A stretch of 64,000 nucleotides of DNA from Heterostelium album PN500. Taxonomy: Eukaryota; Evosea; Eumycetozoa; Acytosteliales; Acytosteliaceae. The stretch spans positions 310,001 to 374,000 of the forward strand of contig NW_008805064.1 in the NCBI RefSeq assembly GCF_000004825.1, read 5' to 3'. Shown piece by piece: positions 1 through 64,000 of this stretch. A program made the translations under genes and the position numbers. Numbering within the stretch: the stretch's first letter is position 1; the number at the start of each line of letters is the position of its first letter. Below the pieces are notes generated by a model. The model was not told where the DNA came from. It saw only the letters and a program-made list of their open reading frames with translations, and made no database searches.

Positions 1-843
1 CGTAAGGAAGCTTTGACTTTCAAGTTCTCAGAGACCGCCGATACAGAGGAGGAAATCAAGAAGCATTGTCTCTACAAGTATCCAGCGATGACAAAGACAT
101 TGGATGGATTCAAGCTCGAAGTAAAGGCTGGTGAGTTCACAGACTCTGAAATCATTGTTATGCTCGGTCAGAACGGTACCGGTAAGACCACCTTCATCAA
201 GATGTTGGCCGGTCAACTGCCACCAGACGACGGTGCTTCGATCCCAGAGTTGAATGTAAGTTACAAACCACAGAAGATCTCACCAAAGTTCCCAGGTACC
301 GTGCGTGAGCTCTGCCACAAGCGTATTCGTGACACTTTCCTCCATCCGCAATTCAACTCTGACGTCGTCAAGCCACTGAATCTCGAGAACATCATCGATC
401 AGCAAGTACTCAATCTCTCTGGTGGTGAGTTGCAACGTGTCGCCATCGTTCTCTGTCTCGGTCAGCCCGCCGACATCTACCTCATCGACGAGCCATCTGC
501 CTACTTGGATTCCGAACAGCGTATTATCGCATCAAAGGTTATCAAGCGTTTCATCTTGCACGCCCGTAAGTCTGGTTTCATCGTAGAGCACGATTTCATC
601 ATGGCCACCTACTTGGCCGATCGTGTCATCGTCTACGAAGGTGTTCCAGCCGTTCACTGCATTGCCAACGCACCACAGTCACTGCTCACCGGTATGAATC
701 AATTCTTGAAGACATTGGATATCACTTTCCGTCGTGATCCAACCAACTATCGTCCACGTATCAATAAGCTCGAATCCGTCAAGGACAAAGAACAGAAATC
801 AAACGGAAACTACTTCTTCTTGGATGCTCAAGATACTGAGTAA
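1..843 (+). CDS. abce1: ABCE1/RLI1 ribosome-recycling ATPase, C-terminal part (5' end outside window)
   Basis: This is the second nucleotide-binding half of ABCE1, the Fe-S ABC ATPase that splits ribosomes after termination and assists initiation. The frame is open from base 1 and ends at TAA 841-843, so the Fe-S domain and first NBD lie upstream of the window. Visible motifs are Walker [10 protein letters not shown] (about 171-197), the ABC signature LSGGELQRV, Walker B with D-loop [15 protein letters not shown], and the switch His in VEHDF. The C-terminus [20 protein letters not shown] matches the conserved end of eukaryotic ABCE1, so the 3' end is complete. No intron is seen in this part. 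Codons are strongly C-ending, as expected for a highly expressed gene. The family call is very secure. Confidence 0.97.
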
Positions 844-1452
844 AATGTACATCCATATATAAACAAACAAAACAACTGAATAAAAACAAACAACCAACCT
901 CTCCTTTGTTTGTCTCTCCTCATCAAAACCCTCTTCCATTTCACAACCAACCAAAAGTAAATGATTCAATCGGAACAACATTGTCCACCAGGCTTCAGTT
1001 TTTTCAAAAAAATCAAGTTTTTTTTTTTTTTTTTGAACCAACAAATTCAAGTTAGCAAAAAAAAATCAAACAATAATAATTATTCAAAAAAACATATAAA
1101 AAAACAATAACAAAAAAAACTTATCAATTTTATTATTTATTTGTTTAAAAAATAACTAGCTAACGATTTAGTTATCTCATAGGAGACAATTTTTTTTTTT
1201 GTTTTTTTGAATCTCATTTTAAAAGTCAGGTTTTTGCTATAAAAAAAAATTGTTTTTTTTTTCTTTTTTTTTTGGAGATCTATTAACTTCAAATTTTTTG
1301 ACAAGACAAACTACAAACATTCCATGTGTCGAAGAGTCGAATGATCACCCCATTTCACTTTAAACGATATTTTTTTTAACTATAACTATTTATATCTAAT
1401 AAATTAATAAGATTAGAGAAAATAAAAATATAAATAAACAAATAATTAAAAA
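844..1452. other. Intergenic spacer, no gene seen
   Basis: AT-rich spacer with long poly-T and poly-A tracts between ABCE1 and the CDP-alcohol transferase. An open frame on the minus strand (799-1050) overlaps the ABCE1 3' end and has no coding character. The downstream half probably holds the promoter of the next gene. Confidence 0.6.
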
Positions 1453-3106
1453 ATGGGTTATATCACAGAGAAAGGTAGAAAGAATCTACCTACTTATACA
1501 GGTGGAAATACAATCGATAAATCATTACTCTACAAATATATAGTTTCACCATCTTGTAATGTAATAGTAGAATGGTTTCCTAAATCATTTCAGTAAGTAA
1601 ACAAACTCGAGTTTATTATTATTATTGTTTTTATTTTTTTTGTAATTCTAAAAAAACACATTATAGATATTAATAGTATTTTTTTATTTTAATTTAATTT
1701 AATTTAATTTAATTTGGATAGTCCAAATCTTGTAAGATCTTATCTTATATTTGAATCTAGATTATTAAATTTCAATATACTTATTGTTATTATTATTATT
1801 ATTATCATAAACAGGTTACAGCAACAGGATTCGTATGTAACTTTATAGCATTGTTTTTAATGTCGTCTTACATGAGACCAGTTAACGATGGTCAAGAGCC
1901 AGTTGACGATTCAAGTTTTAGATGGGTTCACTTCATCTCTGCATTCTTTATATTCTTTTATGTCATGATGGACAACATCGATGGAAAACAAGCTAGAAGA
2001 ACAAAGACATCCTCTCCATTGGGTGAGTTGTTTGACCATGGTTGTGATTCATTCACTGTAGGAGTATGTATCAGTAGTAGTAGTAGCAATAACAATAGCA
2101 ATAACTAATAATAGAGTTTTGTTTACAATAATGTTAACTAACAAATAAATATATGTTAAATATTATATAAAATTATAGTTGGCAACATCAGTAGTTGGAT
2201 TATCAGTTGGATTATCATTCTGGGAGATATTGTTTACATTCATTCTCTCTACCATTCCATTTTATTTGGCACACTGGGAGGAGTATTTCACTCACCAGCT
2301 GATCTTGGGAATGTTTAACGGACCTACAGAGGCAGAGTTTATCGTTATCTTATTCTGTTGTATCTCTGGTGTATTTGGCCAACAGTTTTGGTTCCAACAC
2401 GTCACTATCGCAGAAAACACATTCCAACTAAAGGAATTGATGTTCTACGTCATGTGTTTGTCATCGCTGATCACCTCATTCCAAAGTATCTACTCTGGTT
2501 GCAAGAAAGCAATCGATATGAAAATAAGTCTCATCACTGCATTCTCACAACTCTTACCGTTCACATCGTTCCTCTACCTCGAATTCCTTTGGATCATCGT
2601 ATCGCCACAGTTATTCCTCGACTACCCAATCCTTCATATTCTAACCTTAACTTTTATTTTTTCATATCTTTCAGTAAGTAGTAGTATTATTTTAATCTTT
2701 TTCTTATTATTTATTATTCAAAAAATTTACTAATTATCTTTATTTTTATATATATATTTAGTGTCGTTGTATCGTACAAAGAATATGTTCCGAAGATTTT
2801 AGATTATTCTATAAACCATTGATATTCTTGGTATTTTCAGTTGCCAATTCCATTGGATTAAAATATTTTGGTTTTGGGTATGTAATGAATAGAATGATAG
2901 TTATTTTTTGTAAAGATGACCGAGAAAACTAACTTTACTTTAATTTTCATAACAAAATTAGATTGATGGAAGAAAAGTTTGCATTGTTTTCATTATTTAC
3001 AGTCAGTTTAGTCTTTATTTCACATTTTGTTGTTAAAATCATTGGTGAAATGTGCAGTATATTAAAGATAACAGCTTTTACTGTTCCAAAAGAAAAACAA
3101 AAATAA
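1453..3106 (+). CDS. CDP-alcohol phosphotransferase (ethanolamine-/choline-phosphotransferase)
   Basis: Membrane enzyme that transfers phosphoethanolamine or phosphocholine from the CDP-alcohol to diacylglycerol, the last Kennedy-pathway step in the ER/Golgi. I read six exons: 1453-1592, 1722-1731, 1815-2063, 2179-2673, 2762-2877 and 2962-3106, giving 384 residues. That is close to the usual 380-410. The catalytic motif DG-x2-AR-x8-G-x3-D-x3-D is complete in exon 3 (DGKQAR then G, D and D of ELFDHGCDS). The family N-terminus (PNLVTATGF) is rebuilt only if the 10-nt exon 1722-1731 is included. About eight hydrophobic segments follow. The start ATG at 1453 sits in an A-rich leader. The sequence does not settle ethanolamine versus choline preference. 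Confidence 0.92.
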
Positions 3107-3277
3107 AATTTAAAATAATTATTGCAAATATTTCCTTTTTAGCAAGTCAAAATTAAAAGAATAAAAAAAAACAATTTAATTTAATCAAATTTCAAAAAAT
3201 ATCTTTGTAACATCAAACACACTCCCATCTTACTTTTTTTTTTTATCAATCCTACAGAATTTATATTTAATTTTAAG

Positions 3278-4983
3278 ATGAGTGTTTGTATTTACTTTTA
3301 GTTAGTTAGGTTTATTTTCACATCTTTTTAACACATATTAAACTTATTTATAGTTATTAATTAAGAATGGTTTGGTCACCAATGAAGACCGTCAATTTAA
3401 AGCAGATGTTCTTGTTCAAGATGGTAAGGTTGTAGATATCTTCCCAGAGGGTAGCAACTACAAGCTGCCAAGCAACGATATCCCTGTAGTAGATGCAACT
3501 GATAAACTTGTCATTCCAGGTGGTATTGACCCACATACTGTAAGTTTAATAATGTAATAATAGTTCAATATAAAGTCATTTTTAGGTACTAATATTTATA
3601 TATATTCTAAAGCATTTACAATTACCATTCATGGGAACTGTTGCAGTAGATGATTTCGATATTGGTACACAAGCATCTATTTCTGGTGGTACTACATTCA
3701 TCAGTATGTGTGTTAGTTATTATATTGAACACTTTTTTTTTTTTCATTATATTAAGTACCTATTTTATAATTATTTAGTTGATTTTGTAATTCCTGCAAA
3801 GGGTCAATCATTGCTGGAAGCATATCATCAATGGAGAAAGTGGGCTGATGAAAAAGTAAATCATGATTATTCATTGCATGTTGCTGTAACATGGTGGAGT
3901 GAACAAGTCGCAAAGGAAATGGAAATTCTTGTAAAGGATTATGGTGTCAATAGTTTCAAGGTTTTCATGGCCTACAAGAATTCTTTTATGGTTACCGATG
4001 AGGAGATGTATCATATCTTCCAAAAGTGCAAGGAGTTAGGTGTTTTGGCACAGGTTCATGCTGAGAACGGTGATTTGGTACACGAAGGTCAGAAGAAGAT
4101 GCTAAAGATGGGTATTACAGGTCCTGAGGGTCATGAGATGGCCCGTCCAGAGGAGTGTGAAGCCGAGGCAACGCTTCGTGCAATCACCATTGCCAATCGT
4201 GTCAATACACCGGTGTACATCGTCCACGTGATGTCAAAATCGGCCGCACATGTCATTGTAAATGCTAGAAAGGAAGGAAAGCGTGTGTTTGGTGAGCCAA
4301 TTGCAGCGGGTCTTGGTGTCGATGGTTCGCATATGTTCAACTGCGACTGGAGACATGCTGCCGCTTTTGTTATGGGTCCACCACTGAGACCCGATCCAAC
4401 CACCAAAGACGTCCTGATGGATCTGTTGGCGAGTGGCGACCTCCACTGTGTCGGAACCGACAATTGTACATTCTGCGAAGGACAAAAAGCAATGGGTAAA
4501 GACGATTTCACCAAGATTCCGAACGGTGTCAACGGTATAGAAGATCGTATGGCTATAGTTTGGGATAAAGGTGTCAATAGCGGCAAGCTGACTGCATGCG
4601 ATTTTGTTAGGGTGACAAGTTCCACCGCTGCCAAGATCTTCAATGTCTATCCACGTAAGGGTAGGATCGAGATTGGAGCAGACGCTGACATTGTCCTCTG
4701 GGATCCAAAGGCAACCAAAACCATTTCCGCCAAGACTCATCATCAGGCCGTTGACTTTAATATCTTTGAGGGTATGAAAGTAACAGGTTTGGCACAAACT
4801 ACCATCGTAGCTGGAAAGGTTGTTTGGAATAACGATAAGCTCTCAACAGTCAAAGGAAGTGGTAAGTTTGTTCCACGTCCACCATTTGGAATGGTATTTG
4901 ATGGAATCGATACAAGGGACAAAGTACGTAATGAGCTTTTAAGAAAAGTTGAAAGAGCTCCATATCAACCACCAAAAAATTAA
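3278..4983 (+). CDS. pyd2: Dihydropyrimidinase
   Basis: Zinc amidohydrolase that opens dihydrouracil and dihydrothymine in pyrimidine catabolism. Exons as read: probably 3278-3283 (ATG AGT), then 3354-3539, 3613-3703 and 3779-4983, about 495 residues, the normal family length. The metal-binding HxH (DPHTH) is split by intron 2. The carboxylated Lys lies in [10 protein letters not shown], with further metal His in QVHAENGD and YIVHVMS and the Asp in VGTDNCTF. No ATG lies in frame within exon 3354-3539 upstream of the conserved start KNGLV, so translation must begin in an upstream exon. The 6-nt exon with a GTTTGT donor is the simplest solution but is inferred. An out-of-frame ATG at 3367 should not be used. 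Confidence 0.93.
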
Positions 4984-5122
4984 AAAAAAAAACAAATAAA
5001 TTATAAAAAAATATTATATTATTAAGTCGAATTCAACACAAAGAAATAATTTATTGAAAGAAAAGTTAGGCAACAAATCTCTAAAGAGAAGAATGTTATC
5101 GAAAATTGCTATTTATGATGAT

Positions 5123-5323
5123 TTATTTTAGTTTTGAAAGTCTTTCGATTTCCAAGAAGGTTGAGTTATATGATACTCTCTGTTGGAGTTCGAATAATGG
5201 TGAGTTGTTAAGTTGATCGATTGCAATGAAATCAGTTTTGATTATGTTGTGGCTGACAGTTGACAATCTACTATCAATCATTTCCTCAGAGGACATCAAG
5301 CTGGATGAACGAGAGCTGGCATA
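5123..5323 (-). pseudogene. Orphan C-terminal fragment of an MRH-domain protein
   Basis: A minus-strand frame of 66 codons ends at TAA (5123-5125). It begins with YASS, then SSLMSSEEMIDS, TDFIAID and LFELQQR. The same tail appears on the + strand at about 17080-17233, after a clear MRH domain end (CNYDINFKTPYAC), as YACSSS, SSLMSTENKMIDS, TDFIAID, FFELQ. The homology is visible by eye in both DNA and protein. Upstream the frame meets a stop at once, and a palindromic repeat begins at 5337, so the rest of the MRH gene is missing. It is most likely a remnant of a duplicated MRH gene. Confidence 0.6.
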
Positions 5324-5336
5324 TCACTACAATTTT

Positions 5337-5471
5337 TTCGTAGTTGTTACGAAGTTTTTACATAGTATTCAACTCAATAAATGCAAAAAAAAAAAAATTT
5401 GTATGAAAAAGCATACTACGAATGGGATTCGTTATGCCCTTTTTTACACATTAAATTCGTAGTTGTTACGA
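5337..5471. repeat. Pair of 16-bp palindromic direct repeats around a stem-loop
   Basis: TTCGTAGTTGTTACGA occurs exactly at 5337-5352 and 5456-5471. The core TCGTA...TACGA is itself palindromic. Between them, about 5411-5437 forms another imperfect hairpin (arms GCATA-ACGAAT and ATTCGTTATGC). A partial inverted copy (ACAACTACGAA, 6685-6695) lies where the + strand IPT gene becomes recognisable. It may be a small non-autonomous element or scar. No transposase is nearby. Confidence 0.4.
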
Positions 5472-5650
5472 CAATTTATTTTTTAATGAGAAAAAAAAAT
5501 GTTAAATAACTTTAAAAAGAACACTTGCAACGATTTTATAGATAATCTATATTATAAATGAGAATATTTATTTTTTTGTTAATCATAATTACTATATTAG
5601 TATTTATTCAGAAGATAAAGCTTTTAAATGTAAACATACCAATATTGCAT

Positions 5651-6355
5651 TCATAGACATGTCTCATAGTTGAATCTACTATTGCAAAAGATCGTCAATG
5701 CATCATCGATCTCTACAATGTCAGTTTCATTTGTCTTTTGTATCTTTTCACCACCTTGTTTGAATTTGATACTGTTTTCAAATGAATTATTGATTATACT
5801 ATACAATGTTTGTTATTGTAGCTTCCCACCAAGTGCTATATCGACACCATCTATTTTTTTTTTTTTTGTTAGTTCACATTCTAAACATCAATTAAATATA
5901 CACTGGAATGACATACTATTTGATTTAGCAAAGACTTTTTTGTCCATTTTGGAATAACGATGGGCGAACATCAGATGATCGATTATTCTTCTCTCTCTTT
6001 GTGTTGTTTGTCTTTGTTGTATTTCAGAAGTTCGAACGATCGTTGTTGTTCTGTGGTTGTAGTTGCTGTAATTTGAGTTGTTGCTGCTGTTGATGTTGAT
6101 ATTGTTGTTGTTGGTTCGTTGGTCGCATTTGTAGTGTTTGTTGGTTTAGTAGCAATATCTGCTGAGAAAGATATTCGATCTCCATATCTTGACTCTCCAA
6201 ATAACTAATAAATGGATTATTTAAATTAAAAAAACTATTGTTATAGTAATTATTGTTATTATTATTATTATTATAATTAATATTGTTATTGCTATAAGTG
6301 AAGTTATTGTTATTGTTATTGTTAATGTTACTGTTATTGTTATTGTTACTGTTGA
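5651..6355 (-). pseudogene. Orphan Asn/Gln-rich 3' exon with decayed downstream coding-like pieces
   Basis: Minus-strand frame 6355 to 6024, read after a possible acceptor (GATAG), encodes an Asn run and then PFISYLESQDMEIEYLSQQI followed by a Gln-rich tail ending at TGA (6024-6026). This is typical dictyostelid low-complexity coding sequence. Further along the same strand an open piece (5812-5651) encodes a charged segment including QGGEKIQKTNETDIVEIDD. The two are not joined by an obvious splice. No 5' exon with a start was found upstream of 6355, where three related copies of GACTATCT/CTTAAATTAAAT lie. I do not recognise a family. It may be the broken end of a regulatory protein. Confidence 0.35.
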
Positions 6356-6497
6356 CTATCTCAAATTAAATAACTATTGTTTGATATTGCTATCAAATCT
6401 GCAAATCGATAATAAATAACTATTAATTGACTATCTTAAATTAAATCTTAAATATTATTATTAATTGACTATCTCAAATTAAATAACTATTGTTTGA
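6354..6497. repeat. Short dispersed repeat, three copies
   Basis: The sequence GACTATCTCAAATTAAATAA followed by CTATTGTTTGA occurs at 6354 and again at 6467. A shorter, diverged copy (GACTATCTTAAATTAAAT) starts at 6429. The copies lie upstream of the Asn/Gln-rich exon and suggest local slippage or duplication. Confidence 0.45.
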
Positions 6498-9400
6498 AAT
6501 GATCATTTTTTTTTTTTTTTGATTCGAGTCATCAAAATAAATTTTTAAAATTAATGTGGTAAAAATCTCGACAAATTGTAAAAAAATGATAACCACACTA
6601 GCACACCTTAAATTTTTACTATGATCAAAATGCACGTTTCAAAAGTGAAAAACTTTTTTCACACACTGATTTGTGGTGCCCATGACAACTACGAAACAAT
6701 CGTAGTGTTGTCCTATTCAGGCTGATAAACCAAAAACTGACGAAGTCATAACTTGTAAAGTACCAGCTGTCGACGCAGCACTTTTGAATCAAGCAAATGA
6801 CTTTAGATATGAGTCTTCAATTTCAGCAATAATCAATGGTGCCAATTCTAAAAATACATTCGGAAAGAAATTCACTTACTATCAACCGGTTATCAAATCA
6901 ATTGATCCAAATCCTGCAATGGATAAAATTAAAATTTATCTAATTGAAGGTTACAACTTGGGCGAGATCAGCTCTATCACTATAGGAGGTGTCAGTTTGC
7001 CAGATCGTCGATATTGATTCAGAAAATGTTGAATGTGCATTTGTACTTCCGACAACAACAGATATAACCAATCCATTACCAATAGTCTTGCAAGAAGGAT
7101 CTTTTACTTCACCACCCACCAATTTACGTTTTGTCAGTGAGTATATTCCATCCAAAATTAGTTTCCAAAAGAAAATAATTTAATATTAATCGTAATTTAA
7201 ATATTTTAGAACCAACAATAACAGCAGATAGAAATGGAAAGATATCTGGAAATGAATTCATTACATTTACATGCACCAACTTATTTGAGATTCCTAACTT
7301 AATATTGTTGGGGGCATCGAAATGCAATATTATTCCAAGCAGTCTTGCCACCACCGCACCTTTTAATTCTTTCCAATGTACTTCATCAGCTACCAACGTG
7401 GCAGGTGCAGTTGGAGTTACTTTGAACACAAAAAATACCCAATATATTTTTGCCAATGCATTCACATATTATAGTAAGTTATTACCTATCAATAAAAAAA
7501 AATGAGAAATTAGAATTAACAAATTCAAAAGTTCCAACAGTTACTTCAACAACTCGACCACTTGAAACACCTCAAGGAGGTGATATAACATTGACTGGTA
7601 CAAAATTCCTTGAAACAAGATCTGTTACCATTGGTGGAACTTCATGTAAATTTACAGTGGTCAGTTCAACATCCATGATTGTTACTGCACCTCCAAAATC
7701 ACCAGCATACAGCCCATATCCTTTGGTAATAACAATTCAAGGAGGTTCAACTTCTACTCCAGTTAAAATAAATTATAATGGACGATCAATTACTTCAATT
7801 TCACCAACCCGAGGTAACAGAAAAATAGATACTTTGATCACAGTTACTACTCCCATCAATCAAAACACTCCAAACTCTATCCGTTTGGTTTTAGTAACTA
7901 ATCTAGCTATTATTGTCAAAATTCCAACTTTCGATGTAGACGGAGTCACGAATATCAGATTTAATGCACCAGCTACAATAGTATCTGGTATATACAGAGT
8001 GGAACTGATTCATACAACATTTGGCACCACTGTTGATCAAGTGACATTCGAATATGTTGGTCTTACTTGTAAGGGTACTCGTCCAGTAGGTTCAACTTTT
8101 AATCCGGATAAACTTTGGTGGTTACAAATTCGTTTGCGTGCTAAGGAGGTTCCCGACCATTACCTATACTATGATAACACAATGACTGATATGATTAGAG
8201 GTGTTGGATTCAATCTTGAAACATCTCCATTGGCTGCTACGTATTCTCAAAAGAAAGATTATTTCTATATGACTTGGAACGATGCTGGTGGATCCGGAAT
8301 TGCACACTTGAAACATATATTGTTTTATGATACCACTGAAAATGGTCAAGTTACTGAATCGATCCATATTATGCATTCACTTCCAAACTTTCCAAAAAAT
8401 GATTTGGAACCTGGAAAATCTGGTTGGATTCCAGCTGCAATTAAAGCTCAACATTTCTTCTGCTACACAGTAACAGATATCGAAACCACCTCATTAATGA
8501 TTGCGAGAACCAATCCAAAATTAAGTTATCATAGACATGCTACCAATATAAAAGTTGGAGCTTATCCAAATCTTAAAACTCTGATTACTCAAGACACACT
8601 TAATTATGGAGAAGTAAGTATTTTTATTCTCAGTATATATTCTATAAACTCTAACATTTTCATGATAATTTATAATAGACTTGTAAAGATGATTTACTGG
8701 CTAAAACACCAACTCTAGAAAATTGTAGATGGAATGTAAAATTAAAAATTCCTGGAATAAACTCACCTCGCTTTTTTTCTAAAGTTCAACTTCCAACTAT
8801 TGATAATGAAAAATTTAGAACAAAAGGTGTTGCTGTACTCGGGAGATCGATTATTCTAAACTCTGAACCACTATTTAATGAGGACCAAACCGGTATTATC
8901 TTTGAATATGATGGATTGGATATATGGCAATATGTCGCTGAGATTTATAATACAAATCTTTTTGTTCAAACATATCGTAGTGGAGAGGAGAGATTATTCT
9001 CTTATAATTCAAAAATTGCAAATGTTGAAAAAACAGGTATTTAGTATCATATATTCTTAATTAATACATATTACTAATAATTTTTCGAAAATTTAGAATA
9101 TACTGTCGGTCTCTCACACTATACTGGAACAAGTTATATTGGTCATTATAACCAAATACGTAATTTTGATCATTCGAAACTTGCTTACAGTATGTATCCA
9201 GTTTATGGAACAGAAGTTAAGGAAACAGATGCAAATGAAAATCTATTTTGTATTGGAGATTTGAATAGACATAAAGGACAAGTATGTAAAGTAAATTAAA
9301 TTAATTCGTAACCCATTCTCATATCTGAATAAATTGATTCCATTAATATTAGGGAAAAAGAGGAGGAACTGTTTTATGTTTTAATAATCCAAAACTCTCG

Positions 9401-12400
9401 AAACAATTCAACCAATTTGTTAAAAGTTATTCATCATATGTATGTTCTTTATTTATTCATATTTGATCTTTTTTATTAACTATAACCATATTTATTAGTC
9501 ATATAAATATGTTTTACTACAAAGTAAAACTGGAAGTCTGAAATCTAAAATTAAAATCGGATTAGATGTTGATAATAGAGTGGCATATGAATCACAATTA
9601 ATTGAAGGAGGTAAAATCGTTCCAATTCCAACTTTTTTCCCTCAAGAAATAGGAAAAATATATGATGAATCTATAATTTTTAGAACACCAACAAGGAAAA
9701 CAATTACAATTCAATCTGTAGCAACACTTTCACCAGTATCAACAGTTCTATGGACCAATCAGATCTATTTTGAGGTTCGTCAAGAATTGATTGGTGATAA
9801 TCAACCACCATACACACCAAGAATAATAAGACAAACTGCACTTTCAACTGGAAATACAGTAATTTACAATGCTCTTCGAACAAGAATAACTCCAATATTC
9901 CAACCTGGTGTAGATATTGTACCTCCAGTTGGTCTCCCAGCTTTCGGTCCATTACCTCCCTATGAAAAAAATGCTCCCCCTCCAGTACAACCAGCGTTCA
10001 CAGGTAAACACAATACTATTAACAGTGTTGTAGGTTTAGAGGTTCCAATCGTAGATAGTACAAATGAAAATCCAATTTGGAGTTACCGTGCAGTAAATTC
10101 ATTGTCAGTTCACTATTTGGCATATGACAATTTGGCCAAAATATGCGAATCAAATGCAATTACACTAGCCATTGGATGCAATGATATCAACTATGCATTA
10201 TTCACTAGGATTAGTGATATTTTACATAATGAACAGTTCCCACCCGAAAGAGATGTTCTGTACCCTCATGACGATGATGATGGTGTTAAGAACTATCAAC
10301 TTCTTCCAACTGTTCCAGAGTTTGAAATAATTAGTTAGTTAATCAATTTAAAACTCTATATACTCTACCTACCAAAGATTATTCATTCATTCTTGATACG
10401 ACACTCACAAGATCATACCCAACAGCAACAAATCCATTCAATATCATGTTAAAAAGTAGAGATTATTGTCCAGATGAACTGTCATATCTCCTTATTCTAA
10501 ATTCAATTTATAGAGTAAGTGGAATTGAAAGTCCAATTTCATTCTTACTGACAGATCCACTCAATTGGGCAAATGGAATTGCTTTGGCACTTTCAAAAGT
10601 TGTTTCCAATCTTTATAATGATGGAACAATCGAATCAAACCCAGTATTTGGTGGATGTTTTAATTTAGTTCCGTCTTCATTCAATTTAGATACCTACACT
10701 GAAACAACACCAACAATGAACTCATATCAATGGACCGCTGTTGCCACTTGGAAATTAATGACAGAAGCTACCAATCGTGTTAATCATATCGATTTATTCA
10801 ATTATATTACAACATTGGTAAAGTCAAGAGGTATGACAGGTCTTGGTGATATTTTCAATGGTGATACTCTAATTGATAGAGCAAACAAAGAATTGTTAAT
10901 TGACAATCACATAATCAAACGGGAATCAATGAAGAGAAAGAACACACTCTTTAGTTCTTCAATAATCTCATCGATTTCAAATGACAACATTGTTCAATTG
11001 ATTCAAAGTCAATTCTCAATCTTTGAAATTGCTTCATTGGATAGCATTGACTTTAATTTGTTATTGAATTCAATGAACAAATGGACGACAATCAATGGAG
11101 TCAATCTATTCATTTCAACATTCTTTAATCGCAGAACTGAAATGTCAAATGAAATTGAATTCATTTATGATTACTCTCTCTTGTCTGAAAACAACTTTGA
11201 AGTTTGTACGATATCTCCAACCAGTGAAGATTTGACAGTTTGTGCACCAGATTCAATTAAATCAATCACAAATCAATTGGAAAGAATGATGATTGCATCA
11301 ACCTCATATTCAGTTTCAGATGATTTTGAATTCTATTATTTCTCAAAACCAACAGGACTTCGATTCATCCGAGAATATCCAGATTTCACAGGACTTGTAA
11401 TTTCAAAATTCAATTATCAACTGTGTGATATAAAATTGATAAACTTGGGTCAATCTGCAACTTTCGATCCAAATGATGCATCTTTATCTTCAATTTGTTC
11501 AGATTCTGGACCAATAATCAATTCTATTTCCAAAACAAGTGGAAAAGCAATTGGTGGTGATACAATTACAATCAATGGATTTAGATTCACATCAAATATG
11601 ATCATTAAAATTGGTGAAATCGATTGTCAAACAACAAATGTTATTAGTTCCACTCAAATTAAATGTATTACACCTCCCAATATTGGATTCAATTTAGCAA
11701 TTACCAGCAACATTCCAATGAACCAACAATCCCAATTCACATTTTCATATGATGAACCATTGGTTTATGAAATTTCACCAAAGATTATTAACTCCAATGG
11801 ACAACAAATCTCTATATTTGGTGAGAATTTTGGACCATCATCACAACAATCAAACTCTTTGATTTCTATTGGATCAATTCCATGTGTATTCGGTCCCAAT
11901 AGTTTCTGGAGTGATTCATTAATTGTTTGTTCAGTTCCATCTGGAAGTGGAATATTCAAAACAATTTCAATTAAAATCAATCAATTCGAAATATACTACA
12001 ATGTTTCAAAACGAACATTCAACTATCTCTGCACCAGATATCCAAAGTATTTCACAAAACCATGGTGATCCATTTGATTGGATATTGATCAGAGGAAATG
12101 GATTCAATAACAAATCACAAATCTATTTCAATAATTCTCAGAGTGATATCATCTCTTTTGCATCTGATTATATTTATACACAAGTTCCATATGGTGTTGG
12201 AAAGAATATTCAAATATCAATTGCAAGTGGAAATCAAAAATCAAACAATTTCAAATTCGATTATGATCAACCAATTTTAGAATTCATCAATCCAAAGATT
12301 CTTCCTACAACTGGTGGTATCATCAGATTAAATGGTTATGGATTTGGTAATTCATATTTCGGAAACATAACTTTTGGTTTAAAAAACATAAGTTGTGTAT

Positions 12401-13586
12401 TCTTGTCTGATATCATTGAATGTCCGATCCCAGCTGGAATCGGAAAAGACATTCCTTTTAATTTCAATATTGAAGGTCAACCATTGGTTTCATTAATTCC
12501 ATCAAACTTCTCATATTCAAAACCAATCATTGAAAAGACTGAATTTAATTCTGGAAGTATGACTATTTTTGGTCAAAATTTCATTCCCTCTGGAATTGAA
12601 GTAAATCCACTCAAGAATTATGTCACACTCTTCAAAGATAATGTGATTTCAACTCAATGTAGTTCAACAATATTCATAAACAATCAACAGATCATCTGTA
12701 ATTTCGATCAATCATTTATAGTCAGATCAATATTTGTTACAATTGGTGGTCAAACATCATCAATCTATCATCCAACATCACTGATTAGTCTTTATCTTTA
12801 CATTGACCAACAAATAAGTGGAATTAAAACAAATATTCCAGTAACATCTGAATCTGTTTCAGTTGCAATTTCTTCAGATTCAAAATTGATCCAAAATATC
12901 AAAGTTGATTCAAAAGGATATATTTCATTCAATGCAACTCTGGGAACGTTCAGTTTGATATATTCGACAACATCACAAACATTAATTCCGATTATCAATG
13001 ATATCACAATTCAAGTGACATCCACCCAACCAACAAACTATAATCATGCTTTCTATCAATGGAATTCAGGAACAACTTTATCACCAGTTAAATTCTACTC
13101 ATCAACACCAGGAAGTTATCTATCACTTCCCGTTGGAATATTCAACAATATTGCATCGATTTTCAATTCAATTGGATCATTCATATCAACAAGCTCTCTG
13201 AATGTATTACTCTATAAATCAGATGGAACTATTGTTTCTTCAAATCAACTATCGAATGGAGTTACAATTGATAAAATCGAAGTTTCATCACTAAGTTTCT
13301 TCACACCATTTCAAAATATTAATTGTGTTGAACAATCGATAACATTCACAAACAACTATATGAATCAAATTCCACAATTGATTCTTTCAAATTATGGAAC
13401 ATTAACTTGTACTGCTGATAATCCACAGATTTCATCAATGACATGTTCCATTCCAGCAGCCACAGGAACAATATCGCTCCAATGGAATGGTTTTACAAGT
13501 GCCAATACTTTTAATTTACAACCAAAAGGTAAGATTAAAAAAATATTTGATTACGAATAACATTGCTAACGATTTTTATTCCCATC

Positions 13587-15640
13587 AGAAATTGTATTTG
13601 GATATGTTTATAATGATCTCAATTCAAACAATATATTTGACCAAAATGAACCTGTCATTTTAAATGCACAAATTACATTAAGTAAAACTACTGAAGTCTC
13701 AATAACTTCTACCAACTCACAAGGATATTATTCAATTCCAAACATTACACCTGGACAACAATACTTGATGTCTCTTGACCCAATTACAGGATACATTGCA
13801 CCTATGGGTAAGATTGCTTTCCTTGAAAACAGTTGTCCATCACCAACTCAAGTTAATTTTGCAGTGAAACCACTCTCATCCAATGGATGTGTTGGTTACA
13901 TTTCAAGTGCTTCATCAAACAAATTGACAATCCAAGCTGGATTAAATAGTCTCACATCATATGGTTGGTGTAAATCACCATCAATCTGCACCAATCAATT
14001 CACGTCAGTCACACTTCCACCAAGATGTGTCTACACATATGACTCAACAAACAATGAAATCACAGTTTCTCTTGGTGGACAATCCAATATAAACCTTTAC
14101 AATGATCCTTCTATTACAGGTGTTCAAAAAAATTCACCGATCACCATCAGTGTAAGTTTGGTCTTCAAACAAAGCAATGGTGTGATAATCAGCACACTTA
14201 CACCTGACAGCAAAGGAAATGTTTCAATATCTCTTCAATATGATTCATATATAGTTTCAGTGATCAGTACCAATACACAATTGTTCCCAATTTTAGACAA
14301 TATTCCATTCCAACTCAACAGTGCAAATCCATTCTTCAATAGCTCCATTGGATTTATCACTTGGAAATATAACACAAACTACCCACTTGTCAAATTCTAC
14401 CAACAAACAGATTTCTCAGGAATTGTACTTTCACTTCCTCTTGGAATTTATAACAGCACCACCTTGAATGCATTAAATTGGAATATGAAAACACTTTCAT
14501 ACAAATCTACAACGGATATCAATGTTTTCATCTTTAATGGTGGAAGCTCACCCATTACTGAAAATCCTTTAATTGGAAATGTTCCATTGACAACCCCATC
14601 TGGTTCACAGTTCCAAATTATTGATAATGGTAAATCATCACTATTAATTTATATTTTAAATTCAATATTTTAATGCTTCATATTATTTAATTTTTTAGCA
14701 ATGTTTAGAAAACCAATTTTTTCAGATTTCAAAAGCACTGGAAATCCAGTTACATTTACAAATTATTATTTAACTTTGCCAGTTATTAGGATTGGAGGTA
14801 CTGTATTCTTATTTATAAAAATTTTATAAAATTAACTATTTATTAATTATTTTTTCTTTTTAAACTTGGTTTAGATGTAAATAGAAATCCAATTGATTGT
14901 CAGAGTTCAAATTTAAATTCAATGTCATGTCAATTCCCATTATTGTCTGCCGGAGTTGTTTCCTCTATTCTTGTATATCTCAATGGTTTTAAATTATATC
15001 AAAATATAGCTATCACATACGCAGGTAAGATAAATTTATAAAAATATCAAAATTCATATTATAGCTAATTTCAATTTTAAGCATCAACTATCTCTGGAAG
15101 AATTTTTGTTGATTCAAATCAAGATAATCAATACAATAGTGGAGAAACATTGTTAAATAATGTTGCAATCGGATTAACTTCTCCCACCACTACTTACACA
15201 ACAAGTTCAGATGCATCAGGAACATATCAATTCATTGCAACACTGGATATCTTGTATCCATTGAGTATACCAACACCTCCAAGCTCATACATGATACCAT
15301 TACAATCTCAAATAGTTTACGCTTCATATTCAACCCAAAATAACTTGGTTGTAAACATTGGAGTTGTTCCAATATCAGCAGCAGGTTGTAGTGGAACCAT
15401 CAAAACAGCAAATGGTGAAACCATGAATATCCAATATGGTTCATTTGACTTGACTTTGTATGGTTGGTGTAAATCTCCATCGATTTGTAAGAATCCATTT
15501 ACATCGATTAAAATTCCACCGGCTTGTCAGAGTAAAATTGTAAACAATGTTTTGACCATTGGTTATCTATGTTCATACAGAGGATTTACATTTGATTCAA
15601 TTGGATTAAATTCTTATAGTAGTACAGGCTTCCCGGGAGT
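13587..15640 (+). other. SdrD-B-like / crystallin-like module pair within the giant surface gene
   Basis: Two copies of a module are visible. Each starts with an SdrD-B-like Ca-binding fold, VYNDLNSNNIFDQNEP near 13605 and FVDSNQDNQYNSGE near 15105. Each is followed by a shared Cys motif YGWCKSPSIC near 13963 and 15460. A crystallin-like segment, LVKFYQQTDFSGIVLSLPLG near 14390, resembles VKFYSSTPGSYLSLPVG near 13090. Such repeats fit an extracellular rod. These exons are open and splice cleanly. The SdrD-B assignment is by motif pattern only. Confidence 0.55.
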
Positions 15641-16677
15641 AAGTACAAACAATACATAATTAATAAATTTAAAAAATAAAAATATATTAACCTAATGCTT
15701 ACTATTCACTAGTATACATACTATTGGTCAGTTTGTGGAATCAATCCAACATGTTCTCCATATTCCAATACAGCACAATCTTGTCAGGGTGGATCTAAAT
15801 ACTACAGTACTGGTAAAATTAGTAGTGGAACATGGTCTAAAAATGGTAAGAATATCCACTTTTCAATTTTTATTTAAATTAATTATTTTTTTTCCATTCT
15901 TCTATATAAAGATACTGGAAGTGGAGTTCAAGTAAAATACACCAATGGAGAAACATATGGCTGCACAACTGGTAGAGAGATGACAGTTCATATATCATGT
16001 GGTGCCACATCAAAAGCAATTTCCTCTTACGAATATCCATCGTCAAGTTGCAAATACCATTCACACATGACATCTCCGTTGGCATGTGGAAATTTCCCAG
16101 CTCAAGATTTGTGGAGTTGGTGATTTTACAATTCTATGCACTATCAAAGTTAGTATCATATAAATTTAATATCAAAGAAATAATTCCTATTATTTTACAA
16201 AATTAACTTATGATTTTTATAGTAAAACATATACTATGAGTAGCTCTGATACTGATACTACTAAATTTACATTTTCAATTTGTTCGACTTCAGTAAACAA
16301 TGTTTGTACAAATGATGGTGGAGGTGATATTTCAGCATGCTATGGTCCTTACTACGGGAATAGCAATGGATTCAATGTTATATACTATATACGTTATGGT
16401 AAATATTCAACAGCAACTTGGAGCGCTGTTACCAACTATATCGGTGCAAAGGTGACCTATTCATACTCTGATACTCAAATAAGTAGTTGCTCAGATGGAA
16501 GTAATTCATTTGTAATGGAAGTGAATTTAATTTGTGGAGATGATTATGAACCTTTGTGGATTAAAAATGGAGCATGTAATCCAATCACCTACTTGTATAC
16601 ACCTCAAGCATGTCCAACAGTCATTCCAAATTGTCAATTCAATGGAATGGACTTCTCATCACTTGCAAAGTAATTAT
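15541..16677 (+). other. Two tandem MRH (mannose-6-phosphate receptor homology) domains
   Basis: Both segments show the MRH pattern: cysteines, a GT/ATWS Gly-Trp element, an arginine strand with a Cys (GREMTVHISCG; SFVMEVNLICG), then E-Y...C-x-Y/H...PLAC. First copy: exons up to about 15635, 15720-15845 and 15912-16122. Second copy: about 16100-16677, beginning LSNKTYTMSSSD and ending ITYLYTPQAC. An apparent frameshift near 16090-16105 separates them. MRH domains bind mannose-type glycans or act as folds in sorting receptors. Binding residues are not all certain here. Confidence 0.6.
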
Positions 16678-16865
16678 TTACAATAACAGATGGCCTCGTA
16701 CTTTAACATTTTTACTAATACCAATTCTATTAGGACAGGATATAATAATCAACCTGTATGTAATAGCTCACTACATTATAATGCCCATCAAATTCAAGAA
16801 AAATAATTATTCACTCTTTTATTTATTTACTTTTCAAATATTTAGAAATATGTATTCTTCAAAAT

Positions 16866-17076
16866 TTGATATCATAATTGCATATTTGGTTTTCATAGAC
16901 ACTTACAGCTTCGTGTGTATCACCACATGAAATATGAATGGTTGTTTGCCTTCCATAGTTTGGGAAAGATACAACTCTTCTTCCATAATAGGTAACTTGA
17001 ACGCCTGTTCCAGTTGCTGTTTTATTTTATAAAAATAAGTATATCATTTTAACTAAATATGCAATTATGATATCAA
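16866..17076. repeat. 22-bp perfect inverted repeat bounding an inverted MRH segment
   Basis: Bases 16866-16887 are the exact reverse complement of 17055-17076. Between them the minus strand (about 17030 to 16860) encodes an in-frame MRH core: TGTGVQVTYYGRR, RQTTIHISCG and VYENQICNYDI. The + strand resumes at 17055 with the same ICNYDI followed by NFKTPYACSSS. About 180 bp of the third MRH domain is therefore turned around relative to its flanks. Confidence 0.75.
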
Positions 17077-17329
17077 CTTTAAAACACCATATGCATGCTC
17101 TTCTTCATCCAGTTTGATGTCAACTGAAAACAAAATGATTGATAGCATAATCAATACCGATTTCATTGCAATCGATCCATATCTCCCAATTAAAAACTCA
17201 TCGTTCTTCGAACTCCAACTGATATTATCATAAAATTAAACTTAAATAAATCATCAAAATTACTTTACCAACTATTTATCTTATTTGTGTTCTGTATCAT
17301 ATTTACAATTCTCTATTATATTAGATACT

Positions 17330-18470
17330 TTGAATTTGAATATATATGTTGATCCAAACATGACTGGTTTACTTGTTGATCCATCGACACAGCAGAAATT
17401 CTCAGGATTAGATACATTTTGATTCAATTGAATACTACTCAAAGCGATGGAATCATTAAAAAAAGATATTACACTCCAAAGGTTGGAGGTGTGAATATGC
17501 CGGTTGAAGGAGATACTGTTCTCACCTTTATTACGAAATCATCTCGATTTAGACTAATGATCAACAATATCAAAAATAAATTTTCATCCTCTTCAACATT
17601 TTCAAAGAAAAAGTGACTCGATTGGATTGTTAAGATCTGATTACATTAGCGATGAACGTGCAATATTCTATGGCAATAATGGTGCAAGATTAACTCTACT
17701 AGTTGGTATCTATCAATAATATTTCCTCTCCAATATTGGTTGGATATTTCAACTATCAGTTCAAGCACAACCTTTTTGAATCTAACAATAAGACTCTGGA
17801 CATCCAATTCAGTCACTCAATATTATCGACCTATCACCTATGGTACTCCAATGACATTACCATCCAATATAATCAAACTTGAAATATTCTTGAATTGTAA
17901 GTAAACTTATTTGAATCTTGATAATTAGACTTTGTAAAACTTATTTAGCATATAAACAACACCAGAGAGTCTTATAATCATTGAGAATATTACTATTTCA
18001 TGTAAGATGACCCTTTCATCCATAATCTTCTTAATTTTCTCAACTAACATATTTCTCTTTTTTTTTATTTTTACCAAATTTATTTCAGCACCAAGTTGTA
18101 AAGGGGATTTAACATTTGTTGATTCACTATAACAAACACTCACTCTTGGAAAAGGTCATTACGATTAAACCTATCTTCAATCGATTGGATTGTCATATAG
18201 AATTGTTTAATTCGATGAGATTATTGGTTGCAGAGTCAATATCAGCAAGACAGCACCAACAAACTCTGCATTCTCGATTTCAACACATTCCAACATCAAT
18301 CAAGAAACTATGTCAACACATCTCTTGGCACAAATTACAACGATTGAGATCTCTTCGATCTGGTACCCAATTTGGACAATGTTGATTTTGGTGTAACCAC
18401 ATACACCAACCAATGGATTAACTTTTATGGTATCGATCAATCAAAACTTTAAAATGAATAGAATAAAAAA
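17330..18470 (+). pseudogene. Heavily decayed third SdrD/crystallin-type module
   Basis: Short open pieces in all three + frames resemble the modules upstream. They include LNLNIYVDPNMTGLLVDPST (about 17330), an unrelated-frame piece PKVGGVNMPVEGDTVLTF (about 17480), the crystallin-like ERAIFYGNNGARLTLLVGIY (about 17655), TQYYRPITYGTPMTLPSN (about 17815) and NLDNVDFGVTTYTNQWINFY (about 18370). Frames change every 50-150 bp, so no gene model is possible. It is best read as a second, older duplicate of the neighbouring surface gene. Confidence 0.55.
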
Positions 18471-19229
18471 TTAGTTTAGTTTATCTCATTAAAATAAATA
18501 AAAGAAGATAATAATAACTTTAATTTTTCATAGTCCCAATTCCTCAGTCTGTGAAAAAGATTAATATTTATATCCTAAAGTAAATATTTACCTGGATCAA
18601 TTAGATAGTAAGAATTGTACTTATATTTACCAATTCTTAATTTAAGATTATTCGTTGGTCGAGTTTAAGAATATTGGTTTATATGAATTAAAATAAAAAA
18701 ATTTAATTGAGAGTTCATCTATAATTTCGATAGTGTTGGTAATCAATGATAGATATTTATCTCTATCATTGAACTTTCTTTTACAAACTATCCTGTCTAA
18801 ATTGTCATGAATTCTATTAATTATAAATGATAATATGATATGTGGTAAATTAACTATAATGATAATGACACCTGATCTATAATATTAATCTTTATCAGGA
18901 GTATGATCATTCATTGTTCAATGATGCTAAAAACCAATTTTTTTTATTAGATTTTAATTCTTCACCATTCTTATCATTTCCCTTTAAAAGGCAATAGAAA
19001 AAAAAATTGTCTATTGTTCAAGTCTCGATATTAATTATCTAGGTTTATTTTTCATTTTTACTGGATTTGGTTGTGTTTACTTTACTTTACTACTTTTTTA
19101 TGATTAATTTATATACTTGATTGTGAGACGTATGAACTATATACTTGATTAATAAATTGATCATCCTGTGACATAAGACGCAGTATCATTAGTATAACAT
19201 ATTCTTTGGACTGTTATCAATATTATTAT
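18471..19229. other. Spacer, no gene seen
   Basis: AT-rich sequence with stops in all frames between the decayed surface module and the 3' end of DCP1. A few coding-like words near 18540 (PIPQSVKKINIYIL) may be the last trace of the decayed module. Nothing else is supported. Confidence 0.55.
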
Positions 19230-20249
19230 TTAGATAGTTACATTTACAAGTTTTTTTAGAATTTCTTTCAGTTGATCTTTAGTAAGAGTTGGTTGCTGTG
19301 CTGGTTGTGGTGTTCTTTTCGATGGTTGTTGATTATATTGGTGTTGGCTTTCTATACTACTGACGCTGATTGCTTGGATAGCTGGTGGTTCTTGATGTAA
19401 TCCTGGTGGTTTGTTCATAGTAACAGAGCTCATAAGTTTAGCTAATATTGGCAAGTGTGTTTCTTGTTGTTGTTGATTTATTGCTAATGCTGCTGCCGCT
19501 GTTTGTTGTTGCTGTGACATTGGAGGTGGTTGTTGTTGCTGTAACATTGCAGGTGGTGGTGGTTGTGTAATTGGTATTGGTATTTGATGATGCATCATCT
19601 GTGCTGGCGGTGCCATCATATGAGGTGGTGGTTGTTGTTGTACAGGTGGCGGTTGATATATTGGTTGTGGAGAAAGTGGTTGTTGCTGTAATTGCTGTTG
19701 TTGTTGTTGTGGTAGAGGTGTAACTGGCACAGCTACTACAACGGGTGTTGGTGGTGGTCTTGCTGAAATCTGCTTTTGAATATCCTTTAGTTGATTGAAT
19801 ATACGTGGCTGCTCGGATTCTTCGTAGAACCAGATACCATTGATACTATTGTTACTCTTATAGATCAAATAAGGACCTTGACACTTGATTAGCAATCGAT
19901 CGTTGATATCCTCAACCAAATTCTTTGTCGACAAGCGATTAAGCACGACCAAACGCTCGAATGGCTCCTCCAATCTTCTTACAATAAACAATGAACCTTC
20001 AACCTCACCTCTATGCTAGAATTATAAATAGATTGATTGGTAGGTATTATTAGTAATGATCATCTTCTTACAATAATCATAATAATAATAATAATCAAAT
20101 GAAAACACACATACCCATTCTAAAGATGATTCATCGAATTTATAAACAGCAACATGTGTTGATGTTCCCAAGACACTAACGATCTTGTTATCAAGACGTT
20201 GAAGTGCAGATAGGTTTAGTTGTTGCTGTGATCCAGCTTCTCTATTCAT
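19230..20249 (-). CDS. dcp1: mRNA-decapping protein 1 (DCP1)
   Basis: Activator subunit of the DCP2 decapping enzyme in cytoplasmic 5'-3' mRNA decay (P-bodies). Two exons: 20249-20115 and 20015-19230, giving 306 residues. Residues 1-130 form the EVH1-like DCP1 domain: LNLSALQRLDNKIVSVLGTS, VAVYKFDESSLEW, GSLFIVRRLEEPFERLVVLN and NNSINGIWFYEESEQPRI match the family's helix and WxYE region. The middle (about 140-240) is Gln/Pro-rich low complexity. The C-terminus (TKDQLKEILKKLV) is an amphipathic helix where a trimerisation motif is expected. The initiator ATG follows an A/T leader with no closer candidate. The family is clear; the symbol is by homology. Confidence 0.93.
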
Positions 20250-20721
20250 TGTATATAAATATGTATATATTAAGGTTTACAAAATAATAATAAAAATATA
20301 TTTAATAATTAATTATCCAAATTTTTTTTTAGTGAAATTCATCAAAAAATAATTGTTTTTAAATTTTATTTTTTTTATTATAATACTTTTCTTTATTTTA
20401 TTTGTTTACTTTTTCTTTGTTTATCTTTTGTCAGCCATTTTTGTACTTTAATCTAGATTATCAAAGCTTTATTAGTTTTAGTTTTTTAGTTTAGAGTATG
20501 AGAGTTTAAACTTTAACTAACTTGATAATCAGAAAATATTCAGATCATGATCGTCCTTTTATTAGATAATCAAAAAATTATTTCATACAAAATCATTTAA
20601 ACTGATTGTTATAGACTTTAATTAAATATAAGATCTTTTTTGTTTATTTAAGAAGCTAGTTGTCCTACAACTAACAAAACAAAGATCATGCAAGAACAAA
20701 GCAAAAACAACAAATTTGAGA
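20250..20721. promoter_or_regulatory. Divergent promoter region between DCP1 and a small ORF
   Basis: About 470 bp of AT-rich DNA between two divergently read coding regions. A 14-codon open frame starts at ATG 20688 and overlaps the start of the downstream ORF, so it could act as an upstream ORF. No specific binding site is recognised. Confidence 0.4.
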
Positions 20722-20997
20722 ATGATCATTAAATACAGATTTATATTGATTCAGACAAATAATAAGAGATGCAGCATTTTAAGTGATTCTTTAAAGAGTA
20801 TATTAATCGAGATAGGTTTTCGTCATGATTTGGAATCCGATCAATTAATCGTTGTTTTGGTGCACCTATCAACACATTCCATATTAATGTGTGATTCCTT
20901 TAATTTGCCCAGAAGTGCTACATTATATTGGTTGAGTAAATCCAATACACAATCAGTAAGTTGGCAGTTTAACTGTTCATATTCATCAATTAAATAA
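20722..20997 (+). CDS. Small protein of about 91 residues, possible CIDE-N/ubiquitin-like fold
   Basis: Open frame from ATG 20722 with non-repetitive, coding-like composition. The order YRFILIQTNNKRCSI - DSLKSILIEIGF - SDQLIVVLVHLST - LPRSATLYWLSK suggests two strands, a helix and further strands, as in CIDE-N domains of DNA-fragmentation factors. This is only a pattern impression. A consensus donor GTAAGT begins at 20955, so the last residues may be intronic and a second exon may lie before 21100. The 3' end approaches the CLC gene tail to tail. The family is otherwise unknown. Confidence 0.4.
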   Translation: MIIKYRFILIQTNNKRCSILSDSLKSILIEIGFRHDLESDQLIVVLVHLSTHSILMCDSFNLPRSATLYWLSKSNTQSVSWQFNCSYSSIK

Positions 20998-21135
20998 AAA
21001 ATAAAGATAAATTACAAATGATAATTTGTTTTGGGAATGTAAAAAGAAATTGTTGTATTTTTGTTTAAAAAAATAACATAGTTTGGTTGTTGTTGTTGTT
21101 TTGTGTATGTTTGTATTTAGAAGTAATACTAATAT

Positions 21136-23716
21136 CTATAGTAAATCTTTTCTAGTTACAATTCCAACTACTTCATTTCGTTTGTTAACAACCGGCATAT
21201 GTCTGAGTCCCATTGTTCTAAATAATTGGTATCCTTCTTGGAATGAGAATGTTTCATTTGCTACCACACTACTGAGATTCATGTAAGGTCTGAGATCGAT
21301 ATACATAGTTTCAATTTCCTCTCTGGTTATGTTCATTTCGCTAATGGGTGGGAAGTGTCTTGCCAGCGCCTGTGTCATTATTTGATAGTTCATTCTGCCA
21401 TCGGCAGGGATATGACCGTAGTCGGTAGCTTTTCCCCAACGACGTTGATTCTTTCCGCGCTGATATGTGTTTTGTATGTGTGGTTGCTCCTGACAGAAGA
21501 TCTTGTAGTTGAGCAGAATGGTCAGCTGTGAGCGCAAGATCATTCCACAGTAGATGCCGTCCTCTGAGTAGGCATCTTTGTTGGCGGAGCCGTGCTTCTC
21601 GATCACCGGGAAACCGGCATGCTTGTCGGCAGCCTGCAGCACCTCGATGATTCGCGACACACGCTCGACTTCGTAGAGTGTAACAACGTCGGTTTTCATA
21701 ACATCGGTGATTCCGAAGCGTAACATCGACTGTGGTGGTTGTGTAGGCAGGAAAGGATAGCATTTCTGCTCCATCAGATGTTCGTAGATTGATTCATTAA
21801 AGATATCTCCGACCCACTTGGCAATCATCACCGAGAGGATTACAGGCAGCATATACTGTGTTCCCTCGGTCAACTCTACAATAATAATCGCCAGTGAAAT
21901 GGTCATTCTAGAGAATCCTGCCATCATTGCTGAGGAACCGACCATGGCGTAGATCGATGGATCGATAGGTGGATTGGCATGCTTGAACATCAGCGCGCCA
22001 AACTGACCGGCCAGACGTCCGAGTGACGCTCCAATCAACATCATCGGAATGAAAAGACCGGACGACAACATTATACCGGAGGTGATGGTTGTGAGGATGA
22101 ATGAGATAACAGTGAATACAATGAGTGTTTGAATCGAGAAGAGATTAGCGGAACGCGAATAGAGCAGACGCAGCGATGCATCGAGTGTGTTAAAAGAGAG
22201 ACCAGCCATATCATTGTACTGACCCTCCGGACAAAAGAATCTGACAAATGTGATATTCTGTGCGGTGATTGTATCGATTGGATAGGTGACATCGGCTTCG
22301 TTTCTACAGCCAGTGAGACCGGCCGATGTGAAGAGAACAACCGATGTCAATGTGATAATAATGAAAACCTCGATTGTCTTTGTGTAGATGGGAAGTCTAG
22401 AGAAGAATTCAGTTCTCCAACGCGATAATCTCGCATTGAGATAGACAAAGAATGCACCAAACAAACCACCGAGTACACCGACAGCTGCGAACGCCAGCAG
22501 CTCTACATAACGATAGAGATACTCCTGTGAGAATCCAAATGTCAAGACACCGTAATCGTGCACCTGCACTTGGAAGCCTTGGAGAATGATATTGGTTGTG
22601 AAAGTGGCGATCAAACAGGCAAAGAAAGTTCTCCATGTCAGTTGACGCGACCAGAACGAACTGGCCTCCTCGAAACCAAACAGCACACCACCAATGGGCG
22701 CACCGAATGCAGCGGCAACACCTGCAGCGGCACCCGTCGAGATAAAGTCACGGCGATCTCGGTCGTTGTGATAACGCCAGAAGATCTTTGGATACCACTT
22801 GAGTGTTTTCGATTTCACCTGACCGATGGCACCACCGATCATACTACCGATGTGAATCATTGGACCCTCCGGACCGAGAATCAATCCCGATGAATAAGCG
22901 AGAATGAGAGATATCGTCTTTCCAATCAGTGTTCTCACATTCATAGAGTGTGGAATTCTAATACCGTTGAGGTAACCCTTTACCTCTGGAATACCGGAAC
23001 CCGATGCAATCTGACCGACTGGAATGATAATAAGCGACGCCAAAACACCGAACAGCACATTGATGGAATAATAAACAAAGAATCCAATGACTTTACCACC
23101 ATTCTGTGTATATTTCTCTGAAGAATGAAATTTAAAATCCTGAACAAACTCTACCGATTGTTTGACAATATATGCAATTAAACCAACACCCACACCAATC
23201 ATAAAACAAATTGCCCATTTACCAAATGTTCTTAATATATGATTCTAGAATTATTAATTATTAATATAATGTTATATATATTATATTTATATTATTAATG
23301 TTATTATTATATAAACTTACTAATCTTGTTGATTTCTTATGAAAATCTCTATAAATTTGATTATCGATAACTGGGAAATCTAAACTCTCGAATTGGGACA
23401 TCTTTTCTTTCTCTTGCTCTGTGAATGTATGTTTACCACGTACATGAGTGATACCACTTTTCTTCCCGTAGGAATTACTTCCGTGTGATGGTCTGATGAC
23501 CTCTGTTTCGTCGTAGTAATCTGGCATTTGTAGTGTTTCGTGTTTTGTAGTCCCTACTGATGATGAACGACTATAACTGTGACCTCCTAAACTATTACTA
23601 TTACTATTATTATTATTGTTGTTGTTTTCACCAAATGGATTACCATCATTATAATCACCAGAATTATAATCAGAGTCACCTATATCCTCATGATTCTGAT
23701 ATCTTTGATTACCCAT
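21136..23716 (-). CDS. CLC-family chloride channel / Cl-/H+ exchanger with CBS domains
   Basis: Multi-pass anion transporter, probably of an intracellular membrane. Two exons: 23716-23321 (cytosolic N-terminus with an Asn run) and 23244-21136, giving 834 residues. Family signatures are GSGIPEVKGYLNG, GPEGPMIHIG (gating Glu present), the helix-H segment GGVLFGFEEASSFWS containing the proton-Glu position, and GLFIPMMLIGASLGR. The C-terminus carries two CBS motifs (MKTDVVTLYEVERVSRI; LRHMPVVNKRNEVVGIVTRK). Ser in GSGIPE favours chloride over nitrate. Both glutamates suggest an exchanger rather than a channel. The reading frame is intact, and the first exon lacks membrane segments. The organelle cannot be told from sequence. 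Confidence 0.95.
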
Positions 23717-26297
23717 TATAAAATATATTTAAATAAATTAAAATAAATAAAATACTAAAAAAAATAAAAATAATATCATTAATATTAATTAACAGTTTTA
23801 TCGGTAGTAATCGTGGTGGTAGTGTTTATTAAGTTAAAGTTTTATTATTTAAAAGATTGATTAAAGATAGATAGAGATTTATATTATTATATCAAATATT
23901 AAATGGTTGAAAAGAACAACAACTTATTTTGTTATTTCAAAATTGTCGATCAATTATTAATAATTGAAAGGTTATTGTTATTGTGCTGCGACCAATCATT
24001 TAAAACAAACAAACGATTAAATATATAAATATATAATTTTATAACAGTTTGTAAAGTGTAAATGTTTGTTTACACAAAAATCAAAAAAGGAAAAGTTTAA
24101 ATTATTTCTAAGTTGTTTTAATTTAATAATTATGTTTTTATCAAAAATTGGTTGTAGTTATAAAAATAATTGTGTATAGATTTGTAATTTAAATTTTGTA
24201 ATAATTGTATATATTTATATCAACTCACAGTACTCTATCTATCTATTAAAATAAAATAGTATAAATCTATTCAGTGCTTTTACTCTTTCTATATTTACAT
24301 TAACAATTTTGAAATAAAAGAAAAATAAGAGTAGTTTTATTATTCTACTCCAACGATTGTACTTTTCTATCTATGCCTGATGCAAATCAATAAAATACCT
24401 GCAAAATGTAATATTATGATAGGAATGATATGTTGTGATGAAAATAACTATAGATATGTATAAATATATCGGAATTGAATGTACATAATAAACAATCTGA
24501 CTTAGTGATCAGACTTATACAATCTATTAAAATTATAAAAAATAATGATAATGATGAAATAAATAAAATTAAATTAAAAATGGATGGATGAATTGATGGA
24601 TAGTTGAAATTAAATAAATAGTAAAGTAGTAGTATTATTAATAGGAAAAGAAGTAACTTAATTAAGTCAAAGTCGATAGGTAGTGTGGGAGAGTATACTC
24701 ATAAAAATTAAATTAAAATAATTAAAAAAAAAACAAAACATAAAAAAAAACAATTAAAATAAAACTGGTCTTGATTATTGTTTAACAACAATAATAAGTA
24801 AGTAAACTCCACACCCAAACAATATTAAATTGTCAGTGTTTTGGGATTGTCTGCAAACATGTACAACAATAATAAAAAACACTTATGCAAACATTTTTTG
24901 ACAAAATAAAAATAAAAATAATAAAAAAAAAAATTCAACATTATAGTTCTTAATAATGTGATATAAAAACCAGGTCTGGTTAACTATATGGCATTAAATA
25001 TATATGTGTGTGTGTTGAGTGTTGTGTGTTTTGTAATATAACTAGTATATTTAACAACAACAACTACAACAACTACAGTAACATGAAGAACGAGATTCAA
25101 ACTATCGTCTTGTCTAAATTTAGTATTTTTTAGTTTGCATATTTAATTTAACACCATGTTTTAAACATTCTTGCTTCAGTGTACTTTTTTGTTTTGCTAT
25201 TACTTGTCATTCCTGATTATCTGTTTTACTCTTTTGTTGTTATTGTTTATAATTGTGAATGATGCTACTGCTAGCTACTACATTGTTATTTATTCTCACC
25301 ATGTGTAATGAATGTCTTTTGACGTCTGTTAATTGCCTGCATATGCATAGCGAGTATGCATTTACCAAAAAAAATAAAAAAACTACACATTTTTTGAGCC
25401 TATAAATGATAATTACCTTATTGAAAGTATGTAACTCGCACAAATGCGTTGTATAATGTATTATCTATCTACAAGATGATTGATTATTTAAAGACTCGCT
25501 ATTTTATACTATTATTATTCTATCTATTATTATTTTCAGTGATACAACTAACTTATAAACAACCAATGAAATGAAATGAAAAGAAATGTCTAGACTTGTA
25601 AGTTTACAGTATTGTTACTATCTTTACTATTATAAAAAGATCTGTAATTTTATATAATTTATTATTATCTACAACATACAAAAAATAAATGAATAAATAA
25701 ATTGATTATATTATGTAACACCTATAGGTGGTCCTTCCAATTCACATTAAAATCAGCAAAAATCAAATTAAAAAAAAACAAAACCAAAAAAAAAAACATA
25801 ACAACATGCAATACAAAATCGGAATTAGATGTGTTGTTGGTGTGCATAACTGCAAGAAACTTTCCATCGATTTATCTATTTTTCTGTTTTTTTTGAAAAA
25901 AAAAATCATGAATTTCAATTTTTGGAGATTTTTATGCCTTCGTGTTAATTTTGTTGATTCATCGTTTTAATTAATGTATGATGCAAAAAAAAAAGTGAAT
26001 AATTAATTAAGTTTGAAATTGTTTTTTTTTATTTATTTATTTATTTATTCATTTTTATTGATAAATTATTTATAAATCTAATTAGTTTTATTTCAATAAA
26101 CATATATTATAATATATCTTTATTTAAATTATTATCAATTATTTTTAGTATTTATATCATTACAAATTTTAAAAAACAAAAACAAAAACAAAAAATAAAA
26201 TTTTGTTTGTTTGTTTGTTCAAAACATTATAGTATTTTAGTATTATTGTATTTTTCTTTATATAGGTTGTTAGGTTAGGTTATAGATTAGTTTGGTT
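23717..26297. other. 2.6-kb gene-free spacer
   Basis: The longest stretch here without a convincing gene. It is AT-rich with homopolymers and short repeats. Open frames at 25240-25443, 25702-25896 and 25728-25970 are Lys/Asn/Phe-biased and not convincing. A 7-bp perfect stem (ATGCATA...TATGCAT) lies near 25340. It lies between the two divergent genes CLC and PTPMT1-like, so both promoters are here. A non-coding RNA cannot be excluded. Confidence 0.5.
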
Positions 26298-27014
26298 ATG
26301 AATCAAAATCAAATGAATAATGCAGGTGATATTGTTGCTAGTGGCGGAGGAGGTGGTGGTTTGTTCTACTACCTCAATCCTCTGAACTATATGAATAGCA
26401 ACTTGTTCTATCTCTTTACAGCGTTGAAGTTTGCATCGACATTATATTTATTTCACAAGGCGTTGCTACCGGTGTTTGTAGCGCGCTACTTTGGACGAGT
26501 GTTTCATCTCGTTACGTTCCCGCTGGTGATCGTCTTCCAGATGAGCGGTCTACGTGGTAATCTCATCGATAAGATCAGCGAGCGTGTTTATTTGGGTGCG
26601 GCACCCTACTTTTGGGATTACCACTTGCTGAGCGCCAACAACATACAGGCCACCGTTAACTTGTGCGACGAGTACGGCGGTCCCGTCAGTTGGTACAACA
26701 AGAACAACATCACACAGCTCTACCTCCCGGTGGTAGATCACTACGAGCCAAGCTTGAACGAGCTGCGCACAGCAGTCAAGTTCATCGAGGAGCAAATGGA
26801 GTACGGCAACAACGTATTCATCCACTGCAAGGCGGGCAGAGGTAGAAGCGGTGCCGTTGCAATCTGCTGGGTTGCCTATCACCACCGACTCTCACTGGAG
26901 GCAGCTCAACAATATCTGCTGGAACGCAGAAGTAAAGTAAGAAAAACACTATACAAGCAAAAGAATGTAAATGCTTTCTATTCAAAGTATTGTTTAAATA
27001 GATCACCATTATAA
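26298..27014 (+). CDS. PTPMT1-like dual-specificity phosphatase
   Basis: 238-residue single-exon protein with the Cys-dependent phosphatase signature HCKAGRGRSG (HCx5R) near residue 177 and the general-acid loop LPVVDHYEPS near 145-152. The start of the domain, ERVYLGAAPYFWDYHLL, is typical of the PTPMT1 (phosphatidylglycerophosphate phosphatase) group, which makes phosphatidylglycerol for cardiolipin. Residues 28-85 contain two hydrophobic segments (LFYLFTALKFASTLYLF and VFHLVTFPLVIVF), so it is membrane-anchored. Start ATG 26298 is the first in-frame Met. A DUSP acting on proteins is the alternative; the HCKAGRGRS loop and membrane anchor favour the lipid phosphatase. Confidence 0.88.
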   Translation: MNQNQMNNAGDIVASGGGGGGLFYYLNPLNYMNSNLFYLFTALKFASTLYLFHKALLPVFVARYFGRVFHLVTFPLVIVFQMSGLRGNLIDKISERVYLGAAPYFWDYHLLSANNIQATVNLCDEYGGPVSWYNKNNITQLYLPVVDHYEPSLNELRTAVKFIEEQMEYGNNVFIHCKAGRGRSGAVAICWVAYHHRLSLEAAQQYLLERRSKVRKTLYKQKNVNAFYSKYCLNRSPL

Positions 27015-27173
27015 TAATCTATCTATAATAAGGAATCATAATAAATCATAAATATATACTTGTATCATTCACTTTATATAAATACTAAAAAAAAAGTTAT
27101 TTGTTGTTTAAAAATGTTTATATATATATATCTTATCTTATCTTTTATTTAGATTGCATGCAAGTTCAGTTAG

Positions 27174-29974
27174 TTAGTTTGCACCGGAATCATTACTTCC
27201 GTTGCTACTACTACTACCGCTGCTTGTTAGTATATTTGGATTGTTACTGCCAAAGTTACTTGAGTTTAAGTTACTATTACTTCCACCTGTTGGACCTCTT
27301 CCTATTAGTCCTGCTGTTGATTGATTCAATGATGGTTGTTGTAAACTATTAGTACTGTTATTATTATTACTAAGATTATTATTACTAGTATTATTATTAT
27401 TATTTAAAATATAAGTTGAATCACCAAGTAATTGAAGTAATCTGTCAATCTTTACAGCCATATCTGCTCTCTCCTCTTTCTTACGTTGTTTTTCTTTTTT
27501 CTTTTCTGCTTTCTCTTGTTCATCTGCCCAATCAGTCAACTGTACAGATTGTAACAATTTATTTCTACCTATTAATTTCAATTCAAATAACTAGATTCGA
27601 CAAGAGATTTAATTAGTTTGAATTGATAATTATGGTAATAGATAGTTATTATTACTTACACCACCAGCTTGTTTGTTTGCCAATATCTCTTGAAGGAACT
27701 TCTTTCTTTCGGTATATACCTTCATGGCCAAGTCAGTGTAGTATTGTGCTTCATCGAATTTGAATCCAAGACCTAGATTCTGTATTTCATCAAACATTCT
27801 CTCTGGAGTGATACCTTTCTCCTCTATCAGTCCAGGTCTTTTCTCCATCAATATAGAACAAATTGCACTAATATCATAGATATTTCTTCTAAATAAGAAT
27901 GATAATGATAATGAATATCTCTTCCATTTCTAAAAATATTGAATTTGTTAATAGAATTAGTAACAAATCTATTATTATTATATATGAAAAATCATAAATG
28001 ATGATTTCAATACAAACCGATAAAAGAGTTTTTTTATCTTTTTGCTTCTTCATGATGTTGGCATGCACTTCACTATAACTATTTGAAATGATAGCAACAA
28101 ACATATTGATTAAAATTAAAAACATAAATATAATAAATATAATTGTATACTAATTTTGTTTGTTAAATGAGAGAGAGAATTAGTTTTGATGATTGATTAA
28201 GTATTATGAAGAGATAGTAGTAAGTGAGGTGTAGATGCACATACGATTGGACCTAATGCTCTGTTTGTATAGGTCATATCTTGGAAGCTAGGTGGATTAC
28301 CCATGATGAATTGTAAAGAGGTACCTAAACTGTTTAGGAAACCATTGTAGTAATCTAGATCATGACCAAATGTCAACCATGCTGAAATCAAGAATCCAAT
28401 CATCATAATCAAAAACATAATGGTAAATGTCATAAGTTGTAATCTAGCGTGTGAAATAGTAATCCAAATAGCATACAATCGTCTGTGAATAATGAGATAT
28501 CTAAATGTTTTGAATGCTAATAATAAAATATCTAAATCGTAGTAATCAATCAATTGATTGTTAGTATCATTCTTTTTTTGTTCATCTATTATTATCTATT
28601 AACTTACTTATAGCACTTAGTTGATAGTAGACTAAAGCAGTCTCACCTAATGCTTCCATATGTGATGGATAACCAGCTGTATCCAGTGGGATGTTATTTG
28701 CATTCTTATCACTCAAGAATATTAAGAATAATATAACTGATGCAACAAATAACTATAATGAATAAAAGTTGGTTATGTTAATCTTTGTTGTTGTTGTTGC
28801 TATTGTTTAGTATTATAAATACTTACAGAAATATTAATAATATCCAATAGATTCCAAAATGATGTAAGGAAGTATTTAATTCTACCAAGATGATAATCAA
28901 TTCTAGCTTCATTTATAAAGTTATAAATATAATAAATCAAAAATAGCAGGAATAGAACCTCCAAGAATGCTCTGAATCCATCGAGATGTGAAGAATACAT
29001 ATTGACTCTATAAGTTCTCAATGCATAATATGGTTCTAATATACCACTTGCTGAATATTCTACTAACTAATTGATTAAATGAAAGAATGAATGAATGTAA
29101 ATATAAATGAATTGCCGCTAGGACTGATGGAGTTAGTATAACATACCATATAGGCAACGGTTACTCTTGATTCATAGTTCAATGTGAATGCAACGAATGA
29201 AATGATGACTGCACGTGTCTGATAGTTAAAGAAGGTGTTGTTGATTAGCGATTCCACGCCTTCCTGTATGTTCTCCACATCGATATCTACATAGTGCCCA
29301 CTTGGTTCGTATACATATTGATTGTAACCGAAAACCATTGGACCACCGGTGTTTGGTGTGAACTTATAGATGGTTCCATTGGTACCAACGATATCACGCT
29401 TGTCCCTAGTATAACTATTGTAAGTCGGTGAATAGCAAGTACGATTCAAACTGAGATTCGGACAACTGTTTGGACGCACTCTCAACTGTCTTATTCTTAC
29501 GGTGCCACCTACGATATCATTCATTGAATAGGGATTCTCGTAGGTCATCGATGACACTTGAGGAGCAAATTGTTCTGTTAAATACTGTTAGAATTGAATT
29601 AATTGGTTGGTTAATGTTGGTTGTTTAATGAAATTATGTGATATCTATAATAATAATAAAGTTGTACTTACACTATTAAATTGAGCTTGTGTTTTTATTT
29701 CGGTGAATGGTTGATCACCGTTGAATAAAAGATCGGACTTTATTGCCCAACCGATTTGATAGACATAGACAGAGTTTCTTTGTAATATTACAATCGTCAG
29801 AAACGCTACAAAAAATACAATATGCTTAATGAGATCTTTGATGAGTTTGGCACGTCTTTGAATTTCGATGGCTGCCAACATCGTCGCTTTTTCATGATCA
29901 TTTTTGTCGGCAAGTGCTTCTTTTATTTTTAGTCTACGAGATTTCAATGAAGTACCTCGTTTAATTTTATCCAT
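27174..29974 (-). CDS. pkd2: Polycystin-2-like TRPP cation channel
   Basis: Ca-permeable TRP-family channel of plasma or organelle membrane. Eight exons: 29974-29672, 29584-29147, 29066-28827, 28752-28608, 28531-28245, 28149-28018, 27929-27660 and 27590-27174; all phases agree, giving 743 residues. After TM1 comes the polycystin extracellular domain (RIRQLRVRPNSC, FNYQTRAV). TM2-6 follow, with the pore helix region SLGTSLQFIMGNP and S6 FIIFMFLILINMFVAIISNS. The C-terminus has a coiled charged segment (ADEQEKAEKKKEKQRKKEER) and an Asn/Ser tail; no EF-hand is seen. Intron 4 must end at TTTAG 28532, because an earlier AG would leave only 22 nt. Intron 6 uses a GTTTGT donor. Confidence 0.94.
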
Positions 29975-30860
29975 TCTCTCTCTCTCTTTTACTTATTTAT
30001 TATTATTATTATTAATATTATCTATATTTATAAAGAAAAAATTAAATAAAAAGTAAAAGTATATATATTTTGTGTATGTATTATTTAAAAAAATATATAT
30101 AAAATATTATAAAGGTGACATAAATAAATAAGAAATAAATAAATAAATATAAAATGTTGTTTGTTACTACTACTCTAAAAATATATAATTTTAAATTGGT
30201 TGATTGATAGTGATTTAAAAAATTTAGATAAATCTATCTTAAGAATAAAAAATTTGATGTAAGATGAAATTGATTAAATTTAATTAACGTCGATTTGATT
30301 TGATGTTTAATTGTTTTGATGTTTTAAAATTGATTATTTGTAAACAAATAATGATCATTAATTGTTAATAAAAAATGTGGTGATTGACTGACAACTGTTT
30401 TTTTTTTTTATAAAATCCATTTAATCGGAAAAGTTTTTTTGAATGGGTTAAGTTTTGACAAAAAATAACCTTTCATTTGGTTGTGTTAAAGATCATGAGA
30501 CCCATTCAAAAAAAAATGTAATTTGATTCTTTTAATTAAATAAAATCAGATTCTGATTTACACACTTCTTATTATTTGCAGAACTTAATAAATTTGTGTT
30601 TTTGTAACCCAAACTAATTCATTCTTTAAACATCGAAATCATTGTTTTCACTTTAAAATAAACAATTCATTTATTCCTTTTTTGTTTGTGTTTTAAAAAT
30701 AAGAAAAAGAAAAAAAGATATTATATGTTAAAAGTACAACAATCAAATCCATCTTTTTTTTTTTTGTTTTTTTTGTTTGATTTTATTTAGATTACAATAA
30801 AATGAATGGTTGATCTATCCATCAAATGAAATGGAAAATAGATTGATTGGTATGTTTGTA
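29975..30860. other. Spacer upstream of pkd2, with a 15-bp inverted repeat
   Basis: AT-rich, with no coding frame. Bases 30434-30448 and 30500-30514 form a perfect 15-bp stem with a 51-nt loop. The pkd2 promoter should lie in the first few hundred bases. Confidence 0.5.
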
Positions 30861-31085
30861 TTAATATGGGAAGGGATTACGATGTGTATTATATCCTCCC
30901 ATACCGGTATTCAGTCCACCTGGTGGTACAGGACCTGGATTCTTTGGTTTAATTGAATCACCTGGCGATGATAATGGTATGATGGGTGAGAGTGCTAAAA
31001 ACATACATATATATATATAATATAGACATAATGTTAGATATAAATGTTATTTCTAATTAAATAACTTTTACATACTTGGAAGCAT
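30861..31085 (-). CDS. 47-residue Pro/Gly-rich mini-protein with a 10-nt first exon
   Basis: Exon 1 is 31085-31076 (ATG CTT CCA A) and exon 2 is 30994-30861, joined across an 81-nt intron with GTATGT donor and TTTTTAG acceptor. The protein begins MLPTLSPIIPLSSPGD, continues KPKNPGPVPPGG and ends GGYNTHRNPFPY at TAA. There is no signal peptide, no hydrophobic segment and no known family. Its neighbour at 31353-31570 has the same exon plan, size and ending style, which argues that both are real. It is too short for ordinary gene calling. The function is unknown. Confidence 0.62.
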
Positions 31086-31352
31086 TTAATTAAAAAGATA
31101 TTGTTTAATCTAGATAATATGAAAATGAAAGAGTTTGGGTTGGATGATGTTAACAGTCAGCGGACTTTACTTTAAATACTTTCAAAGTTTTAAACTTAAA
31201 TTTAATATCTTATTTTTTTTATTTATTTTTTTCGGAAGATCAAGATATTTTTGATATTTTTATTTTATTTATGACAACAAAATTGAGATTTTAAATATTT
31301 GTTTTACAATATCTGCTCTCCTCTCTCTGTAGAGTATCTTTCATATAAGGTC

Positions 31353-31570
31353 TTAAAAACACCAACCATTAGGGTTTTTCTTTGTTGTATAACCTGCTGG
31401 ATTTTGTGGTGGTTTCTTTGGAGTAATAGCAATCAAAACGTTTGAACCTGGCTTGCTTGTTGGTGTTGTACCAGCAAAATTTGCTATAATTTTAATAGAT
31501 AAACAATATTAATAAATCAAAATGTCATTTATTTTTTTCTATTTAAAATATATCACATACGGAATGTCAT
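31353..31570 (-). CDS. 46-residue Pro/Lys-rich mini-protein, tandem relative of the next
   Basis: Exon 1 is 31570-31561 (ATG ACA TTC C) and exon 2 is 31483-31353, with a 77-nt intron (GTATGT to ATTATAG), the same phase and the same 10-nt first exon as the gene at 30861-31085. The protein starts MTFPNFAGTTPTSKPG, continues ITPKKPPQNPAG and ends YTTKKNPNGWCF. The shared pattern is M-x2-P, then Ser/Thr/Pro, then K-P/PP-x-NP, then GY-x-T-x2-NP and an aromatic end. They look like a diverged tandem pair. No domain is recognised; an intrinsically disordered short peptide is likely. Confidence 0.62.
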
Positions 31571-31758
31571 TTCTTGTTATTTGTTTTAAGATTTGTTTTA
31601 ATATGATATAGATCTAAAAAACTTAATTCTACATTTTTTGATCATCTCACACAAAAAATAAAACCAAATTTATAAAATTTTTTAAAAAAATCTGGATTTT
31701 TTTGATCTTTTTGTCACAAAAAAAAAAAAGAAATAAATAATTTAAATAATTTATTTTT

Positions 31759-34652
31759 TTAAATAAAGAGTTTGATAAATATTATTACTGCAAAAGATAT
31801 TAATGTACTTGGCAAAATACTACCAGAAGATGAAATTACATCTGTTGTGGAACCTATTTTTTTTTTGATTAAAGTTTTAATTAGTATTTTGAAAAAAGTA
31901 GATTACAATAAAATTGAAAAAGTAGATTAAAATAAAATATGAAAAAACTTACTTGTTGTTTGACTGGTTGTTGGTGTTGATGTGGTTGGTGTTGATGATG
32001 TTGTTTGAGTGGATGTGGTGGTTGCTGTTGTTGTTGATTGCGAGGTGGTCGGTGTGTTTGGACAGAGTTTGTTGACATTGCAATAACCGTTGGGTGTTTC
32101 GCAGTCACAAAGGATTGCGGCGGTGAATTGCCTCAGATATCCGTCGACAGATATCGTTAGGCTACTGGTTGGATTCGGTACGATTCTATTCATTGTGCAA
32201 ATCAAAACGGTAGAGGTTGGCGAATCCAACATACAAACATCACCACCAATCTTGATCTGAATGAAACGCAGGTTTGATCCAAAGTTACCGTTGATGGTAA
32301 GTGTGAGACCGCTGTTATTCGCAGTTGTCACTGTTGGATAGGTCCATTTGAACTCAGAGAAGTTTGTAGAGACAAATGGTTGACTTTCCACAGTGAGATT
32401 GTACCAACCTTCCGGCAAAACCGGATAGATTTGAGAAATGATGTTTGTCGTGTTCGAAGTTACAACTTGAACCTTTGTGCCATTGAAATAAACATTTGGT
32501 TTGACCAAGTTTGTGAAATTACCATCAAACATATTAATTGATGTACCTGATACAATTTGTAAAAATTGTGTAATAAAAGTAACTATTTTATATAAAAAAC
32601 AAATCAATTAGTTAACTAATGAATGACAGTTCAGCTAGTTTAAATGTTGATAACTTACTCTTAATATACTCTTTTATGTAGAAACTATCTGAAAAGTCTG
32701 ATTTTACGGAAATATTATATGAACCAGTTAAAATATCTTCTTTGACAATACAATAAATATATTCTTCACTGCTTTCAACGATATTACATGAATAGTTTCC
32801 AATATCTACGACTAAACCACTGGTATTAAAGATACCATTTATCATCCAATGAACTTCATCATAAAGTAATCTAAATGTTACATTCTTAATATAATCTATA
32901 ATTGATGTTTTTTAGTAAATATATTGATGAATTCTAAAAATGATTAATTATTTGCTTAACTTACATTCTTTGGACCAATCGATTGTGAATTGAATTCCAT
33001 GGAATTTAGAGAAAATGATTATTTCAGTTCCTTGTTTTGCACTCGATTGGATTGTGTATTGATAAGTCGTTGACTTATTGATTTCTACCAATCCGTCGCT
33101 GTGATCGATTTGTACTAATTGACCATTTAGTCTGTTAAACAACTTGCTTATGTAAAGTAGGTTTTCACCGGTGATAGTGATGACACCGTTCTGAACGAAA
33201 TAACTAGTTTTATCGAGAGTCGCACCACACATTCCTGTTTCTGTTTGATTTGTAAACGCTGCGTATCCAAGTGGTAAATAGGTGAGGTTGATCTTTCTGT
33301 TGCAATACAGATATTTCGGTATTGTATCATTGGTAGCAGACAAGTAAAAATTTGGATAATCCGACAGGTCTGGACAAACAGATTTAAAACAAATATAAAA
33401 CGGTAGTTTATTTGATCTTTGAAGAACAACTACTACATTTCTAAAAGATAAAGTATTATATTAGTATTCATACACTTTTTCTTTTTTCTTTTTCTGTACA
33501 TACGGATATATAGTTGCACCTGCAAGTACGAAATCCTTTGTCGACCAATCAACAACAAAGAAAGTAAATAATCTTGCTCTAAACATCACTGTACTTGTTA
33601 CAATGATAACTCCATCGGTGATATTTGAGATTGACATAGTCGCTGCTGGTGCATTCATTTCGAGTGTTGCATTTGGCATGTCACCAATATTTCTATAAAA
33701 TTAAAAAAGAAATGGGGTTGACAGTTGTTGGTAAATTTCTTTGTGGAATATTAAGATTATTGAGGTGTAGAAACTTACACTTGAGACAAAACAGGATAAT
33801 AATATGATGAAAAATTATAGTAATATGGTTCAACAAATGAAGTAGTATTGACATAGGACATTACTCTAAAATAATTAAAAGTTAGCCTTAAAAAAAATTA
33901 AAAAAAAAGAATAAATAATTTTACATACAAATAAAGTGAAACCAATTTTGGCATGATTGTCAATGGGAAATTGGCTGGAATAATGGGACCATTACTAGAA
34001 TAGTTCATTTCAAATCTATAGAAGCATCAAAATTATGAGTATGAGTAATGAATTGTTCATCTATATTGTTCAATGTATTTACCTGAACCATGATGCAGAG
34101 GATATATTTCCAAACAATGTCATTGGGTGAATGCTTGTATTATAAATATTTGGTTTAAAAAAGATAAAGGAATTGATATTTGGGAAATCAAGTGGTAAAA
34201 TTGAAAAATCTGGTTTAATTTCTGGATCGATTGTTGCATTCTTTTGTGTAAATCTATAAGAATGATAGTTTTTTTTTTTTAGTACTAATTAGAAAATATA
34301 GTTTAATTATATTTTATAATATTTACGCAATTTGATATACATAAGAACCATCACCACTTGGAAAATTATTGCAAACAACAGTGTCAGCGTAATCAGGATT
34401 TGATACTGGACAGAGTGTTACATTATCATAAAGTGTTGGGTAATATGCATAGAAATCACCTAGGAACTTCAAATTATTCTCTATAAATTATTGAAAGTGG
34501 TGTTGCAAAATATTAGCACTCAAAATTTTGTCGTTGGTGCACAATTGTGGGTGTTTGATATGCTTACGTTCTGTAGAGGTGATTTGGGAGAAACAAACCG
34601 AACAAACAAACAAAATCAATACTGATAGCGTATATTTGAAATGGATAGACAT
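31759..34652 (-). CDS. Tgr-like IPT/TIG cell-surface glycoprotein with GPI-type tail
   Basis: Probable adhesion or recognition protein. Ten exons, all in phase: 34652-34568, 34480-34327, 34253-34083, 34015-33929, 33865-33779, 33692-33504, 33440-32965, 32895-32659, 32546-31953 and 31853-31759, giving 724 residues. It begins with a signal peptide (LSVLILFVCSVCFS) and has many N-glycosylation sites. An E-set/IPT segment is seen in the last third (TANNSGLTLTINGNFGSN, IKIGGDVCML), then CDCETPNGYCNVNKLC, a Thr/Ser stalk and a hydrophobic end (TLISFAVIIFIKLFI) with almost no cytoplasmic tail, as for GPI attachment. The layout resembles dictyostelid Tgr and related IPT proteins. Orthology to TgrB1/TgrC1 is not shown. 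Confidence 0.82.
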
Positions 34653-35581
34653 TGTTTTTTTTTGGTACACTCCTTTGTGAGGTATAGTTGTAACAACTTC
34701 ACTTTTCCTATATATTAATTAATACTATCTATCTATTTTCTGTTTCTGTTCTCTATATCTCTAATAATACTATGATTGTTTGAGTGAAATGAATGAGGGA
34801 CAAACATTCAACTGGAGTATACTTTTACCAAAACAACAAACAAACAAACGGTCCGTATTTCTTTTTTTATGTATGTCACAAAATAAAAAATAAATATCAT
34901 GCGGTTTTTGTTCGTCTTTGAAAATTTGGATCTACAAAATATGGTTTCTGTAGGCAGAGAATAGTGATTGATTTGTGGACAAAAAAACAAAAAAAAAACA
35001 AAAAATTTCAAACAAAAAATCGAAAAAAAAAAAAGTTTGGCTGGCGTTTGTGAAAGGTGTCAATAGCAATATAATTAAAAGATTTATACTATATCTGTAA
35101 ACTTTTTTCAAATTAGAGAATGAACAGGATGTGACTCTTTGCAAGTGTTTTTGTTTTTTTTGTTTTGCATTTTGGAGGAGAAAAAAAACCCACACTTTTT
35201 TTTGTTTTTTGATCATGTTGATGTACCGTTGAATCAAAAAATAACCAGTGGTTGCCCTTTGTTTTGGCCCACCAAACATTTTTAGCTTTGTTTTTGATGA
35301 AAAAGGTGGTATTTTTTAACTTTGATCGTGAGAATTAAATCTCTTTTGTATTGAGATTGGAATTTTTCTCTTTTAGGAAAGTTTTACTGTGGACCAATAG
35401 AATTACAAAAAAAAAATTTTATTTGGTTAAATAAAAAAATTCCTTTTTTATTTTTGTGTCTTTTTGTTCGAAATAAACCTTGACGTTGCAACAATGAGAT
35501 CGATTATAGATTTACAAATAATTGGATATTTTAAAAATAATTGGATAGATTGTTTTCAAAAAAAAAAAAAAAAAGTTTTAT
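34653..35581. other. Spacer between the Tgr-like and heparinase-like genes
   Basis: AT-rich. Open frames on the minus strand (34808-35011, 34932-35279) are Phe/Lys/Gln-biased with no splice or domain support. It should hold the Tgr-like promoter and the heparinase-like terminator. Confidence 0.5.
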
Positions 35582-38500
35582 TTAAAGATACAAATATATG
35601 GATACCAAGATTGTTATTGTGATATATAATAAGTTGGTATGTCTTGTGTATAGATTTGGTGCTGCATTTAGTGGGGTGGTTGTTGATGTTGTTGTTGGTA
35701 CAGCAGTGTTAGTGTTGGTGGTTGGAGTACTTCCACCCCCAGTGGTGGTAGGTGAACCAGAAGTGGTACCACCAACTGTGGTGGTTCGATCCGTTGTTGA
35801 AACTGGCGCTGACGATGTACTACCGGTGGTTGTTGTGGTCGAGGTGGTGGATTGACAAACACCGTTACTGTAGGTACCACCAACCTTTGGTCGAATACAA
35901 GATAGAGAGTAACCTTCGGAATCCGATGAGAATTCCAATCGGTAGGATTGGGTGTCAACCGATGCCTCTAGACATTTAGTGTTGGCACCGAGTTGAGTGC
36001 ATGCAAGTTTGGACATCGAAATGGTGGAGGGCATTGCCGTGCTATTGTCAGCGGCAACCAACAGGAATGCTCTGGCATCAGGTGTTTCAGTTGGACCACC
36101 ATTGAAACGGACTCTTACACGACGATTATAGATTACACCACTGAATGTAATGTTACCATCATAGACGAACTTTGGATTACCATTGAGACCTTCTCCTGCC
36201 ACTCTGGCAACAGGAGGTTTAGATGTTTCACCAACATTTCTACACATTGGATTGATTTGCATTAGTTTATCATTGATTACACTCATTGTATTGGTAATGG
36301 TGTAGAGACCACACGATGTTGGATCTTGGTTATCCAATCCGGAATAGAAAAATTCGGAAATATCGAGGTTTTGAGTTGTAAATCTCGAGTGTTTGGTGAA
36401 TGTATCGGCAATAATATAATGTCCACCCGGAATTGATATGGCATATCTATAGAATCTCTTCAACCAACCATCGTTTGGTTGACTCTTTCCGTAGACTTCT
36501 GATCCATCTAGTTTGAACATTTTAAAGTTGATACCATCTTGAGTGATTTCCAGCTGTTCAATGGTTCCACGAACCGGTGAGAATTGACTTTTGTTGATGG
36601 TTGTACTAACAGTGTTGTTGGGATATACAAAGAATGCATCTTCAACAACCAAAGTATTGGCACCCGCTGGATTGTTATCAATCTCCAATGTTTTGTCGGT
36701 TTTGGCAATGGTTCCATAGGACATATCATAAAGGAAACGAGCACCATATCCACTCCAAATAAAACCACCAAAATCACTCTCTGTATGTGGGTATCCATTG
36801 TATTTCCCTTCCATTGCAAGATTTGTAAACTCTGCCAACTTTGAACGACTAGTCATTGGTGCATTTACTTCCTTGACTTTATTACGGAACATACCGTTTC
36901 CACCTAACGGATAGAATGATACAGAATCGTTGAATGACTTACATTGACTTGTGATTTGTGTCCAGTTTCTCGCTATTACTTTGTGGTTATCAAAGTTTTG
37001 ATCCAATCCAGAGCTAAAGTAATGATATAGCCAGAATCTAAGTACGGTACATGGGTCTATGATAGGCTGTCCGTAACCAATGATTTCGGGAATGTACATT
37101 GAATAGATTGGAGTCAGTGATCCATACTGAGAAAAATGTGAATCACCAAAATCCATTGTAAACGAGTCTGTCATGATTGCATCTAAAACCCATTTGTGAA
37201 CCTTTTCGAAAATACTCCAATCCAGAGCGAATGTATGGATTCCCAGCGCACTGTTGATAAGATAGTCGATTTCCATAAATCCATCGCAAGTCATTGTTGT
37301 ATAATGAGCCAATCCCTCGACATACACACCGTCGGACAAGAAGAATTGACGAGTTCTATAGAGTACCGATAGCATATCAGTCATTACACCCTGTGCCAGT
37401 GTAGCATTCTCGTACCAACGCACAACCGAATAGTATACAGCACCAGAACTAAGTACAGGAGTCCAATTGTTTCCATTCCACAGAGCCCAACCTTGAGTTT
37501 TATAGACTCTACGGTAGTCGAATCCTCTACCATCCATCTTGTTGACAATCATGGTGATTATTGTGTTATTTAAATTGTTCCAGAGAGTATCGACATAGGT
37601 GGACCAGAATTTCAAAGGAGCAGGTGTTCCAAGATCGAATCCAAACGTTCCACTTCCGTCACTGTAACCATCGTACCAAACACCCCATATGTTCCAAAAT
37701 TTGAGTTCACCATCGATAACCTTTGGAATAAGGGTATTTAGATTGTCAGTGGTATAGACACAGTCTGCTCGTTGCAAGTAGAAACAAGACTGAAGGAATC
37801 TAATAAGGAAGAGAGCATTTCTTCCCTCTTTAAATCTAATATTTAAATCGGCGCTAAGTGTACCTTGAAGGTAGTTCTTTACAACGGGATTTGTCTCGAA
37901 AGGATATCTATTATTCTTACAAATACTACCACCGAATAGATTTACTTCCCAATCATCACGAATGTTATGAACAGACTATTGTAAGTATAATAGATAAAAA
38001 GATATTAATATTAATATGTCAAAGATTAGATATATTATTTCAGAAACATACCAATCCACCAGGTGCATAGTTATCACAAGCCAATTCCCAGAATGGTTTG
38101 ACTTTAGTTTCCCAGAAACTGGAATGATTACCGAATAATCTTGGATGACCGGTTGGTGGGAGGGTACTGTAGGTAAAGTCAATACCCATATATAGACTGA
38201 CAGTGTCTATTCTAAGAATCTTGTGTAGGTAGATATAGCAGGCACCGGATGATGGACAACCTGTATTATAGGGATAGGTACTGACTGCAAATACCACTAC
38301 ATCAAGTTCCTTGACGGTTTTGTATTCGGTTGGTATTGGAACGTCAATTACGGGATCATCGCTGAATGGACCGAGAATAGTGTAACCAGACGATGCGCCA
38401 CGCTCTGCAGGTGTACCCAAGAGAATATAGTATCCAGCTTTTGCTTGCGGATCCCATGGACCTTCGGTTCTAATATTACAACCTAGTGGACCGCATGGAC

Positions 38501-39080
38501 TTCCACCGAATGAAGTTACACCATAGTTGCCACCACGTGTATCCATCGAGATTTTGACTTTCTGTGGTGTTCCATGTGTTGCTTTGTCGGGAAGTGGGAA
38601 TCTGAATTGTACCCAAGAAGGATTGGCAGACACCGGAACAGAGTTATCTGGTTGACGTTTGTTCATCAATTGAATCATGTTACCATCGATTAGAACACGA
38701 CATGCACCTTGTTGGACACCACCATACTCAATAGCTTGTTGAGGAAACACCGATGTTTGAGACAATGATTGTCCACATGCATTGGCGGGCATAGAGCTCA
38801 AATCCAAAGTGAATATTGTAAATGGATTGTCTGGATAGCCACTAAAGTTTGCTTGTAACACTGAAGTTGGTATTTTAGGTAATCCATCAGTGAAATTTTG
38901 AAGAATCCTTTTTTGAAAAGAAAAAAGAGATGTAAATATGTTGTTATTGTGTTAGAATATAAAAACAACTTACAATGGTGAAATTGAATTCCAATTAGTT
39001 GTTGTCGGTAAAGCACCGAAACTATTGTTTATAAAAATACAAAAAATAAATATTAATAAATAATAAGCTAACCTTTTCAT
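35582..39080 (-). CDS. Heparinase II/III-like polysaccharide lyase family protein, secreted, GPI-type tail
   Basis: Three exons (39080-38974, 38907-38052, 37975-35582) give 1118 residues. A signal peptide (YYLLIFIFCIFINNSFG) leads to an N-terminal beta domain and then HPRLFGNHSSFWETKVKPFW, the usual start of the heparinase II/III toroid. The alpha/alpha region includes DGVYVEGLAHYTTM and TMDFGDSHFSQYGSLTPIYS, where catalytic Tyr/His/Asn are expected. A beta-sandwich follows (GGFIWSGYGARFLYD, IPGGHYIIADTF). The end is a Thr/Gly stalk and hydrophobic LLYITITILVSIYLYL, fitting a GPI anchor. It may cut a uronic-acid polysaccharide at the cell surface or in the matrix. The substrate is unknown. 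It shares orientation and tail type with the adjacent Tgr-like gene. Confidence 0.83.
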
Positions 39081-39692
39081 TTTTGAAATGATTATGTTTT
39101 AAAATGATTGGGTTTCTTTTTTTGAAGTTAAAATAATCCACAGTTTTATCTAGAGTACTTTAAAAAAAGAATGACTTCGATGAGAATTTGATCATTTAGT
39201 TGATCACCTGTGAAATCATGATTTTATTTTTAGTTAATGGTTATTTGCAAAGATATCTTCCTAACTTGGGTTACAAATTTCGAAAACAAAAAGATTTTTG
39301 TAAAAAAATGAGGTTATTGTTTGATTGTTAGATTACTATTTGTGGGGAATTGATGGGTTTTCAATGAAAAGCAAATAAAAATAATATCTTTATTTGGTTT
39401 TGGTTATTTTTGGTTGTTAAATGGGTTGAAATCTACAAATTATTATTTATTTAATAAAAATTATTTTATAATAATAATATCACTTTGCTTTTAATGATAG
39501 TAGTTATTTTTTAGATGGTTGGATATTTAATTGTACTTTTACTTTGATTTGTTATTGATTTGATATTATTATTATGAGGTATTTACATCTTTATAAAGTT
39601 GAGAAAATATTTGCTGCTAATGTGATGTTCTAAAGGGTTACATAATCTTTAAATTCCCATGCTGTATTGATCGTTCTTCTTTGTTCTCTAGT
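39081..39692. other. Spacer, no gene seen
   Basis: AT-rich sequence with stops in all frames. It contains the presumed promoter of the heparinase-like gene and the 3' end of the small membrane protein. Confidence 0.55.
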
Positions 39693-40109
39693 TTAAAGCT
39701 TATCGTTATCTTGATCATCAAGGTAGTCGTCGTCGTCGTTATACTTTGAAAGTGGTTCTATTTCGTTTTTGAGTCGGTCGTATCTGACTTGGTTTCTCGT
39801 CTTGCAATATCGGTAGACGATGGCCACCACGGCAAAGACAACGATGAATGCAAAGACAACCAGTACGATTCCGAAACCTGTTGGTGCCGATTGACAACGT
39901 TCACACATATCTACACCATCCTCCTGTCCGAGTACAGGAGATCTACAATTATACTTGACGAGTAGCGAGTTCTTGTAGGCACTACCACCACAGTGATAGG
40001 TTACTCCTACAACACTGTTACAACAATCTGCTTTGACATTGCTCGAAACCAAACTTAAATAAAAAACAATAAACAATATATAGTTTGTAATAAATATATA
40101 GTTTCTCAT
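39693..40109 (-). CDS. Small type I membrane protein with Cys-rich ectodomain
   Basis: 138 residues in one exon. A signal peptide (residues about 5-25, LFIVFYLSLVSSNVKA) is followed by a short ectodomain with eight Cys residues (DCCNSVVGVTYHCGG, YNCRSP, MCERCQ). Then comes one membrane span (FGIVLVVFAFIVVFAVVAIV, about 79-99). The cytosolic tail is acidic, with NDDDDYLDDQDNDKL at the end. The family was not recognised; the layout suits a surface or endosomal protein. It lies downstream of no operon-like partner. Confidence 0.75.
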   Translation of the reverse strand: MRNYIFITNYILFIVFYLSLVSSNVKADCCNSVVGVTYHCGGSAYKNSLLVKYNCRSPVLGQEDGVDMCERCQSAPTGFGIVLVVFAFIVVFAVVAIVYRYCKTRNQVRYDRLKNEIEPLSKYNDDDDYLDDQDNDKL

Positions 40110-40197
40110 TTTTTCAAACTGTTAAAACTTGTTTAATAAATCTTAATTTTTTTACTTTAATACTTATTTTTTATTTGGTTTTTGATCAAATTTTTTT

Positions 40198-40425
40198 TTA
40201 TTTTTTTTTTTCAATAGATATTTTTTGATTTGAACCAAACCAAACACCACTATCGCGTCGATCGTCGACTATTTTAATACTAATAATGTAATAATCATGA
40301 TCATTTCTTAATACATTATTCATTTGGAGGTTAATAATCATTATATCTATTTCAGCTTGTTCAGGTTTGTTGTTTTTATTGATCAATGTACTTATAATGA
40401 CAATATATACTTGAAAACTATTCAT
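40198..40425 (-). CDS. Uncertain small ORF, possible exon
   Basis: 75-codon minus-strand frame from ATG 40425. The second half (VLRNDHDYYIISIKIVDDRR then SGVWFGSNQKIS) has balanced coding-like composition, while the first part is AT-biased. A short coding-like piece in another frame (SDVEWEEVESTP) lies just upstream near 40450, so this may be the last exon of a small spliced gene. No family is recognised. Confidence 0.3.
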   Translation of the reverse strand: MNSFQVYIVIISTLINKNNKPEQAEIDIMIINLQMNNVLRNDHDYYIISIKIVDDRRDSGVWFGSNQKISIEKKK

Positions 40426-40647
40426 GGTGTGGATTCAACTTCTTCCCATTCAACATCACTTTATTGGATGGTGACTATTTATCAATATGAGAAGAGAACA
40501 ACATTATAGAATGAAAAATTAACCAACAATTCATCATTATTTTTCCAAACAAGCAACAAAAAAATAAAATAAATAAAAATAATTGGCGAAAAGATTTTAT
40601 TTTAATTTAATTTTTATTTACAAATACTATTAAATATTATTATTTAT

Positions 40648-41016
40648 TTATTTAGACTTTCTAAGTAATTGAGAAATTAAATCTGAATTCTTTTTCATAT
40701 GTTTTTCTCTGTGTCTGTTGGCATCTGCCCACTCCAATAGATGTAAACCAAGTGTGTTGATATGTATACACATAGGGGCATGACATGAACATACACCAGT
40801 GAGTTCACCATCTTCACAAACTGAGGCTTCTACATTGTATCCATTGACTTTTGCTTTTGCGAAGCCATGAGAACTAACTGAAAATTCCGAAAAGTTGGAC
40901 TTTGACTTGTTACCTGTATAGTTTACTGGTAAATTCAATAAAAGCATAGAATCTTGCATTGTATTATTTGTTTGATTGAATTTAATTTCTGAATTATTTT
41001 TTAAAATTGATTCCAT
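40648..41016 (-). CDS. 122-residue protein with a SWIM-type zinc motif
   Basis: Single-exon small protein. Near residues 73-83 it has VCSCHAPMCIHI, which fits the SWIM zinc-binding pattern CxCx(n)CxH. The preceding strand-like stretch FAKAKVNGYNVEASVCEDG and the following helix LGLHLLEWADANRHREKHMK fit the SWIM beta-beta-alpha layout. SWIM domains occur in transposases, plant FAR1-like factors, MEKK1 and recombination partners of RAD51 paralogues (SWS1). Here nothing but the SWIM core is present. The N-terminal 50 residues are Asn/Ser-rich. The role is unknown; nucleic-acid or protein binding is likely. Confidence 0.65.
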   Translation of the reverse strand: MESILKNNSEIKFNQTNNTMQDSMLLLNLPVNYTGNKSKSNFSEFSVSSHGFAKAKVNGYNVEASVCEDGELTGVCSCHAPMCIHINTLGLHLLEWADANRHREKHMKKNSDLISQLLRKSK

Positions 41017-41546
41017 TTTATTTTTATTTATTATTATTCAATATCCTCTTATTTTTATTATTTTTTTAATTTTTATTTATTTCTTTAATTTTGTTAATGA
41101 AACACTTATATACATCGATTACAAAAACAAGTAATACTTATATAATTGGATTCTGTTTTATACTAATGCAAAAATCAAACCCCACCTATTCATTGTGTAA
41201 TTTTTAATGAAAATTACCTTTTTTGGTAGATCTATTTAAATTATGACTCACACATATTTTAAAATGGTGAAAATTTTTAGTTTTTTAAGATAGACAAAGG
41301 AGAATTCAAGTCATTATTTATAAATTGATTTGAAAGTGCATTGATTTAATTCTATATTTAACATTTTTTTTAATGAATATTGAGGGAAAGAAATTTGACT
41401 TAGAGTTACATTTATTTTAATTTAAGAGGGACAGAAATAAAACCAAAGACGATCTTTCCTTTTTACATAAATAAATAAAAAAAAAACATTTATTCTTAAA
41501 TATATTATACACCATTAACAAAGGGTGTTGTGAAAAAATATTTTTC

Positions 41547-41579
<33 letters not shown>

Positions 41580-41617
41580 AGAACTTCATGTGTGATGTTC
41601 AAAATAATTATCTTTAA
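41017..41617. promoter_or_regulatory. Divergent promoter region, SWIM protein / J protein
   Basis: About 600 bp between divergently read genes, with a poly-T tract of about 27 nt just before the J-protein start (about 41551-41578). No specific element is recognised. Confidence 0.45.
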
Positions 41618-42533
41618 ATGTTAACGATTAAACTGATATCAGTATTATTACTGATTACTTTGATTTATAACATAGATGTTTGTCAAGGTAGAACATCATC
41701 TTATTATTCAATATTGAATGATATCTCTGCTGGTGTAAACTATTATAGTTTATTGGGTGTAAATAACGATGCCTCAGAACGTGATATAAAAAAAGCATTT
41801 AGAAAGTTATCTTTAGAGCAGTATGTTAACATTTATGTTTATCAATCTAATCAATTAAAATAATTTTTATTAACTTTTAATAACAATACATAATTACTAT
41901 TGTTTAAACAGTCATCCAGATAAGAATAATGGTGTTAGTTCAGATATATATGTACAATTGACTCATGTCTATCAGATATTGAGTGATAAAGAGACTAGAG
42001 AGGAATATGACGATCTACTGGTCAATGGTATACCAGCGTATGAGAGATACTACGGTAGATATGCCTATCATTACACTGGTGTCAGTCATGACATTCGCTA
42101 TGTGTTGGCAGGTCTGGTGGGTGTCATCACCGTAGTCAAATATCTCTATCAGCTGTCTAGACATAAACGAATGACACTGCTGGCAAAGCGTACTGCTCGC
42201 TATCAGAAAGCACTTCAAGAGTCGAGTGAAACCGGTGACACTGCACCAGAGGTTCATGTTCAAGGCGCAGAGAAACCAACTTGGCAATCGTTGTTTATCA
42301 TCCAACTGGTGATGCTACCTCTAAGAATATCACAGTTTCTCTATCGAATCATAGTGGTTCAGCGTTTTAGACTATCGAAAACACAAGAGGAAATAGAGGA
42401 GGAGTATCGAATCCAAATGAACATGACGCCCGAACAATGGCAAAAATATAAAGATGATCAAATGAAGAAATACGAACGATTCAAACAGAGTAACAAATAT
42501 AAAAAAATGGTTAGATATATGAAAAATAAATAA
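41618..42533 (+). CDS. DNAJC25-like ER membrane J protein
   Basis: Hsp40 co-chaperone of the ER membrane. Exons 41618-41820 and 41912-42533 give 274 residues. A signal peptide (LISVLLLITLIYNIDV) precedes a luminal J domain: YYSLLGVNNDASERDIKKAF, then HPDK, whose His codon is split by the intron, and YQILSDKETREEYD. A membrane span (VLAGLVGVITVVKYLYQL), a second hydrophobic segment (LFIIQLVMLPLRISQFLY) and a basic C-terminus follow. The order J-TM and the YYGRYAYHY segment match DNAJC25. It is expected to recruit BiP. The frame is intact. Confidence 0.88.
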
Positions 42534-43213
42534 ATAAATATAAACAGAAAGATATTAAATATTATCTTTTAATAAATTGTGAACTTCACAAACAAACAAG
42601 CAAATTGATCAATTAATTTTTTTATTTTATTTTTTAAAAACAAAAATGAAAGAGATGGTTGTTTTGTTTGTGCCAAATCAAACTGGTGCAAAATAGTCTT
42701 TCAAAGAATGTTGTTGTTGTTGGTTTGATTTCAACCATCAGAATGTTTAATATATTAAATCTCAAAATAGAATTTATAGTAAAATCAAAATGTTATGATT
42801 TCATTCGATTTCAATCTTTAAAATCAGATTTACATCAGTAATTGGGTGGAAATGGGATGTTAAGAATGATTAATCGATTCAATTTCTGTAAAAAACAAGA
42901 ACTACCCAAAATTTATGGTTGTAATTTTATCACCCCACACCCAAACTATAAACAAACACCCACCAGATTATATCATCTGTTCACCTAAAACATATCATAA
43001 AACAAAAACGAAAAACAAACAATAATCTAATAATATTTATTTTTTTAATATATAATGAAATTCATTAAACAAACATTGTTCAATAACAAGCATTATTTTT
43101 GTACTTTTACTTTTATTTGTATTCTTAACAATTAATTGTTTATTTTCATTTTATTTAAAATCTTAATATTTCCTATTGTTTTGTTTATATCTTTTATAAT
43201 AATAATTATAATA
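42534..43213. other. Spacer, no gene seen
   Basis: AT-rich spacer; an open frame at 42659-42841 has no coding support. It probably contains the promoter of the FNIP-repeat gene. Confidence 0.5.
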
Positions 43214-45055
43214 ATGAAAAATATTTTATATTTATCAGATTTATTATTAATTCAAATAATAAATTCAATATCAAATGATATTGATAAATTTATTTGTTTA
43301 TTTATAAATAAAAGATTCCATTCATTGAAAAACAGGGTGGTTTTCGATACCAATCTAAATTTATATAATATCGACTATGTTTTAAAGTATTTCTCTTTGA
43401 AGTTTCTTCACCAAAATCTTCAAAGATTTTTACAACCAAAGTCTAAAACACATTTTCTTTTGAATTCAGAGTATCAAGGAGATCGTGCATTGTCAGAGTT
43501 CATTCCTCAAGGCATTACTCACGTCACTGTAAACTACGACTATGAGTTCATCTCCCACCCAACTTACAATACCTTTCCAGCGGGTATCACTCATATCCAA
43601 TTTCTAAATGCCACTCCTGTCGAATTCACAGAGGATATGCTGCCAAGTTCCATTCGACATCTCGCGCTAAATGATATTTTCTATCAGAATATCAGACAGC
43701 CTGGACTTATCCCAAGATCGCTCACAGAGTTATCTCTAGGTATAAGATTCAATCAACCGCTAGGCATTGATATTCTACCACCCGATCTAGAGTCACTCTC
43801 TTTTGTTGGAAGTCACTATGATTTGCCAATTCTTCCGGGATACTTACCAAATAGTTTAACCAGTCTGATTCTAGGTCACAGTTTTAATCAACCGATTTAT
43901 CCAGATTCATTACCACCAAAACTTAAATATTTACATTTGGGAGCGAATTTTTCACAGACTCTCTTCCCGAGTAGTTTCCCATCACTCACTCACCTTGCCA
44001 CCTGGGGAAACTCTGAACTTACTTTCAAATCTCTGCGTAATCTTGGATGCCTTACTTATTTAGTGTTGGAATGTGAATTTAATCAGCAATTTCAACCTGG
44101 AGATTTACCAAACACCTTGGAATACCTATCGTTTGGATACTCTATATATAATCAACCTTTCGGTGTCAATGTACTTCCTCCCAATATTAGATTTCTACAA
44201 ATGGGTACCATTTTCGATCATCCAATCGGTGAGAATGTGCTTCCAGTGAATCTGGAAGTTTTGATCTTTGGAAAATTCTTCAACCAACCTTTGGAAGAAA
44301 ATGTACTACCACCTAATCTTGAACATTTGGAATTTAGTGATAAATTTAATCAACCATTGAAACCAAATGTTATTCCTGACAGTTTAAGATATCTCTTGTT
44401 AGACAGTGAATATTCACATGATATTGGCGAATCAGTATTGGCAAATATTACTACCCTCTTCATTAGTGGAACAGGTACAGAGGAATGTACAATTCAACTA
44501 CCCAGCTCACTTAGACATCTCATCTTGGGCAAAGCTTTCAACAAAAAGATCAAGTTTGGAAAGTATCCTGATGGTCTTACCCATTTCCAAATGGAATCAT
44601 TTGTACCGGGATTGGAGATTCCAAAGAAGATCACTCATTTGGATTTAGGTTATGATTGTTCAAAGAAAAGAAGATCGAATATAAATGATTTAGTACCAGA
44701 ATCTGTCACACATCTTTCGATTGGCGTTGTTGGATGTCCTCTGTTCCCAAGAGATCTTCTTTTAAGATTGGAAAAGATAACATTGTGGCATATAGGTTTG
44801 GTAGAGAGACACCCAATTGCATGTAGAACTCACAAGCTGGATATCAGAAAAATCAACCACAAGGATATAATGCTATTAAACAAAGAAAATCTTCTCGGTG
44901 GAATAATTGACACTTCATTGGATGAACCAATCAAGATTAATACAGAGTCATTAATCAATGAAATATACCCTCCAGTTGAATGGAAAGATTATAAAGAAAA
45001 TCAATATTGGAAATTTAACATTGATTATTTCAATTTGTATTCACAACATTTCTAA
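43214..45055 (+). CDS. FNIP-repeat protein
   Basis: 613-residue single-exon protein made of about a dozen FNIP repeats of about 22 residues, with pattern FNQPL-x6-LP-x2-L-x-L-x-L. Clear copies are FNQPLGIDILPPDLESLSF (about residue 175), FNQPIYPDSLPPKLKYLHLG and FNQPLEENVLPPNLEHLEF. The first 60 residues (LSDLLLIQIINSISNDIDKF) resemble the F-box-like leader seen in many dictyostelid FNIP proteins. FNIP repeats form a leucine-rich-repeat-like solenoid. The family is greatly expanded in social amoebae and mostly uncharacterised. Start: the in-frame ATG 43214 is chosen; the open frame extends upstream without another ATG. Confidence 0.9.
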   Translation: MKNILYLSDLLLIQIINSISNDIDKFICLFINKRFHSLKNRVVFDTNLNLYNIDYVLKYFSLKFLHQNLQRFLQPKSKTHFLLNSEYQGDRALSEFIPQGITHVTVNYDYEFISHPTYNTFPAGITHIQFLNATPVEFTEDMLPSSIRHLALNDIFYQNIRQPGLIPRSLTELSLGIRFNQPLGIDILPPDLESLSFVGSHYDLPILPGYLPNSLTSLILGHSFNQPIYPDSLPPKLKYLHLGANFSQTLFPSSFPSLTHLATWGNSELTFKSLRNLGCLTYLVLECEFNQQFQPGDLPNTLEYLSFGYSIYNQPFGVNVLPPNIRFLQMGTIFDHPIGENVLPVNLEVLIFGKFFNQPLEENVLPPNLEHLEFSDKFNQPLKPNVIPDSLRYLLLDSEYSHDIGESVLANITTLFISGTGTEECTIQLPSSLRHLILGKAFNKKIKFGKYPDGLTHFQMESFVPGLEIPKKITHLDLGYDCSKKRRSNINDLVPESVTHLSIGVVGCPLFPRDLLLRLEKITLWHIGLVERHPIACRTHKLDIRKINHKDIMLLNKENLLGGIIDTSLDEPIKINTESLINEIYPPVEWKDYKENQYWKFNIDYFNLYSQHF

Positions 45056-45287
45056 TTAATAAATTTTTTTAAAAATAGAATTTATTTGTATATAGAATAA
45101 AGATTTGGTTATCTTGTAAATTTTTATTGTTTGTTGAAGAAAACTATGATGAATTTGTTTGGTTTGGATAATTTTTCATTTGATAAAATATTATTATCAA
45201 ACTTTTCTTTGGTGATAATAATCATCAATATATATATTAATTGTCGAAGAAAAAGAAAGTATAAATATGTACATATTTGTTTGATTT

Positions 45288-47022
45288 TTATTTAATTTCG
45301 AATTTAAATAAATACATGCTAGGATTGTTTAGTTTCTTTTCTAATAAATCGATAATAGATTGATTTGTGAGTAATTGGTGATCTGGTTTTTGTTTCTCTA
45401 TTGCATCACTTATCATTCTCTTTATACAATCTATTGATATATATTTGTGTATTATCGATAAACCTACATTAAATATAATAGAGTTAGATTAAAAAACAAT
45501 TGCAAACTATCAAATCTAAATAATCTTTGTCTTACTATAGTAGAGAGTATTAAAAATAGTTTTGTTTGAAAAGAATCGAATATTCTGGTGATCAATCTTC
45601 ATTGTTTGAAGTAAAATTGGCAAGCCATCTTCTTTTAAGACCTTTTTACAACACTTTGCACAGTTGTAAGTCATATTGGTTAATATCTTCAAACAGTATT
45701 CTACAATCCTTGGATTATCAAAGTGAATCTGTATAGATGACAGAGTGAAACTAATGATTCCTTGTTTCTTGAATGTTTGAATAAAAAACCCTAGATATAA
45801 AACAAAGAAAAGATTAGATGAGAACAAGGTATTTTAAAAAATAAAACATACTGGAATTAGATAGAAAAACTAATGTTAAAAGACCATTCATTAGGATTGT
45901 ATTTTCTAAATTAAATCTCTTAAGAATTTGTATTAAATTTACAACAATATAGTTTTCTTTAAACTTTATATTATCTATAATAATCATATTGTTAGTACTG
46001 ATTTAATTTTAAAAACATTTTTTATAGTATAAATAACCTACATGATATAATAGTTTTATATAGAATAAAAGTGAACATCGATTGGAAAAATTTGTTTTCT
46101 TTATGGGATTGAGCTATTTTCAATACTAAAGATAGACCTCCATTAGATCCAAAAGTATTAATTGCCTCTTTGTCTTCAATAATTTTCGATATTAATAATA
46201 TTGAATTATAATGAAGCTCGGCATCTCCAATATTCTCTGAAACAACTCTGATCAATATTTTTAAATTGTCAACTATTATGTTATAATTTTCATTATTTCC
46301 TATTAAAAAATTTAGTATGTATAATTGTTAGTTTTAAAAAAATATTACAAACCTTTAATAAGATTATTGAATATATTAAAAGATAATTTTAATAACTCTA
46401 AATTTGAATTGTAAAATGAAATTAAATCCATAATCGTACTAATGGATATTGTTGTATTAGGATTGGATTGGAAAAAATTATTTAAAATTGTTAACAATCC
46501 TTCTACTAATTTAAAATTTGATCTTCTTTCTGTTATTGTTTTAAAAATAAGATTAACTATTCTACTATCTTTTTCAACCGAATCATCTAAATTTCGATTT
46601 CTTTTTGAATGTAAAAATAATAATGATTTTACTATTGATGTATTATTGTTTAGCCATTCAATACCAACAATAGAATCATTTTGAACTATTGTATATTTTG
46701 GTGATTGAAGTTTCGAAAAATAAATAGAATTATATATACTAGGTAATGATTTTTCTAAAAGTTGATTCCAAATCCAACTATTATTTAAATAGAAATTGAA
46801 AAGTTTACAACTTTCACTAAGATTTATTAACTCTCTTGGTTCCAAAAATAATAATATTGAAGATAAAACTTCCAGAGGAATATTAAATATCTCATGATTT
46901 AATTGTGATCCTGTTAATAGATTATCTCTAAAATTATAATTTTTATTTCCATTTAAATATATTAAAGGAGAAGTAGAAGTTGATTTATTAATTTTTTTAA
47001 AATTTTTAAATAAACTAATCAT
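45288..47022 (-). CDS. F-box protein with armadillo-like repeats
   Basis: Five exons: 47022-46353, 46299-46042, 45974-45852, 45790-45536 and 45463-45288, all in phase, giving 493 residues. The F-box lies at about residues 45-90 (IFNIPLEVLSSILLFLEPRE, LSESCKLFNFYL, SWIWNQLL), the adaptor to Skp1 in SCF ubiquitin ligases. The rest is alpha-helical in armadillo style, with repeated leucines spaced as in ARM motifs (LLTILNNFF, LILLQTMKID-like helices). Intron 1 uses a GTTTGT donor. The substrate is unknown. The F-box is confident; the ARM call is from helical periodicity. Confidence 0.75.
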
Positions 47023-47829
47023 TTTAAAAAAAGTAGGAAAATAAATATAATAATTTTTATTATTTATATATATAAGTATAAGTAAGAGATAAATGTGGTC
47101 AAAGAATGAAGAAATGTAAAGTTGATTATTATTTTGTTTAAAAATAAACTTGATGAACTCGACTAATTATCATCATAACTCAATCATCTACAGGGAATAA
47201 ATATATATTCATTAAATTAATAGGTATCAGATGATATACAAATACATACTTTTTATTTATAGATGATCTTATATATCACCCGTTTTGGAAGAAATATAGG
47301 GGAGGGTTGGTAGGGGTTTATAAAATCACAAAAATAAAAAACCATCATCAAGGTAAATTTTCATCGTGATGATCACCCCACAAGTTGTTCAAAGAGGTGT
47401 TTGTTATGCATTGGATAGTGGTTGTTGATGTTTTTTATTTTTAGTTTTAAAAATAAAAATATTTTAAATTAAAAAATTAAATTAAAATAAAGAAATATAT
47501 TTTTATTGGTTGTTTTTATATATTTTTCACATTTTTTCATTTTTTATTTTTTTTATGAATGAATTACATATTTGTATTGGTCAGTGGATAAAATTTTTTA
47601 TCAAATCAATCAAATAACGCAAAAAATGACACCCTGATATTTAACTATTTGATATTAATTTATCAGATTTTAATTAATATTTAATTTTAACTAGTTAAAC
47701 TATTTTATCATTTTTTAAAAAATTAATTATAAGATTAGATAATTAGCAAAGATAGATAGATAGATAAATTAGATAGTAATACAGTTTATTCATCTTACCA
47801 ATCAGTCAATAATCATAATTAATTAAAAT
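47023..47829. promoter_or_regulatory. Divergent promoter region, F-box/ARM gene and D-serine dehydratase
   Basis: About 800 bp of AT-rich spacer with one short G-rich patch (GGGGAGGGTTGGTAGGGG, about 47301-47318). No gene or RNA is recognised. Confidence 0.5.
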
Positions 47830-49076
47830 ATGCAAAATATTTCTATCAAACAACTACCATCACCATCTGTTGTGGTTGATGAAGAGATCGTTAGAAGAAA
47901 CTGTAAGAAGATGATCGATAGATCTAAACAGTTGGGTGTTGCAATTAGACCTCATATGAAAACACATAAGACAATGTATGAATGTTAACACTGATATATA
48001 TATGTTAATCAATCAAATCAATGTTTTGCTAACATTAAAAATGATATTATCATAGTGAAATTGGAAAGTTTCAAGTAGAGGGATTAGAGTTTAAAAAGGT
48101 GATAGTATCGACATTGCAAGAAGCAAAGTTCTACGCTCAGAGCGGTTATTTTAAGGATATTCTCTATGCAATCCCAATTGCACCAAACAAACTAGAACAA
48201 GCTGCTAGCATTCACAGCTCGATTGACGTTCTTCACTTGATGGTGGATCATCCCGACCATGTACGTGCTCTGGTCGACTTTCGTGTGAGCAACAACGCTG
48301 CTCTCGCCGGCAAGAAATGGTCGGTGTTTGTCAAGATCGACTGTGGATACCATCGTGCCGGTGCAGATCCCTGCTCACCAAAAACATTGGATCTCATTGC
48401 ATCGATCACCAAAGACAACAACCAGCATTTCGACTTCCAAGGAATCTATACCCATTCCGGTCATTCCTATCGCCAACAAACACCGAAGGAAATTGCAGCG
48501 ATAGCTCTGGAGGAAGCGACCGTTGCCGGCCAAATGGGTGCCAGAATCAGAGAAGCTGGTTTGCCATGTCCGATTGTCTCGATTGGTAGCACCCCGGTCT
48601 GTTGTCACCTGCCTGACAACCTCGTCCAGCTCGGTGTCAATGAAATTCACCCTGGAAACTATGTGTTCTATGACCTGATGCAAGTGGAACTAGGAAATTG
48701 TCAGCTGTCCGACGTCGGAGTGTCGGTTGTAGGACGAGTCATCTCGGTGTATCCCGAGCGCAATGAGCTGCTTGTCGATGCCGGATCACTGGCACTCTCA
48801 TCGGACCCTGGATGCACACATCTCCAGGGCAGACAGCCAGGCTTTGGAGTAGTGGTGGACGCGCCACATCTCCGTGTGGTTGGAGTAACCCAGGAAATAG
48901 GTAAATTGCAGTCTAGCGACCCCGCCAAACCTATTGACTTTTCAAGATACCCAATAGGTACGGTCATCCAAATCATTCCAAATCATAGTTGTCTCACCGC
49001 AGCAATGTTCTCAAACTATCAAATCTTAAAAGGTAATTCCATATGTGATACATGGACACCAGATAAACATTGGTAA
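47830..49076 (+). CDS. dsd1: D-serine dehydratase (DSD1 type, PLP and metal dependent)
   Basis: Converts D-serine to pyruvate and ammonia. Exons 47830-47975 and 48056-49076 give 388 residues. The alanine-racemase-like N-terminal barrel carries the PLP Lys in IRPHMKTHKT, the phosphate-binding region IVSIGSTPVCC and the motif EIHPGNYVFYD. The C-terminal beta domain has PNHSCLTAAMF, whose His and Cys bind the zinc needed in eukaryotic DSD1. This separates it from plain D-threonine aldolase, its closest alternative. There is no targeting signal, so it is cytosolic. The frame is intact. Confidence 0.92.
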
Positions 49077-49432
49077 AAAAAATCACAAAAAAAAACAAAT
49101 AAAAAACTGTTACAATTCAAAGCACTAAAATTCACATGAATAATCATAATTTACAATGAAATATTTCTAATTCTTATAAGAAAATTAAATTTATATATAT
49201 ATATGTATCAAAAGACTTGTTATGAAAGTTACTTCTTATTAATGATATTTAATTGTAGGAATTACACTTTTCGAATTGACATAAAAAATAAATTATCTTT
49301 TTTGGGCCAAAAAAATCAATTTTGTTTTTCGTGGAAAAAAAAACAGATCTCCAAAACTTACAGTTTTAAAATAAAAATAAAGTGTTTTTTTTTTTTTTTT
49401 AATTTATTTTTATTTATTATTTGTTTAGATTT
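49077..49432. other. Short spacer upstream of RAD50
   Basis: AT-rich, no gene. A TTTAG sits 5 bases before the RAD50 ATG, so an upstream untranslated exon is possible. Confidence 0.4.
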
Positions 49433-52400
49433 ATGACATCGATTGAAAAGTTATTAGTTCAAGGTATAAGAAGTTTCGATCCAAATGAAAGTAGTGTAAT
49501 TGATTTCTATAAACCATTGACTTTGATAGTCGGTGTCAATGGTGCTGGTAAAACTGTATGTTAAGATCTTAATTGATGATATCATATGACAGGCTGAACC
49601 GTTCAGTTGGATTGAATTCAAGTAGTTTACTAATCTTATTTATTTTCTTAATCATTGAATGATAGACCATTATTGAATGTTTGAAATATGCATCGACAGG
49701 TGAGATGCCACCAAATTGTTCGAGTGGACAGGCGTTCATTCACGACCCAAAGATTGCAGGCAACAGCGAGGTGAAAGCACAGATAAAGATGAGATTTAAG
49801 AATCCCAATGGTAAGCCGATCGTCGCTACTCGTTCGCTGTGCTTGGTACAGCGTGCAAACAACAAGCAGGAGTTTCGACAGATGGATGCATCACTACAGA
49901 GTTTCAATAGCGAGGGTCAGAAGGTTAGCAAGAGTTTCCGTTGTAGTGATCTCGATAAGGAGATCCCAGAGTTGATGGGTGTCGCCAAGCCAATTCTAAA
50001 GAACGTTATCTTCTGTCACCAGGAAGAGTCGTTGTGGCCGCTGTCAGAATCTGCCAAACTCAAAGTGAAGTTCGATGAGATCTTCTCGGCCGTTCGATAT
50101 ACCAAAGCGCTAAAGTCGATAAAGGACAAGAAGAAAGAGGTTTCCACACAGATTAAAGAGTCGCGTTTAAAGCTGGAGGTGGTGACAACCAATCGTGAAC
50201 ATTCCAATAGAATCAACAAGGAGATTGCCGCTATGAATCAGCAGTTGGTGACACTCAAAGATACGCTGAAACAGACTGCCTCACAGCTGAAGGAGAAGCG
50301 ACAGCAATACGATTTGATCACTGCGAAAGTGACTCAGGTCGATGCAGCCGTTCAAGAGGTGCGCGCGATGGAAGTTCGAAAAGTAGAGATGGAAAAAGCA
50401 AGAGATAGAATGTATAGCGGTTTGACAGAGGTTTTCGATGAGTCCGATGCAGAATTGGTGTTCATGACAAACAGCTTCCAAGATGAAGTCAATCAGATGC
50501 TACAGGCGCAGAAGGAACTAAGCGATAACCTTGCCAAACTACAGACGGAAAGAGATACTTTGGCGGCAAAGAAGAATAGCAATAGTATAGAGATGGGAAA
50601 GCTTGGACAGCTGTTAAAGATGGCAGAGGAGCTGGCCGGAAACCGCGACAAACAACTGGCAGAGTTGGCCAGCAGATACAACCTGACGTACGAACCTGGC
50701 AAATCACAAGATGTTGTTGAATCGCTAACAAAGAAACTCAATGATATATCGGCAGTGATACTGGCGAACCAAGACAGATTCAAACAACAGATTAGCGAAG
50801 CAGAGTCTGCTGCCAACGAGTCGAACATTGAAAAGAAACAACTGGAAGAAAGAATAAATCAACTGGACTCGAATTTGAATGCGAATATGAGAAAGTTGGA
50901 GCAGATCGATGCTGAGAAGAAGAAGGTTCTGTCACTCAGCGAGAATGCGAATCAATATCACCAGGCTATTGCAGAGTCAGAGTCGACCATTGAGAAGCTG
51001 GAGAGTGACTTCCAGCTGGCTGGCTACGATGAAAAGATAAAATCGATGATTCAACAGCGAAAGGAGTTGGAGATGAGCATCGAACAAAAGCGAACATCTA
51101 TCACTCAAGCGAATCAAATGGCACTGCAACGATCCAGTCTGACTTTCAAACAGAATGAACTTAGAACAAAACAAGCCTGTATATCAGAGTATCTCGTCAA
51201 TAACAAAGCAATGTTGGACGATCTGTTGAATGGCGAATACACAGCGGAGAATCTATCGAGTAAACTTAGAGATTTAGGAATGTCGTTGGAATCGGATAGC
51301 AAGGAGAGACGCGAAGAGAGCAACGATGTCAATACTCAGCTGATAAAGAGTGAGAATGAATTGAAGATTGTCATTCGAGAGAAGAATGCCAAGATTCAAC
51401 AGTTGGAGAAACTTGGCGTGCAGCTTGGCAAGTTGGATTCAGCCATTGTCGGAGATAACATCGATGATTCTATAAAGACACTATCGAACCGTTTGCTTCA
51501 GTTACAAAAGTCGTTGGCTATTCTCGAGTCGGAAGATGTTCTCTACAAAGAGTATATCGAAAAGGCAAACAATCAGAAGGAGTGCAGTCTCTGTCAGAAT
51601 CAGATGAACGATGACGATCTTCATAGTTTTATCCACAAGTTGGAATCACACACCGATGGAATCCCGGACAAACTGGCGACACTGACCAAGGAGATCAAGA
51701 CCACCAAAGATAACTTGGAAATACTGACTGCCAATAAGCCAATGTACGAATTGCAGATCAAGCTTAAACAAGAGGAGATACCAATGCTAGAGAAGCGTGA
51801 GCAGGACATTCAACAAACACTTACCGAATCGCTACTTCCATTCAAGAAAACTATCGAGGAATCACAGCAACTATTGGACAACAAAATGAAAAAGTTGAAT
51901 CAAATGGTGTTGGTTGCATCTTCTGTCAATATGTTGTGTGTGGAAACCAAGAAGATTGTTGCAGAGGTTGAACAACAGGAACAACTATTGGGTGTGTCTG
52001 GCGGTGCTCTCTCTGTGGAACAATTGAACCAGGAATATGATCAATTGAAATCGAAGTCCGACTCAATCCAAAAGGAAATCGAGAGACTGACAGTAGACTC
52101 CAAGAAGAATCGATCAGAGTTGAACAGACTCCAACAAATCGTTATTCAGAATCGTGAGCTACTTTCAAAAGCAAGTGGACAAACAGAGATTGTCGAGCAT
52201 CTCAAGCAGAGTGAGAAGGAGCTGCGTGCGATCAACGAAGATCTGATTGCGAAACTATCAGATTTTACACAACAACTCGAAGGAATTACTGCCAAATCAG
52301 TGGAGTTCTCTGGCCAGCTAAACAGCCTAAGAGAACAGTTGGAGAGCGAATCATCAAAGATGACAAAGGAAAAGACAATCTTCTCAAACAAGCTTTCAGC

Positions 52401-53448
52401 TATCAAGAATCTTCAACAACAAATACCAAGTGACTTGCTGGAGAAACAAGAAAAGCTGGAGTCACTTGCAATGTCAAACAGAGAAATCGATATCAATATC
52501 GATTCAATCAACGAGGATTACAGCAAGGGTGTAGCTCACACCGATCAAATCAAAAATGATTTGGCACAGAGTGAAATTACTAAACGTGTCATCAGCGACA
52601 ACTTGGGGTATCGTCAACAAAAACTTAATTGTGAATCGCTCTCTAAAGAGATTACCAAGAAGAACCTATCGATCAACTCTATCATCACGCCCGAGGAGCA
52701 ATCTTTATTAAAATCACTTACAGCCGACATCAATCTCCTCAAGTCCAAGATTGATAAATCCAGTGGACAAGTCGAGGCTATCGAACAACACATTAGAACA
52801 GCTCAAACCGAGCTAGCCAAACCGATCTACAATTCTGTGGAAACTGTATACCGTGACCTGTTGGTACAAGCGGAAACACTGGAACTCATCAACAAAGATC
52901 TCGATAAATACTATAAAGCTTTGGACAAAGCGTTGATGAAATATCACGTACTGAAGATGGATGAGATCAACAAGACAATTCGTGAGCTATGGACTGCCAC
53001 CTATCGTGGAAATGACATTGACACTATCGAAATTCGTTCCGACGAGTCAACCACAGCCAAGAAGGTGATCAACTACCGTGTTGTAATGTTAAAGGGTGAC
53101 GTTGAACTCGATATGAGAGGAAGATGCAGTGCTGGTCAAAAGGTTCTGGCATGCCTGGTGATTCGTTTGGCTCTGGCAGAGAACTTCTGTACCAACTGTG
53201 GTATTCTGGCGTTGGACGAGCCGACATCCAACTTGGATCGTGCCAACATCGAAAGCTTTGCAACAGCATTGCTCAATATCATCGAAGCCAAGAAAACTCA
53301 GAGTGGATTCCAACTGATTATCATTACTCATGACGAAGAATTCGTTCAATATCTAGGTCGTGGAAATTTCGCCGATTACTATTGGAGAGTAACCAAAGAT
53401 GCAAATCAACACAGTCTTGTAGAAAGAAAAGAAATTTCTAAAATATAA
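49433..53448 (+). CDS. rad50: RAD50 DNA double-strand-break repair ATPase
   Basis: SMC-like subunit of the MRE11-RAD50-NBS1 complex in the nucleus. Exons 49433-49555 and 49666-53448 give 1301 residues, close to human RAD50 (1312). Walker A GVNGAGKT ends exactly at the exon border. The Q-loop region is [11 protein letters not shown]. Two long coiled-coil arms surround the zinc hook CSLC (about residue 681). The C-terminal lobe has signature [18 protein letters not shown], Walker [12 protein letters not shown] and the switch His in IITHDEEF. The start matches the family N-terminus ([14 protein letters not shown]). Nothing is missing. No MRE11 or NBS1 gene lies in the window. Confidence 0.97.
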
Positions 53449-53652
53449 TATAATAAATTTATAATTTGTACAAATACACATATTTATTTAAATAACTATT
53501 ATTCTTCAAAAGTGTAATATTACTATTATGTCATTCCATTTATTTTCAACTATGACCATAAGAAAGCGTTTCATTTAACTATTATTATATATTAATTTAT
53601 GTATTTTTTATATTTTTTTCAAACTATATTCCAATCTATATATTATTATTGT

Positions 53653-54309
53653 TTATGGAGTGTTGGTGGTAGTTGGTGAGGAAGGTGTAGATGGAGTTGT
53701 TGTAGTTGATGTTGGCGATGAAGGTGTTGGTGGAGTTGAGGTTGAAGTTGATGGAGAAGATGGTGTTATTGAAATCTTGTTGAATAGCAAATCAAACTTT
53801 GATGGCTTGAAACCTGCTCTAGTTAAATCATTGACATGTTCCTGTGTGATGGTTAGAATTTTCTTTTTCTTGATGAGTCTTTCCTCGATGACACCTAAAT
53901 AAAAGTCTCCAGATGCATCCAATTTATAAACTGAAACGTATGCTTGTTTTCCATCGATATCGATTTCATGTATCTTTTTCTCCACTCTTAAGTTTACTCT
54001 TTGAATTGGTCCTGTATTTTTAATTGCTTTCTTTGCTCCACCTAATTATTATTATTATTTGAATTCAATATAAAAATAAATATACTACTCCGACTTGCTA
54101 ATTTCTATTGAATTGTAAGATCTCTTACCATTGATACCACCACCCAAAGGACTACCATTAAATCCCAGTGATAACTCTTGGTAGTAATGAGCATTTGGGT
54201 CCATCTTAATCAGCGCAACCAATGCTTCATTTGATTCATTGGACAACTGTATATTCTTATGCTTAAAAGTTCCCTCTTGGTCTTCAACTGTTTTTTTCTC
54301 TGTAGACAT
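53653..54309 (-). CDS. Unknown 189-residue protein with Ser/Thr/Pro tail
   Basis: Two exons, 54309-54129 and 54041-53653, in phase. The N-terminal half (ALVALIKMDPNAHYYQELSL) and the middle (RVNLRVEKKIHEIDIDGKQA, YVSVYKLDASGDFYLGVIEE, ERLIKKKKILTITQEHVNDL) look like a compact mixed alpha/beta domain. The last 45 residues are a Ser/Thr/Pro low-complexity tail. There is no signal peptide or membrane span. The family was not recognised. The reading frame across the splice is clean, so the gene is probably real. Confidence 0.72.
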
Positions 54310-54885
54310 TTATATATATATATATACTATTTGTATTCTACAACTTTGTCACTATGTAAATAAATTAAAATAACCAGTTGTTTGTTTGATATTATCAAAT
54401 GTCAATCCACTAATGTTTGACCATTCCCAAACTGTTTAAAAAAAATTAAAAAAAAAAACCAACTCTGATCAAAGAATTTAAAAAAAAAAACCCCTACAGA
54501 TATTTTTGATTGACCAATCAAAATCACAAGGTAATATTTTTTGTTTCAAACAATTAATTGTAAACTATAAAAAATTCATTTCCAATAAAAACAAAGAACA
54601 AAAATAACTAAAATTTAATTATTCTATTTATTCATTTTTAATAAAAAAAAAATCAAATTAAAAAATAAAAATAAAAATAAGATTATGGTTGTGTTAACAT
54701 TTATGTGATCATCAGAGATTTTAAAAATCTTTATATTTAATCTTTGGTTGTGACGCTTTTGTTTTTCCTTGTGTGATTGCAAAAAATAAAAATAAAAATA
54801 AAAATAAATTAAATCATTTTTGGTCAACTTCAAATTCTTGTTATTATTTTTTTAATACATTTTTCATTTTTGTTGTTATTGTTTG
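54310..54885. promoter_or_regulatory. Divergent promoter region before the OS-9-like gene
   Basis: AT-rich DNA with repeated AAAAATAAAAAT tracts around 54660-54680 and 54781-54806. No gene is seen; an open frame at 54624-54833 on the minus strand is composed of such tracts. Confidence 0.45.
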
Positions 54886-56043
54886 ATGATGAAGTATAAA
54901 TATATAAATATCATATTTTTAGTGTTGTTAGTTTTTGTTATTCTAGATAATGTATATGCATCTGAGAATGTCAGAGTTGTAGATGGACATGCTGATGCTG
55001 ACAATCATCAACAACAGCATACTGAGAGTGTAGTTGTCAACAGTGTTGTCAATGATGAATCAACAGATCAACAACAGCAGCAGCAACAACAACAACAGAT
55101 AAAGAAATCTAGTAAGATACATCCACCGATCTCACCAAAAGTAAAATATGAGGTGGTAGTAGGACGAGCAGATCAAATGGAACAACAAATACAACAACAA
55201 CAACTGCAACAGCAAGACGGTGGAGTAGCAGTAACAACAAGCGTTGTCGTACCAATGACACTAGCCAATGGAACCAAGTACAAATGTTACATTCCAAGAC
55301 CGGCAGGCGATCCCAATGAGAGTGACCACGACCAGTGGAGTCCGATACCATCGCCATCAGTGTTTGCAGACTCACTATCGAGTCTCGCAAAGTCACAGTG
55401 TATATTATATAAAACCGGTGGATGGTGGAGCTATGAATATTGTCACGGCAAAGCAGTTCGTCAAATTCACATTGATCCAGCACAAAACAAAGTAACTGCT
55501 GAATTCGTATTGGGAACTGCACCAAATGCTGCTTCGTCATCATCATCATCATCATCATCAACATCATCAACAGCAGATTCCACCACAACTGTATCAAATA
55601 ATAATAACAATAATAATAATAATCATCATAATAATGCACATGGTAAGATAAGAGGATTGGATCCGTCATTTATGAACTCTTACAATCAAGGTTCACAGAC
55701 ATCATTACCAGAGAAATCATCACTACCCTACTACTCTGAGCTCTATGATGATGGTACACCATGTGATATATCACCAGGTAGCAGGTAACTATTTCATTCA
55801 TCATATCATATTATTATCAATTACTAATCACAATTCAATTTAAACAACAACAACAGAAAATCGGAGATTAGATACTATTGTAATAATGATCCAAACAAAC
55901 ATTTCAACTATATTCAAGAAATGAGCGAACCATTTACATGTTATTATATTTTCAAAGTCTATACCAACCTTATGTGTATACATCCATTATTTAAACCAAA
56001 ACACGATACAATTCTAGATATTACTTGTATAAAAGATTCATAA
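54886..56043 (+). CDS. OS-9/ERLEC-type MRH lectin of ER-associated degradation
   Basis: ER luminal lectin that recognises trimmed mannose glycans on misfolded proteins and passes them to the HRD1 ligase. Exons 54886-55784 and 55857-56043 (donor GTAACT) give 361 residues. A signal peptide (YINIIFLVLLVFVILDNVYA) comes first. The MRH domain starts with CILYKTGGWWSYEYCHGKAV and RQIH (the OS-9 WW motif and Gln) and continues after an insertion with GTPCDISPGSRKSEIRYYC, IQEMSEPFTCYY and NLMCIHPLF. The sugar-binding Q, R, E and Y are all present. Unusual are a Gln-rich N-terminal region and a long Ser/Asn run inside the MRH domain. The protein is shorter than metazoan OS-9. Confidence 0.9.
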
Positions 56044-56300
56044 AAAAAATATAAATAAAATTATAAAAATAGTATTATATAGTAGTAATAATAATTGTAA
56101 TTATTCGTTTTGTTGTTGTTGTTTCAAAATAAAATAAGAAAGAATAAAAACTAGTAGTTTTGTGTATTTAATATTTTACTATTATTATATTATATTATAT
56201 TATAAATTTTTGGTTTTGATTTTTTGAAAGAGGATGAAAGAGTTTGATGATTTGTACTATTGTTTGTTTGTTTTGGTTGGTTTGCTTTGTTGTTTTTTTG

Positions 56301-57672
56301 TTAGTCAAAGAATTTTCTGGATTCTGTTGGACCATACAAGGTGGTTCTGACGATTGGGGTCATTTGGTCAAAACAGATATCGAGACGAGCGTCCAAAGTA
56401 TTCTTACAGATGATTCTACCTTCGAGGGCAGAGAGAATGACACCACCGCAACAGGTTGGACCCTTGGAGTCGGCCTTTGGACCTGGTGGGAGGAAACGTT
56501 GCTTGTCGACGGTGACGGTGACGCTCTTACCGGACTTGGCCTTGTAGGCAGCAGCGGCCTCTGAGCAAGCCTTGTCAGCGATTGGGAGATCCTCTTGACG
56601 GAAAACAATGAGAACTTGGTCCTCACCCAACTTGTTCAAACCTTGGAGAATCAAATTCTTCAAGACGGCAGCATATCTCTCCTTGTCTTGTGAGATGACA
56701 GCCAACTTCTTGTGAGCTTCACTGACGACTTCACGGAGACACTCTTCTCTGACCTTCAAAACTGACAAACGTGCCTTGTTCAATTCATTTGACAAGTTAC
56801 TATAATAATAATGATAATGATAGAAAAATGAATTAATCATCTGATTTTAAAAATGTTTAACTTTATCTATTATTGTGTCTGTTGTGTAGCAAAATATTAT
56901 CCTCTTCTTCATTTACTTCTTTCCTATTATCTTTTATTGCCAATCCAATAATCACTAAATCATCTTTTTTTTTTTTGGATCCAAAGTTATTTTAAACTAG
57001 CTAGATTGAATATATCTTATTGACCTGTTGCTTGTTGCTTATTGCTGTTGAAGTTGTTGAGGTTGTTGTTTTCTATGGAGAGAAGAGAAATAGAGAGAAG
57101 GTGGGAAGAGTGCTATGTGTGTGTGTGTGTTTGTTCTAAACTTACATCTTCTTTTGTACTTCAATTTGCTTAACCTTCTTTTCATAATCCTTGATGATCT
57201 TTAATTTCTCAGATTGGAAGATTCTACCCTTCTCAGAGGTGAACTCTTGAGTGGCCTTTGCCTTGATTTCGTCGGCTTTATCTTGGGCTTCATTGAGAAT
57301 GAAGTTTTGCATTTGCTTCAATTGAGCTGAAATTTGTGAATCATCCTATATATATAATAATAATGAATGAATCAAAACAATTGTTAGTAACTTTCTTTAT
57401 TCACATACACAATCATTTCATCTTGATAGTTTTATTCTCAATACTAAATCATCTCATAATCTTCAACCATCAACCATCACTACCGACACAACAACAACAA
57501 CTTATTTCTAATTGCCGATTTTCTATTAACTCTAATAAGCATCGTTGTTACTATTTGTATTGGTTTTTTATTATTTTTTTTGGTGGGTTTGTTTGATGAT
57601 TGACAATTTAAGATGATTTCTTCTTGAAAACTATAAAACTAAAGATATATATATTTAATCTCTACATACCAT
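56301..57672 (-). CDS. vatE: V-type H+-ATPase subunit E
   Basis: Peripheral-stalk subunit of the vacuolar proton pump. Three coding exons: 57672-57670 (ATG only), 57345-57146 and 56799-56301, giving 233 residues, the family's usual 225-235. After the splice the protein reads MDDSQISAQLKQMQNFILNE, then FTSEKGRIFQSEKLKI, NLSNELNKARLSVLKVREE, the C-terminal globular part LDARLDICFDQMTPIVRTTL and the typical ending ESRKFFD. A 324-nt intron lies directly after the start codon. Codons in the last exon are strongly biased, as in highly expressed genes. Confidence 0.95.
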
Positions 57673-58634
57673 GATTTATGTATATATAAATATAATATTA
57701 ATAATAATAAATAAATTGAGTTGAAAAACAAAAAAAAAAGAGGACTTTGTGATTTATAAAAAGCAAAACTTCGTGTTGCTGGATAATGAAAAAAAAATAC
57801 AAAATATCATATTCAATAGGTAGTGTGTGAGATATCTAAAGAACAAAAAAAAAAAAAAAAAAATTCTTGTTGTTTTTTTTTTAACTCTGGTTGACTATTT
57901 TTTCATACGACCTGGTTAAGAACTCCAAACAACTTTTCCTTTCAGTTGTTTGTTTTTTTTTTTTTTTCTTTTTTTTTCAAATTAATTTAATTTTTTTTTT
58001 GCGTATGATGTTTGTTTATTTTTAATTAATTGTACACAATTTCATTATCAATGCGATTGTTTAATAAACAAACATGTTTGAATTAAACAAACCCAACGCA
58101 AATATTGATAACAAGTTAGTTTGTTTCTAATTAAATTTTGTATACTATAATATTATGTTATTTATTTGCAAACATCCAAAAAAAAAAAATTAACATATTT
58201 AAGATTTTTATTTATTTTATTTTATTATGATATGATATTATGATCAATAGTCGTTTAGTTTTCTACTATTAAGATATAGTCTTTAGGATCTTAATGATAA
58301 ATTATCATTTTTGAAAACCTTTTTTTATTTTTTTTTAATGTTTTTAAAAAAATTATTGTTTTTTTCTTTTTTTAGTAATAGATTGTCATTTTTCAAATTA
58401 ATATGATATAAGTTCGTTGATTCTTACAGGATGTAAATACTTTTTATTGTTAATAAACCAATATCTTCAAATTTTAAAATACAAATATTTATTTTGTTGT
58501 TATTTTTCAAACTAAAAAGATTCACTCTGTCAAACTTAAAAGAACAACATATACATCATTGCATTGCAAAATATCAACAAAATTGATAATAATTGGTTGT
58601 GTGTTTATATTTTTTAATTTTTATACAATTGTTT
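57673..58634. other. Spacer with long homopolymer tracts
   Basis: Very AT-rich with many poly-T and poly-A runs. It contains the V-ATPase E promoter and perhaps 5' exons of the tail-anchored candidate that follows. No coding frame is recognised. Confidence 0.5.
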
Positions 58635-58846
58635 TTTGAATTAACACAAACCTAATTCACACAATTCCAAAAAACAAAGAGAAAGAAACACAACTTAAAA
58701 AACTTAAAGAAAAACATCCACTGACAGAATTAGTAACAACATTGGATGAACTAAAAACAACTGCAGTAAACCTATTCAAGGCAAAATCCACTAAATTATA
58801 TATCATTGTCATTTCTGTATTTCTTTTCTTATTATTATTATTTTAA
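58635..58846 (+). CDS. Possible 3' exon of a tail-anchored membrane protein
   Basis: The + frame ending at TAA 58844-58846 encodes ETQLKKLKEKHPLTELVTTL, then a short helix and NLFKAKSTKLY, and finally a hydrophobic end IIVISVFLFLLLLF directly at the stop, the layout of a C-terminal membrane anchor. The frame is open from about 58635 but has no ATG, so it must be a terminal exon (for example after AAAG at 58676-58679) or a remnant. The composition is clearly more coding-like than its surroundings. The family is unknown. Confidence 0.4.
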
Positions 58847-59019
58847 AATCCAAATTATCATTAATTGGTATTATCTTTATATTAATTTATAATTATATAT
58901 TAAATAGTAAGTTTTCAAAAAAATGTTATTTTATTCTTATTATTATTTTAAATTTTAATTCAGATTTTTGCAAAAATAGGTTTTAAAAAAACACAACCAC
59001 AAAAAATAAAAAAAAATAG

Positions 59020-61563
59020 ATGGATGATGTTTTTAATGATGACAACCTCGAGTTTGTGTTGTTACAAGACAGCGATCTAAGATATCCGCAGAATCACGTA
59101 CCCAACCTATTTAGATCGAATTCAATGGCATCGCTACTGGACGATTCATCAGTGATGTCAGGCTACAGCGACAATGAAGACGACGACGACGGAATCAACT
59201 ATCTTTCTTCCATGCCTATTGATGTATTAAGAGTAATCATGAGTGTTCTAGACATTGGTTCACTCTACAGTATGTCTTTAGTATCAACGTTATTCAATGA
59301 TTTATCAAATGATTTCGAAATCTGTAAGTATAACAAAACACCACTCTCTCTACCTATCAATAATGATCAATATTAAAATTGGTTATCTATTCATTTTTCA
59401 TCAAAATGATTTCTCTTCATTTCATTTTCATCTAATAATAATAATTTGATCAAATTAAATTATATATATTTTATTGTTTATAAACATTCAAAATAGGGAA
59501 ACCAAAATGTAGATTAAATAATATGAAAAGAAATTATTTGGAAAAGATAACATTATTAACCAACCCACAAACCATCTCAACGGAGAAACAAACATTTCAC
59601 CAGTTAAAGTCATCGATTATGACGACTAGAGAGTGTAGATTCTACACGGACGATCTCACGCCCTATTCCGATGAAGCCGGTGCCTGGAAGAGATTGTACA
59701 ATGATCTAGGTTCAATTCTATTCAATAATAGCTACGACTTGATTGCGTCGGCAATAGAGTCATCTTCGTGTGACTCTGAAACACAGGATATTGAAAATAC
59801 ATTAGTACCGTAACTATCAAACAAACAAACAAACAGACAAACAAAAACAAATAACAAATTGTTAATCATTCATTAAACTTTTAATTATTCATTTTTAGAA
59901 ATAAGAAATTTTGGAGTTCAAAAGGATCAAATGATATATCTTCATCTGAATATCTGATATACAAGTTGGAGCAATCAGTGTGTATAGTTTCATCAGTTCA
60001 AATTCATGTATATAAAGCATTTTTTCAACCATCTTCACCTATTTATTCACCACAAACCATTCGTATCTCTGTTGGATTCTCACCAAACAACATGCATTTC
60101 ATCTCTGAAGAGTTTATCGTAGAACAAACCGATGGTAAGTAATCATTGATTTATCCGGAGACATAATTCAAACATGTTATATAACTAATATATTATATAT
60201 TGGTATTATATCTAATTTAATAGAACCACAAACATTCTATTTCGATCCAAGATTGGTTGTTGGAGGATATATAAGAATAGATCTTTATGGACATCATCAA
60301 ACACAGACTAGCGATGGAATGTATTACACTGTGATAAGATATGTTTGTGTGGATGGTCGATCTGTTGGATGCATTGAAAACAAACAGGAGCTCTGTCTCT
60401 CCATGTTAAAGTTTGCAACGAAACACATTGATACCAACACCATTTTGGAGACAGACAAATTCAATGGTTGCGACAATCTCAACCAACTACTTTCTCACCT
60501 AAAGAGTCAAATGGCACTTAAACTCGACAGACTCAAAGTCTACAATCACGTAATGAACTCCATTCTACAAGATATAGTTGAAGGTAACCATAAGAAAGCT
60601 GCCTACAATGCAATTAATGTAAGAAGAGAATCACATCTTTAATACGTACACACCAATTATAATTATAATTAAACTAACTTGTCTCTATTCATTTAAATAG
60701 TTTAATATGAGATCAACAAAGATATTCAATCTATTCTTGAAAACCTCTGATGAAGCAATATCAGAGTATTATATAAAGCTTCTGGAGAGTGGCAGTAAGT
60801 TCTCACAGGATGAAACTCTGTTTCTTGTGAAGGAAATATTTGTCACTGGCAAAATCTATATTTTCACCAAGTTTTTCTCAATGGATCTGGTCTATCTCTC
60901 AGAGGCACTGGGCGATTACCTCTTGTTCAATGGTCATCCACTGATGGCTGCCGAGGTGTTCAATCGATCGTTGATACCTGATAAAGTGATTCAGAGTCTT
61001 TTCATTTCAGGAAGTCACACTGACACTATCAACCTCATTGAAACAATCCAGAATGAACAAAGATTCAATTTAACTCATTTGATAAAATTGTAAGAAATAT
61101 TATTATTGTTATTATTTTTCGAAACAGGTTTACACCAAACACATGTACATGTGTTTGTTGAAACTCCAAAAATCAAGATTAACTAACAAAATCTAAACTA
61201 CTACTTTTTTTGTTTATCTGCAAATATTTCATAGATTTAAAAATTATTCACTTTATCAAGCATATCTTTTCACGATAACAATATTGGAACAATTGAATGA
61301 CATCATCACTGTTGATGAGGTATGTATTTTTAAAATGTTTGACATTGAGAAAATCTTTTGATTTTTCATTTACTAAATTTTATTTCAATTTTATATTTTA
61401 GATAAAATCAATATTCACATTAAAATCAAATAATCTTGCTGATATTTTGGTTGAAATAAAGATGTTGATAAAATCAGAGCATGATTTCAAACCCAGTATA
61501 AAAAAGAGACTCGATTCACCACTCAACTCTTTCTTTGCACACTTTATCAAACAAAAAAAATAG
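59020..61563 (+). CDS. F-box protein
   Basis: Seven exons, all in phase: 59020-59323, 59497-59809, 59899-60134, 60224-60618, 60701-61089, 61235-61319 and 61402-61563, giving 627 residues. An acidic N-terminus (SDNEDDDDG) precedes an F-box (YLSSMPIDVLRVIMSVLDIG, LVSTLFNDLSNDFE, about 67-105). Then comes a possible beta-sandwich region (YLIYKLEQSVCIVSSVQIHV, TIRISVGFSPNNMHF, GGYIRIDLYGHHQTQ), which resembles galactose-binding-like substrate domains, and a helical C-terminal half. It probably links a target to Skp1/Cullin. The target is unknown. Exon 2 uses a GTAACT donor. Confidence 0.8.
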
Positions 61564-61893
61564 AGACTTTGTAAATCAAAAAAAAAAATCGAAAAAATAA
61601 AAAAACACACTTCGCAAAACAAAAAAAAGGGGCATCACTCCCCAATCACCAAGGCTCAGACACATTGATTTTCAAAAAAATATCAAGATCCTGGTTTGTC
61701 GAAAATCTGTTTTTACATTTCTTGTTGTGTGTTTAAGGTGACAGTCGTTGAAAACTATTACATCACCAAATTAATATTGTTGTTGTTTAATTATTTAAAT
61801 AGACCATTGATTTTGAGAGTTTTGTTTTTTTAGTTTATCAAATCACAATATTTATACATAAACATATATATACAGATACAGATAGAAAAGAAA
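61564..61893. promoter_or_regulatory. Spacer and promoter of the small secreted protein
   Basis: AT-rich with one small hairpin GGGGCATCACTCCCC (about 61631-61645). There is no coding frame. A TATA-like stretch (ACATATATATACAG) lies about 20 bp before the next ATG. Confidence 0.45.
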
Positions 61894-62654
61894 ATGAATA
61901 AGTTATTACAAGTTATTGCTTTATTTGTAATTGCTGCAGTTGCTGCTAATGCCCAAACCTATGTAGCCTTCCAAGGTTACTCGATGACACAGGTTTTCTT
62001 GTCAAACTACTGCCAGAGACCATCATCTGGTGATAACTACGCTTACCTTATCCTCGATGCATGGACTGTCCAATACAATACCTACAGTGATTACTATTGT
62101 CAAAGTATGGTTATATTATAATAGTTTATCAATCTATCCATCAAACAAACCAATATTAATATCAATTTTTATTTTTATTTTTCTAATAGATGTTTTCACT
62201 TCTCAAAAATTGACCGTTGGAATGCAACCAAATTCCTACGTTCAAATGTATTTGGCCAACTCTATCAACTTCAGTGCTGATGGATTCTACTACAATGTAA
62301 TCTATGCCAATGGTACCAACTGCAATGGTGCTGTCGCCTACGCCTACTCTCAACCAATCAACTATTGTGTACCACTCAACTACATGAATCCAAACGCTCA
62401 ATACCAAACGATCCAATGTACCCCAACTGGTTATATCCAATACATCTACAACGGTTACGGTTGCACTGGTCCATACACCTCCCAACAATACGTCACCTCC
62501 ACCTCATGTACCCCAGCTGGTCCAGGTTATTTCAATGTAAGTAAAAAACAAAACAAAACAAACAACAACAAAAAACAAATATAATTCTAAATATTAATTA
62601 ACCTTTTTTTTCTCTTCTTTCTTTTTTATTTTATAGACCTGTGTAAACAATTAA
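61894..62654 (+). CDS. Small secreted Cys/Tyr-rich protein
   Basis: Exons 61894-62104, 62190-62536 and 62637-62654 give 191 residues. A clear signal peptide with an Ala-rich end (LLQVIALFVIAAVAANA) leads to QTYVAFQGYSMTQVFLSNYC. The mature protein is rich in Tyr, Asn and Cys, with NGTNCNGAVAYAYSQPINYC, YIYNGYGCTGPYTSQQY and the C-terminal TCVNN. Codons are strongly C-ending (TAC, AAC, ACC), pointing to high expression, perhaps in spore coat, stalk or slime. The last exon holds only five codons and the stop. The family was not recognised. Confidence 0.82.
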
Positions 62655-63048
62655 ATTCATATTTAATTAACTAAATAAATTTATTTATAAATGGTTAAAT
62701 CTATTGTGTCTCTATTCTTTTTTTAAAGTTGATTTCTCTTGAATAAATAATACAGATTATGTTTAAATGTATAGGTATAGATATTTAAATACATTTTTTT
62801 ATCAATGTTTAATTATGTGATAAAATTACTGTCTAAATTTGATACATTCTCATAATGATAAACAGAAAAAAATTAAGTTCATTTTATTCCGAATCATTCG
62901 TTCGTTTTTTTTTTTTTTTAGTTTTTTAAAATTTTTATTTCTTCTCTTTTAATTTTTTTTAATTATTCATAGTAATAATAAATTAATTGATATATATATA
63001 TTTACTATAGATATTTATAGATTGAAATAAAAAAAAAACCATAAAATA
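62655..63048. other. Spacer, no gene seen
   Basis: AT-rich spacer with poly-T tract and TATATATA just before the last gene, probably its promoter. Confidence 0.5.
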
Positions 63049-64000
63049 ATGGTTAAATCAGAGATAAAGTTATTTAAGAAACCAGAAAAGAGTAAACACA
63101 GACAAGAATTAGAACAGTTTCTGGTGATAGATAACTCGATAGTCACAAGATATGTCAATGCTTTAAAGTCATTGGTATTTCCAGCCGACGACATATCGAA
63201 GGTAGCTGTCTCAGCAACCGGTAGCAATCCATCACTAAAGCAGAATCTAAGTATTAGTGGTACTTCGCAATCAACCATAAGAGATGTAGCAATCAAATTC
63301 CTAGAGTCAAAGTCACAAGGTGATCAAATTATATTTGTAAAACGATTAGAATCAACTACAACAACAAGATCATCATCAACAACAACAACAACAACGACAA
63401 CAACATCCAATAATAATAATAATAATATCAGTAATGAACTAACTGAACAACTTGTAACAATGTCAATTTCAATATTATTCGAACAACGTTCACCTAATCT
63501 TCAGATTAACAAATCATTGATTGCAATGTTGAACAATCTAAGTTTGTCAAGCGACAATCTCGACTTGTTGAACAGCCGGTTGTCGGGTGTATTTAGTTTG
63601 AATGACGATAAAGTAACTATTTACTATGCTCATCTTATTACGCTGTTGTCAGATTTGAAGTTGGCAGCTGGCTATATGTGTCAAACCGGTTGCAACGTTG
63701 CTCTGGGCATGCTATCAAAGTTGCTATCGGAGCAACTCGGTGTTATGCAACAACAGAGTGGAACTGTCTACCTTAATGAAGTGTATGCCGACTGTGACTA
63801 TACTCTACGTGCTCTGATGTCACTCTACTCTGTGTATCCAGAGCAACTACGTGTACTCCTACCGCAACACTCCAACATCCTGATATCGCTCGACAACATA
63901 CTCTCACTCTCGCAATACCCCAAACAAATAGTAGGTTTAGCTGCCTTTCTATTCACCGAATACCTATCATTACAAACAACAACACAACTGCAATATCAAC
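63049..64000 (+). CDS. N-terminal part of a large helical-repeat protein, possibly THADA/Trm732-like (3' end outside window)
   Basis: Open frame of 317 codons from ATG 63049 running off the window, without introns so far. It begins MVKSEIKLFKKPEKSKHRQE and is helical throughout. A Thr/Asn low-complexity insert lies at about residues 103-127 and ARM/HEAT-like leucine-rich helices follow (LLSDLKLAAGYMCQTGCNVA, LGMLSKLLSEQL, ALMSLYSVYPEQLRVLLP). The character resembles the N-terminal region of THADA/Trm732, the tRNA ribose-methylation partner of FTSJ1/Trm7, but no diagnostic motif is within view. Any large armadillo protein remains possible. Confidence 0.6.
   Translation, partial: MVKSEIKLFKKPEKSKHRQELEQFLVIDNSIVTRYVNALKSLVFPADDISKVAVSATGSNPSLKQNLSISGTSQSTIRDVAIKFLESKSQGDQIIFVKRLESTTTTRSSSTTTTTTTTTSNNNNNNISNELTEQLVTMSISILFEQRSPNLQINKSLIAMLNNLSLSSDNLDLLNSRLSGVFSLNDDKVTIYYAHLITLLSDLKLAAGYMCQTGCNVALGMLSKLLSEQLGVMQQQSGTVYLNEVYADCDYTLRALMSLYSVYPEQLRVLLPQHSNILISLDNILSLSQYPKQIVGLAAFLFTEYLSLQTTTQLQYQ

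Follow-up and report, generated by a model that had tools for sequence, protein, structure and literature searches.

Anatomy of the locus

The window, that is, the whole analysed stretch of 64,000 nucleotides of the Heterostelium album PN500 genome, carries two small genes, denoted here A and B, on its minus strand. In the direction of transcription of this strand, the end of an IPT/TIG-domain gene is followed by A (31570-31353), B (31085-30861) and a polycystin-domain gene. The features are as follows:

32532-31927, minus strand: ORF of the IPT/TIG-domain gene (domain match), with a further exon ending near 31760 by eye
31561..31570, minus strand: coding exon 1 of gene A, 10 nt, ATGACATTCC, ending in phase 1
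31484..31560, minus strand: intron of gene A, 77 nt, GTATGT...AATTATAG, GC about 12-13%
31353..31483, minus strand: exon 2 of gene A with the stop codon, product MTFPNFAGTTPTSKPGSNVLIAITPKKPPQNPAGYTTKKNPNGWCF
31076..31085, minus strand: coding exon 1 of gene B, 10 nt, ATGCTTCCAA, ending in phase 1
30995..31075, minus strand: intron of gene B, 81 nt, GTATGT...GTTTTTAG, GC about 14-15%
30861..30994, minus strand: exon 2 of gene B with the stop codon, product MLPTLSPIIPLSSPGDSIKPKNPGPVPPGGLNTGMGGYNTHRNPFPY
29548-29075, minus strand: ORF of the polycystin-domain gene (domain match)

Re-reading of both gene models yielded the anatomy proposed in an earlier, sequence-only reading of this DNA: a 10-nt, phase-1 first exon, the GTATGT donor, introns of 77 and 81 nt, a second exon starting with CA, Pro and Thr residues restored by the splice, and products 46 and 47 aa long. 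The placement of the pair between pkd2 and a surface-recognition gene likewise agrees with the polycystin-domain and IPT/TIG-domain genes found on the two flanks. The last intron bases are 31484 in A and 30995 in B, so that the second exons start at 31483 and 30994, respectively; both end with TAA, and a CTAAC occurs in the intron of B at a distance of 43 nt from the 3' end of that intron. The product of A (pI 10.0, 8 Pro) starts with MTFPN and ends with GWCF, and that of B (pI 9.5, 11 Pro) starts with MLPTL and ends with PFPY. The two have in common a tail, GY-x-T-x3-NP plus aromatic residues, and no signal peptide or membrane segment is apparent by eye in either.

Coding potential and expectation by chance

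The second exons are much richer in GC (38% in A and 44% in B) than the introns (12-15%) and the flanks (15-23%). The claimed frame obtained the top score of the three frames in exon 2 of both genes under a three-periodic coding model, for which 68 long ORFs served as the training set. For comparison, 800 similarly long frames were taken from outside the long ORFs; of this null set, which still includes real short exons, 5.3% scored as high as A and 0.5% as high as B. The coding score of gene A is modest. The full plan was sought in 214 kb of the genome (the window and 15 stretches of 10 kb) as an exon 1 of 7-19 nt, GTATGT, an AT-rich intron of 45-134 nt, an exon 2 of 30-70 codons and a positive coding score. 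The only two matches were A and B, with thresholds that had been chosen after seeing these genes. The bare string ATGN7GTATGT occurs in the window twice against 0.81 expected, which is not significant (17 of 100 shuffles reach two). Given 56 genome-wide matches to AAATGN7GTATGT (see below), chance would be expected to yield about 0.02 pairs lying on the same strand no more than 500 bases apart, a figure that counts against random strings only because real genes cluster.

The contention that the pair is not a product of chance is thus borne out by the full plan, with the reservation that the thresholds of the scan were set post hoc, and by the similarity of the two peptides described below. It appears quite unlikely that A and B are no genes at all and represent open frames that arose by chance in the region separating the TIG-domain gene from the polycystin-domain gene. 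Such frames would be compatible with the failure to find homologues, the chance-level frequency of the bare string in the window, the modest score of A and the only slightly lower number of genome matches for an 11-nt than for a 10-nt spacing, but not readily with two adjacent full models that show matching phase, GC contrast and alike peptides, with the lack of any other full-plan match in 214 kb (under the post hoc thresholds), or with a tail pattern, GGNTAYAMNACNNNNNNNAAYCC, that is found in 33 Mb only at the places of A and B.

Relationship between A and B

Comparison of the two products by BLASTP gave an E value of 0.002, and the score of their alignment was reached by 9, 6 and 1 of 5000 residue shuffles of B under three alignment settings. 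The resemblance goes beyond composition. At the DNA level, the tail pattern GGNTAYAMNACNNNNNNNAAYCC, which was built from A and B, produced two matches in 32.9 Mb, both at the places of these genes, compared with two for the reversed pattern; a narrow version produced one match (B) and one reversed match. A wider version, GGNTWYNNNACNNNNNRNAAYCCN, was rejected as a route to more relatives, with six matches (A, B and four others) against six reversed ones. Two of the four other matches were read: L106 lies inside a long Thr/Ser-rich repeat frame, and there is no mini-gene-like frame at L107.

Twelve of the codons for the 17 identical residues are wholly identical, with one, one and five differences at codon positions 1, 2 and 3, compared with 13, 16 and 16 for the 22 non-identical aligned residues; this is weak evidence for selection because the identical residues were picked. 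Most simply, A and B would be tandem duplicates, judging by the BLASTP comparison, the shuffles and the tail pattern present at both places only. The two copies therefore are not independent evidence of the plan, contrary to what had been claimed for them.

The gene plan of the hssA/sigN family

The plan of A and B had also been considered unusual, a view that does not hold, given that the same plan characterizes the sigN/hssA genes and that 10-nt first exons occur elsewhere in the present genome, in hss genes and other mini-genes. In Dictyostelium discoideum, the coding part of exon 1 is 13 nt long in 89 of 96 sigN-like genes, which contain one intron (66-107 nt in six rows of the table) and encode the remainder of the protein in exon 2 (Vicente et al. 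2008, PMC2257962, in excerpt); the hssA genes likewise consist of 13 bp and about 200 bp (PMC6198379, in excerpt). Genes of this type are grouped on the chromosome, as are A and B (excerpts of PMC2257962 and PMC6198379). Expression of the sigN genes is of the prestalk type, and antibodies against the sigN products disturbed mounds (PMC2257962, in excerpt). According to the available part of PMC8554618, knockout of six genes of the hssA/sigN-like small-protein class caused no developmental phenotype.

A and B thus share with the sigN/hssA/2C/7E genes (PF05710, 'Coiled') a tiny phase-1 coding exon 1, one short intron and a small protein encoded mostly in a single main exon 2. They differ from these genes in the length of exon 1 (10 nt instead of 13 nt), in the Pro/Gly/Lys-rich composition of the 46-47-aa products, and in the lack of a Ser/Gly/Cys-rich body and of a PF05710 match. 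No Pfam family, PF05710 included, was detected for A or B at E values up to 10, whereas against PF05710, for which the curated cut-off is 21.4 bits, an hss peptide from a gene of this genome with a 10-nt exon reaches 47.2 bits. A family member would be expected to encode a Ser/Gly/Cys-rich protein of fewer than 120 aa with an MTIL or MLIK start, as in the hss genes of this genome, a combination not found in A or B. Because they lack a Pfam match, have other starts, do not carry a recurrent exon 1 and are not preceded by the upstream box TATAAATA, A and B share the plan but are not filed here as hss genes. The layout of the pair looks ordinary, and the protein sequence alone looks new.

The hssA genes also offer a precedent for function at the level of the transcript. 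When hssA was overexpressed from frame-shifted as well as in-frame constructs, the defect of a statA mutant with partial activity was suppressed (PMC6198379, in excerpt), and because the frame-shifted constructs were effective too, this look-alike family has a documented transcript effect. By analogy, the A and B transcripts, rather than the peptides, might be functional, as small RNAs in which short frames are retained by coincidence. We regard this as highly improbable because the claimed frame outscores the other two in exon 2 of both genes, the two peptides are alike beyond composition, and no Rfam model matched over A and B at E values up to 1, the matches to microRNA models being located outside the genes.

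Tiny first exons elsewhere in the genome

The H. album PN500 genome contains 12 PF05710 exon-2 matches. Exon 1 was modelled as 13 nt in five of these loci (L022, L024, L028, L029 and L032, the last of which also allows 16 nt) and as 10 nt in four (L026, L027, L039, identical to L030, and L046, identical to L031); L021 and L025 have a 13-nt pattern match at the right place, and L023 falls outside both the 10-nt and the 13-nt counts. PPL_02631, a public PN500 protein starting with MLIKSLTSLGN, gives a 98% match at C4:158543-158719, beside which the exon ATGTTAATAA followed by the donor GTAAGT is located at C4 158777-158794. Judging from the protein match and the adjacent exon 1 and donor, the deposited model of this protein appears to use a 10-nt exon.

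Genome-wide, AAATGN7GTATGT has 56 matches (24 when reversed), AAATGN7GTAAGT has 85 (48 reversed) and the 13-nt form has 67 (29 reversed), compared with 51 (32 reversed) for a control spacing of 11 nt. Because the 11-nt spacing is nearly as frequent, the counts by themselves carry little weight in favour of the 10-nt form, and the recurrence of exon-1 sequences is a better signal. The exon ATGTTAATCA accounts for 19 of the 141 ten-nt matches, ten of them on contig C30, where nine copies followed by GTAAGT lie within G000:C30:261312-283493; six copies of ATGTTGCACA, also followed by GTAAGT, lie within G000:C15:150750-187746. These clusters of repeated 10-nt exons suggest arrays of mini-genes. 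The exon-1 sequences of A and B each occur only once among the 141 matches.

All 54 AAATGN7GTATGT matches outside the window were modelled and sorted by reading into three hss genes (L038, L039 and L046), ten other mini-genes encoding 42-70 aa (L050, L051, L054, L063, L065, L071, L077, L079, L080 and L081), a single Pro-rich candidate (L055) and 40 remaining matches that are inside other genes or lack a convincing small exon 2. The 13 hss and other mini-genes resemble A and B in exon-1 length and phase, the GTATGT donor and a short AT-rich intron. Their products are 42-85 aa long, a GTAAGT donor is used elsewhere in the genome, and the exon-1 copies are clustered. As in A and B, the last residue is aromatic in six of the ten non-hss products (FWTCW, AWCIW, FKWW, THFF, FWAVW and FWTIF). 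Unlike A and B, with their MTFPN and MLPTL starts, Pro-rich sequences and own GY-x-T-x3-NP tail, all 13 products start with ML, and four of the ten non-hss ones start with MLxKNL and have Ser/Asn/Gln-rich middles. Candidate L055, with a 10-nt exon and a Pro-rich 40-aa product, was rejected as a third gene of the A/B type, being outside the eight best matches of A and of B.

We define the tiny-first-exon class by a 10- or 13-nt phase-1 exon 1, an AT-rich intron shorter than about 125 nt and an exon 2 of about 35-85 codons plus stop, an architecture that both A and B display. The TATAAATA box is absent within 142 nt upstream of A and B and present in seven of 14 class genes. TGTGTG occurs once upstream of A and neither at B nor at the 14 class genes.

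Nineteen of the 67 thirteen-nt matches were read; nine belong to the RRRRTTN-IFGD type or its GRRRTN variant, five to a TKLGS type, and five are single or unclear. In L087-L092, L099 and L105, the 13-nt exon is accompanied by an MTLIKSIS-type start and by RRRRTTN(V/I)IFGD preceding a Gly-rich stretch, several of the second exons having been read in part; L096 carries a variant of this motif, RRRTNAIIFGD. One of the five single or unclear matches, L104, has a start that we take to be thioredoxin-like.

Homologues and possible kinship with hss genes

In a collection of 5.8 billion proteins, no homologues were found for A or for the A+B alignment. A control search of the same collection with the hss peptide L039, at E values up to 0.01, returned one Acytostelium and one PN500 protein; L039 itself was missed, as were all hss proteins of D. 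discoideum. Because the control missed L039 itself, dictyostelid coverage or sensitivity must be poor for such peptides, and the missing homologues of A and B say little about other species. The presence of some PN500 proteins in the collection, yet not of A or B, suggests, without proving it, that these two have not been deposited. In protein searches of the genome itself, at E values up to 10, A found A alone and B found B alone. As far as the peptide sequence goes, the assertion that A and B match no known family is right for the Pfam families and the protein collection searched.

Among 46 peptides compared, the best match of A after B was L051 (shuffle p 0.001, or about 0.05 once corrected for the 46 comparisons), followed by L063 (p 0.007), with L054 in fifth place (p 0.036); B resembles A alone, the next best having a p of 0.12. 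The L051 and L063 matches are a faint hint that A may be akin to the class. They bear on the possibility that A and B belong to the hssA/sigN/2C superfamily (PF05710) but have diverged, with a body remodelled beyond recognition. The likeness of gene plan and small size, the hss genes of this genome with a 10-nt phase-1 exon 1 of their own, and the aromatic ends of six of the ten drifted 10-nt genes, recalling GWCF of A and PFPY of B, all point in this direction, but the marginal corrected p of L051, the restriction of B's resemblance to A, the lack of a Pfam match, the MTFPN and MLPTL starts as opposed to MTILxSL and MLIKSL, and the differing upstream boxes make such an origin unlikely.

Interpretation

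A and B are probably a real, and probably unannotated, tandem pair of genes for basic Pro-rich mini-proteins, built on a known dictyostelid plan. This assessment draws on the anatomy, the coding-like second exons, the similarity between A and B, and a plan that is common to hss and other mini-gene families. The plan, that of the tiny first exon of dictyostelid small developmental genes, consists of a start codon, two further codons and one base, a short AT-rich phase-1 intron and one exon with the rest. A and B would be transcribed and spliced, and expressed during development. Genes with an intron near the start often show a higher output, and the start-proximal intron of A and B may serve expression rather than the protein. 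The products may act in development inside the cell or leave it without a signal peptide, and the tail, GY-x-T-x3-NP plus aromatic residues, would be the selected part.

A wider interpretation, which we consider rather improbable, is that a start codon plus 10-13 nt, a phase-1 intron and a promoter constitute a portable dictyostelid leader to which unrelated second exons become attached, so that mini-proteins arise repeatedly and A and B form a young Pro-rich branch beside four others in this genome, namely hss, MTLIKSIS-RRRR, TKLGS and MLxKNL.

If transcribed, the tandem pair adds an unrelated-looking, Pro-rich type of protein to an architecture for which the hssA/sigN family is the main known example. 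Such genes easily escape annotation, as illustrated by L039, a clear hss peptide that lacks a self-match in the protein collection. A de novo transcript set from 2017 is reported to comprise 175 novel PN500 genes (PMC5282741). PF05710 genes and the architecture are present both in this genome and in Acytostelium. H. album PN500 and Acytostelium are group-2 dictyostelids, and therefore the PF05710 family extends beyond group 4, which may matter more than the A/B pair.

Other features near the pair

In the TIG-domain gene (window 31760-32532, minus strand), a Thr/Ser-rich stretch is followed by a short hydrophobic tail, which, by eye, we take to be GPI-anchor-like. Antisense to the second exons of A and B, there are stop-to-stop frames of up to 52 aa. 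At 30434-30515 on the plus strand of the window, within the spacer that precedes the polycystin-domain gene, there are weak, sub-threshold matches to microRNA models (E values of 0.034 and 0.44); the ends of this segment pair by eye (GAATGGG/CCCATTC), and it is probably only a hairpin.
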